Below are positions 1 through 43,948 of a DNA stretch of 43,948 nt, one piece after another (position 1 is the first letter of the stretch; every line of letters begins with the position of its first letter). Source of the stretch: Propionibacteriaceae bacterium. GTDB taxonomy: Bacteria; Actinomycetota; Actinomycetes; Propionibacteriales; Propionibacteriaceae. The DNA lies in contig JADGPA010000028.1 of the NCBI GenBank assembly GCA_017882685.1, positions 1 through 43,948 of the forward strand, given 5' to 3'. A program made the position numbers and the translations under genes. Under the pieces are notes generated by a model, which had not been told where the DNA came from, ran no database searches, and was given only the letters and a program-made list of their open reading frames with translations.

Positions 1-85
1 CGGCAAGCGGCTTTTCCAGCAGGGCGTTCACCTGACGGTCGTCGACCTCCGGGTCAACGATCACCACGATTTCGTACTTGCGCAT
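1..85 (-). CDS. rpsF: 30S ribosomal protein S6, N-terminal part (runs off the window)
   Basis: The 28 visible codons begin MRKYEIVVIVDPEVDD, the classic start of bacterial ribosomal protein S6, which binds 16S rRNA together with S18 in the platform of the small subunit. The start ATG (85-83) is preceded by a strong Shine-Dalgarno, the complement of ccacctcctc at 95-104. In most bacteria rpsF leads an operon with ssb, rpsR and rplI; those genes would lie before position 1 and cannot be seen. The stretch 86-202 upstream holds the leader and presumably the promoter. A small CTCT/AGAG hairpin lies next to the Shine-Dalgarno, but I cannot assign a known S6:S18 leader fold to it. Confidence 0.9.
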   Translation of the reverse strand, partial: MRKYEIVVIVDPEVDDRQVNALLEKPLA

Positions 86-202
86 ACGCGAACTCCACCT
101 CCTCTGGTCTAGAGCGGCCATGAGCGGATCCCATGGCAGGAGGGCGTAGCAAACGGCTGCCGCCGATGCAACAGCCAAGGAGCAACCTTACCTGCAGAGG
201 GG

Positions 203-227
203 CCCGGCGGGCGAATCGCCTGCCGGG
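203..227 (-). terminator. Strong hairpin just after the broken Ig-repeat gene
   Basis: An 11-pair stem (203-213 with 217-227, one G-T wobble) closes a three-base AAT loop. It begins 7 bases beyond the stop codon of the degenerate gene on the minus strand. There is no T-run, as is common for actinobacterial I-shaped terminators. It could also insulate rpsF from upstream transcription. Confidence 0.5.
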
Positions 228-234
228 GGCCGGG

Positions 235-609
235 CTACGCCACAACCGGTGTCGTCGACTTCGAGGTCTTCGACGCTGTGTTGTAGGACGCTGGGTTGTA
301 GCCAGCCAGCGACGCCGCGCCACCTTCTTCGTCGACTTCGATGTCGCAGTGGCGGACGGGTAGCCTGCGGCCGTGCCGGAGACCTTCACCTTGATCGTCT
401 TTCCGACGTCGGCGGCAACCGGCTTGCAAGTGCCGGCTGTGGCGCCCTTGATGGTCTTGCCAGAGCGGTACCAGACGCATGTGAGGGTGACCTCGGCCGG
501 CTTCCATCCGGAGACCTTCGCCGTCAGGACCCGGCCCCACCTTCAGCGTGCCGCTGACGGTGGTGGTTTTCGTCGTCGGCTTCCCCGACGGCACCTTGGG
601 ATCGAGTGA
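235..609 (-). pseudogene. Broken 3' end of an Ig-like-repeat surface protein
   Basis: Read on the minus strand in a single frame the region makes no sense, but piecing frames together gives the repeat type found in many actinobacterial secreted proteins. The pieces are KPTTKTTTVSGTLKVG, then (after one extra C near the GGGCC run) VLTAKVSGWKPAEVTLTCVW and VAADVGKTIKVKVSGTAAGY, then after a second frame change AGYNPASYNTASKTSKSTTP and stop TAG at 237-235. Two frame breaks in about 370 bases, and loss of most of one repeat between the last two pieces, mark it as a decayed gene end. The repeats resemble those of the intact secreted protein beginning at 716 on the other strand. The upper boundary is approximate because no N-terminal part can be found. 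Sequencing error could explain one break but hardly the missing repeat. Confidence 0.6.
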
Positions 610-672
610 GGAACCGTCCCCAATACGGCGCGAAGCGGGTTGAGACCCTCGCCGCCCACCGGAGGCCGCCGC

Positions 673-710
673 TAGCCTGCGAGCGGACGGGGGTCCGCCG
701 ATCGAAGGAA
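673..710 (+). promoter_or_regulatory. Possible -10 box, leader hairpin and RBS of the secreted Ig-repeat protein
   Basis: TAGCCT (673-678) fits an actinobacterial -10 box. A GGGG tetraloop hairpin with stem GCGGAC/GTCCGC (83-88 and 93-98 of the 600s, that is 683-688 with 693-698) follows, then GAAGGAA (704-710) as Shine-Dalgarno 5 bases before the ATG at 716. No convincing -35 element was found. Confidence 0.35.
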
Positions 711-715
711 CACGC

Positions 716-2209
716 ATGCGCAGACTGGCCGCCGGCATCGCAGCCGTCGCCACCTTCAGCCTGCTCCTGGCGGGCCCGGCCCCAGCGGCGATCGCCAAGG
801 TGCCGCCGCCACCGAAGGCCCTGGCCGCCGCGACGATCGACGCCCACCTCGGCTACATGCCGCAGTCCACGTGCACGCCGACGGCCAAGCCGGGGGCGAC
901 CGCGGTGCTGAAGCTGCTGATCGCAACGTGGGGCGGCTCGTCGTCCGGGATCTCGCGAGGGTGCAGCGTCGGCGCAACCTCCGAACACAAGGAGGGCAGG
1001 GCACTCGACTGGCGGATGAGCGTCAGGTCGGCCAGCCAGCGCAAGCGCGTCGGCCAGGCAGTGGCGTGGCTCACCGCCAACAACGGCGAGGTGGCCTACC
1101 GGCTGGGTGTGATGTACATCATCTGGAACCAGCACATCTGGTCGCTGTACTACCCGGAGCTCGGCTGGCGGAAGATGGCCGACCGGGGTTCGGTGACGGC
1201 CAACCACAAGAACCACGTGCACATCTCGCTGTCCTGGGACGGCGCGATGAAGCAGACCTCCTGGTGGACCGGGATCCCGGTGACCCAACCGCTGAATTCC
1301 CGCTGCGGGCTGCACGGGGCACGGGCCTGCCTGCCGACCATCGGACGCGGCCACGCGTGGCCGCTGCTGAAGACGGCGGTTCCGGCCACCTTCATGCCGG
1401 CACCGTGGACCGAGCCCGGCCTGGGCGGGAGCCCGCAGGTGGGTCGCACGCTCACCTCCGTCCCCGGAACCTGGGTGCCGGCGGACGCCACCCTCACCTA
1501 CCAGTGGCGGGCCGGGTCGAAGGGCATTCCGGGAGCCGTGGCAGCCACCTACGTCGTGGGCGCGGAGACCCTCGGCAAGGGGATCTCGGTGCGCGTCACC
1601 GCGACGTCGGCCCCCGGCACGACGACGAAGACGACCGACGGCACGACCGCCGTGCTCAAGGCGCGGTTCACCACCGCGCCGAAGCCGAAGCTCGTCGGCA
1701 CGGTGGCCACCGACCAGACCGTCACGGCCGACCCCGGCGCCTGGGCAGCCGTGCCCGACAGCCTGGCGTTCGTCTGGAAACGAAACGGCAAGACCATCGC
1801 CAAAGCGACGGCCGCGACCTACGTGGTCACGCCTGCCGACACCGCCAAGTTGCTGAGTGTGACGGTCACGGCCCGCAAGGCCGGCTACGAGACGAAGACG
1901 GCGACGTCGGGGTCAACGACCGTGGCGAAGGCATCGTTCGCCACGGTCGGCGTCCCCACCGTTACGGGCGACCCGGTGGTCGGCGGCACCCTGACCGTCG
2001 ATCCGGGCACCTGGGCGCCTCCCCCCGGTGGCATGAGCTACCAGTGGTACGCCGGCGCAAGCAAGCTCACGAACGCGACCTCGCCGACCTTGAAGCTGGC
2101 TGCTGCGCAGGCCGGCACGCAGGTGAGCGTGCGCGTGCGTGGCGGCCGGCCGGGCTACCGCACCGCCGAGGTCTCCTCGCAGAAGCTGGTCGTCACGAAC
2201 GCTCCCTGA
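716..2209 (+). CDS. Secreted protein: ARB_07466-type domain plus three Ig-like repeats
   Basis: The 497-residue product starts with a Sec signal peptide (RRLAAG, hydrophobic stretch, cleavage near PAPAAIA, residues 1-27). Residues about 40-195 hold a domain with SEHKEGRALDW, ELGWRKMADRG and NHKNHVHISL, which matches the ARB_07466-like C-terminal domain of mycobacterial and actinobacterial exoproteins. These are M15/VanY-like folds with His and Asp residues arranged as in zinc peptidases. The rest (about 235-497) is three Ig-like repeats, each ending with a VSVRVTA- or VSVTVTA-type strand and a G-Y-x-T turn. I infer a cell-wall-associated hydrolase or adhesin; enzymatic activity is not shown. 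The start has a Shine-Dalgarno GAAGGAA. The gene stands alone and faces the HTH genes that follow. Confidence 0.8.
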   Translation: MRRLAAGIAAVATFSLLLAGPAPAAIAKVPPPPKALAAATIDAHLGYMPQSTCTPTAKPGATAVLKLLIATWGGSSSGISRGCSVGATSEHKEGRALDWRMSVRSASQRKRVGQAVAWLTANNGEVAYRLGVMYIIWNQHIWSLYYPELGWRKMADRGSVTANHKNHVHISLSWDGAMKQTSWWTGIPVTQPLNSRCGLHGARACLPTIGRGHAWPLLKTAVPATFMPAPWTEPGLGGSPQVGRTLTSVPGTWVPADATLTYQWRAGSKGIPGAVAATYVVGAETLGKGISVRVTATSAPGTTTKTTDGTTAVLKARFTTAPKPKLVGTVATDQTVTADPGAWAAVPDSLAFVWKRNGKTIAKATAATYVVTPADTAKLLSVTVTARKAGYETKTATSGSTTVAKASFATVGVPTVTGDPVVGGTLTVDPGTWAPPPGGMSYQWYAGASKLTNATSPTLKLAAAQAGTQVSVRVRGGRPGYRTAEVSSQKLVVTNAP

Positions 2210-2246
2210 CGAGCCCGTGAGGAATTGCGGGGGCGCACACGTTGGG

Positions 2247-2504
2247 TCAGCGGCGCGTGTCGTCGGCACGGGAGTCGTCCCAGATGTTGTCGGGAACCTG
2301 GTCGTCCAGCCCGAGGTGGTTGACGAGCAGAATGTAGTTCGGACGCAGCGCCGGGCTGGGAAAGTGGCGTCCGTCGAGCCAGCCCTGGATGGTTGTTGCC
2401 GGCACCTGCGCGACCCTGGCCACGGCGCGGATGGAGAGATACTGCCGCCGACGCGCGTCGTTCACCAATGCAGCGAATTCTTCACGATTCCTGGGGGCAG
2501 GCAT
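2247..2504 (-). CDS. Small helix-turn-helix protein (XRE-like), copy B
   Basis: The 85-residue protein is essentially one helix-turn-helix domain: LSIRAVARVAQVPATTIQGW reads as helix, turn and recognition helix (residues about 23-42), followed by GRHFPSPALRP and an amphipathic helix LLVNHLGL. It is clearly a paralogue of the next gene upstream (2559-2801); the two share GWLxGRHFPxPALRP and LSIRxxARxA. The pair is probably one transcript, with 54 bases between them. The HTH plus GRxLP-type tail resembles the N-terminal HTH of large actinobacterial STAND-type conflict proteins (from memory), but here it stands free with no effector domain. The target is unknown. The C-terminus is acidic then basic (DDSRADDTRR). 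Confidence 0.75.
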   Translation of the reverse strand: MPAPRNREEFAALVNDARRRQYLSIRAVARVAQVPATTIQGWLDGRHFPSPALRPNYILLVNHLGLDDQVPDNIWDDSRADDTRR

Positions 2505-2558
2505 GACCGCATTCTTGCAGCAGTACGCCCACGTCGATGACCCTTTACGCTAGTTCGG

Positions 2559-2801
2559 TCAGTTGGCCTCATCCAGCCAAAGTGCGGGGTGCAGGTGCTC
2601 GGTGAGCCCGAGGGCTTCGACGAGTAGCAGGAACTTGGGCCGCAACGCCGGAGTGGGGAAATGTCTGCCGGCCAGCCATCCCTGCACCGTTGCAGCGGGC
2701 ACACCGGCGATCCGTGCGGCTGACCGGATCGAAAGATGGCGGTCCAGCCGCGCCTGGTTGATGAACTGGGCCAATTCGGTGCGGGTAGGCCGATATTGCA
2801 C
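2559..2801 (-). CDS. Small helix-turn-helix protein (XRE-like), copy A
   Basis: 80 residues beginning MQYRPTRTELAQFINQARLD, with the HTH in LSIRSAARIAGVPAATVQGW (residues about 23-42) and the shared GRHFPTPALRP tail. It is the upstream partner of the paralogue at 2247-2504 and presumably arose with it by tandem duplication. The start ATG (2801) has AGGGAGC a few bases upstream on the minus strand. The long gene-free stretch that follows (2802-3295) presumably carries its promoter. There is no toxin-like neighbour, so an antitoxin role is not supported; a small transcriptional regulator is the safest reading. Confidence 0.75.
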   Translation of the reverse strand: MQYRPTRTELAQFINQARLDRHLSIRSAARIAGVPAATVQGWLAGRHFPTPALRPKFLLLVEALGLTEHLHPALWLDEAN

Positions 2802-3295
2802 GGGGCTCCCTCGGGGGTGTTAGCCGGGTTGGGGGTGACCTCACCGACGCGGACATGGCAGCAGGCACGACCCAGGGCAAGTTGCGTGCGACCGCTCCGT
2901 CTGATGCGATCACCGCCATGATCGCTACCCCTCATGCGTGCGGTCGGTCCAGCGCCCCCCAGCCCTGGTGTTCGTGCCTGCTGTTCCTAGTGAAGCGTTA
3001 GGCGGCAGTAGAACTCGCGCACGTCCGCAGGGTTCGTACAGACTCGTACACTCCGATATTCACCTTGTTACCCGACCGGGTGCAGTATCCGCCATCAAGA
3101 TTGCGCACCCTGCGTCCGTGTTGTGCAGGAGTTCGCGCGGTCATAACCAACCCAAATCCGGGTGGCTTTGCACGATTAACGCTGTCGATCTCCGCCATCC
3201 GGACCCGTAACCCATCCACTGGAATGTTGTCCGCGCCGCCCATCCCGCCGGAGGCAGGCGCGACGGGGTCGACAGCGGACGGGCACGGGGGCGGG
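2802..3295. other. 494-base stretch without a recognisable gene
   Basis: No reading frame here has the codon bias of the neighbours, and none gives a product I recognise. The stretch 3030-3230 looks less GC-rich than its surroundings. It contains a perfect direct repeat TCGTACA-GAC-TCGTACA (3034-3050), ten bases from start to start, which is the spacing expected for two protein sites on one DNA face, and a GATATT box at 3055-3060. I see no tRNA fold, transposase remnant or terminator. Confidence 0.5.
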
Positions 3296-5080
3296 CTACT
3301 TGCGGCCCTTCCCGGCCCGGGCATACATCTCGTCGACGAGCTGGGCGAAGCGGCGCTCCGCTTCCTTTCGCTTCACCTTCAGGGTTGGGGTGAGCAGCCC
3401 GTTCTCCTGGGTGAACTCCTCCACAAGCAGACGCAGGTCGCGGATCTGCTCGTAGTTGGCCAGCTTCTCGGTGAGCGTGGAGACCCGGCGGCGCAGCTCG
3501 GCGATGATCGCCGGGTGGGACAACAGCTCCTCGCGGTGGGCCCAGGTGATCTGCAACTGCTTGCCGATGTCCTCGAGGTGCGGCAGGGACGGGGCGACCA
3601 GCAGCGTCAGGTACGGCCGGTTGTCGCCCAGCAGCAGGGTGTACTCGAACAGCGGATCGGCGGCCAGAAGACCCTCGATCGATGCCGGGGCGACCTTCTT
3701 GCCGTTGCTGGTGACGATCAGGTCCTTGATGCGGTCGGTGATGACCAGGTAGCCGTCCTCGTCAAGGTGACCCACATCTCCGGTGTGCAACCAGCCGTCG
3801 ACCAGCACCGCCGCGGTCTCCTCCGGCTTGCCCCAGTAGCCCAGCATCACGTTCGGTCCGCGGTAACAGATCTCGCCGCCCTCGGCGATCCGCACCTCAC
3901 CACCGTCTATCACCTGCCCGACGGTGCCGAAGCGGTAGCCGGCCGGCGAGGGGAAGCTGACCAGGGGCGAGGTCTCGGTCAGGCCGTAGCCCTGCAGGAC
4001 CAGCAGGCCACAGGCGAACAGGAAATCCTCGATCTCCTTGCGCAGCGGGGCACCGCCGCAGGCAAGCACCTTCTTGGGCCCACCCATCGCCGCCCGGACG
4101 TTGCTGAGCACGAGCTTGTCGGCCAGCTTGTACTTCACGATCAGGGCCTTGCGGCGCGGGAGGTCGTCACGGACCGCGCTGTGGAACTCGGCGCCCACCT
4201 CGACAGCCCAGGCCATCAGCCGCTGCTTGACCGCGGAGCCGGCCACCTTGTCCTTGGCCGCGATGAAGACCTTCTCGTACAGCCGGGGGACACTGACCAG
4301 CATCGTCGGCTTGGCCCGGATCATCATCTCGGCGACCGTGCGCGGGTCGGGCACGTAGGTGTTCAAGCTGCCGTTGCTCAGCGCGAAGTAGGTCCAGGCC
4401 CGTTCCAGGGCGTGGCTCAGCGGCAGGAAGCACAGCGAGGAGTCCTCCGCCGTGATCGGGAAGTGGCTCCTCAGCACGTCCACCTGATGGGTGAAACCGC
4501 GGTGGGTCAGCATCACGCCCTTTGGCTCGCCCGTGGTGCCGGAGGTGTAGACGATGGTGGCCAGGTCTGCCGAAGAGGCTGCAGCGACCCGGGCATCCAC
4601 CTCGCCCTGGTCGGACGGGGCAGCAGCCAGCTCGTCGGCCAGCGACGTCAGCCCGTCCCCTGGGACCGGTTCGAAGGTGACGACGCTGCTCAGGGCCGGG
4701 AACTCAGCCCTGATCGGGGCCAGCTTCTCCACCTCGGCGGCGCCGCCGACGAAGACCAGCTTGCAGCCGGAGTCGGCAAGGATGTGCCGCGCCTGATCCA
4801 CAGAGCTGGACGGGTACAGCGGCACGGACACGAGGGCGGCGCTGGCGCAGGCGAGGTCGACGAGCGTCCACTCGGGCACGTTCTGGCTGAAGATCGCCAC
4901 CCGGTCGCCGGGCTCGAGGCCGCGGGCGATCAGCTGGGCGGCAAGGCGGCGCACGTCCGCTGCGAGCGAGAAGTAACTGCGGACCAGCCAGGACTCACCG
5001 TCCGGAACTCGTGTAGCCGGGCGCGTGCCGTGTGCCGCGGCGGCCTCGGCGAACATCACCGCCAGATGACCGGCGTCCAT
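3296..5080 (-). CDS. Long-chain fatty acid-CoA ligase (FadD15-like AMP-dependent synthetase)
   Basis: The 594-residue enzyme activates fatty acids with ATP and coenzyme A, through an acyl-adenylate. The phosphate-binding motif TIVYTSGTTGEPKGVML (residues about 173-189), the GYGLTETSP adenine motif, the HTGDVGHLDEDGYLVITDR hinge region and the C-terminal lysine region around ISNGK-like TSNGKKVAP are all present in order. The length fits the bacterial FadD15/FACL subfamily. No signal peptide or membrane helix is seen. It has Shine-Dalgarno AAAGGAGCTC directly before the ATG. It is monocistronic and divergent from the ACT-domain gene; a short palindrome lies between the two. Confidence 0.92.
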   Translation of the reverse strand: MDAGHLAVMFAEAAAAHGTRPATRVPDGESWLVRSYFSLAADVRRLAAQLIARGLEPGDRVAIFSQNVPEWTLVDLACASAALVSVPLYPSSSVDQARHILADSGCKLVFVGGAAEVEKLAPIRAEFPALSSVVTFEPVPGDGLTSLADELAAAPSDQGEVDARVAAASSADLATIVYTSGTTGEPKGVMLTHRGFTHQVDVLRSHFPITAEDSSLCFLPLSHALERAWTYFALSNGSLNTYVPDPRTVAEMMIRAKPTMLVSVPRLYEKVFIAAKDKVAGSAVKQRLMAWAVEVGAEFHSAVRDDLPRRKALIVKYKLADKLVLSNVRAAMGGPKKVLACGGAPLRKEIEDFLFACGLLVLQGYGLTETSPLVSFPSPAGYRFGTVGQVIDGGEVRIAEGGEICYRGPNVMLGYWGKPEETAAVLVDGWLHTGDVGHLDEDGYLVITDRIKDLIVTSNGKKVAPASIEGLLAADPLFEYTLLLGDNRPYLTLLVAPSLPHLEDIGKQLQITWAHREELLSHPAIIAELRRRVSTLTEKLANYEQIRDLRLLVEEFTQENGLLTPTLKVKRKEAERRFAQLVDEMYARAGKGRK

Positions 5081-5113
5081 CGGAGCTCCTTTGCCTCAAG
5101 ACATGCACGCCAA

Positions 5114-5131
5114 ACCTACTCCGGCGTAGGT
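5114..5131. promoter_or_regulatory. Palindrome ACCTAC-N6-GTAGGT between divergent genes
   Basis: ACCTACTCCGGCGTAGGT is a perfect inverted repeat with 6-base arms and a 6-base centre, 33 bases before the acyl-CoA ligase start (minus) and 77 before the ACT gene (plus). Its size and place suit an operator of a dimeric repressor. No regulator can be assigned. Confidence 0.35.
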
Positions 5132-5208
5132 ACCGCGTCGCGGAACGGGTCGCTGCACGTCCGCCCAACTGGTCGATGGCAGACTGGACGTAGCGAAAGG
5201 GGCAAGCA

Positions 5209-5649
5209 ATGAAGGACCAGGGGTTGTTGGACCTGAGCGAGCTCCTGCGCTGCCTGCAACCCGAGGTGCGGCCAGGCAGCTTCGTCATGGTCAGCACCAA
5301 CATTGAGACCGGCCTCCGGGCCCTCGCCAGCGTCGACGAGGACGAGGGCAGATCCCTCGTGCTTGAGCAGCACAAGGCCGACGCCTTCCGGCTGGAGTAC
5401 GCCTCGGTGTTCGCCTGGATCACCCTGACCGTCCATTCCTCGCTGAACGCGGTGGGGCTGACGGCGGCGGTGGCCAACACGCTGGCGTCGGCAGGCATCC
5501 CCTGCAACGTCCTCGCCGGCTACCACCACGACCACCTGCTCGTGCCCATCGGCCGGGTGGACGATGCGATGGCAGCCCTCTCGCGGCTGTCCGCGTCCGT
5601 GCCCGAGGAGGAGGACCGACCCTCCGCCGAGTTGTCACAAGCTCACTGA
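5209..5649 (+). CDS. ACT-domain protein (COG3602/DUF2241 type)
   Basis: A 146-residue protein with the signature of the COG3602 family: an N-terminal piece with LLRCLQPEVRPGSFVMVS, then an ACT-like fold with ITLTVHSSLNAVGLTAAVAN, ASAGIPCNVLAGYHHDHLLV and VDDAMAALSRL. ACT domains bind small ligands such as amino acids. In this family the ligand and role are not established. The start follows GAAAGGGGCA, a reasonable Shine-Dalgarno. The C-terminal 18 residues are acidic and probably disordered. It is followed after 56 bases by the endonuclease IV gene, which has its own promoter-like box. Confidence 0.8.
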   Translation: MKDQGLLDLSELLRCLQPEVRPGSFVMVSTNIETGLRALASVDEDEGRSLVLEQHKADAFRLEYASVFAWITLTVHSSLNAVGLTAAVANTLASAGIPCNVLAGYHHDHLLVPIGRVDDAMAALSRLSASVPEEEDRPSAELSQAH

Positions 5650-5705
5650 GCTACGGCGCACCCGGACGCGACACGTCGTCGGAGGGGCTGCCTAGACTGC
5701 TGGGT

Positions 5706-6506
5706 ATGTTGCTGATGGGTGCCCATGTCGACCAGACCGACCCGATCGCGGAGGCGACGGCGCGGGGAGCAGGGCTCAGCCAGTTCTTCCTCGGCGACCC
5801 GCAGGCGTGGAAGGGTCCGCAAGTGGCCTACCCCGGCGGCGCGGCGGCGCTCAAGGCGGACGCAGAAGCGGCCGGGGTGAAGCTCTACGTGCACGCCCCC
5901 TACGTACTGAACGTCGCGACGACCAACAACCGGATCCGCATCCCCAGCCGCCAGCACCTGCAGAAGCAGCTGACCGCAGCGGCCCAGATCGGGGCGGCCG
6001 GCGTGATCGTCCACGGCGGGCACGTGCTCGCAAGTGACGACCCGGCGACTGGCTTCGACAACTGGCGCAAGGCCATCGACGGGCTCAGCATCGATGTGCC
6101 GCTGCTGATCGAGAACACGGCCGGCGGCGCCAACGCGATGGCCCGCCACATCGACCGGCTCGCCCAGTTGTGGGACGCGATCTCTGCCTCGCCGAACGCC
6201 GACCGGGTGGGCATCTGCCTCGACACCTGCCACGCCCATGCGGGGGGTATGGAACTGCTCGGGCTGGTCGACCGCGTCATGGCCATCACCGGCCGCATCG
6301 ACCTGGTGCACGCCAACGACTCCCGCGACGCCTTCGACTCCGGTGCCGACCGACACACCAACTTCGGCCAGGGCAACTGCGACCCCGCGGGGGTCGCCGA
6401 GGTTGTCTCCACCGCCGGAGCCCCAGTGGTCGTCGAGACCCCCGGCGGCGTCGAGGGCCAGACCGCCGACCTGGAGTGGATCGCCTCGGTGGCTGACGCT
6501 GGCTGA
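5706..6506 (+). CDS. nfo: Deoxyribonuclease IV (AP endonuclease)
   Basis: The 266-residue protein is a xylose-isomerase-like TIM barrel of the endonuclease IV family, which nicks DNA 5' of abasic sites in base excision repair. Metal-binding motifs appear in order: VHAPYVLN (about residue 63), VIVHGGHV (about 101), the ENTAGG glutamate (about 138), GICLDTCHAHAGG (about 168-180), LVHANDSRDAFDSGADRHTN (about 200-220) and the final VVETPGG glutamate. A TAGACT box (5693-5698) lies 7 bases before the ATG and there is no nearby Shine-Dalgarno, so the transcript is probably leaderless. A second in-frame ATG at 5715 (MGAHV) is a possible alternative start that would match many homologues. Confidence 0.9.
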   Translation: MLLMGAHVDQTDPIAEATARGAGLSQFFLGDPQAWKGPQVAYPGGAAALKADAEAAGVKLYVHAPYVLNVATTNNRIRIPSRQHLQKQLTAAAQIGAAGVIVHGGHVLASDDPATGFDNWRKAIDGLSIDVPLLIENTAGGANAMARHIDRLAQLWDAISASPNADRVGICLDTCHAHAGGMELLGLVDRVMAITGRIDLVHANDSRDAFDSGADRHTNFGQGNCDPAGVAEVVSTAGAPVVVETPGGVEGQTADLEWIASVADAG

Positions 6507-6617
6507 GCTCTGGTCGTCAAGCTCAGGGATCGTCCGGATTCATACCCGTTACGGATGCATGGATCCAACTTGGCGACCGGGTCCGGCCAACCCGGCGCAC
6601 GGCGATAGCCTGACTGC

Positions 6618-8726
6618 GTGAGCAACAGCATCTACGTGGCAGCGCCGGAGGGGCTGACGGGCAAGTCGATGGTGGCCGTCGGCATGATCGAGGCCCTGAC
6701 CCGCACCGTGAGTTCTGTGGGCGTGTTCCGTCCCGTGGTTCGCAGCGGGCGCCAGGACGAGATCCTCCAGATCCTGGTCAGCCAGCCCGGTATCACCCAG
6801 ACCTACGAAGAGGCGGTCGGCGTCACCTACGCCGAGGTCCACGCCGACGCCGACGCAGCCCTCCACGTCCTCGTGGAGAAGTACGCGGCCATCAAGGAGA
6901 AGTACGAGTCGGTGGTGATCCTCGGCTCCGACTACACCGAGACCACCTCACCCACGGAGCTCACGTTCAACGCACGGGTGGCAGCGAACCTCAGTGCACC
7001 GGTGATCCTCGTCGTCTCCGGCCGGAACCGGACGCCGGAGGAGATCCGCTCCGCAGCAGAGGGTGGCCTTGCCGAGTTCCAGGCGCATCACGCGAAGGTG
7101 ATCGCTGTGATCGCCAACCGGGTGTCGTCGCTCGACCGCGCGTCCAGCGACGAGGTGGACCCGGCAGAACTCGACGCCGTCCGCGCCGAACTCGCCAAAC
7201 TCGCCGGCGTTGTCACCGCGGCACTTCCGGCCGACCGGCTGCTGGCAGCTCCGAGGTTGCGCGCCCAGTTCGAGGCCGTCGATGCCAACCTGGTGCTGGG
7301 CAACCCCGAGCTGCTGGACCGCGAGAGCCAGGACATCCTCGTTGCGGCGATGACGCTGCCGAACGTACTGCGCCGGCTGACGCCGGAGTCGACGATCATC
7401 ATGCCGGGCGACCGTTCCGACATGCTGCCCGGGCTGCTGCTGGCGCACGCTTCCGGCTCGTTCCCGCAGCTGGCCGGCATCATCCTGCTCGGTGGCTACG
7501 AGATCCCGGACACGATCGCGCGGCTGATCAGCAGCATCCACAACGAGCTGCCGATCGGCATGACGCATCTGGGCACTTTCACCGCAGCGGACAAGATGTT
7601 CCGCCTCGAGGGCGCGATGACGTCCAGCTCCCGCAAGGTCGAGGTCGCCCGTCGCCTTTTCTCCGAGCACGTGGACGTGCCGGCCCTGCTGCGCGCGCTG
7701 CAGGTGCACCGGTCGGAGGTGATGACGCCGCTGATGTTCGAACACCAGCTGCAGGACATCGCGCGCAACGACCGCCAGACGATCGTGATGCCCGAATCCA
7801 CCGACGACCGCATCCTGGAGTCGGCCGACATCCTGCTGCGCCGCGGCGTGGCGAACCTGATCCTGCTCGGCGACGCCCAGGCGATCAAGCTGCGCGCGAC
7901 CCACCTCGGCCTCGGCCTGCTCGGCGTCCAGGTGGTCAACCCCAACGACCCCGAGCTGGTCGAGAAGTTCGCTGGCGAGTACGCGCGGCTGCGGGCACAC
8001 AAGGGCGTGACGGTCGAGCAGGCGCGGGAGAAGCTGAAGGACCTGTCCTACTTCGGGACGATGATGGTGCACCTCGGCATGGCCGACGGCATGGTTTCCG
8101 GTGCGATCAACACCACGGCGAACACGATCCGGCCGTCGCTGGAGTTCATGAAGACGAAGCTGGGCGTCAACGTCGTCTCCGGCTCGTTCCTGATGTGCAT
8201 GCCCGACCGGGTGGTCGTCTACGCCGACTGCGCGGTGAATCCCGACCCGACAGCGGAGCAACTGGCAGACATCGCGATCAGTTCCGCGGAGACTGCCGTC
8301 GCCTTCGGCATCGAGCCGCGGGTGGCGATGCTGTCCTACTCCACCGGCACCTCGGGCACCGGGGCAGACGTGGACAAGGTGCGAGCAGCAACGGAAATCG
8401 TCCGGGAGCGGCGTCCCGACCTGGCTCTGGAGGGCCCGATCCAGTTCGACGCTGCCGTCGACGCTGCGGTCGCCCGTACGAAACTGCCGGACTCGAAGGT
8501 GGCCGGACGCGCGACCGTGTTCATCTTCCCCGACCTCAACACCGGCAACAACACCTACAAGGCCGTGCAGCGCTCGTCCGGCGCCGTCGCGATCGGACCA
8601 GTGCTGCAGGGCCTGAAGCGGGCGGTCAACGACCTGTCCCGCGGCGCCCTTGTCGAGGACATCGTGAACACGGTGGCGATCACAGCCATCCAGGCACAGG
8701 CCGAACCCCGAGGAGAAGACGCGTGA
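6618..8726 (+). CDS. pta: Phosphate acetyltransferase (long form)
   Basis: The 702-residue enzyme converts acetyl-CoA and phosphate to acetyl phosphate. It is the long three-part form: an N-terminal BioD/P-loop-like domain (IYVAAPEGLTGKSMVAVGM), a DRTGG middle domain (about 215-330), and a C-terminal PTA_PTB catalytic domain from about 375 (VMPESTDDRILESADILLRR, MADGMVSGAI, TGTSGTGADVDKV, FPDLNTGNNTYKAVQR). The GTG start is supported by homology to SxSIYVAAPEG starts. TAGCCT (6606-6611) lies exactly 6 bases before it, with no Shine-Dalgarno, so leaderless initiation is likely. It overlaps ackA by 4 bases (GTGA), the usual acetate/ATP-forming operon. Confidence 0.96.
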   Translation: MSNSIYVAAPEGLTGKSMVAVGMIEALTRTVSSVGVFRPVVRSGRQDEILQILVSQPGITQTYEEAVGVTYAEVHADADAALHVLVEKYAAIKEKYESVVILGSDYTETTSPTELTFNARVAANLSAPVILVVSGRNRTPEEIRSAAEGGLAEFQAHHAKVIAVIANRVSSLDRASSDEVDPAELDAVRAELAKLAGVVTAALPADRLLAAPRLRAQFEAVDANLVLGNPELLDRESQDILVAAMTLPNVLRRLTPESTIIMPGDRSDMLPGLLLAHASGSFPQLAGIILLGGYEIPDTIARLISSIHNELPIGMTHLGTFTAADKMFRLEGAMTSSSRKVEVARRLFSEHVDVPALLRALQVHRSEVMTPLMFEHQLQDIARNDRQTIVMPESTDDRILESADILLRRGVANLILLGDAQAIKLRATHLGLGLLGVQVVNPNDPELVEKFAGEYARLRAHKGVTVEQAREKLKDLSYFGTMMVHLGMADGMVSGAINTTANTIRPSLEFMKTKLGVNVVSGSFLMCMPDRVVVYADCAVNPDPTAEQLADIAISSAETAVAFGIEPRVAMLSYSTGTSGTGADVDKVRAATEIVRERRPDLALEGPIQFDAAVDAAVARTKLPDSKVAGRATVFIFPDLNTGNNTYKAVQRSSGAVAIGPVLQGLKRAVNDLSRGALVEDIVNTVAITAIQAQAEPRGEDA

Positions 8727-9907
8727 GCACCCCGATCCTGCTGCTGAACTGCGGCTCGAGCTCGATCAAGTACCAGGTGATCGACGCAGACTCCGAGCGG
8801 GTGATCGCCAGTGGCATCATCCAGCGGATCGGCGACGAGTCCGGCACGCTCGACCACAAGCTGGACGGGGAGACCGTCCACGTCGATCGTGGCTTCCCGA
8901 ACCACGCCCGGGCCCTGAGCTACCTGGTGCGGGTGTTCGAGGCCCACGGCCCGAGCCTTGCCGACATCAAGGCCGTCGGCCATCGCACCGTCCACGGCGG
9001 TGAGGCGTTCCGCTCCACCGTCGTCATCGACGACGGGGTATTGGAGAAGCTGCGCCAACTGAGCCCGCTCGCCCCGCTGCACAACCCGCCGGGCATCGCC
9101 GGTATCGAGGCAGCGCGGGAGGCGCTGCCGAACGTGCCGCACGTGGCCATCTTCGACACCGCCTTCTTCGCCACCCTGCCGCCGGAGGCCTACACCTACG
9201 CCATCGACACCGAGATCGCCAAGGCCCACGGCATCCGCAAGTACGGCTTCCACGGCACCTCGCACAGCTTCGTGTCGCGGAAGGTCGCAGAGGTGCTCGG
9301 CAAGGACTACTCCGAGCTGAACCAGATCGTGTGCCACCTCGGCAACGGCGCCTCGATCTCCGCGATCAGGGGCGGGGTCGCCGTGGATACATCGATGGGG
9401 CTGACCCCGCTGGCCGGCCTGGTGATGGGCACCCGCTCCGGCGATGTCGATCCGGGCCTGCACGCCTTCCTCGGCCGCAGCCTCGGCATCGACCTGGCCG
9501 AGGTGGACAGCCTGCTGAACAAGAAGTCGGGCATGCTCGGCCTCTGCGGGGTGACCGACTTCCGCGACATCAACGACCTGATCAACGAGGGCGACCAAGC
9601 TGCAGACCTCGCGATGAACGTCTACGTGCACCGGCTGGTCAGCTACATCGGCTCCTACCTCGCCGTGCTGGGACGCGTGGACGTGCTCACGTTCACCGCC
9701 GGCGTGGGCGAGAACGACGCACTCGTGCGCGCGCGGGTGCTGGATCGGCTGGCCCCACTCGGCTTCCTGATGGACGCGGCGGCGAACGAAACCCGCTCGA
9801 AGGAGCCGCGACTGATCTCGGTTCCGGAGTCGCGGGTCACCGTGATGGTGGTACCCACGAACGAGGAACTCGCCATGGCAAGGGAGACCAAGGCAGCCAT
9901 CGCCTGA
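8723..9907 (+). CDS. ackA: Acetate kinase
   Basis: The 394-residue protein makes acetate and ATP from acetyl phosphate. It belongs to the ASKHA superfamily: LLLNCGSSSIKY at the N-terminus (phosphate 1), VGHRTVHGGE, FDTAFFATLPPEAYTYAID, YGFHGTSHSFVSRK, HLGNGASISAIRGG (phosphate 2), DTSMGLTPLAGLVMGTRSGD and the adenosine motif FTAGVGEND. The GTG start at 8723 overlaps the pta stop in a GTGA, so translation is coupled; AGGAGAAGACGC provides the Shine-Dalgarno. The frame stays open upstream inside pta, but that part is antisense-free noise and not part of the gene. Together with pta it gives substrate-level ATP in fermentation and acetate assimilation in reverse. Confidence 0.97.
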   Translation: MSTPILLLNCGSSSIKYQVIDADSERVIASGIIQRIGDESGTLDHKLDGETVHVDRGFPNHARALSYLVRVFEAHGPSLADIKAVGHRTVHGGEAFRSTVVIDDGVLEKLRQLSPLAPLHNPPGIAGIEAAREALPNVPHVAIFDTAFFATLPPEAYTYAIDTEIAKAHGIRKYGFHGTSHSFVSRKVAEVLGKDYSELNQIVCHLGNGASISAIRGGVAVDTSMGLTPLAGLVMGTRSGDVDPGLHAFLGRSLGIDLAEVDSLLNKKSGMLGLCGVTDFRDINDLINEGDQAADLAMNVYVHRLVSYIGSYLAVLGRVDVLTFTAGVGENDALVRARVLDRLAPLGFLMDAAANETRSKEPRLISVPESRVTVMVVPTNEELAMARETKAAIA

Positions 9908-9940
9908 TCACGGTCCCAGCGGAGTCCTGTCGAAGCCCCG

Positions 9941-9974
9941 GTTATCCACAGGACTCGTCCACAGTGGGGATAAC
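9941..9974. repeat. Inverted pair of DnaA-box-like sequences
   Basis: GTTATCCACAG on the plus strand (9941-9951) faces GTTATCCCCAC on the minus strand (9974-9964). TTATCCACA matches the DnaA-box consensus TTATNCACA exactly; the partner TTATCCCCA differs by one base. A further TCCACAG lies between them. It sits in the gap after ackA and just before the degraded DUF222-HNH gene. There is no dnaA, dnaN or AT-rich unwinding element nearby, so it is not an origin; a DnaA titration site or a family-specific element of DUF222 genes is possible. Confidence 0.5.
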
Positions 9975-9981
9975 TACAACG

Positions 9982-11168
9982 GTGTCATTCCATGCTTTCG
10001 GTAAGCTGCCCGCCAGCCAGTTGAGACGGGGTCTAGTGCGCAGTTCGGATCGGCAGAGTCGGCCGTCGACGACCCGCGTGCCCAAGGCCGCCATGGCTGT
10101 CCTAGCGCTCGCGCTCGGCATCGGCATCGCGTGGGACCACACCCCGAGGTGGCTGATGCCGCGACCGCGGGGCGCATCAGTGTGAACCAGGCCCGGGCGA
10201 TCCACACCGTCCTTGGTGGGATGGACGGGCTGAGCGACGGCCAGCAGACCCAGGCGCAGGACCTGCTGCTGTCCATGGCAGCGAGCATGGACACCGACCG
10301 GCTCGCCAAAGCCGCCCCACAGGTCCTGGCACAGGTCGCACCCCAGCAGGCCGAGGAGAACCTCGAGAAGCGGCTCCAACGTCAGGCCGAGGCCGCCCAC
10401 CACAACCGGTCACTGGTGTTCGGCCGCGACGGTAACGGGTCGGTCACCTTCACCGGCAGCCTGCCGGTGGTCGACGGCGAGGCCTGGATCGCCGTCCTCG
10501 ACGCCTACACCGAATCGAAGCGCCGGACCGCTTTGGAAGAACGAGACCCGCTCGCCACCAGCCTCACCCCGCAACAGCGCCGCGCCGATGCGCTGGTGGC
10601 GACGATCGGCGGCCACCAGCGTGGAAAGCGTGCACCCCGGGTTGCCGGTGACCGGCCCCGGGTCGTGGTCACCCTCGACTACGACAAGCTGCGCCGCGAC
10701 GCCGCCGACGCCGGACTCATCGGAGCCGACGAACCGATCAGCGCCGGCGACCTGCGCCGGCTGTGCTGCGACAGCGGTCTCCTGCCGGCCGTGCTCGGCG
10801 GACCCAGCCAGGTGCTGGACGTCGGCCGTGAGCGGCGGCTGGTGACACCAAACATCCGCGCCGCCCTCGACCTGCGCGACGCCGGGTGCATCTTCCCCGG
10901 CTGCGACACCCGGGCGTCCGCCTGCGAAGCCCACCACCTGGTGCCCTGGTGGTGCGGGGGAAGAACCGCCCTGCCCAACCTGTGCCTGCTCTGCCACCAC
11001 CACCATGCCCTGCTCGAGCCGGCCAGATACGGCACCCGTGACCAATGGGAGGTACGAATCGCCAAGGACGGCACACCCGAGGTCACCCCGCCCCGAAGAT
11101 GCGATCCGGAACGAAGACCGCTGCACCACGCCCGCTTCGAGACAAAAGCGCTGGCCAGAAGCGCCTAA
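9982..11168 (+). pseudogene. DUF222 / HNH endonuclease (13E12 family), 5' end degraded
   Basis: From EVADAATAGRISVNQARAIH (about 10146) to the end the frame is intact and typical: a helical DUF222 region, then the HNH nuclease motif GCIFPGCDTRASACEAHHLV, GGRTALPNLCLLC and HHHHALLE at about 10885-11020. The first 100 or more residues expected for the family are missing. Just upstream, the frame reading KAAMAVLALALGIGIAWDHTP would run directly into EVADAATAG if one C were added to the CCCC run at 10142-10145, so a one-base deletion probably broke the gene there. A GTG at 9982 is the most upstream start in that frame, but even so the N-terminus is short. A shortened product could start at GTG 10131. 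These genes are multicopy in many actinobacteria and their function is poorly known. Confidence 0.6.
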
Positions 11169-11210
11169 CGCCCGGCGGGTTGGCGTGCGCTCGGGCTGTG
11201 TCGCGGCCGC

Positions 11211-12080
11211 CTACCCGGCCGCGAGCACCTCGCGGAGCTTGGCCGCGAATTCCTCGGGCTTGCCCGCGTAAGGACCGTCCCCGCCGTTGAATCCGCCGTG
11301 GTGGCTGGGGAACATCGTGGGTTCGCTGCCGAGGAGCCTGGCCACCTCGGCAGCGGCCCGGCCGGGAACCTGGTTACGTGATTCGACACCGGCGGCGATC
11401 ACGACCGTGGTCGGGGCAGCATTCAGGGCGTCCGGGTCGAGGTCGTACTCGATCACGGGGTCGGAGACACCCGACATCAGCGGGTTGTCGCGGCCGCCGT
11501 CGTCCTCGGTCGGCAGGCCGAACATGGCCGGGTCGGGCGCCGGTTGGTCGAGGTGCTGGTGCGTGAACTCACCTTCGGTCGACGTGAGGACGATGAACCG
11601 GGCCATCCCCGCCCCGAAGCCGCCCCGGCGGTAGGCATCGGTGACCTGGCGGAACGCCGCCCTGGCGTTGGCGGCGTCCGGCAGCACCTCCAGGATCGGC
11701 GGCTCGTGCGCCACCAGCACCGCCACGTCGTCGGGATACAGGCTGACAAGGGCCAGCCCCGTCACCGCGCCACCGCTGCTACCGAAGACGTCCACCGGGC
11801 CGCCGCCCACGAGGCCGATCAGCTGGTGCACGTCCTCGGCGTTCTGCCGCGGGCTGTGGTCGGCGTCCGCCACGTGGCTTCGATCGCACCCGCGCGGGTC
11901 ATAGCTCACCACCGTCCGGTCAGGGAAGCGGGACGCGAGTTCGGCGAATCCGGACGAGCCCATCGGGTGGCCGATCATGAACAGCGGGCGCTGCCCGTCC
12001 GCCGGCGGCAAGGGGCCAGCGATGTCGTAGACCAGCGCGCCGCCAGGGACGTCAAGGTCATGCGTGACCGTTTCTGCCAT
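11211..12080 (-). CDS. Alpha/beta hydrolase
   Basis: A 289-residue alpha/beta-hydrolase fold protein. Visible are the oxyanion strand FMIGHPMGSSGF, the nucleophile elbow DVFGSSGGAVTGLAL (Ser in G-S-S-G-G, about residue 105), an acid region near VVIAAGVESRNQVPG, and the catalytic His in FPSHHGGF near the C-terminus. The substrate cannot be told from the sequence; the family includes esterases and antibiotic-modifying hydrolases. I chose ATG 12080 (MAETVTHDLD) because GGAGAGG lies 6 bases upstream; a longer frame exists but has no homology-like content. It is divergent from the aldo/keto reductase with 98 bases between. Confidence 0.85.
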   Translation of the reverse strand: MAETVTHDLDVPGGALVYDIAGPLPPADGQRPLFMIGHPMGSSGFAELASRFPDRTVVSYDPRGCDRSHVADADHSPRQNAEDVHQLIGLVGGGPVDVFGSSGGAVTGLALVSLYPDDVAVLVAHEPPILEVLPDAANARAAFRQVTDAYRRGGFGAGMARFIVLTSTEGEFTHQHLDQPAPDPAMFGLPTEDDGGRDNPLMSGVSDPVIEYDLDPDALNAAPTTVVIAAGVESRNQVPGRAAAEVARLLGSEPTMFPSHHGGFNGGDGPYAGKPEEFAAKLREVLAAG

Positions 12081-12144
12081 GGTGTCCTCTCCAACGGCCA
12101 CCCTGATGGAAGTGCCCGCCCTCGGCAACCACGCACTTCTGCTG

Positions 12145-12172
12145 TTGTAGGAACCAGCAGACGGGTTACAGT
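12145..12172 (+). promoter_or_regulatory. Putative leaderless promoter of the aldo/keto reductase
   Basis: TTGTAG (12145-12150), 16 bases of spacer, then TACAGT (12167-12172) end 6 bases before the ATG at 12179. Transcription would start at or next to the A of ATG. No Shine-Dalgarno is visible, which agrees with a leaderless mRNA. Confidence 0.5.
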
Positions 12173-12178
12173 CGCGGC

Positions 12179-13159
12179 ATGCAGCAGCGACCATTGGGAC
12201 AAACAGGGCGCGGGGTTTCCGTCATCGGACTCGGCACCTGGCAACTCGGCGCCGATTGGGGCGAGGTGAGCGAGGCAGACGCCACGGCGATCCTCGCAGC
12301 ATCCGTCGAAGCCGGCGTGACCCTCTTCGACACCGCCGACGTCTACGGCGACGGACGCAGTGAGGCCCTGATCGGCCGGTTCCTCGCCGAGCGTCCCGGT
12401 CACGGCATCACCGTCGCGACCAAGATGGGACGCCGCCTGCCGCAGGAACCGGCGAACTACTCCCCGCTGAACTTCCGTGACTGGACGAAGCGCTCCCGGG
12501 CCAACCTCGGCGTGGAGACTCTCGACCTCGTGCAGCTGCACTGCCCGCCCACAGCCGTGATCGAGGACGACGCCACCTACGCAGCCCTCGACGAGCTCGT
12601 CGCTGAAGGGGTGATCGCCGCCTACGGCGTGTCCGTGGAGACCTGCGCGCAGGCCCTCGCCGCCATCTCGCGACCGCATGTCACCAACGTGCAGATCATC
12701 GTCAACCCGTTCCGGCTGAAGCCTCTGGACGAGGTGCTCCCGGCAGCCGAGGCGGCCGGCGTGTCCATCTTCGCCCGTGTCCCGCTGGCCTCAGGTCTGT
12801 TGTCCGGCAAGTACACGGCCGAGACCACGTTCGCCCCGGACGACCACCGCACCTACAACCGTCACGGCGAGGCATTCGATCGTGGGGAGACCTTCTCCGG
12901 AGTCGACTTCGAGGTCGGTCTGGAGGCCGTCTCCCGGCTCGCAGCTTCCGTTCCTGCCGGGGTGTCCCTCCCGGCGGCGACGCTGGCGTGGATCACGTCC
13001 CTGCCCGGCATCACCGCCGTGATCCCCGGTGCTCGCAGCGTCACCCAGGCCAGCTCCAATGCCGAAGCTGCAGGCTTGATCGACCTCGAGGGGTTCGACG
13101 CGGAAGTCCGCGAGACGTACGACGAGCTCCTGCGTCCATCCATCCATCCGCACTGGTGA
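12179..13159 (+). CDS. Aldo/keto reductase
   Basis: The 326-residue TIM-barrel NADPH oxidoreductase has the full catalytic tetrad: Asp51 and Tyr56 in LFDTADVYGDGRSE, Lys82 in VATKMG, and His121 in LDLVQLHCPP. The C-terminal cofactor region reads GITAVIPGARSVTQASSNAEA. It fits the AKR families related to YajO/YghZ-type and actinobacterial general stress reductases; the substrate is not predictable. It has its own leaderless-type promoter. The regulator gene that follows starts 20 bases after its stop but also has its own -10-like box. Confidence 0.9.
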   Translation: MQQRPLGQTGRGVSVIGLGTWQLGADWGEVSEADATAILAASVEAGVTLFDTADVYGDGRSEALIGRFLAERPGHGITVATKMGRRLPQEPANYSPLNFRDWTKRSRANLGVETLDLVQLHCPPTAVIEDDATYAALDELVAEGVIAAYGVSVETCAQALAAISRPHVTNVQIIVNPFRLKPLDEVLPAAEAAGVSIFARVPLASGLLSGKYTAETTFAPDDHRTYNRHGEAFDRGETFSGVDFEVGLEAVSRLAASVPAGVSLPAATLAWITSLPGITAVIPGARSVTQASSNAEAAGLIDLEGFDAEVRETYDELLRPSIHPHW

Positions 13160-13179
13160 CCCGCTACTAGAGTTGCGCC

Positions 13180-13482
13180 ATGGGTGAGGTGCTGCCATTC
13201 CGCCGGGAGCCTTCCGCGCGTCCCGAACCGCTGTGGCGCGAGGCCGTCGGCGTGCAGTTGCGTGAGGAACGCGCAGCCCGCAGCGAACGCCTCACCGACG
13301 TGGCCGGCCGCGCCGGCGTCTCCAGCCAGTACCTCTCCGAGCTCGAGCGAGGCCTCAAGGAACCGTCCTCCGAGGTGCTCGCAGCCCTCGCCGGAGCCCT
13401 GCGGCTCAGCGTCGCCGACCTCACTTCCCGCGCCGTCGGACGACTCACGGCCGTCCGCGGCCCGGTCTGCCTGGCCGCCTGA
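13180..13482 (+). CDS. PopR/ClgR-like helix-turn-helix regulator with C-terminal LAA degron
   Basis: A 100-residue XRE-family regulator. The HTH lies in residues 33-60: RLTDVAGRAGVSSQYLSELE followed by RGLKEPSSEVLAALAGAL, the wording typical of the actinobacterial clp regulators ClgR and PopR. The protein ends Cys-Leu-Ala-Ala. From memory, PopR and ClgR carry C-terminal Ala residues that make them substrates of ClpP1P2, linking clpP3P4 expression to protease activity. Here the gene is tail to tail with a two-gene clpP operon; the stop codons share TGATCA (13480-13485) with no bases between the genes. TAGAGT (13168-13173) lies 6 bases before the ATG, so a leaderless mRNA is likely. Function is inferred from motif, degron and neighbourhood together. 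Confidence 0.8.
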   Translation: MGEVLPFRREPSARPEPLWREAVGVQLREERAARSERLTDVAGRAGVSSQYLSELERGLKEPSSEVLAALAGALRLSVADLTSRAVGRLTAVRGPVCLAA

Positions 13483-14076
13483 TCACTCGGGAGCGACGGT
13501 CAGCACCTGATCGACCACCCCGTAAGCCACCGCCTGCTCCGGCGTGAGGATCAGGTCCCGCTCGGTGTCCTCCCGCAGCTGTTCCGGTGTCCGCCCGGTG
13601 TGGGCGCTGAGCAACTGCTCTTGCATCGCCCGCACCCGTGCCACCTCGTCAGCCTCGAGGATCAGGTCGGGGATGGTCCCGCGTCCCTCGGTGGCGGGGG
13701 CGTGGATCACCACCCGGCCGTGCGGCAGGATCTGCCGGTGCCCCGCAGCCCCACCTGCCAGCAGGACAGCCGCGCTGGCCACCACCTGTCCCACGCATGT
13801 GGTCTCCACCGGCGGACGGACGAACTGCATCGCGTCATAGATCGCCAGCGTCGCCGGGATCGAGCCACCGGTGCTGTTCAGGTACAGCGAGATCGGGGTG
13901 TCCGGGTTGTCGTTTGCCAGGTGCAGCAGTTGCGCGATCACCGCATTGGCCACCCCGTCGTCGATGCCCGTCCCGAGGTAGATGATTCGGTCGGCCAAGA
14001 GTCGGCTGTAGATGTCGACCGTCCGCTCGCCCGCGTTCGTGCGGGTGGTGACGTAGGGAATCGTGTAGCTGCTCAT
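13483..14076 (-). CDS. ClpP-family subunit (ClpP4-like) with Ala at the catalytic Ser position
   Basis: 197 residues with the full ClpP/crotonase fold: FSRLL-like IYSRLLADRIIYLGTGIDDG, LYLNSTGGSIPATLAIYDAM, VGQVVASAAVLLAGG, LPHGRVVIHAPA and EDTERDLILTPEQAVAYGVV. The His (125) and Asp (174) of the triad are present. In E. coli ClpP Ser97, His122 and Asp171 are 25 and 49 residues apart; in this protein residue 125 minus 25 is Ala100 (codon GCC at 13779-13777), with Ser101 next to it. The proline in NSPGGS is also changed to Thr. It may be a catalytically dead partner in a mixed ClpP3-ClpP4-type complex. It is the second gene of the operon, starting in an ATGA overlap with the active paralogue. 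Confidence 0.85.
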   Translation of the reverse strand: MSSYTIPYVTTRTNAGERTVDIYSRLLADRIIYLGTGIDDGVANAVIAQLLHLANDNPDTPISLYLNSTGGSIPATLAIYDAMQFVRPPVETTCVGQVVASAAVLLAGGAAGHRQILPHGRVVIHAPATEGRGTIPDLILEADEVARVRAMQEQLLSAHTGRTPEQLREDTERDLILTPEQAVAYGVVDQVLTVAPE

Positions 14077-14690
14077 GCCGTCTGCCCCAATCCGATGGTG
14101 CGGCTGCGTCCTGGCAAGACGTCGGCCAGGGTCGTGATGATGTGGTCGACGAAGCCATACTCGAGCGCTTCGGCGGCGTCGAACCAGCGGTCGCGACGCG
14201 AGTCGGCCTCGACGCGGGCCACCGGTTGCCCGGTGTCCTCGGCGATGCAACCAAGGACGGTGTCGCGCGTGCGCCGCAGGTCGTCGGCCTGGATCGCGAT
14301 GTCCATGGCCGTGCCGCCGATGCCGCCAGAGCCCTGGTGCAGCAGCACCCGCGCGTGCGGCATCGTGTAGCGCCTCCCAGGCGTGCCGGACGACAGCAGG
14401 AACTGGCCGGCGCTGTAGGCCATGCCCAGGTTGATCGTCGCCACGTCGTTCGGGATGGCCCGCATGGTGTCGCGGATGGCGAGCATGCCGGGCACCGAGC
14501 CGCCGGGGGAATTGATCAGGAAGCGGATGTCGGTCTTCGGGTCGCTGGCCGACAGCACCAGCAGCGCGTTGCACAGCCGGTTGGTGTTCAGGTCCTCCAG
14601 GGGTTCGCCCAGCAGGATCGTGCGTTGCTCGAACAATCGGTCGTACAGCTCGTGGTCAAGGTGGAGCAGCGAGCCAGTGGTTTCACTCAT
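14073..14690 (-). CDS. clpP: ATP-dependent Clp protease proteolytic subunit (ClpP3-like)
   Basis: 205 residues; forms the barrel peptidase used by ClpX/ClpC ATPases for protein degradation. The triad is intact and correctly spaced: Ser93 in GMAYSAGQFLL, His118 in PHARVLLHQG and Asp167 in DSRRDRWF. The NSPGGSVPGMLAI oxyanion strand is present. I chose ATG 14690 (MSETTGSLLH) with GGGGGA before it, rather than a longer in-frame extension that covers the promoter region and contains the palindrome at 14731-14747. It is first in a two-gene operon. The AYSAGQFLL wording and pairing with a second ClpP fit the ClpP3/ClpP4 lineage of Streptomyces, not the essential ClpP1/ClpP2 pair. Confidence 0.9.
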   Translation of the reverse strand: MSETTGSLLHLDHELYDRLFEQRTILLGEPLEDLNTNRLCNALLVLSASDPKTDIRFLINSPGGSVPGMLAIRDTMRAIPNDVATINLGMAYSAGQFLLSSGTPGRRYTMPHARVLLHQGSGGIGGTAMDIAIQADDLRRTRDTVLGCIAEDTGQPVARVEADSRRDRWFDAAEALEYGFVDHIITTLADVLPGRSRTIGLGQTA

Positions 14691-14730
14691 TCCCCCAGCG
14701 TCCCCGCGGTCGGTCGGCAACGGGAGGCCG

Positions 14731-14747
14731 TGCTGCTGTCGGCAGAT
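14731..14747 (-). promoter_or_regulatory. PopR-box-like palindrome upstream of the clpP operon
   Basis: TGCTGCTGTCGGCAGAT fits, at 11 of 14 arm positions, the palindrome TTCTGCC-N3-GGCAGAA that I remember as the PopR operator at Streptomyces clpP3. It lies 41-57 bases before the clpP start. A few bases further upstream the minus strand reads GGTTCGCCGACGGC (14763-14750), close to the ClgR box GTTCGC-N5-GCG but with the last G missing. The regulator encoded next door has the matching family traits. Confidence 0.5.
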
Positions 14748-14896
14748 CAGCCGTCGGCGAACCGGGAACTGTCCGCGCGGGTCTTGGTAGTGCAGCCCGC
14801 GTTGGGCCGTATCCAATGCCGGCTCGATGAGCACGACCTGCCGGTCGTCCAGCCCTGAGTCTTGGCGCACGCCCGTTGGTGGGTGATCATTGCCCG

Positions 14897-16081
14897 GTGC
14901 AGCACATACCCGACGTCGAGCGCCGCGCGCGGCTTGCCCGGCGCCACGGCATCCACCCCGAGCACCGCTACCCCGACCCGGTCAGCGCCACGCGCGCAAT
15001 GACCGTCCTGCACGCCACCGAACCGCCCACAGTCCACCTCTCCCTGCAGGCCCGGGTCGATGCGTTGAGCGTCGCCGACGTCGACGCCGTCCTCTATGAT
15101 TCCCGGCTGCTGGTCAAGCAGCTGGCCATGCGCCGAACCCTCTTCGCCTTCCCTCGCGACCTCCTTCCGGCCGCCTGGGGCAGCGCGTCGGCTCGTGTGG
15201 CGACCGCCGAGTTCCGCCGCCTCGCCCAGGACGTCACCAAGGCCGGCGTGGCCGCAGACGGCGCGGCCTGGGTGGAGACCGCAGCCCAGGCCGTCCTCGA
15301 CCACCTCGCCGAAGCAGAGTCACTGGACGCCGCAACGCTGCGCCAGGAGGTGCCGATGCTGGAGGCGAGGATCGTCTTCGGGACCGGCAAGTGGAGCCAG
15401 GAGAGCCCGGTGGCCCCGCGCATCCTCACCCTGCTCGGCGCCCGCGGCCTGCTCGTGCGCGGCAACAACGTGCACCACTGGCGCATCTCCCGCCCCCGCT
15501 GGACGACCATGGCCACCTGGCTGGATGGCGACGTGCCCAAGCCGATGCCCGAGGCCGACGGGTACGCCGAACTCGTCCGCCGCTGGCTGTGGACCTTCGG
15601 CCCCGGCACCGAGGCCGACATCGTCTGGTGGCTGGGCGCCACCAAAGCCGCGGTACGACGGGCACTGGCCGACGTGGACGCGGCGCAGGTCTCCCTCGAT
15701 TCCGGCGACACCGGCTGGGTGCTGCCCGGCGACGATGAAGCCGGACAGTCGGTGACTCCCTGGGCCGCGCTCCTGCCCGCCCTCGACCCGACCACCATGG
15801 GCTGGAAGGAGCGCGCCTTCTACCTCGACCCGGAGGACGTGCCCTACCTGTTCGACTACGCGGGCAACGGCGGCACCACCGCCTGGTGGAACGGCAGGAT
15901 CGTCGGCTGCTGGGTGCAGGCAGAGGACGGCACCGTCCGGGTCGTCTACCGCGGCGAGCCCGGCGACCAGGCCCGCGAAGCCCTCGAAGAGGAGGCCTCC
16001 CGCCTCACCCGCTGGTTCGGCGGCGAAGTGGTGAGCTCGGTGTACGCCTCGCCGCAGATGCGCGGCGAGCGGCTAACCTAG
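14897..16081 (+). CDS. Winged-helix DNA-binding protein of the HTH_42 (AlkZ/YcaQ-like) family
   Basis: The 394-residue protein carries the family's marks: the N-terminal ERRARLARRHGI, then TRAMTVLHATEPPTVHLSLQ, DAVLYDSRLLVKQLAMRRTL, several winged-helix units (WRISRPRW, LVRRWLWTFGPGTEADIVWW) and the C-terminal GTTAWWNGRIVGCWVQ. HTH_42 proteins include the DNA glycosylase AlkZ, which removes bulky or crosslinked adducts, and E. coli YcaQ. The catalytic QxQ or QxD motif of AlkZ is not obvious here beyond SLQAR, so glycosylase activity is uncertain. I prefer GTG 14897 because homologues start near HIPDxERRARL; a TTG at 14876 is possible. It is divergent from the clpP operon. Confidence 0.8.
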   Translation: MQHIPDVERRARLARRHGIHPEHRYPDPVSATRAMTVLHATEPPTVHLSLQARVDALSVADVDAVLYDSRLLVKQLAMRRTLFAFPRDLLPAAWGSASARVATAEFRRLAQDVTKAGVAADGAAWVETAAQAVLDHLAEAESLDAATLRQEVPMLEARIVFGTGKWSQESPVAPRILTLLGARGLLVRGNNVHHWRISRPRWTTMATWLDGDVPKPMPEADGYAELVRRWLWTFGPGTEADIVWWLGATKAAVRRALADVDAAQVSLDSGDTGWVLPGDDEAGQSVTPWAALLPALDPTTMGWKERAFYLDPEDVPYLFDYAGNGGTTAWWNGRIVGCWVQAEDGTVRVVYRGEPGDQAREALEEEASRLTRWFGGEVVSSVYASPQMRGERLT

Positions 16082-16135
16082 AGGCATGTGGATCTGACCT
16101 CTCGCCCTGCTCCAGCCAGCGATTGAGGTCCACCA

Positions 16136-17785
16136 ATGCCCGCATCCCTCTTCCTTTCCGGCGTCGCCGCGTCCTTCGGCGCGCAACCGCTGTTCTCCGG
16201 TCTCGACCTCACCCTCGCACCCGGTGACGTCACCGCCCTTGTGGGCCCCAACGGCTCCGGCAAGACCACCCTCCTGCGCATCATCGCCCGCGAGCATGGC
16301 GCTGACGCCGGCACGGTACGCGTGGCCCCGCCCGACGCCACGGTTGGCTATTTGCCACAATCGCCGCCGACGGCCACGGAATCGATCCTCGACTACGTTC
16401 GCCGTCGCACCGGCATCGCAGCTGCACAGCGGCAGTTCGAGCACGCAGCCGAGGCACTCGCAGGGCACCCCGAGGACGGAGACGCCTACACGCGCGCCCT
16501 CGATCGCTGGCTGGGCCTCGGTGGCGCCGACCTCGAGGTGCGCCTTGCCAAAGTCCTGGCCCGGGTCGGGCTGGACGCGGCCCTCGACCGTCCGCTCGGC
16601 ACCCTGTCCGGGGGCCAGGCTTCGCGCGCCGGGCTCGCCTCCATCCTGGTCAGCCGCTACGACCTGCTGCTTCTCGACGAACCCACCAACAACCTCGACC
16701 TGGCCGGGGTTGATGCGATCACCGACTTCGTCCACGACTTCCCTGCCCCGGTGCTCGTCGCGTCCCATGACCGGGCGTTCCTCGACGCCGTCGCCACCTC
16801 CGTCCTCGAGCTCGACCTGCCGCAGCAGACCGTGAACCACTACGCCGGCGGCTGGTCGGAGTACCGCGCTGCCCGCGCCCTCGCCCGCGCCCAGGCGGAG
16901 GCCGCTCACGCCACCTACGCAGGCCAGCAGGAGGACCTCGTCGAGCAGGCCCGCCGCAAGACCGAGTGGGCGCGCGAAGGCCGAGCGAAGTCGGCGCGGC
17001 TGGGGCCCGGGATGAAGCTGGAGAAGAAGTACCGCGAGGACCGCGCCCGCCGCATGGACCAGCGGGCGGCCCGGGTTCGCGACGCGGTCGAGCGCCTGCC
17101 CGAAGTGGAGCAGCCGCGCAAGGAGTGGGAGCTGCGATATGCCATCACGCAGGCACCCCCCTCCGCCGACGTCGTCCTCACCCTCGACCAGGTGACGGTC
17201 CGCAACGGAGCGTTCACCGTTGGCCCCGTCTCCGCCCAGGTCGGACGCGGCGAGCGAATCGCCCTCGTCGGCGACAACGGCTCGGGCAAGTCCACCCTGC
17301 TGGCAGCCCTCCACGGCGAGCGTCCGGTCGTTGCGGGACGCATCTCCTGGGGAGCCCGGTTGGCGCTCGGACGCCTCGACCAGTCCCGTGACGCCATCGG
17401 CGGGCGCGAACCCCTGCTCGATCAGGTGATGGCGGCACTCGGCTCGACCGACGCGGCCACCACCCGCACGCTGCTGGCCAAGTTCGGCCTCGGCGCTGAA
17501 CACGTCGGCCGGGCCGGGGACACCCTCTCTCTCGGCGAGCGGACGCGGGCAGCGCTGGCGGTGCTGCAGGGACGGGCCGTCAACGTGGTCGTGCTCGACG
17601 AGCCGACCAACCACCTCGACGTTGCCGGTATCGAGCAACTCCAGGCTGCGCTCGTCGAGTTCACCGGCACGCTGCTCATCGTCACCCATGACCGGGCGCT
17701 GCTGGCCGCGCTGGCCCCGTCCGCAACGTGGGACTTCACGCGCACGGGCGATGCCGCAGCCGTGCGCGTGAACTCCAGACGGTGA
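16136..17785 (+). CDS. ABC-F family ATPase
   Basis: A 549-residue soluble twin-ATPase with no membrane segment. First domain: Walker A GPNGSGKTTLL, signature LSGGQASRAGLAS, Walker B LLLLDEPTNNLDLAG. Second domain: Walker A GDNGSGKSTLL, signature LSLGERTRAAL, Walker B VVVLDEPTNHLDVAG and switch His in IVTHDRALL. The linker (about 245-330) is rich in Arg, Lys and Glu and likely a coiled coil (the P-site-reaching arm). ABC-F proteins act on the ribosome, in translation rescue or antibiotic protection. The actinobacterial branch nearest to this wording is usually labelled macrolide-type resistance or Uup-like, so the specific role is open. ATG 16136 has GAGG upstream. A strong hairpin follows. 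Confidence 0.9.
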   Translation: MPASLFLSGVAASFGAQPLFSGLDLTLAPGDVTALVGPNGSGKTTLLRIIAREHGADAGTVRVAPPDATVGYLPQSPPTATESILDYVRRRTGIAAAQRQFEHAAEALAGHPEDGDAYTRALDRWLGLGGADLEVRLAKVLARVGLDAALDRPLGTLSGGQASRAGLASILVSRYDLLLLDEPTNNLDLAGVDAITDFVHDFPAPVLVASHDRAFLDAVATSVLELDLPQQTVNHYAGGWSEYRAARALARAQAEAAHATYAGQQEDLVEQARRKTEWAREGRAKSARLGPGMKLEKKYREDRARRMDQRAARVRDAVERLPEVEQPRKEWELRYAITQAPPSADVVLTLDQVTVRNGAFTVGPVSAQVGRGERIALVGDNGSGKSTLLAALHGERPVVAGRISWGARLALGRLDQSRDAIGGREPLLDQVMAALGSTDAATTRTLLAKFGLGAEHVGRAGDTLSLGERTRAALAVLQGRAVNVVVLDEPTNHLDVAGIEQLQAALVEFTGTLLIVTHDRALLAALAPSATWDFTRTGDAAAVRVNSRR

Positions 17786-17793
17786 GGTCGGTA

Positions 17794-17827
17794 GCCGCGG
17801 CGGCGACCCCCCACACACCGCCGCGGC
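17794..17827 (+). terminator. GC-rich hairpin after the ABC-F gene
   Basis: GCCGCGGCGG (17794-17803) pairs perfectly with CCGCCGCGGC (17818-17827) around a 14-base loop, starting 8 bases after the ABC-F stop codon. There is no U-tract; the position and stability suggest an actinobacterial-type terminator that separates ABC-F from the S8-CHAT operon. Confidence 0.55.
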
Positions 17828-17877
17828 CCGTCCTGGTCGCTCCCCCCGAATCGTCCAGGCCGTCCGACCATGCCCGT

Positions 17878-18031
17878 CAGAGTGCTCAGGTAGGCGCGTG
17901 ATACATCGCGGTGATCGCTCTCATCCATGGGCATGAACGCCGTCGTGTATCAGAGTGCTTACCGGTGTCTCTACCCAGGTGAGGATGTGGCTGCATAGAG
18001 TGCGGTCACAGCCGGACTCAGGAGGTTCCCC
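17878..18031 (+). promoter_or_regulatory. Probable control region of the S8-sigma-CHAT operon
   Basis: Between the terminator and the GTG at 18032 are a direct repeat CAGAGTGCT (17878-17886 and 17951-17959) and an inverted pair TGATACA (17899-17905) and TGTATCA (17946-17952). A strong Shine-Dalgarno CAGGAGGT (18019-18026) precedes the start. The repeats may be sites for the operon's own sigma factor or for another regulator; I cannot pick a defined -35/-10 pair. Confidence 0.4.
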
Positions 18032-19603
18032 GTGATCCGAGTGCTCGACCCCACCACCGCCATCGTGCGTCCCGACCAGGAGATCGGCGACACCGTCTAC
18101 ATCTCCGACCGCCTCCTCGTGCGCGGCGACCAGCTCTGGACGCCGGACGCACGTGTCACGGGCGTGCTGAAGCGGCTCGGGCTTGGCTTGCGCCCACCGG
18201 CGCGCTATCGCGACTTCAAGGAGATTCCGCACCGGCCTGAGCGCGACCGGCAGTACGGGCTGGAGTCGGAGCAGGTCGTCGGTCTCGAACTGGTCGTCAT
18301 CGACCCGGCGGGCGCGCAGGCGCCTGATGCGTGGAACGTCCTGCAGCAGATCCGCATTGCGGCCCCCGATGTCGCCCGGGCCTTCGAGCTCGTGCACGTG
18401 CTGTTCGCCACGTCAGGGGAGCTGTCCGGCGTCGGCAAGGGTGGCAGCCACGTCCCCGGCATCGGCAAGGGTGGCAGCCACGTCCCCGGCATCGGGATGG
18501 GTCCCGACGAATTCGGCGTACCCGGCTACGGCGGCAAGGCCCCGGTTGCTGTGGTGATGGCCGACCCGTCCCGCACGGCCCCGCGCCTGAACCGCCCACC
18601 GGTGGTTGTCATGCCGGACACCGGCATCGGTGACCACCCCTGGTTCCCGGACGAAGCTGTCGTCGGCGTCAACGCCGCACCCCCGGCATCGCTGGGGGTC
18701 CAGATCGTCGGCGATCCCGTCGCCGACCGTGGCACGGGGATCACCTCGCGGCTGACCGGCGAGTTCGACCGGCTCGCCGGTCACGGCACGTTCATCGCCG
18801 GCCTCGTCCGCCAGACCGCGCCTTCCGCGCGGCTGCAATCGCAAGCGATCATGACTTCCGACGGTCTCGCGGCGGAGGACGACGTTCTCGAACTCCTGCA
18901 GGACCTGCTGGATGACCAACTGAAGGCGCTCGCCACCAACGACGCCGCATCGATCGTCGACGTGCTGACCCTGTCCTTCGGGTGCTACCACGAGGACCTC
19001 GCGGACGAGGACAGCGACCCGTCCGGGCTTACCGCGACCAACTTCGCCACGATCCTTCGTGACCTGGGCAAGGTCGGAATCCTCATCGTCGCCGGGGCCG
19101 GAAACGACGCCACGTCGCGTCCGTTCCTGCCGGCCGCCTTCGCCGGCAGCACCGACACCGGCAGCGGCGCCCTGCCGCTGGTCAGCGTCGGTTCGCTCAA
19201 TCCGAACCAGAGCAAGGTCTCCCTGTTCTCCAACAGCGGCACGTGGGTCACCACCTACCGCCACGGGGCTGCGATCGTCTCGACGCTGCCGCGCAAGCAG
19301 AACGCCAGCAGCCAGGCCTCCGCCGACGTTGCCGGCATCGACACCCTTCCCGGGGCCGAGCAACAGGGCGTGATCGCCGGCACGGCACCACGTCCGCCGG
19401 ACCGGGCGACGATCGACCTGGACGACTACACCAGCGGCTTCGGCGTCTGGAGCGGCACGTCGTTCGCTGCCCCCGTCCTTGCCGGGCAGCTCGCCCACGC
19501 CATCTCCATGCTCGGCAGCGAAGCGACCGACCTCACCTCGATGCAGAAGCGTGGTTGGGACGCACTCGCCCGCGTCCTGCACCCGAAGAGGCTGCTGCGA
19601 TGA
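18032..19603 (+). CDS. Cytosolic subtilisin-like S8 peptidase, first gene of the CHAT operon
   Basis: 523 residues without signal peptide or membrane helix. The S8 triad is complete: Asp196 in VVVMPDTGIGDHPW, His251 in GHGTFIAGL and Ser477 in GVWSGTSFAAPVLAG; Asn358 in VAGAGND is the oxyanion residue. Residues 1-130 form a domain of unknown type rich in beta strands and acidic helices. A glycine-rich linker (about 132-168) contains two exact copies of GKGGSHVPGI, encoded by a 30-bp tandem duplication. The stop overlaps the sigma-factor start (ATGA), so the two are translated together. I infer an intracellular, possibly zymogen-like protease acting with the CHAT protease encoded downstream; substrates are unknown. 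Confidence 0.88.
   Translation: MIRVLDPTTAIVRPDQEIGDTVYISDRLLVRGDQLWTPDARVTGVLKRLGLGLRPPARYRDFKEIPHRPERDRQYGLESEQVVGLELVVIDPAGAQAPDAWNVLQQIRIAAPDVARAFELVHVLFATSGELSGVGKGGSHVPGIGKGGSHVPGIGMGPDEFGVPGYGGKAPVAVVMADPSRTAPRLNRPPVVVMPDTGIGDHPWFPDEAVVGVNAAPPASLGVQIVGDPVADRGTGITSRLTGEFDRLAGHGTFIAGLVRQTAPSARLQSQAIMTSDGLAAEDDVLELLQDLLDDQLKALATNDAASIVDVLTLSFGCYHEDLADEDSDPSGLTATNFATILRDLGKVGILIVAGAGNDATSRPFLPAAFAGSTDTGSGALPLVSVGSLNPNQSKVSLFSNSGTWVTTYRHGAAIVSTLPRKQNASSQASADVAGIDTLPGAEQQGVIAGTAPRPPDRATIDLDDYTSGFGVWSGTSFAAPVLAGQLAHAISMLGSEATDLTSMQKRGWDALARVLHPKRLLR
18432..18491 (+). repeat. Exact 30-bp tandem duplication in the S8 peptidase linker
   Basis: Bases 18432-18461 and 18462-18491 are identical and in frame, each encoding ten residues around GKGGSHVPGI. 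Degenerate flanking pieces (GIGMGPDEF, GVPGYGG) suggest earlier units. Perfect identity points to a recent expansion or a unit prone to slippage. Confidence 0.85.
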
Positions 19604-20163
19604 ACACGTCGCTCGGCGCCCAGGCTGCGAGCGCGTTCGTCGCCTACCGGGAGGGTGACCGTGGCCAGTTGCGGACGTTGGTGACACTGCTGACTCCGCT
19701 GCTGTGGCATACCGCGCGGGCCCAGAACGCAACCAAGGAAGTGGCAGAGGACGCAATCCAGACCGCCTGGCTGCGCCTGGTGGACGCCGCCGACAGCATC
19801 ACCGACCCGAAGGGTGTGGTCTCCTGGCTGGTGATCACGGTCAAGCGGGAGAGCTGGCGACTGTTGCGGCTCGCCGGGCGTGACGTCACCTCTGAGTGGG
19901 GCGTACCGGAGACGGCAGACGAAACCACGCCGGAGGACCTCGCGATCACGTCCGACCAGCAGCGGCTCCTTTGGGGCCACGTGAACGACCTGCCCGAGCG
20001 CTGCCGCACCCTGTTGCGGGTGATCGCCTTCGCAGCGAGTCCCGACTATGCCGGGGTCGCTGCCAGCCTCGGCATGCCGGTGGGCAGCATCGGCCCCACC
20101 CGGGGACGCTGCCTGGCCAGGCTGAGATCAATGCTTCTTTCCGATCCGAGTTGGGAGGCCTGA
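19600..20163 (+). CDS. ECF-type sigma-70 family RNA polymerase sigma factor
   Basis: 187 residues. Region 2 lies around EVAEDAIQTAWLRLVDAAD and VVSWLVITVKRESWRLLR (about 45-90); region 4 around LPERCRTLLRVIAFAASPDY and SLGMPVGSIGPTRGRCLARL (about 130-180). Regions 1 and 3 are absent, as in ECF sigma factors. The start codon ATG overlaps the S8 stop (ATGA). The next gene starts 1 base after its stop. There is no typical transmembrane anti-sigma gene; the following 155-residue soluble protein is the best candidate for a controlling partner. It probably transcribes its own operon and perhaps further targets. Confidence 0.88.
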   Translation: MNTSLGAQAASAFVAYREGDRGQLRTLVTLLTPLLWHTARAQNATKEVAEDAIQTAWLRLVDAADSITDPKGVVSWLVITVKRESWRLLRLAGRDVTSEWGVPETADETTPEDLAITSDQQRLLWGHVNDLPERCRTLLRVIAFAASPDYAGVAASLGMPVGSIGPTRGRCLARLRSMLLSDPSWEA

Positions 20164-20164
20164 A

Positions 20165-20632
20165 ATGCCCCAGGAGAACTACCCGGGAGCAGACGCCCCG
20201 ATGGACGCGACCGACGAGCGCATCCTCGTCGGCTTGGCGACCCTGTACGACGCCATCGACCCGATGCCGTCCGACCTCGTGGACCGGATCGACTTCGCAC
20301 TCGCCGTCGCCGAGCTCGAGGCCGACATCGCAGAGCTCACCCGTGGCGAACTGGTCGGCGTCCGCAGCGAGGAGACCGACTCGGTCACGTTCACCAGCGG
20401 CTCCCTGAGCCTGATGGTGACAACGGTGCGCTCGGCCCACCACGTGCGGGTCGACGGCTGGGTGACCAGCCCCGGCGCCGACGTGGACGTGGTCGGTGAG
20501 GGCGTCACCCGCACCGTCACAGCCGACGCAGGAGGACGCTTCTCGCTCGACGAGATTCCGCGGGGCCGCGCCCACTTCGTGGTGCGCCGCGAAGGCTACC
20601 GTCCGGTGATCACCCCGTCGATGGAGATCTGA
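20165..20632 (+). CDS. Small acidic protein with carboxypeptidase-regulatory-like domain; possible sigma partner
   Basis: 155 residues, no signal peptide or membrane helix. The N-terminal half (MDATDERILVGLATLYDAID, PMPSDLVDRIDFALAVAELE) is a helical acidic segment like those found at the start of anti-sigma-type proteins. The C-terminal part (about 95-150: VRVDGWVTSPGADVDVV, GGRFSLDEIPRGRAHFVV) has the beta-sandwich wording of carboxypeptidase-regulatory-like domains. It lies between the sigma factor and the CHAT protease, which makes it a candidate anti-sigma factor, protease substrate or adaptor (inference). It starts with ATG 20165, one base after the sigma stop, with GGGAGGCC before it. 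Confidence 0.75.
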   Translation: MPQENYPGADAPMDATDERILVGLATLYDAIDPMPSDLVDRIDFALAVAELEADIAELTRGELVGVRSEETDSVTFTSGSLSLMVTTVRSAHHVRVDGWVTSPGADVDVVGEGVTRTVTADAGGRFSLDEIPRGRAHFVVRREGYRPVITPSMEI

Positions 20633-23130
20633 CGGCGTCGGCAGAGCGCGGAGACCCACTCGCCCGCGCCCGGGAGCTCCGGCTCGCGGGCCTGGCCGAC
20701 AACTCCGCCGGACGCCCGGTGCGGGCCGCCCGCAAGCTGCGGACGGCCCTCAAGCTGCTGGATACCCAGCCTTCCTCGCACGACGTGGACGTGGTCCGCG
20801 TGGCCTGCCTGCTCACCCTTGCGATGGCCGAACTCCTCTCGGCGGGCCTCGACGCAGCGACCGGCCGTCTCGCCGAAGCCGCGGAGGTGGCCGGGAACGA
20901 CCCGGAACTGGTGGCACGATGCCGCTGCCAACGGGGAATCGTGCTCGTGCGCACCGGAGACTTCGCCCAGGCAGCACGTGAACTCGATGCCGTTGAACTG
21001 CAGTGGTTCACGGCCCGGGAGCGCGCCGCCATCCGGGTGAACCGTGGCGTCATCAACTTCGAGCTGGGACGGCCGGCGGACGCGGAACCCGAGTATGCGG
21101 CGGCAGCCCGCCTCGCCGCCGAGGCGGGCGATGAGCAGTTGCGCTACATGGCCGAGTTCAATCGCGGGTACGCCAGCTACCTCACCGGCGACCTGCCGGG
21201 AGCCCTGTCGCGAATGGCGGCGGCGGAGGCGATCGAGGCCGACGTGTACCGGGGGACGTCACTGTTCGCCCTCGCCCGCGTGCTCGGCGAGGCCGGGCTG
21301 CTCGACCAGGCTCTCGAGACCCTCGATCGCGCTCAGGCGGCGTCCCACCAGGGTGACCGCATTCTGCGCGCCGAGATCGAGCGGGAGCGCGCCGTGCTCC
21401 TGCGACTGACCGGGGAGTTCGCCGACGCGGCCCGGGCGGCGCGCGCAGCCAAGGCTGCCTTCCACCGACTGGACGCGCCTGATCCGGAGGCGGCCGCTGC
21501 GCTGATCGCCCTGGATTGCGACCTCAGCCGCGGTCGGAGGCTGCCTGAGGTGCTCCTCGGCGCTCTCGCGCACGAGACCATGGCGAGGGAGTTCGGGGAC
21601 AGGGACCTGATTGCCCGCAGCATCGCAGTTGCCGCGGAGGCCGCGTCACGACTCGGGCGACCCGACGTGGCAAGCGCTGCACTCCGCCGGTATCCGAAAG
21701 AGTCCCACGGCTTGGTGATCCACCTGCGACACGTCTACGCCGCCGCTGTGACAGATGTCGCCGCCGGGCGCTCCCCGCGACGCCGGCTGGCAGCGGCAGC
21801 CGCAGACCTCGCCTCGAGCCAGGCCACCAGCGGGTCGCTCGACTCCCGCGCCGCCCGCAAGGTGCTCAGCCTGCGGCTTGCAGCGCTCGACATCGGCCTC
21901 GCCGTCGACCACGGGCCCACCGACGTGCTGCGCACCCTCGAACGCTGGGCCAAGGGGTTGCCCGCCGTCCGTCCTCCCGCTGATCCGCATCAGGCGGAAC
22001 TCACGCAGCGGCTGAGGTCGTTGTCGCAGGCGCTCCGCGACGAGCCTCAGGCGCCGGAGGCAGCGGCCCATCGTGCAGAGTCGGCGCGGCTGCAGCGCCA
22101 GCTCACCGACCTGGGTCTGGCGCAGCGCCAACAGGACACGGCCGGTGCTGCCGTCCCCGAACTCGGCGAAGCACTGGCCGGCATCACCGCCGCCGGCCGG
22201 GACCTGGTGTGGTTGTTCCCGCATGATGGCGGGCTGTGGGGTGTCGGGGCGGTCGCCGGACGCCGCCGGCTCACCAGGCTGGCCGACCTCGACCGGTGCC
22301 TGGAGGCAGCGCGGCGGCTCCAGGCCGACCTGCGGGCAGCGGCGCACCGGCCCGGCGGCCCGCTGCGGGAAGCGATCGATTCCTCGCTGGCCACCGGGCT
22401 GGACTGGCTGGACGAGGCCGTCGTCCGGCCGTGGCGGTTGCGCTCGCCCGGGCTCGTCGTGATCGGCACGCACGCCGTGTCGTCTGTGCCGTGGGGCCGA
22501 TTGCCGTCGCTGGCCGGCCTGCCGGTGACGGTCGCCCGCTCTGCCACCGAGTGGGCGGCGCATCGCTCGGCGTCGGCTTCTGCCTCGGTCGCCGTGCTGA
22601 CCGGGCCGGGACTCAATCACGCCCAGGCGGAGGCCACGCAGGTCGCCGCTGCCTGGCCCGGCTCCCGGCTGGTCTGTGACGCGCGCGCGGCCGACCTGGT
22701 CTCAGCCCTTGCCGGCGCCGACGTCGTGCACGTCGCAGCCCACGGCCAGCACCAGCCGTCGAGCCCGCTGTTCTCCTCGCTGCGGATGGCCGACGGTGAC
22801 GTCTACGCGCACGAACTTCCGGCGGGTGCGATCCGGGCGCGCCACGTTGTGCTGTCGGCCTGTGACGTCGGGACGGCCCAGGTGCGACCCGGCGACGAGC
22901 CGCTAGGGCTGGCCCACACCCTGCTCGCGACCGGGGTGACCTCCGTGGTCGCTGCGGTCGCTCCCGTTCCGGACGACGAGACCGCAGCCGTCATGGCGGC
23001 CTACCACCATCGGCTGGCGGCGGGCCAGCCCAGCGACGAGGCCCTCGCAGGGGCCGGCGCGGGCTCGGCTTTCGTCGTCCTTGGCTCCAGTTGGGCGGCG
23101 ACAGCTCTTCCCGAGGCGGGCATCAAGTAA
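20629..23130 (+). CDS. TPR-CHAT caspase-like protease
   Basis: About 833 residues. The first half consists of helical TPR-like repeats (ARARELRLAGLADNSAGRP, AARKLRTALKLLD, NRGVINFELGRPADAEPEY, YLTGDLPGALSRMAAAEA, GLLDQALETLDRAQAA). The C-terminal CHAT domain (about 515-830) is a caspase/separase-type cysteine protease with His705 in VHVAAHGQHQ and Cys745 in VVLSACDVG, both at the expected ends of strands. It has no signal or membrane segments. The start is unusual: no ATG, GTG or TTG is available before 20719, yet residues encoded from 20632 on already look like a TPR helix, so I place the start at CTG 20629 in a CTGA overlap with the preceding stop. GTG 20719 is the alternative (803 residues). 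Likely the sensor-effector protease of the operon. Confidence 0.85.
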   Translation: MTASAERGDPLARARELRLAGLADNSAGRPVRAARKLRTALKLLDTQPSSHDVDVVRVACLLTLAMAELLSAGLDAATGRLAEAAEVAGNDPELVARCRCQRGIVLVRTGDFAQAARELDAVELQWFTARERAAIRVNRGVINFELGRPADAEPEYAAAARLAAEAGDEQLRYMAEFNRGYASYLTGDLPGALSRMAAAEAIEADVYRGTSLFALARVLGEAGLLDQALETLDRAQAASHQGDRILRAEIERERAVLLRLTGEFADAARAARAAKAAFHRLDAPDPEAAAALIALDCDLSRGRRLPEVLLGALAHETMAREFGDRDLIARSIAVAAEAASRLGRPDVASAALRRYPKESHGLVIHLRHVYAAAVTDVAAGRSPRRRLAAAAADLASSQATSGSLDSRAARKVLSLRLAALDIGLAVDHGPTDVLRTLERWAKGLPAVRPPADPHQAELTQRLRSLSQALRDEPQAPEAAAHRAESARLQRQLTDLGLAQRQQDTAGAAVPELGEALAGITAAGRDLVWLFPHDGGLWGVGAVAGRRRLTRLADLDRCLEAARRLQADLRAAAHRPGGPLREAIDSSLATGLDWLDEAVVRPWRLRSPGLVVIGTHAVSSVPWGRLPSLAGLPVTVARSATEWAAHRSASASASVAVLTGPGLNHAQAEATQVAAAWPGSRLVCDARAADLVSALAGADVVHVAAHGQHQPSSPLFSSLRMADGDVYAHELPAGAIRARHVVLSACDVGTAQVRPGDEPLGLAHTLLATGVTSVVAAVAPVPDDETAAVMAAYHHRLAAGQPSDEALAGAGAGSAFVVLGSSWAATALPEAGIK

Positions 23131-23143
23131 TACGCTGTACTAC
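23127..23143 (+). promoter_or_regulatory. Palindromic operator overlapping the RHH gene start
   Basis: GTAATACGCTGTACTAC is a palindrome of two GTANTAC half sites separated by GCT; each half is itself palindromic. It ends on the base before the ATG at 23144 and includes the stop codon of the CHAT gene. TACGCT (23131-23136) inside it can serve as -10 box of a leaderless promoter. Bound repressor would block RNA polymerase, as in ribbon-helix-helix autoregulation. Confidence 0.6.
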
Positions 23144-23302
23144 ATGCCAACGCCACAACGCCGCACCCTCGTCTACTCCGTGCGGCTCAGCCCGCAGGAA
23201 AGCAACGCCATCCAGCGGATCGCCGACTCCCGGCACCTGCCGGCATCCACCCTCGTGCGCGCCTGGATCCTGGACCGTCTGGAGCAGGAGCAGGAAGGCT
23301 GA
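23144..23302 (+). CDS. Ribbon-helix-helix (CopG/Arc-type) regulator
   Basis: A 52-residue protein that is little more than one RHH unit: beta strand TLVYSVRLS, helix QESNAIQRIADSRHL and helix PASTLVRAWILDRLEQEQ. Arc/CopG proteins dimerise through the strand, which also reads DNA. The palindrome directly at its start codon suggests it represses itself. No Shine-Dalgarno is present and a TACGCT box lies 7 bases upstream, so the message is probably leaderless. It follows the CHAT gene by 13 bases and overlaps the GNAT gene start by 4 bases. RHH-GNAT pairs can be toxin-antitoxin systems (TacA/TacT, AtaR/AtaT), but this RHH lacks a C-terminal neutralising tail. Confidence 0.78.
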   Translation: MPTPQRRTLVYSVRLSPQESNAIQRIADSRHLPASTLVRAWILDRLEQEQEG

Positions 23303-23862
23303 CGCCGGACTTCACCACCAAGCCGACCCTCACCGGCCTCGTCGTGACCCTGCGTCCCGTCGAGCGTGCTGACGTGCCAACGTTGCACGCACTGATGGCC
23401 GACCCGGAGGTGGGTCGGTTCACCGGTTCGGTGCATTCCAGCGGCGCCGAGCCTGAGCTGTGGACGCCGGAGGAACTCACTACCATCTACGGCGACTGGA
23501 TGACGGCATCGGACCGGATCGTCTGGGTCATCCTCGACAACGACAACGGGACGGTTGTCGGCGAGGCCGTGCTCAACCGCCTCGACCAGGACAACCTCAG
23601 GTGCGGTTTCCGGCTCTGGATCAGCGGCGCTACCAACCGCGGCCTCGGCACCGAGGCGGTCCGGCTGAGCATGGGGCACGCCTTCGCCATCGGGCTGCAC
23701 CGGGTCGAGCTGGACGTCTACGACTTCAACACCCGGGCGCGCCACATCTACGAGAAGCTGGGCTTCGTCCTGGAAGGCACCAAGCGCCAGGCCCTTCGAT
23801 TCGACGACGAGTGGGTGGACTGCCACGTCATGGGCCTGCTGGCCAGCGAGTGGCGCGGCTGA
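23299..23862 (+). CDS. GNAT acetyltransferase (RimJ/RimL-like)
   Basis: 187 residues of the Acetyltransf_3 type: LVVTLRPVERADVPTLHALM at the start, VGEAVLNRLD, the acetyl-CoA loop SGATNRGLGTEAVRLSMGHA and the C-terminal VELDVYDFNTRARHIYEKLG, FVLEGTKRQA. These usually acetylate protein N-termini or small molecules; the substrate is unknown. The start is again non-standard: residues TPDFTTKPTLTG before the first GTG (23344) match the usual beginning of the family, and CTG 23299 forms a CTGA overlap with the RHH stop, with GGAG (23287-23290) 8 bases upstream. The longer RimJ-like architecture argues against a TacT-type tRNA toxin. Confidence 0.82.
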   Translation: MTPDFTTKPTLTGLVVTLRPVERADVPTLHALMADPEVGRFTGSVHSSGAEPELWTPEELTTIYGDWMTASDRIVWVILDNDNGTVVGEAVLNRLDQDNLRCGFRLWISGATNRGLGTEAVRLSMGHAFAIGLHRVELDVYDFNTRARHIYEKLGFVLEGTKRQALRFDDEWVDCHVMGLLASEWRG

Positions 23863-23870
23863 ATCGGCTG

Positions 23871-23884
23871 CCGGCAACCGCCGG
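23871..23884 (+). terminator. Short hairpin after the GNAT gene
   Basis: CCGGC-AACC-GCCGG, a five-pair stem 9 bases after the GNAT stop codon. It is weak, with no T-run, but is the only hairpin in the 60-base gap before the next gene. Confidence 0.25.
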
Positions 23885-23922
23885 AATGTGCAAGGCTGCC
23901 CCCTACTGATTGGAGGATCGCG

Positions 23923-24948
23923 ATGCGCTTCCTGTTCCTCGGCGCCGGTGCGATCGGCACCTACGTCGGTGGGTCGCTCGCCGCAGCAGGGCACAAGGTG
24001 ACCTACAGCGAGCAGCCGGCTGCGGCAGCGGTCATCGCCGAGCAGGGCCTTCGTCTCACCCGCGACGGCCGCAGCGTGCCGGTGCGTGACTTCGCCGTGT
24101 TCGGCTCCGCTGTCGAGGCGCTGGCAGCCGGTCCGCATGACGTGGCCGTCTTCGCCCTGAAGTCCTTCGACACAGCGGCGGCCATCGACGGCCTGCAGGC
24201 CACCGGCGCCGACCTGCCGCCGATCCTCTCGCTGCAGAACGGGGTGGACAACGAGCCGCTGATCGCCGAACGGCTTGGCGCCGGCCGCGTGGTCACCGGC
24301 ACCGTCACCACGGCCGTCGGCAAGCCCGGCATCGGTCAGGTCGTCGAGGAGAAGCGCCGCGGCATCGGCATCGCGCTGGACCACCCGCTGGCCGGCTCCA
24401 TCGTCGAGGCTCTCAACGATGCCGGCCTCAACGGGGTCGGGTACCCCAAGGCTGGCCCGATGAAGTGGTCGAAGCTGCTGACCAACCTCACCGGAAACGC
24501 CACCTCCGCAATCCTCGACGAGCCGGTATCCGCGCTGTTCGCCGACCGGCGCCTGTACGAAGTGGAGATTGCCGTGTTGCGGGAATGCCTTGCTGTGATG
24601 GCTGCTCTCGGCTTCACACCGGTCGACCTGCCCGGCACGCCGGTGCGAGCGCTGGCGCTGGCTGCAGCCCGCCTGCCGCGGTTCATCGCGCAGCCTGCGC
24701 TGACGAAGGCCCTCGGCGGCGGACGCGGCGGCAAGATGCCCTCTTTCCACATCGACCTGCACAGCGGCCGTGGCCAGACCGAAGTGCGCTTCCTCAACGG
24801 GGCCGTGGCCCGCTACGGCGCGGAGCACGGCGTCCCCACCCCTGTGAATGCCGTGCTCACCGAGACGCTCGAGGCGCTGAGCTCCGGTGAGCAGAACATC
24901 GAGACCTACCGGCACCATCCTGAGGCACTGCTCGCTCTGCTGCCGTAG
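23923..24948 (+). CDS. panE: 2-dehydropantoate 2-reductase (ketopantoate reductase family)
   Basis: 341 residues. The N-terminal Rossmann motif FLFLGAGAIGTYVGG binds NADPH; LSLQNGVDNE carries the conserved Asn; the catalytic Lys lies in the C-terminal domain at KWSKLLTNLTGNATSA. The length is slightly above E. coli PanE (303), and a segment with GGGRGGKMPSFHIDL (about 263-280) near the C-terminal domain is typical of the broader ApbA/PanE-like group, in which not all members act on ketopantoate. The reaction in pantothenate synthesis is therefore likely but not certain. ATG 23923 has GGAGG 6 bases upstream. It is convergent with the mannosidase gene, with only 6 bases between them. Confidence 0.82.
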   Translation: MRFLFLGAGAIGTYVGGSLAAAGHKVTYSEQPAAAAVIAEQGLRLTRDGRSVPVRDFAVFGSAVEALAAGPHDVAVFALKSFDTAAAIDGLQATGADLPPILSLQNGVDNEPLIAERLGAGRVVTGTVTTAVGKPGIGQVVEEKRRGIGIALDHPLAGSIVEALNDAGLNGVGYPKAGPMKWSKLLTNLTGNATSAILDEPVSALFADRRLYEVEIAVLRECLAVMAALGFTPVDLPGTPVRALALAAARLPRFIAQPALTKALGGGRGGKMPSFHIDLHSGRGQTEVRFLNGAVARYGAEHGVPTPVNAVLTETLEALSSGEQNIETYRHHPEALLALLP

Positions 24949-24954
24949 AGCACG

Positions 24955-27900
24955 TCATTGAACTCCGAGGAACCGCAAGGTGACGATCTCGAACGGGCGG
25001 ACAGCCAGCGTGACCGCACCTACCGACGATGTGGTCACGTCGCCGGTCCAGCGTTCGAGCAGGTCGGTGCGCTGCACCTCCCGATAGTCGAAGCCCGGCC
25101 GGATCTGGCCAACTGATCGGGCGCCGAGCGACTCGTAGAGCCGGACCACAACGTCGCCGGAGCCGTCCTCGGCCAGTTTCACGGCTTCGACGAGCACCCC
25201 GGGCGCCTCGGCGGTGACGATCGGTGCCACCGGCTTCGCTCCGCGCACCTCGCGCACGGGCTGGTTCAGGCGCTGGCCGGCAGCGATCGAGGTCTCAATG
25301 TCGGCCCCGCACACGGCGGAGACCCGCAGGTGGTGCCGGCCCTGGTCGGTCTTCGGGTCGGGGAACATCGGCCCGCGGATGAGCGACAGCCGGACGGTGG
25401 TGCCGGGCGACTGGTCGCCGGAGTTCGGTTCGCCCTGGTACTGGCGCCGGATGTCGTGGCCGTAGGTGGAGTCGTTGGCGACGGCGAAGCCGAACCCTGG
25501 CTCGGCCACCTGCACCCAGCGGTGCGCGCAGGTCTCGTAGCGAGCCACGTCCCAGCTGGTGTTGGTGTAGGTGGGCCGCTGGATGTGCCCGAACTGGATC
25601 TCGGAGGTTGCCCGGTCGGTGAAGATCGACGTCGGGAAGGCCAGCTTCAGCAGGCGCCGCTGCTCGTGCCAGTCGATGTCGAGGTCGAGGTCGATGGCCG
25701 GGCTACCCGCCGTGAACCTCAGTCGCGTGGTGATGGTGCTCAGCCCGATGCTGCGGACCGTCTCGACCTCGGCGAGGCCGGGCTCACAGGTGACAAGGCG
25801 CACCGAGTCGGCCTTGTCGAGGTTCTCGACGACGCGGCCGATGTGGGCGTCGATGTCCCAGGCCTCGTACATCGAGGGACGATCGTTGTGCACCTGCAGC
25901 AGGCCGAAGCGCTGGCCATCGGCCACCAGCTCACGTCCGGTCAGCGTGTGCACGACGGACGGCAGCAGGCCTTCGGAGTCGACGACCACCCGGAGCACGC
26001 CGGTATCGACCACCCAGCCGCCGCCCTGCTGCTCGACCGTCACGATCGCTTCGCCGGGAGCCGCAGGCTCGTTCACCGCGAACGGGGCGATGCCGGCGAG
26101 CGGCACCGGGGCGGAGTTCACGGCCAACAGGGTGTCGCCGGTACCGGTCAGGGCTGCCAGGGAACGTTCGATGATGCCTTCGAGGACGCCGGCGACCCGG
26201 GCGTAGTTGGCCTCGGCCTCACGATGCACCCAGGCGATCGACGAGCCGGGCAGGATGTCGTGGAACTGCTGCAGCAGCACGGTCTCCCAGCACTGCTGGA
26301 GCTCCGCCGTCGGGTACTCAAGGCCGGCGCGGACGGCTGCCGTCGTCGCCCACAACTCCGCTGCCCGCAGCAGGTGCTCACTGCGCCGGTTGCCCTGCTT
26401 GGTGCGCAGCTGGGAGGTGTAGGTGCCGCGGTGGGTTTCCAGGTACATCTCACCCGACCACGTGCCCGGGTTGGGCAGTTCCGCACTTGCCTCGGTGAAG
26501 AACTCCGCCGCCGTGCCGATGCGCACCTTCGGCGAGCCTTCGAGGTTGGCGGTGCGGTGCGCCCTGGCGACCATCTCCCTTGTCGGCCCGCCCCCGCCGT
26601 CCCCGTAGCCGAAGGGCACCAGCGAGATCGTCCCGTGCCCCTGCTCGGCGTACTGCCGTTCGGCCTTGGCGAGCTCGGACGCTGCGAGCCGGGAGTTGTA
26701 GGTGTCGACCGGCGGCAGGTGGGTGAAGACCCGGGTACCGTCGATGCCCTCCCACCAGAAGGTGTGATGGGGCAGCACGTTGGTCTCGTTCCAGGACATT
26801 TTCTGGGTGAGGAAGTACTTCGAACCGGCCGCGGCGGCGACCTGCGGCAGGGCACCGGAGTAACCGAACGAATCCGGCAGCCAGACGTCGGTGGGCTCGT
26901 AGCCGAACTCTCGGATGAAGAAGCCCAAGCCATGAATGAACTGGCGGGCCAGCGCCTCGGAACCGGGCAGGTTGGTGTCGGACTCCACCCACATGCCACC
27001 CACCGGCACGAACCGGCCTTCCGCCACCTTCTGCTTCAGGCGTTCCCAGAGCTCGGGGTAGGACGCCTTGATCCAGGCGTACTGCTGCGCCGAGGAGCAG
27101 GAGAAGACCAGGTCGGGGTGTTCCTCGGTGAGGGCGATCACGTTGGCGAACGTGCGGGCGCACTTGCGGACGGTCTCGCGCACCGGCCACAGCCAGGCCG
27201 AGTCGATGTGGGCGTGGCCGGTGGCCAGCACGCGATGCGCGCTGGCGTAGGCAGGGCGGGACAGCACGCCGGCGAGCGCTGCCCGCGCCTCGACGGCGGT
27301 GCCGACGACGTCGCGCGGGTCGAGGGCGTCCATCGCGGCGTTGAGGGCCACCACGATCTCAGCCCGGCGCGGCAGGTCGGCCGGGAGTTCCTCCGCCAGA
27401 CCGGCCAGCACCTCGATGTCCTGGTGGAGTTCCCAGACCTCCAGGTTGCGCTGGGCGACGTCGAGCCGGCGCAGCACGTACAGCGTTTCGTCGGGGACGG
27501 TGTCCTTCGAGCTGAACGGCGTTGGGTGCCAGGAGCCACCGACCGCGACCTCAGGATTGGCCGCGCACTCCAGGTAGAAGTCGACGGTGCCGGGGTCCTC
27601 CACCGGCAGGTAGCGGTTGAACGGCTCGATCGCCTTGATGATGCTGCCGTCCAGGCGGAAGGCGAGGCCCTCGGCCTGGCCGCCCTCCAGTTGTGTGCGG
27701 AAGCCGAGGTCAACCACGATCTCGTAGTGGTGCTCGCCCACCCAGTCAGCCGGCACCGCGCCGGTGACGTGGAGCCACATGGTGCTCCAGCCGCGACCCC
27801 ACTTTGACCCGACAGCGAACGGCTCGTAGGACTGGCCGACGGCGTCCGCGAACGGCACCGGCTCCCCGGGAACCTGCCAGGCCCGCAGCTCGAGTTCGTG

Positions 27901-27984
27901 CGTCATTCCGTACAGATTGGGGGTGATCAGCTCCTCGACGAAGCGTCCCAACCTCCCCCGGTAGAGCCACTCGTTGTCGCGCAC
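24955..27984 (-). CDS. Alpha-mannosidase, glycoside hydrolase family 38
   Basis: About 1009 residues. The zinc- and substrate-binding motif GHAHIDSAWLWPVRE (about residue 255) and the nucleophile region GGMWVESDTNLPGSEALARQ (about 330) are classic GH38; WLPDSFGYSGALPQ and LQQFHDILPGSSIAWVHRE complete the catalytic and helical domains, followed by the large beta-rich C-terminal domains (about 690-1009). The nucleophile position reads SDTN where many relatives have PDCN, but the Asp is kept. No signal peptide, so it acts on internalised mannosides. I chose GTG 27984 (VRDNEWLYRG) with AAGGAG 6 bases upstream; 21 further in-frame residues upstream have no family look. No sugar transporter or regulator lies next to it. 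Confidence 0.93.
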   Translation of the reverse strand: MRDNEWLYRGRLGRFVEELITPNLYGMTHELELRAWQVPGEPVPFADAVGQSYEPFAVGSKWGRGWSTMWLHVTGAVPADWVGEHHYEIVVDLGFRTQLEGGQAEGLAFRLDGSIIKAIEPFNRYLPVEDPGTVDFYLECAANPEVAVGGSWHPTPFSSKDTVPDETLYVLRRLDVAQRNLEVWELHQDIEVLAGLAEELPADLPRRAEIVVALNAAMDALDPRDVVGTAVEARAALAGVLSRPAYASAHRVLATGHAHIDSAWLWPVRETVRKCARTFANVIALTEEHPDLVFSCSSAQQYAWIKASYPELWERLKQKVAEGRFVPVGGMWVESDTNLPGSEALARQFIHGLGFFIREFGYEPTDVWLPDSFGYSGALPQVAAAAGSKYFLTQKMSWNETNVLPHHTFWWEGIDGTRVFTHLPPVDTYNSRLAASELAKAERQYAEQGHGTISLVPFGYGDGGGGPTREMVARAHRTANLEGSPKVRIGTAAEFFTEASAELPNPGTWSGEMYLETHRGTYTSQLRTKQGNRRSEHLLRAAELWATTAAVRAGLEYPTAELQQCWETVLLQQFHDILPGSSIAWVHREAEANYARVAGVLEGIIERSLAALTGTGDTLLAVNSAPVPLAGIAPFAVNEPAAPGEAIVTVEQQGGGWVVDTGVLRVVVDSEGLLPSVVHTLTGRELVADGQRFGLLQVHNDRPSMYEAWDIDAHIGRVVENLDKADSVRLVTCEPGLAEVETVRSIGLSTITTRLRFTAGSPAIDLDLDIDWHEQRRLLKLAFPTSIFTDRATSEIQFGHIQRPTYTNTSWDVARYETCAHRWVQVAEPGFGFAVANDSTYGHDIRRQYQGEPNSGDQSPGTTVRLSLIRGPMFPDPKTDQGRHHLRVSAVCGADIETSIAAGQRLNQPVREVRGAKPVAPIVTAEAPGVLVEAVKLAEDGSGDVVVRLYESLGARSVGQIRPGFDYREVQRTDLLERWTGDVTTSSVGAVTLAVRPFEIVTLRFLGVQ

Positions 27985-28064
27985 TCCAAGCTCCTTCGCC
28001 CGGCAGGTGGAAGCCCCGAACCTATGGCACCCAAACCGGGCGGTCAACGATTCGGGGACCTCCG

Positions 28065-29183
28065 TCAGGCGGCGAGGACCTGGGCGATCGGCGTGTGCTC
28101 GTGACCCCAGGCCTCGGCCACCGGGCCGCTGGTCAGCGCGCCGTCGACGGTGGACAGGCCGCGGGCCAGCGTCCGGTCGGCGGCCAGCGCCGCGCGCCAG
28201 CCCGCGTCCGCGATCGTTGTGACGTAGGGCAGGGTGGCGTTGGTGAGTGCGTAGGTGGAGGTCACCGGCACCGCGCCGGGCATGTTCGCCACCGCATAGA
28301 AGACCGCGTCGTGGACTCCGTAGGTGGGGTCGGCGTGCGTGGTGGCGTGGGTGTCTGCGAAGCAGCCGCCCTGGTCGACGGCGATGTCGACGAAGATCGC
28401 GCCAGGCCTGGCCATGGCGACCATGTCGTTCGTGACGAGCTTGGGCGCGCGGGCGCCGGGAACGAGCACGGAGCCGATCACCAGGTCGGCGTCGCGGATG
28501 GCAGCCTCGATGGCGTAGGCGGTGGACATCTGGGTCCTCACCTGGCCGCCGAACTCGGAATCGAGCTGCACGAGCCGGTCGGTGCTGATGTCCAGGATGG
28601 TGACGTCCGCACGCAGGCCGTGCGCGATCTGGGCTGCGTTCAGGCCGGCGACGCCGCCGCCGATCACGACAACCTTGCCGGGAGCGACCCCGGGCACCCC
28701 GGGCAGCAGGACGCCGTTACCGCCGGAATGCTTCAGGAGCGCACCGGCACCGACCATCGCCGACAGCCGGCCGGCGACCTCGCTCATCGGACGGAGCAGC
28801 GGCAGCGCGCCGGCGTCGGTCTGCACGGTCTCGTAAGCGATCGCCGTGGTGCCGGAGGCCAGCAGCGCATTCGTCTGGGCCTGGTCGGCGGCGAGGTGCA
28901 GGTAGGTGAACAGCACCTGGTCGGGACGCAGGAAGCCGTACTCGGCAGCGATCGGCTCCTTCACCTTCAGCAACAGGTCGGCCTCGCCCCACACGTCGGC
29001 TGCGGCGTCGACGATCGTTGCGCCCGCGGTGCGGTAATCGTCATCGGAGATCGCGGAACCGGTGCCGGCTGAGGCCTGCACCAGAACCTGGTGGCCACGC
29101 CGGGTGAGGTGGTGGACGCCGGCCGGGGTGATGGCCACCCGGTTCTCCTGGCTCTTGATCTCGGTGGGGACGCCGATCTTCAT
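28065..29183 (-). CDS. ald: Alanine dehydrogenase
   Basis: 372 residues, NAD-dependent interconversion of L-alanine with pyruvate and ammonia. Signature MKIGVPTEIKSQENRVAITP at the N-terminus, the substrate Lys in LLLKVKEP, the catalytic His in FTYLHLAADQ, Rossmann motif VVVIGGGVAGLNAAQIAHG, and DIAVDQGGCFADT. The start ATG 29183 is fixed by the family N-terminus, although the frame stays open far upstream. It is divergent from an Lrp-type regulator, 103 bases apart, the usual ald/aldR arrangement, so alanine-responsive control by that regulator is likely. Confidence 0.96.
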   Translation of the reverse strand: MKIGVPTEIKSQENRVAITPAGVHHLTRRGHQVLVQASAGTGSAISDDDYRTAGATIVDAAADVWGEADLLLKVKEPIAAEYGFLRPDQVLFTYLHLAADQAQTNALLASGTTAIAYETVQTDAGALPLLRPMSEVAGRLSAMVGAGALLKHSGGNGVLLPGVPGVAPGKVVVIGGGVAGLNAAQIAHGLRADVTILDISTDRLVQLDSEFGGQVRTQMSTAYAIEAAIRDADLVIGSVLVPGARAPKLVTNDMVAMARPGAIFVDIAVDQGGCFADTHATTHADPTYGVHDAVFYAVANMPGAVPVTSTYALTNATLPYVTTIADAGWRAALAADRTLARGLSTVDGALTSGPVAEAWGHEHTPIAQVLAA

Positions 29184-29286
29184 TTCTGCTGCCTCTCGCT
29201 GTGTTGCGCAGAGTCTGCTGAACCGGTCCCGTCCGGCGCCTCGCGGCGAAACACAGTCGAAAGAATCTTCGGCTAGCCTGCAACAT

Positions 29287-29796
29287 GTGACCGGCGACAG
29301 TGTTACGGAGCGGCCCAAACGGCCGAAGAATCCACGAGGACTCGATGCCGTCGATCGTCGGTTCCTGCAGCTGCTGATGCGCAATGGACGGCTCTCCAAC
29401 AGCCGCCTCGCACAGGGTGCGAACGTAGCGGAATCGACAGCGCACAGCCGGGTGGCGGCCATGGTGGAGACCGGCGTGATCCGCGGCTTCCGGGCAGACG
29501 TCGACCTGGCCGCCGTCGGTTGCCCGATCCAGGCCATGATCCTCGTGCGGCTGCAGGACAGCGCCCGCCCCCGGTTGCGGGAGGAGGCGCACCGGCTTTC
29601 GACGTGCGCGGGTGTGCTCGAGGTGTTCTTCCTCGCCGGCCAGTACGACCTGGCGGTGCGGGTGGCCGCTGCGAACACCAGTGAGCTGCGCGACTTCGTC
29701 GTGAACGAGCTGAGCCGTCACGCGGAGACCGCCGGCACAGAGACCTGCCTGATCCTCGAGGACGTCCGCGGCGACAACCCCCCGCTCGGCGCCTGA
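29287..29796 (+). CDS. Lrp/AsnC-family regulator, probable controller of ald
   Basis: 169 residues: N-terminal AsnC-type HTH (LDAVDRRFLQLLMRNGRLSN, LAQGANVAESTAHSRVAAMV, about 20-75) and a C-terminal RAM/Lrp ligand domain (PIQAMILVRLQD, VLEVFFLAGQYDLAVRVAAA). Such proteins form octamers that sense amino acids. The divergent position to alanine dehydrogenase suggests AldR-like function. GTG 29287 is chosen because TAGCCT (29274-29279) lies 7 bases upstream, with no Shine-Dalgarno; GTG 29299 or so is possible. The gene ends 16 bases before a very long hairpin. Confidence 0.87.
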   Translation: MTGDSVTERPKRPKNPRGLDAVDRRFLQLLMRNGRLSNSRLAQGANVAESTAHSRVAAMVETGVIRGFRADVDLAAVGCPIQAMILVRLQDSARPRLREEAHRLSTCAGVLEVFFLAGQYDLAVRVAAANTSELRDFVVNELSRHAETAGTETCLILEDVRGDNPPLGA

Positions 29797-29812
29797 CGAC
29801 CTCCCTCAACCC

Positions 29813-29866
29813 CCGACTTGTCAGAATCTCACGGTGCTATGGCACCGTGAGATTCTGACAAGTCGG
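29813..29866. terminator. Perfect 25-bp stem-loop between convergent genes
   Basis: Bases 29813-29837 are exactly complementary to 29842-29866 around a TATG loop. The arms (from CCGACTTGTCAG to ACGGTGC) are about 52 percent GC, clearly below the neighbourhood. It lies between the Lrp gene (plus, ends 29796) and the response regulator (minus, ends 29879), so it can act as a terminator for both. The stem is far longer and more perfect than ordinary terminators, so a mobile or repeated palindrome is an alternative. Confidence 0.6.
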
Positions 29867-29878
29867 TGGGTGATGGGG

Positions 29879-30538
29879 TCAGCGGCGGACCAGACCGGTC
29901 TCATAGGCGAACAGCACGAGGCCCACGCGATCGCGGGCCTGCAGCTTGGCCAACAGCCGGGTGATGTGGGTCTTCACCGTGCCCTCAGCCATGTAGAGCC
30001 TGGCGGCGATCTCCGCGTTCGTTGCCCCAGCGGCGATCTCCACCAGCACCTCCCGTTCGCGCCCGGTGAGCAGGTCGAGCCGTGGGTCGGCGCCCTCGGG
30101 GTTTGCAGGAAGGGTCGGGACGACGTGGTCGAGCAGCCGTCGTGTCGCAGATGGCGCCATCACCGCCTCACCGGCTGCCACCGTCCGGATCGCGTTCAGG
30201 AGGTCGCCGGGACGGGCGTCCTTCAGCAAGAAGCCGCTGGCACCGGCCTTCAGGGCGCTGAACACGTACTCATCCAGGTCGAAGGTGGTGAGCACGAGCA
30301 CCCGCGTCGGTACCCCTGACGCGACGATCTTGCGGGTGGCCTCGACCCCGTCCATGACGGGCATCCGGATGTCCATCAGCACCACGTCGCACCGCGTGCG
30401 CAGCACCCCGGTGACGGTAGCTGCGCCGTCGGCGGCCTCGCCCACAACCCGCAGGTCCTCCTCCGCCTCGATCAGCATCCGGAAGCCACTGCGCACCAGT
30501 TCCTGGTCGTCGGCGAGGAACACCGTGATCGGCGTCAT
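29879..30538 (-). CDS. NarL/LuxR-family response regulator
   Basis: 219 residues: receiver domain with acidic pocket FLADDQELV and phospho-acceptor Asp56 in DVVLMDIRMPVMDG, conserved Thr in VLVLTTFD and Lys in LLKDARPGDLL; C-terminal LuxR HTH with LTGREREVLVEIAAGATNAE and YMAEGTVKTHITRLLAKLQ. It is encoded with the histidine kinase just upstream (ATGA overlap 30535-30538) and is the DNA-binding output of that pair. Target genes are not evident. Confidence 0.95.
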   Translation of the reverse strand: MTPITVFLADDQELVRSGFRMLIEAEEDLRVVGEAADGAATVTGVLRTRCDVVLMDIRMPVMDGVEATRKIVASGVPTRVLVLTTFDLDEYVFSALKAGASGFLLKDARPGDLLNAIRTVAAGEAVMAPSATRRLLDHVVPTLPANPEGADPRLDLLTGREREVLVEIAAGATNAEIAARLYMAEGTVKTHITRLLAKLQARDRVGLVLFAYETGLVRR

Positions 30539-31776
30539 GAGTAGGCACCCTTCTGCTGGCTGAGTTGCGGGGCGATCGGCAGGACGGCAGTCACCTGGAA
30601 CCCGCCGCTGGGACGGGCGCGGGTGAGCAGGCGTCCACCCATCGACGAGACGCGCTCGTGCATGCCGCGCAGCCCGTGCCCCGGGTTCAGCGGCACCGCG
30701 GACGGGGTCGCGACGCCATTGTCCAGCACGTCGATGGCGATCTCGCGCATGCCGTAGGTGATCGTCACCAACGCCGTCGCCTCCGGCCCCGCGTGCTTGA
30801 GGAAGTTGGTGAGCGCCTCCTGCACCACCCGGTAGGCGGTGAGCTCCATCGCCGGCGGCACCTTCGGCGGCTGGCCGTGGATGGCCAGCTGCACCCGATC
30901 GCTGGTGCGCGCCACCAGGTCGGGGATGTCGATGAGGCGGGGGGCCGGCGCGAAGTCGGCCTGCGTGCCGGGCTCCGGCTCGTCCCGCAGGACGCCGAGG
31001 ATGCGCCGCATCTCGCTGAGCGCCTCGCGTCCGGTCTCGGCGATGGTGTTCAGCGCTTCCGTGGCAGCCTCCGGCTTCTTGGCAGCCATCGCCCGTCCGC
31101 CCTCGGCCTGGACGATCATCACCGACAGCGAGTGGGCGACGATGTCGTGCAGCTCGCGGGCGATCTGCGTGCGGGCCCGCGACTCGGCCAACCGCGTGTC
31201 CTGCTCCCGCTCGGTGAGGATGGTTCGGTATCGCTCCTCCGCGGCCGCCACCCGGTGAAGATGCGCCTCACTGGATTCCCGCACCCGCCGTCCGACCGCG
31301 TAGGGGGTGATCACGAGGCCCATGCAGACGAACCAGGCCAGCATCAGCCAGATCAGGTCGCGGATGCTGGGGTGGCTGACGTCCAGCAGGATCCACCGGA
31401 TCGGGCCGAGCACGGACCCGATCGCGCCGAAGGCGAGCACGATCCGTGCAGGACGGCCGGGTACCCACCGGGCCACCGAGTACGCCACAACCGGGACGGC
31501 GACGAGGGTCGCCATCGGGTCGGAGGTGAGCACCATCTGCATCAAGCCAGCGACTGTCACGCCAAGGAGGGCGAGCAGCGGGGAGTGCCGGCGGAGGACC
31601 AGCGACCCGACCATCAGCAGCGCGCCGAGGAACAGCCAGGTGGAGGGGCCGGCTGCGAATCCGCGCACGCCGTACGGCGGGACGGTGAGCAGCGCGAGCC
31701 CAGCAGCCAGCGCGGCGTCGAGCACCCAGTCGTGCCGGGTCGCGCCGGGCGGGAAGAGCAATGCGTTCGCTTCCAT
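30535..31776 (-). CDS. Two-component sensor histidine kinase (NarL-type partner)
   Basis: 413 residues. N-terminal membrane part of about 4-6 helices (LDAALAAGLALLTVPPYG, LFLGALLMVGSLVL, LALLGVTVAGLMQMV, WLMLAWFVCMGLVITPYAVG), then a HisKA_3 dimerisation domain with the phospho-His in IARELHDIVAHSLSVMIVQ, and a HATPase_c domain (VVQEALTNFLKHAG, VLDNGVATPS, GHGLRGMHERVSSMGG). There is no extracellular sensor domain; it probably senses within the membrane, like cell-envelope stress kinases of this class. ATG 31776 is used; a TTG at 31785 is possible. It is divergent from the Septum_form lipoprotein, 54 bases apart. Confidence 0.93.
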   Translation of the reverse strand: MEANALLFPPGATRHDWVLDAALAAGLALLTVPPYGVRGFAAGPSTWLFLGALLMVGSLVLRRHSPLLALLGVTVAGLMQMVLTSDPMATLVAVPVVAYSVARWVPGRPARIVLAFGAIGSVLGPIRWILLDVSHPSIRDLIWLMLAWFVCMGLVITPYAVGRRVRESSEAHLHRVAAAEERYRTILTEREQDTRLAESRARTQIARELHDIVAHSLSVMIVQAEGGRAMAAKKPEAATEALNTIAETGREALSEMRRILGVLRDEPEPGTQADFAPAPRLIDIPDLVARTSDRVQLAIHGQPPKVPPAMELTAYRVVQEALTNFLKHAGPEATALVTITYGMREIAIDVLDNGVATPSAVPLNPGHGLRGMHERVSSMGGRLLTRARPSGGFQVTAVLPIAPQLSQQKGAYS

Positions 31777-31830
31777 CGGTGCCAAGACTATGGCCCGTTA
31801 CCATGGGCCCAGCGAAGAGTTGGGGTGCCG

Positions 31831-32664
31831 ATGCGCAGGAATCCGGCATGGCTGGGTGTGGGCCTGGCCCTGTGCCTCGCCGCTTGCACCCCCGCGGGCG
31901 CGGGCCCGGCCGGCAGTCCCGGTCCTGTGACGAGTGCTGCGGCCAGCACGTCGACCCCTGAACCGGTGACCGTACTGAAGGTCGGCGACTGCACCGGCCC
32001 GATCGACCTCAGCGGCGCCTCGATCACCAGCCTGCCCGCCGTGCCCTGCGACCAGGCCCACTACTACGAGGTGCACGCGACCTTCCCGCTCACCGGGGAC
32101 GCCTTCCCAGGGACCGAGACCCTTGCGGACCAGGCCGCCGCGCAGTGCGCCCCGGCCTTCGTCGACTACGTGGGTGTCGAGCCCGCGTTCGGTCGCTACA
32201 CCTCCGCCTACATCGCCCCGGACGAGGCGGCGTGGGCTGTGCCGGAGAACCGCGTGATCACCTGCCTTGTCGGCTCGGCCGACGGCGGTCTTGTCGGCTC
32301 CGCCAAGAACGACTTCCTCGTCTTCCCGAAGACCGGCCAGTGCACCGGCCCGCAGAACGTGCCTGCGCTGGAGGTGAAGATCATCGACTGCGCGGAGTCG
32401 CACTCCTACGAGGTGTTCGCAGCGAAGAAGGTCGACTCCGCCACCGCTCCCACCAAGACCGAACTCGACAAGCTGTTCGCGTCGGTCTGCCAGGCCGGCT
32501 TCAAGGACTTCGTCGGCATCGACGTCGGCAAGTCGAAGTACGAGGTGACCTACTTCATCGCAGGCACCGACGTCTGGAAGAAGGTCGCCGACCACCGCAT
32601 CGTCTGCAGCGCCGGCTCTCCCGACGCCGGCATTCAGGGCTCCCTGAAGGGCGTCAAGAAGTAG
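31831..32664 (+). CDS. Septum_form-family lipoprotein
   Basis: 277 residues with a lipoprotein signal (LGVGLALCLAAC, lipid-modified Cys19) and a Ser/Thr/Pro/Ala-rich spacer. Two copies of the Septum_form-like unit follow: VGDCTGPIDL, VPCDQAHYYEVHATFPLTG and CAPAFVDYVG in the first, and TGQCTGPQNV, IIDCAESHSYEVFAAKKV and CQAGFKDFVG in the second. Paired cysteines in each unit suggest disulfides. The family name comes from an association with septum formation in actinobacteria; the molecular role is unknown. ATG 31831 has GGGGTG upstream. Its 3' end overlaps the convergent VOC gene by 11 bases. The divergent two-component system is a plausible regulator (inference). Confidence 0.82.
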   Translation: MRRNPAWLGVGLALCLAACTPAGAGPAGSPGPVTSAAASTSTPEPVTVLKVGDCTGPIDLSGASITSLPAVPCDQAHYYEVHATFPLTGDAFPGTETLADQAAAQCAPAFVDYVGVEPAFGRYTSAYIAPDEAAWAVPENRVITCLVGSADGGLVGSAKNDFLVFPKTGQCTGPQNVPALEVKIIDCAESHSYEVFAAKKVDSATAPTKTELDKLFASVCQAGFKDFVGIDVGKSKYEVTYFIAGTDVWKKVADHRIVCSAGSPDAGIQGSLKGVKK

Positions 32665-33124
32665 CAGCGGCGTCCGCCGCGGCTTCCAGTTCTGCGATGA
32701 CGATGCGTCGCTGTTGCAGCATCGCCTGCGTTGCGGCCTGCGCCCGGCGCGGGTCCGGGTCGCCCATCAGCTCGGTCAGCCGCTGCGGCACGATCTGCCA
32801 CGACAGCCCCCACGGGTCCTTCAGCCAGCCGCACATCGACTCCGCGCCGCCGCCGGCGATCAGGCCGTCCCAGTAGCGGTCGACCTCGGCCTGGTCGGCG
32901 CAGGTGACGCTGAGCGATGCCGACTCGTTGAGGCTGAACTCGGAGCGCTGGCAGATCGCCCGGAATTCGGTGCCGTTCATGCGCCAGTCGGCCAGCCACA
33001 CCTCGTCGGCCATCTCGCCCATGCGTTGCAGGGAGTGCACCTCCGAATCGGGGAACAGGCTGGTGTAGCGGTCCAGTGCGTCCTTGAGGTCCTTCTGGAA
33101 CCACAGGCAGGTGATGATGGTCAT
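32654..33124 (-). CDS. VOC-family protein (PhnB-like glyoxalase fold)
   Basis: 156 residues with the PhnB/3-demethylubiquinone methyltransferase-like pattern: MTIITCLWFQKDLKDALDRY, TSLFPDSEV, FRAICQRSEFSLNESASLSV, AEVDRYWDGLIAGGGAESMC and GWLKDPWGLSWQIVPQRL. The paired beta-alpha-beta-beta-beta units form the VOC fold; the usual metal ligands are only partly present, as in other PhnB-like proteins. The last gene of an ArsR-SRPBCC-VOC operon, starting in an ATGA overlap. The C-terminal helix (about 130-156) is Ala-rich. Substrate unknown. Confidence 0.87.
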   Translation of the reverse strand: MTIITCLWFQKDLKDALDRYTSLFPDSEVHSLQRMGEMADEVWLADWRMNGTEFRAICQRSEFSLNESASLSVTCADQAEVDRYWDGLIAGGGAESMCGWLKDPWGLSWQIVPQRLTELMGDPDPRRAQAATQAMLQQRRIVIAELEAAADAAATS

Positions 33125-33606
33125 GAGAGCCCTTCCGAGAGCAGTTCGTCCAGCTTGTTGTACCCGTCATTCACGCCGGTCTCCATGCCGCTGGCCAGCC
33201 ACTGGTCGCGGCTCTCGAAGCTGTCGACCAGAGAGGTGGCCACCAGGCGGGTGCGGCCGTCCCCGAGGTCGGTGAGCGTCAGCGTCTCCAGCGATACCCC
33301 GTCGGGCCAGCCGTCGAAGGTGAAGGTCTGGACGATGCGGTTCGGGGACACCTCGTGGAAGCAGCCGTGGAAGGAGTACTCCTCGCCGTCGCGCAGGTTG
33401 GAGAACGCCCAGCTGCCGCCGGTACGGGCGTCCCAGTGGTCGATACGGGTGGAGACGTCGTTCGGGCCGACCCATTTCGCGTACAGGTCGGGGTCCATGT
33501 GCGCCTGGAACAGCTGCTCCGGGGTTGCGGCGAAGTCCCGGGTGATGCGGATCAGCGGCACCTTCGGATCGGCTTCGATCTGGGTCGAGTGGTAGGTGAC
33601 GGTCAT
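33121..33606 (-). CDS. SRPBCC (AHSA1-like) protein
   Basis: 161 residues of the START-like AHSA1 family: IRITRDFAATPEQLFQAHMD, YAKWVGPNDVSTRIDHWDAR, TGGSWAFSNL, FHGCFHEVSPNRIVQTFTFD, and the C-terminal helix SGMETGVNDGYNKLDELLS. The fold makes a hydrophobic cavity for ligands. It is the middle gene of the ArsR operon with 4-base overlaps on both sides, the common ArsR-SRPBCC pairing in which the ArsR protein controls the set. No enzymatic activity can be assigned. Confidence 0.9.
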   Translation of the reverse strand: MTVTYHSTQIEADPKVPLIRITRDFAATPEQLFQAHMDPDLYAKWVGPNDVSTRIDHWDARTGGSWAFSNLRDGEEYSFHGCFHEVSPNRIVQTFTFDGWPDGVSLETLTLTDLGDGRTRLVATSLVDSFESRDQWLASGMETGVNDGYNKLDELLSEGLS

Positions 33607-33992
33607 CGGTTCGTCCCTTCTGGTTGGTTGTTCCTCGGTGGCCGGGCGAAGACCGCCGTCTGCGGGTAGGCCTCGTCGGCCGCCAGTTCTGCGAGCACCG
33701 CGTCGAGGCGCTGGTAGCGGTCCTCTGCACGGCGGCGGTACAGCTCAAGCCAGTCGGTGACCGGGGCCAGCACCTCGGCCTCGAGGTGGACGGGCCGACG
33801 CTGCGCTTCGCGTCTCTTGGAGACCAGTCCGGCGCGTTCCAGCACCGAGAGGTGCTTGGACACCGCCTGCAGGCTCATCGCATACGGGGCGGCGAGCTCC
33901 GCAACGCTGGCATCGCCGCTGGCAAGCCGGGCGACCAGGTCGCGGCGGGTCGGGTCAGCGAGTGCCGCGAACGTGCGGGAGAGCTGGTCCAT
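33603..33992 (-). CDS. ArsR-family repressor of the SRPBCC-VOC operon
   Basis: 129 residues, winged helix: RTFAALADPTRRDLVARLAS, VAELAAPYAMSLQAVSKHLS, VLERAGLVSKRREAQ and RPVHLEAEVLAPVTDWLELY. No cysteine metal site is present, so it is not a metal sensor; this subgroup pairs with SRPBCC proteins. Two palindromes lie upstream, the nearer one 10 bases before the ATG and overlapping the Shine-Dalgarno GAGGAGC, which fits autorepression. The C-terminal tail (about 110-129) is Pro/Arg-rich. Confidence 0.9.
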   Translation of the reverse strand: MDQLSRTFAALADPTRRDLVARLASGDASVAELAAPYAMSLQAVSKHLSVLERAGLVSKRREAQRRPVHLEAEVLAPVTDWLELYRRRAEDRYQRLDAVLAELAADEAYPQTAVFARPPRNNQPEGTNR

Positions 33993-34001
33993 TGATGCTC
34001 C

Positions 34002-34063
34002 TCAACCGATTGGTTGATTACAACGTACCCGGATCACCCTTAGGTAGTCAACCAGTTGGTTGA
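34002..34063. promoter_or_regulatory. Two palindromic operators upstream of the ArsR operon
   Basis: TCAACCGATTGGTTGA (34002-34017) and TCAACCAGTTGGTTGA (34048-34063) share perfect TCAACC/GGTTGA arms around a 4-base centre; the centres are 46 bases apart. Both are followed by TTA or TAA. The first lies against the Shine-Dalgarno of the arsR gene, the second just after the stop of the FMN reductase gene. They are very probably ArsR-dimer binding sites with the promoter between or across them. Confidence 0.75.
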
Positions 34064-34069
34064 TAACCC

Positions 34070-34669
34070 TCACTGGCCGCCCAGGAGGTCGGCGAAGTCG
34101 ACAACCTCGAAGTCGTCGTCGCCCTTCGCCGGGTTGGCGCCGAGCACCAGCTGGGCGAACGCTTCGGCAGCCCTGCGGATGCGCTTCTCGAGCTTGCCGC
34201 CTTCCGTGCCCCAATCCTTGGTGGCAGCGAACACCGGATATGTCGCGACAAGGGCTTTCAGGTAGTAGAACAGCGGCAGCATGGCGTGCTCGATCACCAG
34301 CGAATGCCGGGCGGTGCCGCCGGTCGCGGCCAGCAGCACTGGGCGTCCCTTCATCGCACTCTCGTCAAGGGCGTCGAAGAAGAGCTTGAACAAGCCGGAG
34401 TACGAGCCGTTGAAGACCGGGGTGACGGTGATCACGCCGTCGGCTGCGCAGACCTCGTCGAAGGCCTCTCGCAGCCCAGCGCCGGGCAGGCGCGTAGCCA
34501 GGTGGTTGGCGAGTTCGACGGCAAGGGTGCGTAGCTCGATGTGGGTCACCTCGGCAGGGACGCCAGCTTCGCGCAGGGCCGCAACGCTGGCATCGGCCAG
34601 CCGCTCGCCGAGCAGGCGGCTCGAGGAGGGGTTGCCGGTGCCGGCAGTGATCACGACCAGCTTGGTCAT
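34070..34669 (-). CDS. FMN reductase of the CE1759 family
   Basis: 199 residues of the flavodoxin-like NADPH-dependent FMN reductase fold: LVVITAGTGNPSSSRLLGER (phosphate loop), VITVTPVFNGSYSGLFKLFF, and LLAATGGTARHSLVIEHAML. It starts at ATG 34669 in a TGATG overlap with the preceding monooxygenase gene (a GTG at 34672 is also possible). Such reductases supply reduced FMN to the partner LLM monooxygenase; this pair is a named duo in corynebacteria and relatives (CE1758/CE1759). Confidence 0.9.
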   Translation of the reverse strand: MTKLVVITAGTGNPSSSRLLGERLADASVAALREAGVPAEVTHIELRTLAVELANHLATRLPGAGLREAFDEVCAADGVITVTPVFNGSYSGLFKLFFDALDESAMKGRPVLLAATGGTARHSLVIEHAMLPLFYYLKALVATYPVFAATKDWGTEGGKLEKRIRRAAEAFAQLVLGANPAKGDDDFEVVDFADLLGGQ

Positions 34670-35844
34670 CACAGGCTCCGGTCGGCCGGCTCGGGAGAGC
34701 GGCCGGTGACGGTGTCGAGGATGGCACGGGACGGCAGCTGTTCAGCCGCGGCAGCCGAGGAGTCGGCCTCACGGAGCCTGGCAGCAGCCACCAGGGATGC
34801 ATGCGTCGGGGCGTCCGGGATGTGGGCGGGGCGGCCCTCCGCATAGCCCTTGCGGAGCTCGGGAAGGATCTCACCGAGCAGGTCGAGCTGTTCCAGGACC
34901 GTCTGCAGCGGCAGGCCGGCGTGGTCGAGCAGGAACAGCTGCCGCTGGTAGTGGCCGACCTCCTTGGTGAAGGACAGCGTGCGCTCCAGCACCTCCTGCG
35001 GCGAGCCGACCGTCAGCGGGGTCTCCGCCATGAACTCCTCGAGGCTCGGCCCGTAGCCATAGACCGGGGCGACGTCGAAGTATGGCCGGAACTCGTTGAT
35101 CGCGTCCTGGCTCTTGCGGCGCATGAAGAACTGCCCGCCCAGGCCGACGATCGCGGTGTCGGCGGGCCCATGGCCGTGGTGCTCGAAGCGGCGGCGGTAC
35201 AGGTTCACCATGCGCTTGGTGTGGGACATGTTCCAGAAGATGTTGTTGTGGAAGAAGCCGTCGCCGTAGTAGGCAGCCTGTTCGGCGATTTCCGGGCTGC
35301 GGATCGAGCCGTGCCACACGAACGGCGGCACGCCGTCGAGCGGGCGCGGTACGAGCGTGAAGCCCTGCAACGCGGTGCGGAACTTGCCTTCGGCGTTGAC
35401 GACCTCCTCGCGCCAGAGCTTGCGCAGCAACGCGTAGTTCTCGATGGCCAGCGGGATGCCGTCGCGGATATCGCGCCCGAACCAGGGGTAGACGGGGCCA
35501 GTGTTTCCGCGTCCCAACATGAGGTCGACCCGGCCGTCCGCGAGGTGCTGGAGCACCGAGTAGTCCTCCGCGATCTTCACCGGGTCGTTGGTGGTGATCA
35601 GCGTGGTGGCTGTGGAGAGGATCAGGGTCGAGGTCTGCGCGGCGATGAAACCCAGCAGCGTCGTCGGAGAGCTGGGATGGAACGGTGGGTTGTGGTGCTC
35701 GCCGAGGGCGAAGACGTCGAGCCCGATCTCCTCGGCCTTCTTCGCAATCGTGACGGCTGCCTTGATGCGCTCGTGCTCGCTTGGCACGCGCCCGGTGGTC
35801 GGGTCGGGCGTGACGTCGCCGACGGAGAAGAGGCCCAGCTGCAT
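34669..35844 (-). CDS. LLM-class flavin monooxygenase of the CE1758 family
   Basis: 391 residues of the bacterial luciferase-like TIM barrel: MQLGLFSVGDVTPDPTTGR, IGLDVFALGEHHNPPFHPSS, LSTATTLITTNDPVKIAEDY, VDLMLGRGNTGPVYPWFGRD and VGSPQEVLERTLSF. The extra C-terminal 60 residues are Ala-rich and probably flexible. ATG 35844 has GGAG 7 bases upstream; a longer frame upstream is not needed. It is co-transcribed with the FMN reductase. The oxidised substrate is unknown. Confidence 0.9.
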   Translation of the reverse strand: MQLGLFSVGDVTPDPTTGRVPSEHERIKAAVTIAKKAEEIGLDVFALGEHHNPPFHPSSPTTLLGFIAAQTSTLILSTATTLITTNDPVKIAEDYSVLQHLADGRVDLMLGRGNTGPVYPWFGRDIRDGIPLAIENYALLRKLWREEVVNAEGKFRTALQGFTLVPRPLDGVPPFVWHGSIRSPEIAEQAAYYGDGFFHNNIFWNMSHTKRMVNLYRRRFEHHGHGPADTAIVGLGGQFFMRRKSQDAINEFRPYFDVAPVYGYGPSLEEFMAETPLTVGSPQEVLERTLSFTKEVGHYQRQLFLLDHAGLPLQTVLEQLDLLGEILPELRKGYAEGRPAHIPDAPTHASLVAAARLREADSSAAAAEQLPSRAILDTVTGRSPEPADRSL

Positions 35845-35956
35845 GAGTGCTCCAAATGATTGTGGATTCAACTACTCGGAACGCCGGCGCCGCATCGACT
35901 ATTCCTGCCACGATCCTCACCCATCACCCGGGGTGGTGGCCATACTGGGGGCCACC

Positions 35957-37063
35957 ATGAAGAACGCCGCGAGGAGAAGCCTCGCAGCCCTGCTGCTCGT
36001 TCTTGCCGGCTGCAGCGCGCCCGTGGTCCCCGCGGCCGAGGCACCGCTCACCGAGAAGGTCATCGCCCTGATCGCTGAGGAGCACCTCGGCAAGCCGTTC
36101 ACCGCCTCTTCGGCCTCCGTGCACGAGGAGCACGAGCCCGATGCGGTCGGGGCCGCGGTGCACTACCGCGCCATCGCGACCAGCCGCCTGTGGTCGGCGG
36201 CGATCACCTACGGTCCGTCGATGCGGATGATCGAAGGCCGCTGCGAACCCCTGTCGACCGAAGCGCCCCAGCCAACCTGCTTCTGGCAGGACGGGGTCCG
36301 GATCGCCTGGTTCACCGACACCGGCCAGCTGTTCCTCACCTCGCCGCGGCAGGGGGAATTCGTGAACGTCGCTGTCGACAACCTCACGCGTCAGGCCGAC
36401 CCCCGCAACGGCACCGGCCAGGTGGCCCTGGACAGGCTGGTCGGGCTCGCCGCCGACCCACGGCTGGACGCCACCACGGATGCCACCCTCGCCGCCGCCG
36501 CCGAGGCCTCCCCCCGTTGGACCGACGACCCCGGTTGCGAACGCGCCACCGCCACCGGGCCGATCCCCCTGCCGGCCGTCCCCAGCCCAGCCACCGAGCC
36601 GACCTCCCCACAGGCGGTCTCCGCCGTGGTCGCCTCCCACGTCGCTGGCACCTGTGCTGCCGACTGGAACCCGGTGGATCCGGGCCCGGTGGGCGGCATG
36701 GTCTATCTCACCGCGGGCAGGGAGTGGGTCGCCGCCTACCTGTCCACCGACCCGCGGTTCAGCAGGTGCTACTGGGGCGAGTGCACGCAGAAGGGCGGGG
36801 TGATCACGTCCTACCTGCGCTCGTCCGACGAGACCTATCCCACCCACGTGCGGATGGTGCGTCGTATCGAGGGCGGCTACCTGGTCGTCGAAGAAGCTGC
36901 CCTTGGTGTGGACTGGGAGGATCGCCCCTTCCCCGTCCCGCTGACCGTGATGCGCGACATCCTGTTCGACCAGCGACTCGCCTTCACGGCCGATCCTGCC
37001 CTCAACGAAGCGGGGCTAGAGCTCGCGATGTGCTGGCGGCTCTTCGATTACGCCGGAGAGTAG
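35957..37063 (+). CDS. Uncharacterised lipoprotein
   Basis: 368 residues with a lipoprotein signal (LAALLLVLAGC, Cys19). Two similar halves are faintly visible, each with VSAVV- or VIALI-type helices and a Trp/Cys-rich region (PTCFWQDGVRIAWFTDTGQL; RFSRCYWGECTQKGGVI), and a Pro/Thr/Ala-rich joint near residue 200. I do not recognise a named domain. ATG 35957 is preceded by CATACT and GGGGG, so initiation signals are mixed. The mscS gene starts 24 bases after its stop, so both membrane-associated products may be linked. Confidence 0.75.
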   Translation: MKNAARRSLAALLLVLAGCSAPVVPAAEAPLTEKVIALIAEEHLGKPFTASSASVHEEHEPDAVGAAVHYRAIATSRLWSAAITYGPSMRMIEGRCEPLSTEAPQPTCFWQDGVRIAWFTDTGQLFLTSPRQGEFVNVAVDNLTRQADPRNGTGQVALDRLVGLAADPRLDATTDATLAAAAEASPRWTDDPGCERATATGPIPLPAVPSPATEPTSPQAVSAVVASHVAGTCAADWNPVDPGPVGGMVYLTAGREWVAAYLSTDPRFSRCYWGECTQKGGVITSYLRSSDETYPTHVRMVRRIEGGYLVVEEAALGVDWEDRPFPVPLTVMRDILFDQRLAFTADPALNEAGLELAMCWRLFDYAGE

Positions 37064-37086
37064 GCCCGATCCGTCAGAATGAACCC

Positions 37087-37974
37087 ATGACGCCGCTCGC
37101 GCTCAACTGGACCTGGCCGGACACACCCATCGCCATCGCGATCATCATTGCCGTCGCCCTGATTTGTCGCTGGCTGATCGTCCGCGCGATCAAGTACGGC
37201 ACGCAGGCGGCGATCCATCGCGCGTCGATGCAGCGCAGGCATCCCGAGTCGAGGGCCCAGCGGATCCTCGCGATGGCGACCGGCGCTGACAACGAACGCT
37301 ACGAGCAGCGGATCTCAACGGTGGCCTCGCTGCTGCGCAACCTCACCTCGATCATCCTCGGGGCCGTCGTGGTGCTGACCATCATGGGGGTGTTCGAGAT
37401 CCCGCTGGCGCCAGTGCTGACCTCTGCCGGCGTCGGTGGCATCGCGCTTGCTTTCGGCGCGCAGAGCCTTGTGAAGGACTTCCTCTCCGGCATCTTCATG
37501 ATCATGGAGGACCAGTACGGGGTAGGGGACTTGATCGACACCGGCGACGTTCGGGGCACCGTCGAGGAGGTCGGGTTGCGGGTCACACGGGTCAGGGACG
37601 CCACCGGCACCGTCTGGTACGTCCGCAACGGCGAGATCCTGAAACTCGGCAACCAGAGCCAGGGCTGGTCGACGGCGATCATCGACGTCCCCGTCGCCTA
37701 CGACGAGGATGCCGGCAAGGTGATGGGCATCCTTGAGGAGGTCGCAGCGGCGATCGACGAAGACCCCGCCTTCGAAGACGTCCTGCTGGAGAAGCCGACC
37801 GTCGCTGGCGTGAACGCTGTCACCGCGACGACGATGAGCATCCGGATGATGGCCAAGACTGCGCCCAACCAGCACTGGGGTCTGCAGCGCGTCCTGCTGG
37901 AGCGGAGCCTGACTTCGTTGGGCAAGGCCGGGGTGCGCAGTCCGTCGCCGAACCTTGGCGTGCTGCCGACCTGA
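37087..37974 (+). CDS. Small-conductance mechanosensitive channel (MscS family)
   Basis: 295 residues. Helices at about 13-35 (IAIAIIIAVALICRWLIV), 86-108 (LRNLTSIILGAVVVLTIMG) and the pore helix with VGGIALAFGAQSLVKDFLSG (about 118-137), then the beta domain FMIMEDQYGVGDLIDTGDVR and TVWYVRNGEILKLGNQSQGW and a C-terminal alpha/beta domain. This is the 3-helix core architecture of MscS-type osmotic safety valves. CAGAAT (37075-37080) lies 6 bases before the ATG, with no clear Shine-Dalgarno. Confidence 0.93.
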   Translation: MTPLALNWTWPDTPIAIAIIIAVALICRWLIVRAIKYGTQAAIHRASMQRRHPESRAQRILAMATGADNERYEQRISTVASLLRNLTSIILGAVVVLTIMGVFEIPLAPVLTSAGVGGIALAFGAQSLVKDFLSGIFMIMEDQYGVGDLIDTGDVRGTVEEVGLRVTRVRDATGTVWYVRNGEILKLGNQSQGWSTAIIDVPVAYDEDAGKVMGILEEVAAAIDEDPAFEDVLLEKPTVAGVNAVTATTMSIRMMAKTAPNQHWGLQRVLLERSLTSLGKAGVRSPSPNLGVLPT

Positions 37975-38047
37975 GCCGGCGAAGATTCTGCTGATGTTGG
38001 ACGATCCGGCCGCGGCGCCGCGGAGAGGGGATTAGCGTCAGGGTTGA

Positions 38048-38065
38048 GGGCCGTACCCACGGCCC
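38048..38065 (+). terminator. Hairpin GGGCCGT-ACCC-ACGGCCC after mscS
   Basis: A perfect 7-bp stem with a 4-base loop about 75 bases after the mscS stop and 15 before the next start codon. A second palindrome CCGCGGCGCCGCGG lies about 35 bases earlier. Either may end mscS transcription; the second could be in the leader of the next gene. Confidence 0.3.
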
Positions 38066-38080
38066 GGGGCGGTGGGAGCA

Positions 38081-38404
38081 ATGATCATTGTCGAGCTCGA
38101 GGACCTGCGATCCGGCCTCGACCAGACCATCGACTTCCCCGGCGTTCGCGCCACCGTCCGACTCACCGAGATCGCTCGGGCCGCGGCGGAGGACTCAGGC
38201 GCCTGGACGGGGCTCGCCACCCTGGTCGAGTCGGAGTTGCAGGACGAGGTGAACCGGCTCGTCCATCGCACCGCGCGCCGCACCGCACACCAGCCGCCGT
38301 TCACCGTGGACTGCCGAGACCTGCCACCGGTGCTCGACGGAGCCGTGCGGATCGTGCGGTTGCAGGTCGGGGATGGCGGACCGGAACTCACGGCCGCCGG
38401 GTAG
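38081..38404 (+). CDS. Hypothetical 107-residue protein
   Basis: Soluble, with a beta-rich N-terminus (MIIVELEDLRSGLDQTIDFP) and a central helix (WTGLATLVESELQDEVNRLV) followed by a basic stretch. No family is recognised and no signal peptide is present. Codon use is like that of its neighbours, so it is probably real. ATG 38081 follows GGTGGGAG; a GTG at 38072 is an alternative. Its stop codon lies 1 base from the stop of the convergent exporter gene. Confidence 0.55.
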   Translation: MIIVELEDLRSGLDQTIDFPGVRATVRLTEIARAAAEDSGAWTGLATLVESELQDEVNRLVHRTARRTAHQPPFTVDCRDLPPVLDGAVRIVRLQVGDGGPELTAAG

Positions 38405-38405
38405 C

Positions 38406-39263
38406 TCAGTTGGGTGCGGGCGCCTTCGCCAGCGCCCGCGTGGAGCCGACGCTGGCGACGATCACGCACGCCATCGCCACCCACTCCACCCAGCCGAGCT
38501 GCTCGCTCAGCACCAGCAGGGCGGCAAGCGCCGCCACCGCGGGCTCGAGGCTCATCAGGATGCCGAACACCCCCGCAGGGATGCTGCGGCGGGCGACCAT
38601 CTCCAGGCCGTACGGGATCACGGAGCTGAGCACGCCGACGGCTGCGGCCAGCAGGACCACCCGCGGCTGCCACAGCGACGTCCCGCCGGCCAGCACGCCG
38701 GGGACGAGGAAGACCAGCGCGCCGACAAGGCTGCCGACGCTCACCCCTGTGACGCCCTCCCAGGCTGCGCCAGTTGGCCCCGACGCGACGATGTAGCCGG
38801 CCCACGCGGCCCCCGCCAGCAGGGCGAAGCCGACCCCGATCCAGTCGACGGCGGTCGGGAAGACCCCCAGCAGGGCCACCCCGATGGCCGCGAAGCCCAC
38901 CCAGACCAGGTCGCGGGCGCGACGCGACCCGACCAGCGCAACGCCGAGCGGTCCGAGGAACTCGATGGTGACCGCCAGCCCGATCGGGATGCGGGCGAAG
39001 GACTGGTAGATCGCCCAGTTCATTGTCGCCAGCGCGATGCCGTAGCCGATCACCACCCGCCATTCAGGCCAGGTGCGTCCAGAAAGGCGCGGACGGGCCG
39101 CCCCCCAGAAGATCGCCGCCGCAACAGCCATGCGCAGCCACGCGACGGCCGTCGGGTCGGTGAGCGTGAACAGCGACTTCGCGAACGCCGCGCCGAACTG
39201 CACGGAGACGATCGCGCCAAGCACGAGCCAGACCGGGCTCAGCCAGGCGGGGAGGTGCTTCAT
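38406..39263 (-). CDS. EamA-family (RhtA-like) transporter
   Basis: 285 residues with ten predicted helices in two EamA repeats (for example LVLGAIVSVQFGAAFAKSLF, VVIGYGIALATMNWAIYQSF, IGLAVTIEFLGPLGVALVG, VFGILMSLEPAVAALAALLV, VEWVAMACVIVASVGSTRAL). The wording EFLGPLGVAL and SLEPAVAALAA is typical of RhtA/YddG-type exporters of amino acids such as threonine and homoserine. It overlaps the tag gene by 4 bases (ATGA, 39260-39263), so both are co-translated, although their functions look unrelated. Confidence 0.88.
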   Translation of the reverse strand: MKHLPAWLSPVWLVLGAIVSVQFGAAFAKSLFTLTDPTAVAWLRMAVAAAIFWGAARPRLSGRTWPEWRVVIGYGIALATMNWAIYQSFARIPIGLAVTIEFLGPLGVALVGSRRARDLVWVGFAAIGVALLGVFPTAVDWIGVGFALLAGAAWAGYIVASGPTGAAWEGVTGVSVGSLVGALVFLVPGVLAGGTSLWQPRVVLLAAAVGVLSSVIPYGLEMVARRSIPAGVFGILMSLEPAVAALAALLVLSEQLGWVEWVAMACVIVASVGSTRALAKAPAPN

Positions 39264-39829
39264 GCTATGGCAGCGCAGCGCGCGTAGGCCGGGCAATCGA
39301 CGAGGTGGTCATTGAACAGCCCGACGGCCTGGGCGAAGGCGTACACGATGGTAGGTCCGCAGAACCTGAACCCGGCCTGCTTCAGCCGCTTGGAGAGGGC
39401 GTCGCCCTGGGGGCTGGTGGCTGGGATCTGGCCGAGGCTGCCGAGCTGGTTCTGCACCGGACGGGAGTCGACGGCGCTCCAGATGAAGTCGCTGAAGCCG
39501 CCGTCAGCCTCGATGCGCTGCCAGGCCTGCGCGTTGGTGACGGCGGCCTCGATCTTGCCGCGATGCCGCACGATGCCGGCGTCACCGAGCAGTCGAACGA
39601 CGTCCGGTTCACCCCAGCCCGAGATCACGTCGGGGTCGAAGCCGGCGAACGCTGCCCGGAAGTTCTCGCGCTTCCGGAGGATCGTGAACCAGGACAGTCC
39701 TGCCTGGAAACCGTCCAGCACGAGCTTCTCGTACAGCGCCTGCGGGTCGTGCTCGGGGACGCCCCACTCCTCGTCGTGGTAGGCGACGTAGAGCGGGTCG
39801 GTGCCGCACCAGCCGCAACGCTCGCCCAT
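39260..39829 (-). CDS. tag: DNA-3-methyladenine glycosylase I
   Basis: 189 residues; excises 3-methyladenine in base excision repair. Family marks: RCGWCGTDPLYVAYHDEEWG (zinc ligands Cys5 and His18), FQAGLSWFTILRKRENFRAA, and the C-terminal zinc ligands in DHLVDCPAYARC; FRFCGPTIVYAFAQAVG is also conserved. The HhH core is intact and the length matches E. coli Tag (187). The start ATG 39829 has GGGGGAGTC upstream. Confidence 0.95.
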   Translation of the reverse strand: MGERCGWCGTDPLYVAYHDEEWGVPEHDPQALYEKLVLDGFQAGLSWFTILRKRENFRAAFAGFDPDVISGWGEPDVVRLLGDAGIVRHRGKIEAAVTNAQAWQRIEADGGFSDFIWSAVDSRPVQNQLGSLGQIPATSPQGDALSKRLKQAGFRFCGPTIVYAFAQAVGLFNDHLVDCPAYARCAAIA

Positions 39830-39874
39830 GACTCCCCCTTCGCCGGATCATGCTAACCGCTCGGGGGAGGGTCC

Positions 39875-40754
39875 TCAGTCCTGCACCTCCGGGGTGACCG
39901 TGAGCTTGCCGTCGACGATGTCCAGGACGTAGGTGACGTTGCCCTTGGTCAGCTTCCGTCCAGGGCTTGCCGGTTTGTACTCGTACTGCGCGCCCTCACT
40001 CCCACCCGGATGTAAGGGTTTGTCCGCACATAGCCCATCTCGGCGTACCCGGAGTACTGTCCGGGCCGGATATCGATCCCGGCGCTGTCCGAGCCGCCGT
40101 CCGACCACTTGACCAGCACGGTCTCGAACGCCACCGTCGAGTCATTTCGACACCGCACCTGCGGGTAGTCGTGCAACTGGTTCTCCTCCGCCTTGGGGTC
40201 AGGGGAGAAGATGCGGGTGGGCGTGGGCTCCGCGGGCGAAGTCGGATCCCCGGGTCCGGGGATCGTCGACGCAGGGACGCCGTTGAACCGAAGGACGACC
40301 ACGCCGCTTGCATTCAGCAGGTTCAAGCCGGTCCCGGAGGTCTGGAAGCGGGTCACGGAATCGAGTGCATTCACGAACTGAACCTGCTGCTGTTGGTGCT
40401 TCGGCGTCCCGCACGGTCGCACGACCCTGTCCCAGCCGGTGAGGTTGATGAAGCCGACAGTGCTCTCGAAGCTTCCCAGCAACGGTTGGCAGCCGTCACT
40501 GCCGCGCACGTCGCCCCGTCCGTCGTTGGCGGCGGCGGCGGAGAACTCCAGCCATGGCCGTTCACCGCTGCCAGAGGATGCGGCAGCCGAACCGGAGATC
40601 TCTGCAGCCACCCATTTCATCCCACTCAAGGCGGCCGTCCCGTTCAAGCCCAGGGTCACCGTCGGGGACGGGGATGGCGCGGCCGGCACGGCGGGCACCA
40701 CCGCGCCGCGGCTTCGCGTAGTCCTTCTCGGAACGTGCGTTCCAGATCGTCCAT
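39875..40754 (-). pseudogene. Decayed META-domain protein downstream of a sigma-factor remnant
   Basis: Starts MDDLERTFREGLREAA at ATG 40754 and then runs out of frame. The next sensible frame begins VVPAVPAAPSPSPTVTLGLNG and carries a META (HslJ-like) domain: GSDGCQPLLGSFESTVGFIN, GLNLLNASGVVVLRF. The expected transmembrane segment between the two pieces is missing, so a deletion joined them out of frame. A second frame change near 40000-40010 separates YVRTNPYIRVG from GSEGAQYEYKPASPGRKLTK and GNVTYVLDIVDGKLTVTPE (stop at 39877-39875). The N-terminal piece resembles membrane-anchored proteins found after SigE-type sigma genes. Two lesions make a functional product unlikely. Confidence 0.7.
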
Positions 40755-41118
40755 CACCGTTGTCCCTCCGTGAGGCGTACCCGTAGCCGGGCCATCGCGC
40801 GATGTACGTGGGAACGGGCGGTCGCCTCGCGGCACCCCATGGCCTCCGCGATGTCGGCGAAACTGAGGTCCTCGTAGAACCGGAGCACCACAGCCGTCCG
40901 CTGCACCGGGGTCAGCTGGCCGCACAGGCGCCACACCTCATCGGACGAGGCGAGCGCATCGACCAGTGCCGGTACAGCCCGGCGAGCGCGTCCTGAACCG
41001 CGTCCTTTGCGTCGTCGGCGTTCCGGGTGACCAGCCAGGCCACGTCGTGCAGACGGTCGCTGCACTCACGGACGAAGGCGGTGAACGAGGCGTGGGCTGC
41101 GGCGTCGGTCAGCGGCAC
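40754..41118 (-). pseudogene. Decayed ECF sigma factor (SigE-like)
   Basis: The N-terminal frame (GTG 41118, AGGAGG 8 bases upstream) reads TDAAAHASFTAFVRECSDRL and NADDAKDAVQDALAGLYRHW, region 2.1-2.2 of a SigE-type ECF sigma. Directly after YRHW the frame is lost and the other frame reads ALVDALASSDEVWRLCGQLT, RTAVVLRFYEDLSFADIAEA and ATARSHVHRAMARLRVRLTE, a normal region 4. About 40-50 residues of region 2.3 to the linker are missing. The stop overlaps the start of the META pseudogene by 1 base, so this was once an operon. Confidence 0.75.
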
Positions 41119-41194
41119 CGGCCCAGCCTCCTGTGTTGTTCCCACAACCAGTGACAAGTCGTGCCGACCCCGGTTTCGTTGCACCATCCCTCGC

Positions 41195-42346
41195 TCAGGC
41201 GGGGACACGCCGGGAGCGGGCCGCTGCACCCACCACGACAAGAGCCAGCAGGGTGAGGGCTGCGCAGGCGACGAAGATGCCGCGCTCGCCCAGCACGGTC
41301 AGCACGCCGACGGCGATGATCGGGCCGGAGACGATCGCGCCCACCCGGCGGGTGTTCATGTACAGGCCGGTGGCAAGGCCAGGACGGGGAATCAGGTCCT
41401 GGAAGAGGGGCAGGCCCACCCCGGCGACGGCGGCGAAGAACCAGGCGTTCAGGAACTGCAGCGCGAGCAGCGACCAGGGGTCGGCAACGAAGGCGAGCCC
41501 CAGGTAGTAGGCGATACCCGCGAGGCAGCCAGTGGCGATCAGCCCCAGGTGGGAGAACCGCTCGCTCAGCCTGCCCATCGCCAACAGGGCCGGCACCTCG
41601 AGCCCGGCGGCAACCCCGAGCGCGACGCCGGCCCAGAGGATGTCGAGACGCATGGTCTGGGTGACGTAGATGGTCATGATCGCGATCGCCACGGCATTCG
41701 TCGCCTGCAGGCCGACGAAGGCCATCATCACCAGCGCGGCCGTCAGGCGGCGTGCCGGGGGGCCGTCGGCGACCGTGGGGGCCGGCGCATCGGTGGCGGC
41801 GACCCGGCGCCTCTGCTGGACGATCATCACCGCGGTCGTGGCGACATTCAGCACGGCAACGGCGACGATGGCGGCAAGGATGGCCCGGTTGCCGAAGGTT
41901 CCGATGATGAGGGTTGCCAGCGGCGGGCCCGCAACCCAGGCGACGGAGAAGATGGCACGGGTGTTCACGACGTCGGCCGTGGAGCCGCCGGAGTGCCGCA
42001 GGTGCGCATACAGCAACGAGCTACCCACCCCGGCGGGCCCGCCGAGCACGACAAGCGCGACGACCGCCAGTGGCAGTGTCGTGACGAGCCCAAGCGTGAG
42101 CGCCAGCGCTCCGGTCAACGCGCCGCAGGCCGCCATGGTGCCCAGGTAGGTGCCTTTGCGGTCGGCGTTGGCGGGCAGTAGGAGGGAGAACACGAACCCG
42201 CTGGCGTTGTAGATGCTCAGCACCCAGCCGACGTCCGACGTGCTCGCCCCGAACAGCGACACGAGGATCAGCGCGAGCGCCGGGCTGAGGAACGCTGCCT
42301 GCAGTCCCCACAGCAATGCGGCCGTGGGCACGAGCAGGCGGTTCAT
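41195..42346 (-). CDS. MFS transporter, sugar-efflux (SetA-like) type
   Basis: 383 residues with 12 predicted helices (LLVPTAALLWGLQAAFLSPA, LALILVSLFGASTSDVGWVL, AALVMMAFVGLQATNAVAIA, LLALQFLNAWFFAAVAGVGL, GAIVSGPIIAVGVLTVLGER). The loops with NADRKGTYLGTM and the GLPLFQDLIPRPGLATGLYM stretch resemble SET-family sugar efflux transporters, which export glucosides and sugar analogues. I use ATG 42346 (MNRLLVPTA); a TTG at 42358 is possible. Single gene, divergent from the acyl-CoA synthetase (84 bases apart). Confidence 0.85.
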   Translation of the reverse strand: MNRLLVPTAALLWGLQAAFLSPALALILVSLFGASTSDVGWVLSIYNASGFVFSLLLPANADRKGTYLGTMAACGALTGALALTLGLVTTLPLAVVALVVLGGPAGVGSSLLYAHLRHSGGSTADVVNTRAIFSVAWVAGPPLATLIIGTFGNRAILAAIVAVAVLNVATTAVMIVQQRRRVAATDAPAPTVADGPPARRLTAALVMMAFVGLQATNAVAIAIMTIYVTQTMRLDILWAGVALGVAAGLEVPALLAMGRLSERFSHLGLIATGCLAGIAYYLGLAFVADPWSLLALQFLNAWFFAAVAGVGLPLFQDLIPRPGLATGLYMNTRRVGAIVSGPIIAVGVLTVLGERGIFVACAALTLLALVVVGAAARSRRVPA

Positions 42347-42430
42347 CGCCTCAGTCAATCACGGCGCCGCCCCCTCCCGAGTTGACCAATTCGCCCACAG
42401 CGCCCGCGTCCTCCCCTAGTCTCGGGTCTC

Positions 42431-43948
42431 GTGGACGCACCCTGGGTCAGGCACTACCAGCCGGGGGTCCCGGCAGAGATCGAACTCCCCACCGAATCAC
42501 TGGTGGCGCTGTATGAACGATCGGTGGCAGAGGCGCCCGACTGCGTGGCGACGGAGTTCTTCGGCCGCACCACCACCTACGCCGAGCTCGGCGACCAGAT
42601 CGCCCGCGCGGCGGAGGGGTTGCGGCGCCTGGGCGTGCAGGCCGGCGACCGGGTGGCGATCATCCTGCCCAACTCGCCCCAGCACGTGGTGGCCTTTTAC
42701 GCCGTCCTCCGGCTCGGCGCCCTAGTGGTCGAACACAACCCGCTCTACACAGAGCGCGAATTGCGGCACATGTTCGAGGACCACACCGCGCGGGTCGCGA
42801 TCTGCTGGGACGTTGCCGCCGGAAAGCTTCTGGCCATGCCGGGCGACGTCGCGCCTCAACATGTCGTCTCGGTGAACCTTCTGAAGGCCTTCCCGACGCT
42901 GAAGCGGCTGGCCCTGCAACTGCCGATCGCGAAGCTTCGCGCCACCCGCGACCGGCTCACCCGGCCGGCTCCCGGGACGATGCCGTGGGAGACGCTCCTG
43001 GCTGCCGAGCCGCTGGCCGCGTCCCACCCGAAGCCGGGAGTGCACGACCTGGCGGTCATCCAGTACACCTCGGGAACCACCGGGGACCCGAAGGGCGCCA
43101 TGCTCACCCACTTCAACCTGTTCAGCAACGCCCGCCAGGGCGAGGCCTGGATGCACGGGGCGCAGTACCGCAGGGAGGTCTTCTACGCGATCCTGCCGAT
43201 GTTCCACGCCTTCGGCATGACCCTGTTCCTCACCTACGGCGTGCTCAAGCAGGCGCGTCTGGTGCTCTTCCCCGCCTTCGACGTCGACCTGGTGATGGCA
43301 GCGGCGAAGAAGTCGCCGCCGACGGTCTACTGCGCCGTCCCGCCGATCTACGAGCGCACAGCGCACGCGTCGCTGGAGAATGGCGTCAGCCTGCGGTCGG
43401 CGAAGTACTGCATCTCCGGCGCGATGAACCTGCCCGACTCGACCGTCGAGCTGTGGGAGAGCGTCTCCGGCGGGCTCCTGGTGGAGGGCTACGGCATGAC
43501 CGAGGCCTCGCCGGTCTGCCTGGGCAATCCGTTCGCGCCCAGCAGGAAGACCGGGACGATCGGCGTCCCCTTCCCGAGCACGCTCATGAAGGTGGTGGAC
43601 GCCGACGACCCGACCCGAGAGGTGGTCCAGGGCGAACGCGGCGAGCTCCTCATCAAGGGCCCGCAGGTGTTCAGCGGCTACTGGAACAACCCTGAGGAGA
43701 CCTCGAAGGCGCTGCTTCCGGACGGCTGGCTGCGCACCGGTGACGTCGTGACGGTGGACGCCGAGGGCTTCACCACCATCGTCGACCGGGTGAAGGAGCT
43801 GATCATCACCGGCGGCTTCAATGTCGCCCCTTCCGAGGTGGAGGGCGTGCTGCGCAGCCACCCGGACGTCACCGACGCTGCGGCCATCGGCGTGCCGGCC
43901 CCCAGCGGCGGTGAGCGTGTCGCAGCAGTCGTGGTGCTGCGCGCCGGC
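42431..43948 (+). CDS. Long-chain fatty acid-CoA ligase, second copy (3' end beyond the window)
   Basis: 506 codons are visible with no stop before the window ends. Adenylate-forming motifs in order: VIQYTSGTTGDPKGAML (P-loop, about residue 213), LPMFHAFGMT, GYGMTEASPVCLGNP, and WLRTGDVVTVDAEGFTTIVD with RVKELIITGGFNVAPSEVE (hinge). Start GTG 42431 gives VDAPWVRHYQPGVPAEIELP, the usual beginning of FadD-type ligases with the YxPGVP motif. It differs in subfamily from the FadD15-like ligase at 3296-5080. About 50 residues including the C-terminal catalytic Lys are expected after the window. TAGTCT lies 8 bases before the start. Confidence 0.92.
   Translation, partial: MDAPWVRHYQPGVPAEIELPTESLVALYERSVAEAPDCVATEFFGRTTTYAELGDQIARAAEGLRRLGVQAGDRVAIILPNSPQHVVAFYAVLRLGALVVEHNPLYTERELRHMFEDHTARVAICWDVAAGKLLAMPGDVAPQHVVSVNLLKAFPTLKRLALQLPIAKLRATRDRLTRPAPGTMPWETLLAAEPLAASHPKPGVHDLAVIQYTSGTTGDPKGAMLTHFNLFSNARQGEAWMHGAQYRREVFYAILPMFHAFGMTLFLTYGVLKQARLVLFPAFDVDLVMAAAKKSPPTVYCAVPPIYERTAHASLENGVSLRSAKYCISGAMNLPDSTVELWESVSGGLLVEGYGMTEASPVCLGNPFAPSRKTGTIGVPFPSTLMKVVDADDPTREVVQGERGELLIKGPQVFSGYWNNPEETSKALLPDGWLRTGDVVTVDAEGFTTIVDRVKELIITGGFNVAPSEVEGVLRSHPDVTDAAAIGVPAPSGGERVAAVVVLRAG

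Follow-up and report, generated by a model that had tools for sequence, protein, structure and literature searches.

The window, that is, the whole stretch of 43,948 nucleotides analysed here, is a single contig of the 2.98 Mb draft genome of a Propionibacteriaceae bacterium. It hosts four tightly packed genes, encoding an S8 subtilase, an ECF sigma factor, a small third protein and a TPR-CHAT protease (Table 1), at the positions assigned to them by the initial annotation. The S8 and sigma genes overlap by 4 bases, and a gap of 1 base separates the sigma gene from that of the third protein. The start of the CHAT gene is ambiguous: its earliest ATG, GTG or TTG codon is the GTG at 20719, and the residue numbering of the initial annotation (His705, Cys745) fits the CTG at 20629, which gives a 4-base overlap with the stop of the preceding gene. 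Since the CHAT homologue of a related locus (L034) starts with an ATG 5 bases past the stop of its own third-protein gene, we favour the upstream start. Two further features, absent from the initial annotation, are a divergent pair of promoter-like sites upstream of the S8 gene and a 30-base tandem repeat within it, which encodes an array of identical peptides.

Table 1. Features of the window, and trypsin-like protease genes of related Cellulomonas loci (positions within each locus)
Feature	Position	Strand or orientation	Remarks
Candidate small RNA (G-loop RNA), two hairpins, GGGGGG loops	17790..17870, ends approximate	-	Predicted fold
Divergent promoter-like site GTATCA-N16-CTCTG	17878..17904	-	Towards candidate RNA; last base off CTC[CT][AT]
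Operon promoter-like site GTATCA-N16-CTCTA	17947..17973	+	Motif search upstream of S8
S8 subtilase, pro-subtilisin-like	18032..19603	+	GTG start; prodomain about residues 1-126; triad D196/H251/S477
Tandem peptide array GKGGSHVPGI x2	18426..18502	+	S8 residues about 135-155; prodomain/catalytic linker; 30-base DNA repeat
ECF sigma factor (ECF54 context)	19600..20163	+	Profile matches; context as in PMC8999054
CRD protein (two helices and seven-strand sandwich), constant sigma companion	20165..20632	+	Pfam, AF2 model, linkage
TPR-CHAT protease	20629..23130	+	CTG 20629 or GTG 20719 start; catalytic His705/Cys745
Cellulomonas PFTE-array trypsin-like proteases	L133 5539-7572, L144 5898-7664, L152 5862-7733, L117 1-1380	Divergent from sigma	

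In Pfam, the S8 protein matched Peptidase_S8 (PF00082) with 41.9 bits (cut-off 21.8) and the CHAT protein matched the CHAT domain with 82.6 bits (cut-off 24); in a profile search of PDB sequences, the latter also matched TPR chains as well as the CHAT chain 8rot. The sigma factor scored 32.6 bits against Sigma70_r2 (cut-off 24), with no Pfam match in region 4, and 48.1 bits against the NCBIfam model TIGR02937 (sigma70-ECF, cut-off 42.9), which covers residues 24-179 including region 4 and bears out the two sigma regions originally described. The third protein reached 31.6 bits for CarboxypepD_reg, just under the cut-off of 32.3. According to Pfam and to an AF2 model (mean pLDDT 88.8, pTM 0.56), it is made of two helices and an Ig-like, carboxypeptidase-regulatory-like domain, and we refer to it as CRD. 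A fold search with this model returned no PDB match below E 1e-3, and neither Pfam nor NCBIfam returned a match to an anti-sigma family. The active sites are intact: Asp196, His251 and Ser477 of the S8 protein are invariant in alignments of 21 and 49 rows, and so are His705 and Cys745 of the CHAT protein in the 21-row alignment, in agreement with the triad and dyad first proposed. By eye we saw no signal peptide in any of the four products, as had already been noted; a look at their Pfam matches revealed no exporter, and no natural fusion among the four proteins was found at E under 1e-10.

The subtilase resembles I9-type pro-subtilisins in having a prodomain fold and then an S8 domain with an intact triad. 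This reading is based on the AF2 model (mean pLDDT 81.4, pTM 0.86) and on a mixed set of Foldseek matches to subtilisins and pro-subtilisins, including unprocessed pro-subtilisin E (3whi) and fervidolysin (1r6v), with TM-scores of at most 0.42 among the 50 matches listed. Residues 131-171, which form the array linker, fall under pLDDT 50 between a confident prodomain and the S8 domain. Unlike I9-type enzymes, the protein has no Pfam match to the I9 prodomain family (PF00082 was alone at E up to 1), is apparently cytosolic and carries the array at the junction.

Across genomes the four genes are kept as a unit, and their linkage, on which the initial annotation had staked its interpretation, is strong. 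With the window protein as single query, CRD was detected in 5 of the 21 genomes of a search among relatives, its own genome counted, and in at least 48 of 296 genomes sampled from the class, with one match per genome; these units are therefore common in actinobacteria. We examined the loci of 42 of the 48 positive genomes, leaving out the six weakest. The 45 CRD-anchored stretches (the window and L034-L077) comprise a sigma factor in 44 cases, S8 in 28 and CHAT in 28; one of these CHAT matches, that of L063, is by our reading a TPR regulator and was not counted as CHAT. When the search was anchored on sigma factors, all four genes were present in 69 of the 80 loci taken as the best of 590 relatives, and CRD in all 80. 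Several of the remaining 11 loci, of which 7 have no S8 match, 2 have neither S8 nor CHAT and 2 lack CHAT, are cut by contig ends.

Gene order varies. Among 123 loci, the order S8-SIG-CRD-CHAT (where SIG denotes the sigma gene) occurs in 61, SIG-CRD-S8-CHAT in 24, SIG-CRD alone in 18, SIG-CRD-CHAT in 7, and others in 13. L034 and L078 are from one genome, and L034 was left out of these counts as well as of the array, promoter and frame-blind repeat counts below. All 18 genomes with no CHAT beside SIG-CRD, a few of whose stretches stop at contig ends, encode a CHAT of this family elsewhere, in one case (G081) in two pieces on two contigs. The distant CHAT adjoins S8 in 16 of these 18 genomes, and in the other two its contig ends nearby. 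Five of the split loci (L187, L188, L190, L191 and L192) have two tandem short-form S8 genes beside CHAT, and L124 holds parts of a second unit, with two CHAT and two CRD matches around one S8 and one sigma gene. In relatives of the window, trypsin-like proteases whose tails bear cysteine repeats of the CPTLACPTRAC type lie beside the unit (L080 4473-6830; L034 4611-6362, the same gene as in L078).

The peptide array was first noticed when S8 homologues were aligned, as a tandem repeat in the long forms. It was seen in 80 of the 101 sequences with E under 1e-60, and in nearly all of these 80 its site is the junction of prodomain and catalytic domain. Arrays hold 2 to 12 copies of a unit of 5-12 residues, which is 6 residues long in 58 of them, 7 in 12 and 5 or 8-12 in the rest. 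After merging rotations we counted 60 distinct units, such as GYGSGV, GYGDGI, GWGQGI, PYYAGV, PYLAGV, GYWGGV, NPFTRT, NPFHST, PFTRGA, GETHGV and the GKGGSHVPGI of the window. Most units, as we read them, combine one or two bulky, often aromatic residues with Gly, Pro, Ser or Asn. They differ across lineages and are nearly identical within one protein, even though the DNA copies have diverged. Short S8 forms, which make up most of 19 further sequences (E up to 1e-25) kept outside the 101, have no array, and many of them have one CPATEP-like motif at its position.

Comparison of adjacent units gave 20, 9 and 727 mismatches at codon positions 1, 2 and 3, out of 1948 each, in arrays that were chosen by peptide identity and are hence biased to identity. 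In frame, 1207 codons were the same, 726 synonymous and 15 nonsynonymous, and the other five frames gave 220-728 nonsynonymous codons. A frame-blind search for DNA repeats (87 of the 101 S8 genes) returned 106, 117 and 613 mismatches at the three positions. The counts of both searches indicate that the peptide of each array copy is under selection, and they show that slippage of the DNA cannot by itself account for the repeats.

To identify the likely reader of the array, we compared the similarity of array units with that of the partner domains in 63 of the 80 array loci (units of 5-7 residues, partners long enough), including L099, where the repeat picked was another one upstream. The correlation was highest for the CHAT protease domain (r = 0.714), followed by the S8 catalytic domain (0.683), CRD (0.673), TPR (0.669), sigma (0.593) and the S8 prodomain (0.417). 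Partial correlations given all others, in which the Mantel controls removed shared ancestry incompletely, were 0.296 for the CHAT protease domain, 0.207 for the S8 catalytic domain, 0.168 for CRD, 0.02 for TPR, 0.001 for the S8 prodomain and -0.207 for sigma. The difference between CHAT and S8 lies within error (bootstrap interval -0.02 to 0.078), and with the 47 distinct units the two coefficients were 0.66 and 0.633. We conclude that the array belongs to the module and is probably read by CHAT; self-processing of S8 may be an alternative to CHAT as the array cutter.

Natural replacements of the adjacent subtilase also occur. Five Cellulomonas loci with no adjacent S8 (L117, L121, L133, L144 and L152) retain CHAT and carry instead a divergent trypsin-like protease, which in L133 scores 23.1 bits for Trypsin_2, below the cut-off of 27.6. 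In L133, L144, L152 and L117 these proteases contain arrays of the tetrapeptide PFTE interrupted by short spacers such as ALGAN; the gene of L117 is cut by the contig end with the array still visible, and that of L121 is cut before the array part. The replacement is incomplete in C. biazotea (L121, genome G314), since a long S8 with an NPFHST array is encoded away from its SIG-CRD-CHAT locus (L196). This is the one genome, among 7 with no adjacent S8, that has a long S8 elsewhere. In two draft genomes (L111 and L147, the latter cut upstream) we found neither S8 nor a trypsin-like protease.

In Knoellia sinensis (L118), a trypsin-like neighbour of S8 holds four copies of GWGDGI, the exact unit of the S8 array, in a comparison where a swapped-unit control expects 0.04 genes. 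In the loci checked, exact 6-residue units of an S8 recur in no further gene of the same locus, and a 5-residue case in L078 is near chance (control 1.38), so that sharing of units with other genes of the locus was set aside as a general feature. We also discarded the array as a genome-wide substrate tag: in all 12 genomes examined for it, the pattern NPFxxxNPF is confined to the S8 array (29 matches; none with the reversed pattern). Two looser unit patterns, one over 13 genomes with sizeable reversed-pattern controls and the other in 9 of 10 genomes, hit mainly S8 arrays, together with scattered places and a few tandem clusters. Such clusters include GWSSGV-like tandem units outside the S8 array on three contigs (C1, C4 and C5) of the genome of L157 (G339) and another on contig C1 of G352.

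The promoter-like site upstream of the S8 gene recurs in other loci. A looser pattern, TATCA-N14..18-[CG]TC[CT][ACT], is found in 30 of 86 S8-first and 27 of 66 SIG-first upstream regions (57 of 152), in 0 of 11 CRD-first and 0 of 31 CHAT-first ones and in 48 of 5000 random windows, the sorting by first gene being mechanical and allowing one locus to count twice. The strict form, GTATCA-N14..17-CTC[CT][AT], is located ahead of the first gene in 46 of 79 loci with an array and in 6 of 44 others, and the promoter therefore does not serve the whole family. In total, 106 strict matches lie within loci: 32 before S8, 23 before SIG, 26 before other genes, several of which are short and doubtful assignments, and 25 before no called gene. 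At the 55 sites before S8 or SIG, the spacer is 16 bases in 46 and 17 in 9. Over 23 genomes, GTATCA-N14..16-CTCCT gave 52 matches, compared with 14 for the reversed control. In 9 of these genomes one copy stands before SIG and another past CHAT, at a distance of 5.2-5.6 kb, and in 2 genomes two copies are divergent; many of the remaining matches fall outside the unit and may be chance. In the genome of the window the genus pattern matches twice, once at the operon site. This co-occurrence suggests that the sigma factor of the unit uses the GTATCA promoter.

Genes behind other copies of the motif include second subtilases (L120, L134 and L138 by Pfam, L143 by our reading), trypsin-like proteases scoring below the Pfam cut-off (L133 and L157) and two look-alike large proteins (L147 4127-6298, with no Pfam match, and L137 11840-14017). 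A protein of about 105 residues just past CHAT has its own promoter copy in three loci (L037 5917-6234, L051 4079-4384, L132 13162-13500). We considered it as a chagasin-like inhibitor and dropped the idea, which has no support in Pfam (a weak ORF126-like match).

Sites that precede no called gene are followed by G-rich stretches. We analysed 23 of the 25, setting aside two in L132 that lie before SIG and before the small protein. The 170 bases past these sites contain on average 3.30 runs of at least four G and 0.35 C-runs, whereas 4000 random windows average 0.71 and 0.74. At least two G-runs in excess are seen at 21 of the 23 sites and in 9% of the background; this excess is absent from all 54 sites before S8 or SIG and present at 11 of the 26 that precede other genes. 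Ahead of S8 the bias is reversed (2.10 C-runs and 0.61 G-runs). RNA-like sites are present in 30 of 79 array loci and in 1 of 44 others.

In the window, the candidate RNA is predicted to fold into hairpins at about 17859-17832 and 17827-17794 with three G-runs unpaired, and the first hairpin is kept in a relative (L035). The divergent site that faces it is a weaker copy of the promoter, in which the last base of the -10 differs, and it is not one of the 106 strict matches. Across the 23 stretches and the window, 37 of 79 G-runs are unpaired in the predicted fold. In alignments of 4 and 5 sequences, both partners have changed in 16 of the 49 and 13 of the 52 pairs predicted; with the promoter bases left out, the counts become 9 of 27 and 10 of 41, and a terminator-like stem accounts for five of these last 10. 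A search of the window against Rfam at gathering scores gave no match. A role of the small RNA as a sponge of 6C RNA was rejected, as 6C reached its cut-off in none of 7 genomes and gave weaker matches in 2.

Part of this gene association is already known. ECF54 sigma factors have been described in a conserved context of carboxypeptidase-like, subtilase and CHAT genes, whose proteases were proposed to hold the sigma factor in an inactive state (PMC8999054, section 3.3). We assign the unit to ECF54 by gene context, not by the ECF54 model: the sigma factor has regions 2 and 4 (TIGR02937), the expected genes surround it, and CRD falls just under its Pfam cut-off. The statement of the initial annotation that no function is described agrees with our literature search, which found none for the unit, and needs amending in that the association itself was published with a proteolysis proposal (PMC8999054). 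That proposal is degradation of the sigma factor with no anti-sigma factor, and section 3.3 holds nothing on arrays, promoter or RNA. Among the titles and beginnings of abstracts searched, with subscription literature mostly outside, the array, the promoter and the RNA were nowhere described and apparently are new.

The closest parallel for the switch is Csx29-Csx30-CASP-sigma of type III-E CRISPR loci, in which, as outlined in PMC10028731, a TPR-CHAT protease cleaves the inhibitor of an ECF-type sigma factor and releases it, as we propose here for CHAT, CRD and sigma. The unit differs from it in several respects. Its CHAT protein scores 19.7 bits against the Csx29 model NF041237 (cut-off 300), CRD has no NCBIfam match at E 1 (a Csx30 model may lie outside NCBIfam), and it has an extra subtilase with a peptide array. 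The repeat search revealed no CRISPR-like direct repeats in the window, where the two repeat families are the S8 array and one chance-like pair; the claim that the system is independent of CRISPR is upheld to this extent. Other related CHAT systems are the SAVED-CHAT/prokaryotic caspase cascades. Short peptides are combined with TPR proteins in RRNPP systems, and subtilases act on repeated core peptides in the cyanobactin proteins PatA/PatG; here, in contrast, the array is inside the protease and no exporter or maturation gene is found among the four.

We tentatively read the unit as a self-contained cytosolic proteolytic sigma switch in which CHAT recognises and cuts the array, a reading to which we grant somewhat less than an even chance. 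Linkage, intact active sites, the array with the selection on it, the promoter motif and the RNA-like stretches are evident from the sequences; who binds or cuts what, and the order of the steps, we infer. The sigma factor would drive the operon that encodes it by way of a GTATCA-N16-CTCYW promoter. Further copies of this promoter would serve the small RNA, be it divergent or downstream, as well as additional proteases in some lineages. CRD would hold the sigma factor and be the target of proteolysis. S8 would be made as an inactive pro-subtilisin, with the array of identical short peptides tethering the prodomain to the catalytic domain. The TPR-CHAT protease would cut the array and free S8, one or both proteases would destroy CRD, and the freed sigma factor would close a positive feedback loop. 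Such feedback is suggested by the motif before the first genes of the module and, in 9 of 23 genomes, by another copy that follows about 5.3 kb later, beyond CHAT.

A further version, in which array and reader CHAT co-evolve as a coded lock, the home CHAT alone opens the zymogen, and sigma factor, proteases and G-loop RNA share one promoter, is possible but rather doubtful. We know of no described counterpart to a coded protease switch of this kind that amplifies itself inside the cell. Should the array be a protease-specific lock, orthogonal protease-substrate pairs could be drawn from it. Array, promoter and RNA together make an annotated but mute cluster a testable circuit: the array points to the likely substrate region, the promoter is usable as a reporter and the natural swaps lend themselves to tests of specificity.

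In the published reading of ECF54 (PMC8999054, section 3.3), direct degradation by the proteases holds the sigma factor at a low level, with no anti-sigma factor involved. We consider this unlikely, though CRD, in matching no anti-sigma family in Pfam or NCBIfam, speaks for it. Against it, no pair is as constant as sigma and CRD, which occur together in 80 of 80 loci (the best 80 of 590 relatives); in 18 of 123 loci the two stand without the proteases, as would be expected of a partner that binds sigma, and the promoter motif suggests feedback induction. The array might instead be a homotypic assembly motif, whose identical units cluster S8 and same-unit proteases and activate them by proximity. 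The bulky, often aromatic residues of most units, their identity within a protein and divergence between lineages, and the unit common to S8 and a trypsin-like protease in one genome (L118) would all fit; but the array sits at the prodomain junction, its unit similarity tracks the CHAT protease domain and short S8 forms do without it, and we hold this explanation to be fairly improbable. Hexapeptide size, multiple copies, selection on each copy and lineage divergence recall pheromone precursors, as if the array were a store of identical peptides cut out as a lineage-private signal. With no exporter in the look among the four proteins, no signal peptide by eye, and a partial r of 0.02 for the TPR part, the expected peptide sensor, such a signal seems quite improbable.

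An anti-phage or abortive-infection unit is very improbable, the least probable of these explanations. It draws on the action of a TPR-CHAT protease in type III-E CRISPR, as outlined in PMC10028731, and on a weak PADLOC match of the CHAT part to BovA (25.5 bits, PADLOC giving no cut-off). Each of the 48 positive genomes has a single CRD match, notwithstanding the parts of a second unit in L124, and the surroundings offer no convincing defence neighbour. The nine neighbours in the window are two Clp proteases, an AlkZ-like glycosylase, an ABC ATPase (by our reading ABC-F), a small DUF6290 protein, GNAT, ApbA, GH38 and alanine dehydrogenase. PADLOC matched the ABC ATPase alone, with mad3 as best model (159 bits), which we take as generic ATPase similarity. 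Over 142 loci, the recurring neighbours that could be named by eye, among many unnamed, are the housekeeping genes ABC-F, thymidine kinase and ribosomal L10 and L7/L12. A function in phage defence, one of the two outcomes suggested by the initial annotation, is possible and unsupported; stress death, the other one, likewise has no support. The rest of that interpretation is supported: the unit is conserved, and control of the sigma factor by a protease is an economical reading of it. The pair of Clp proteases lies at 13483-14870 on the minus strand, about 3 kb upstream of the unit, and its products are possible partners in the turnover of sigma or CRD.
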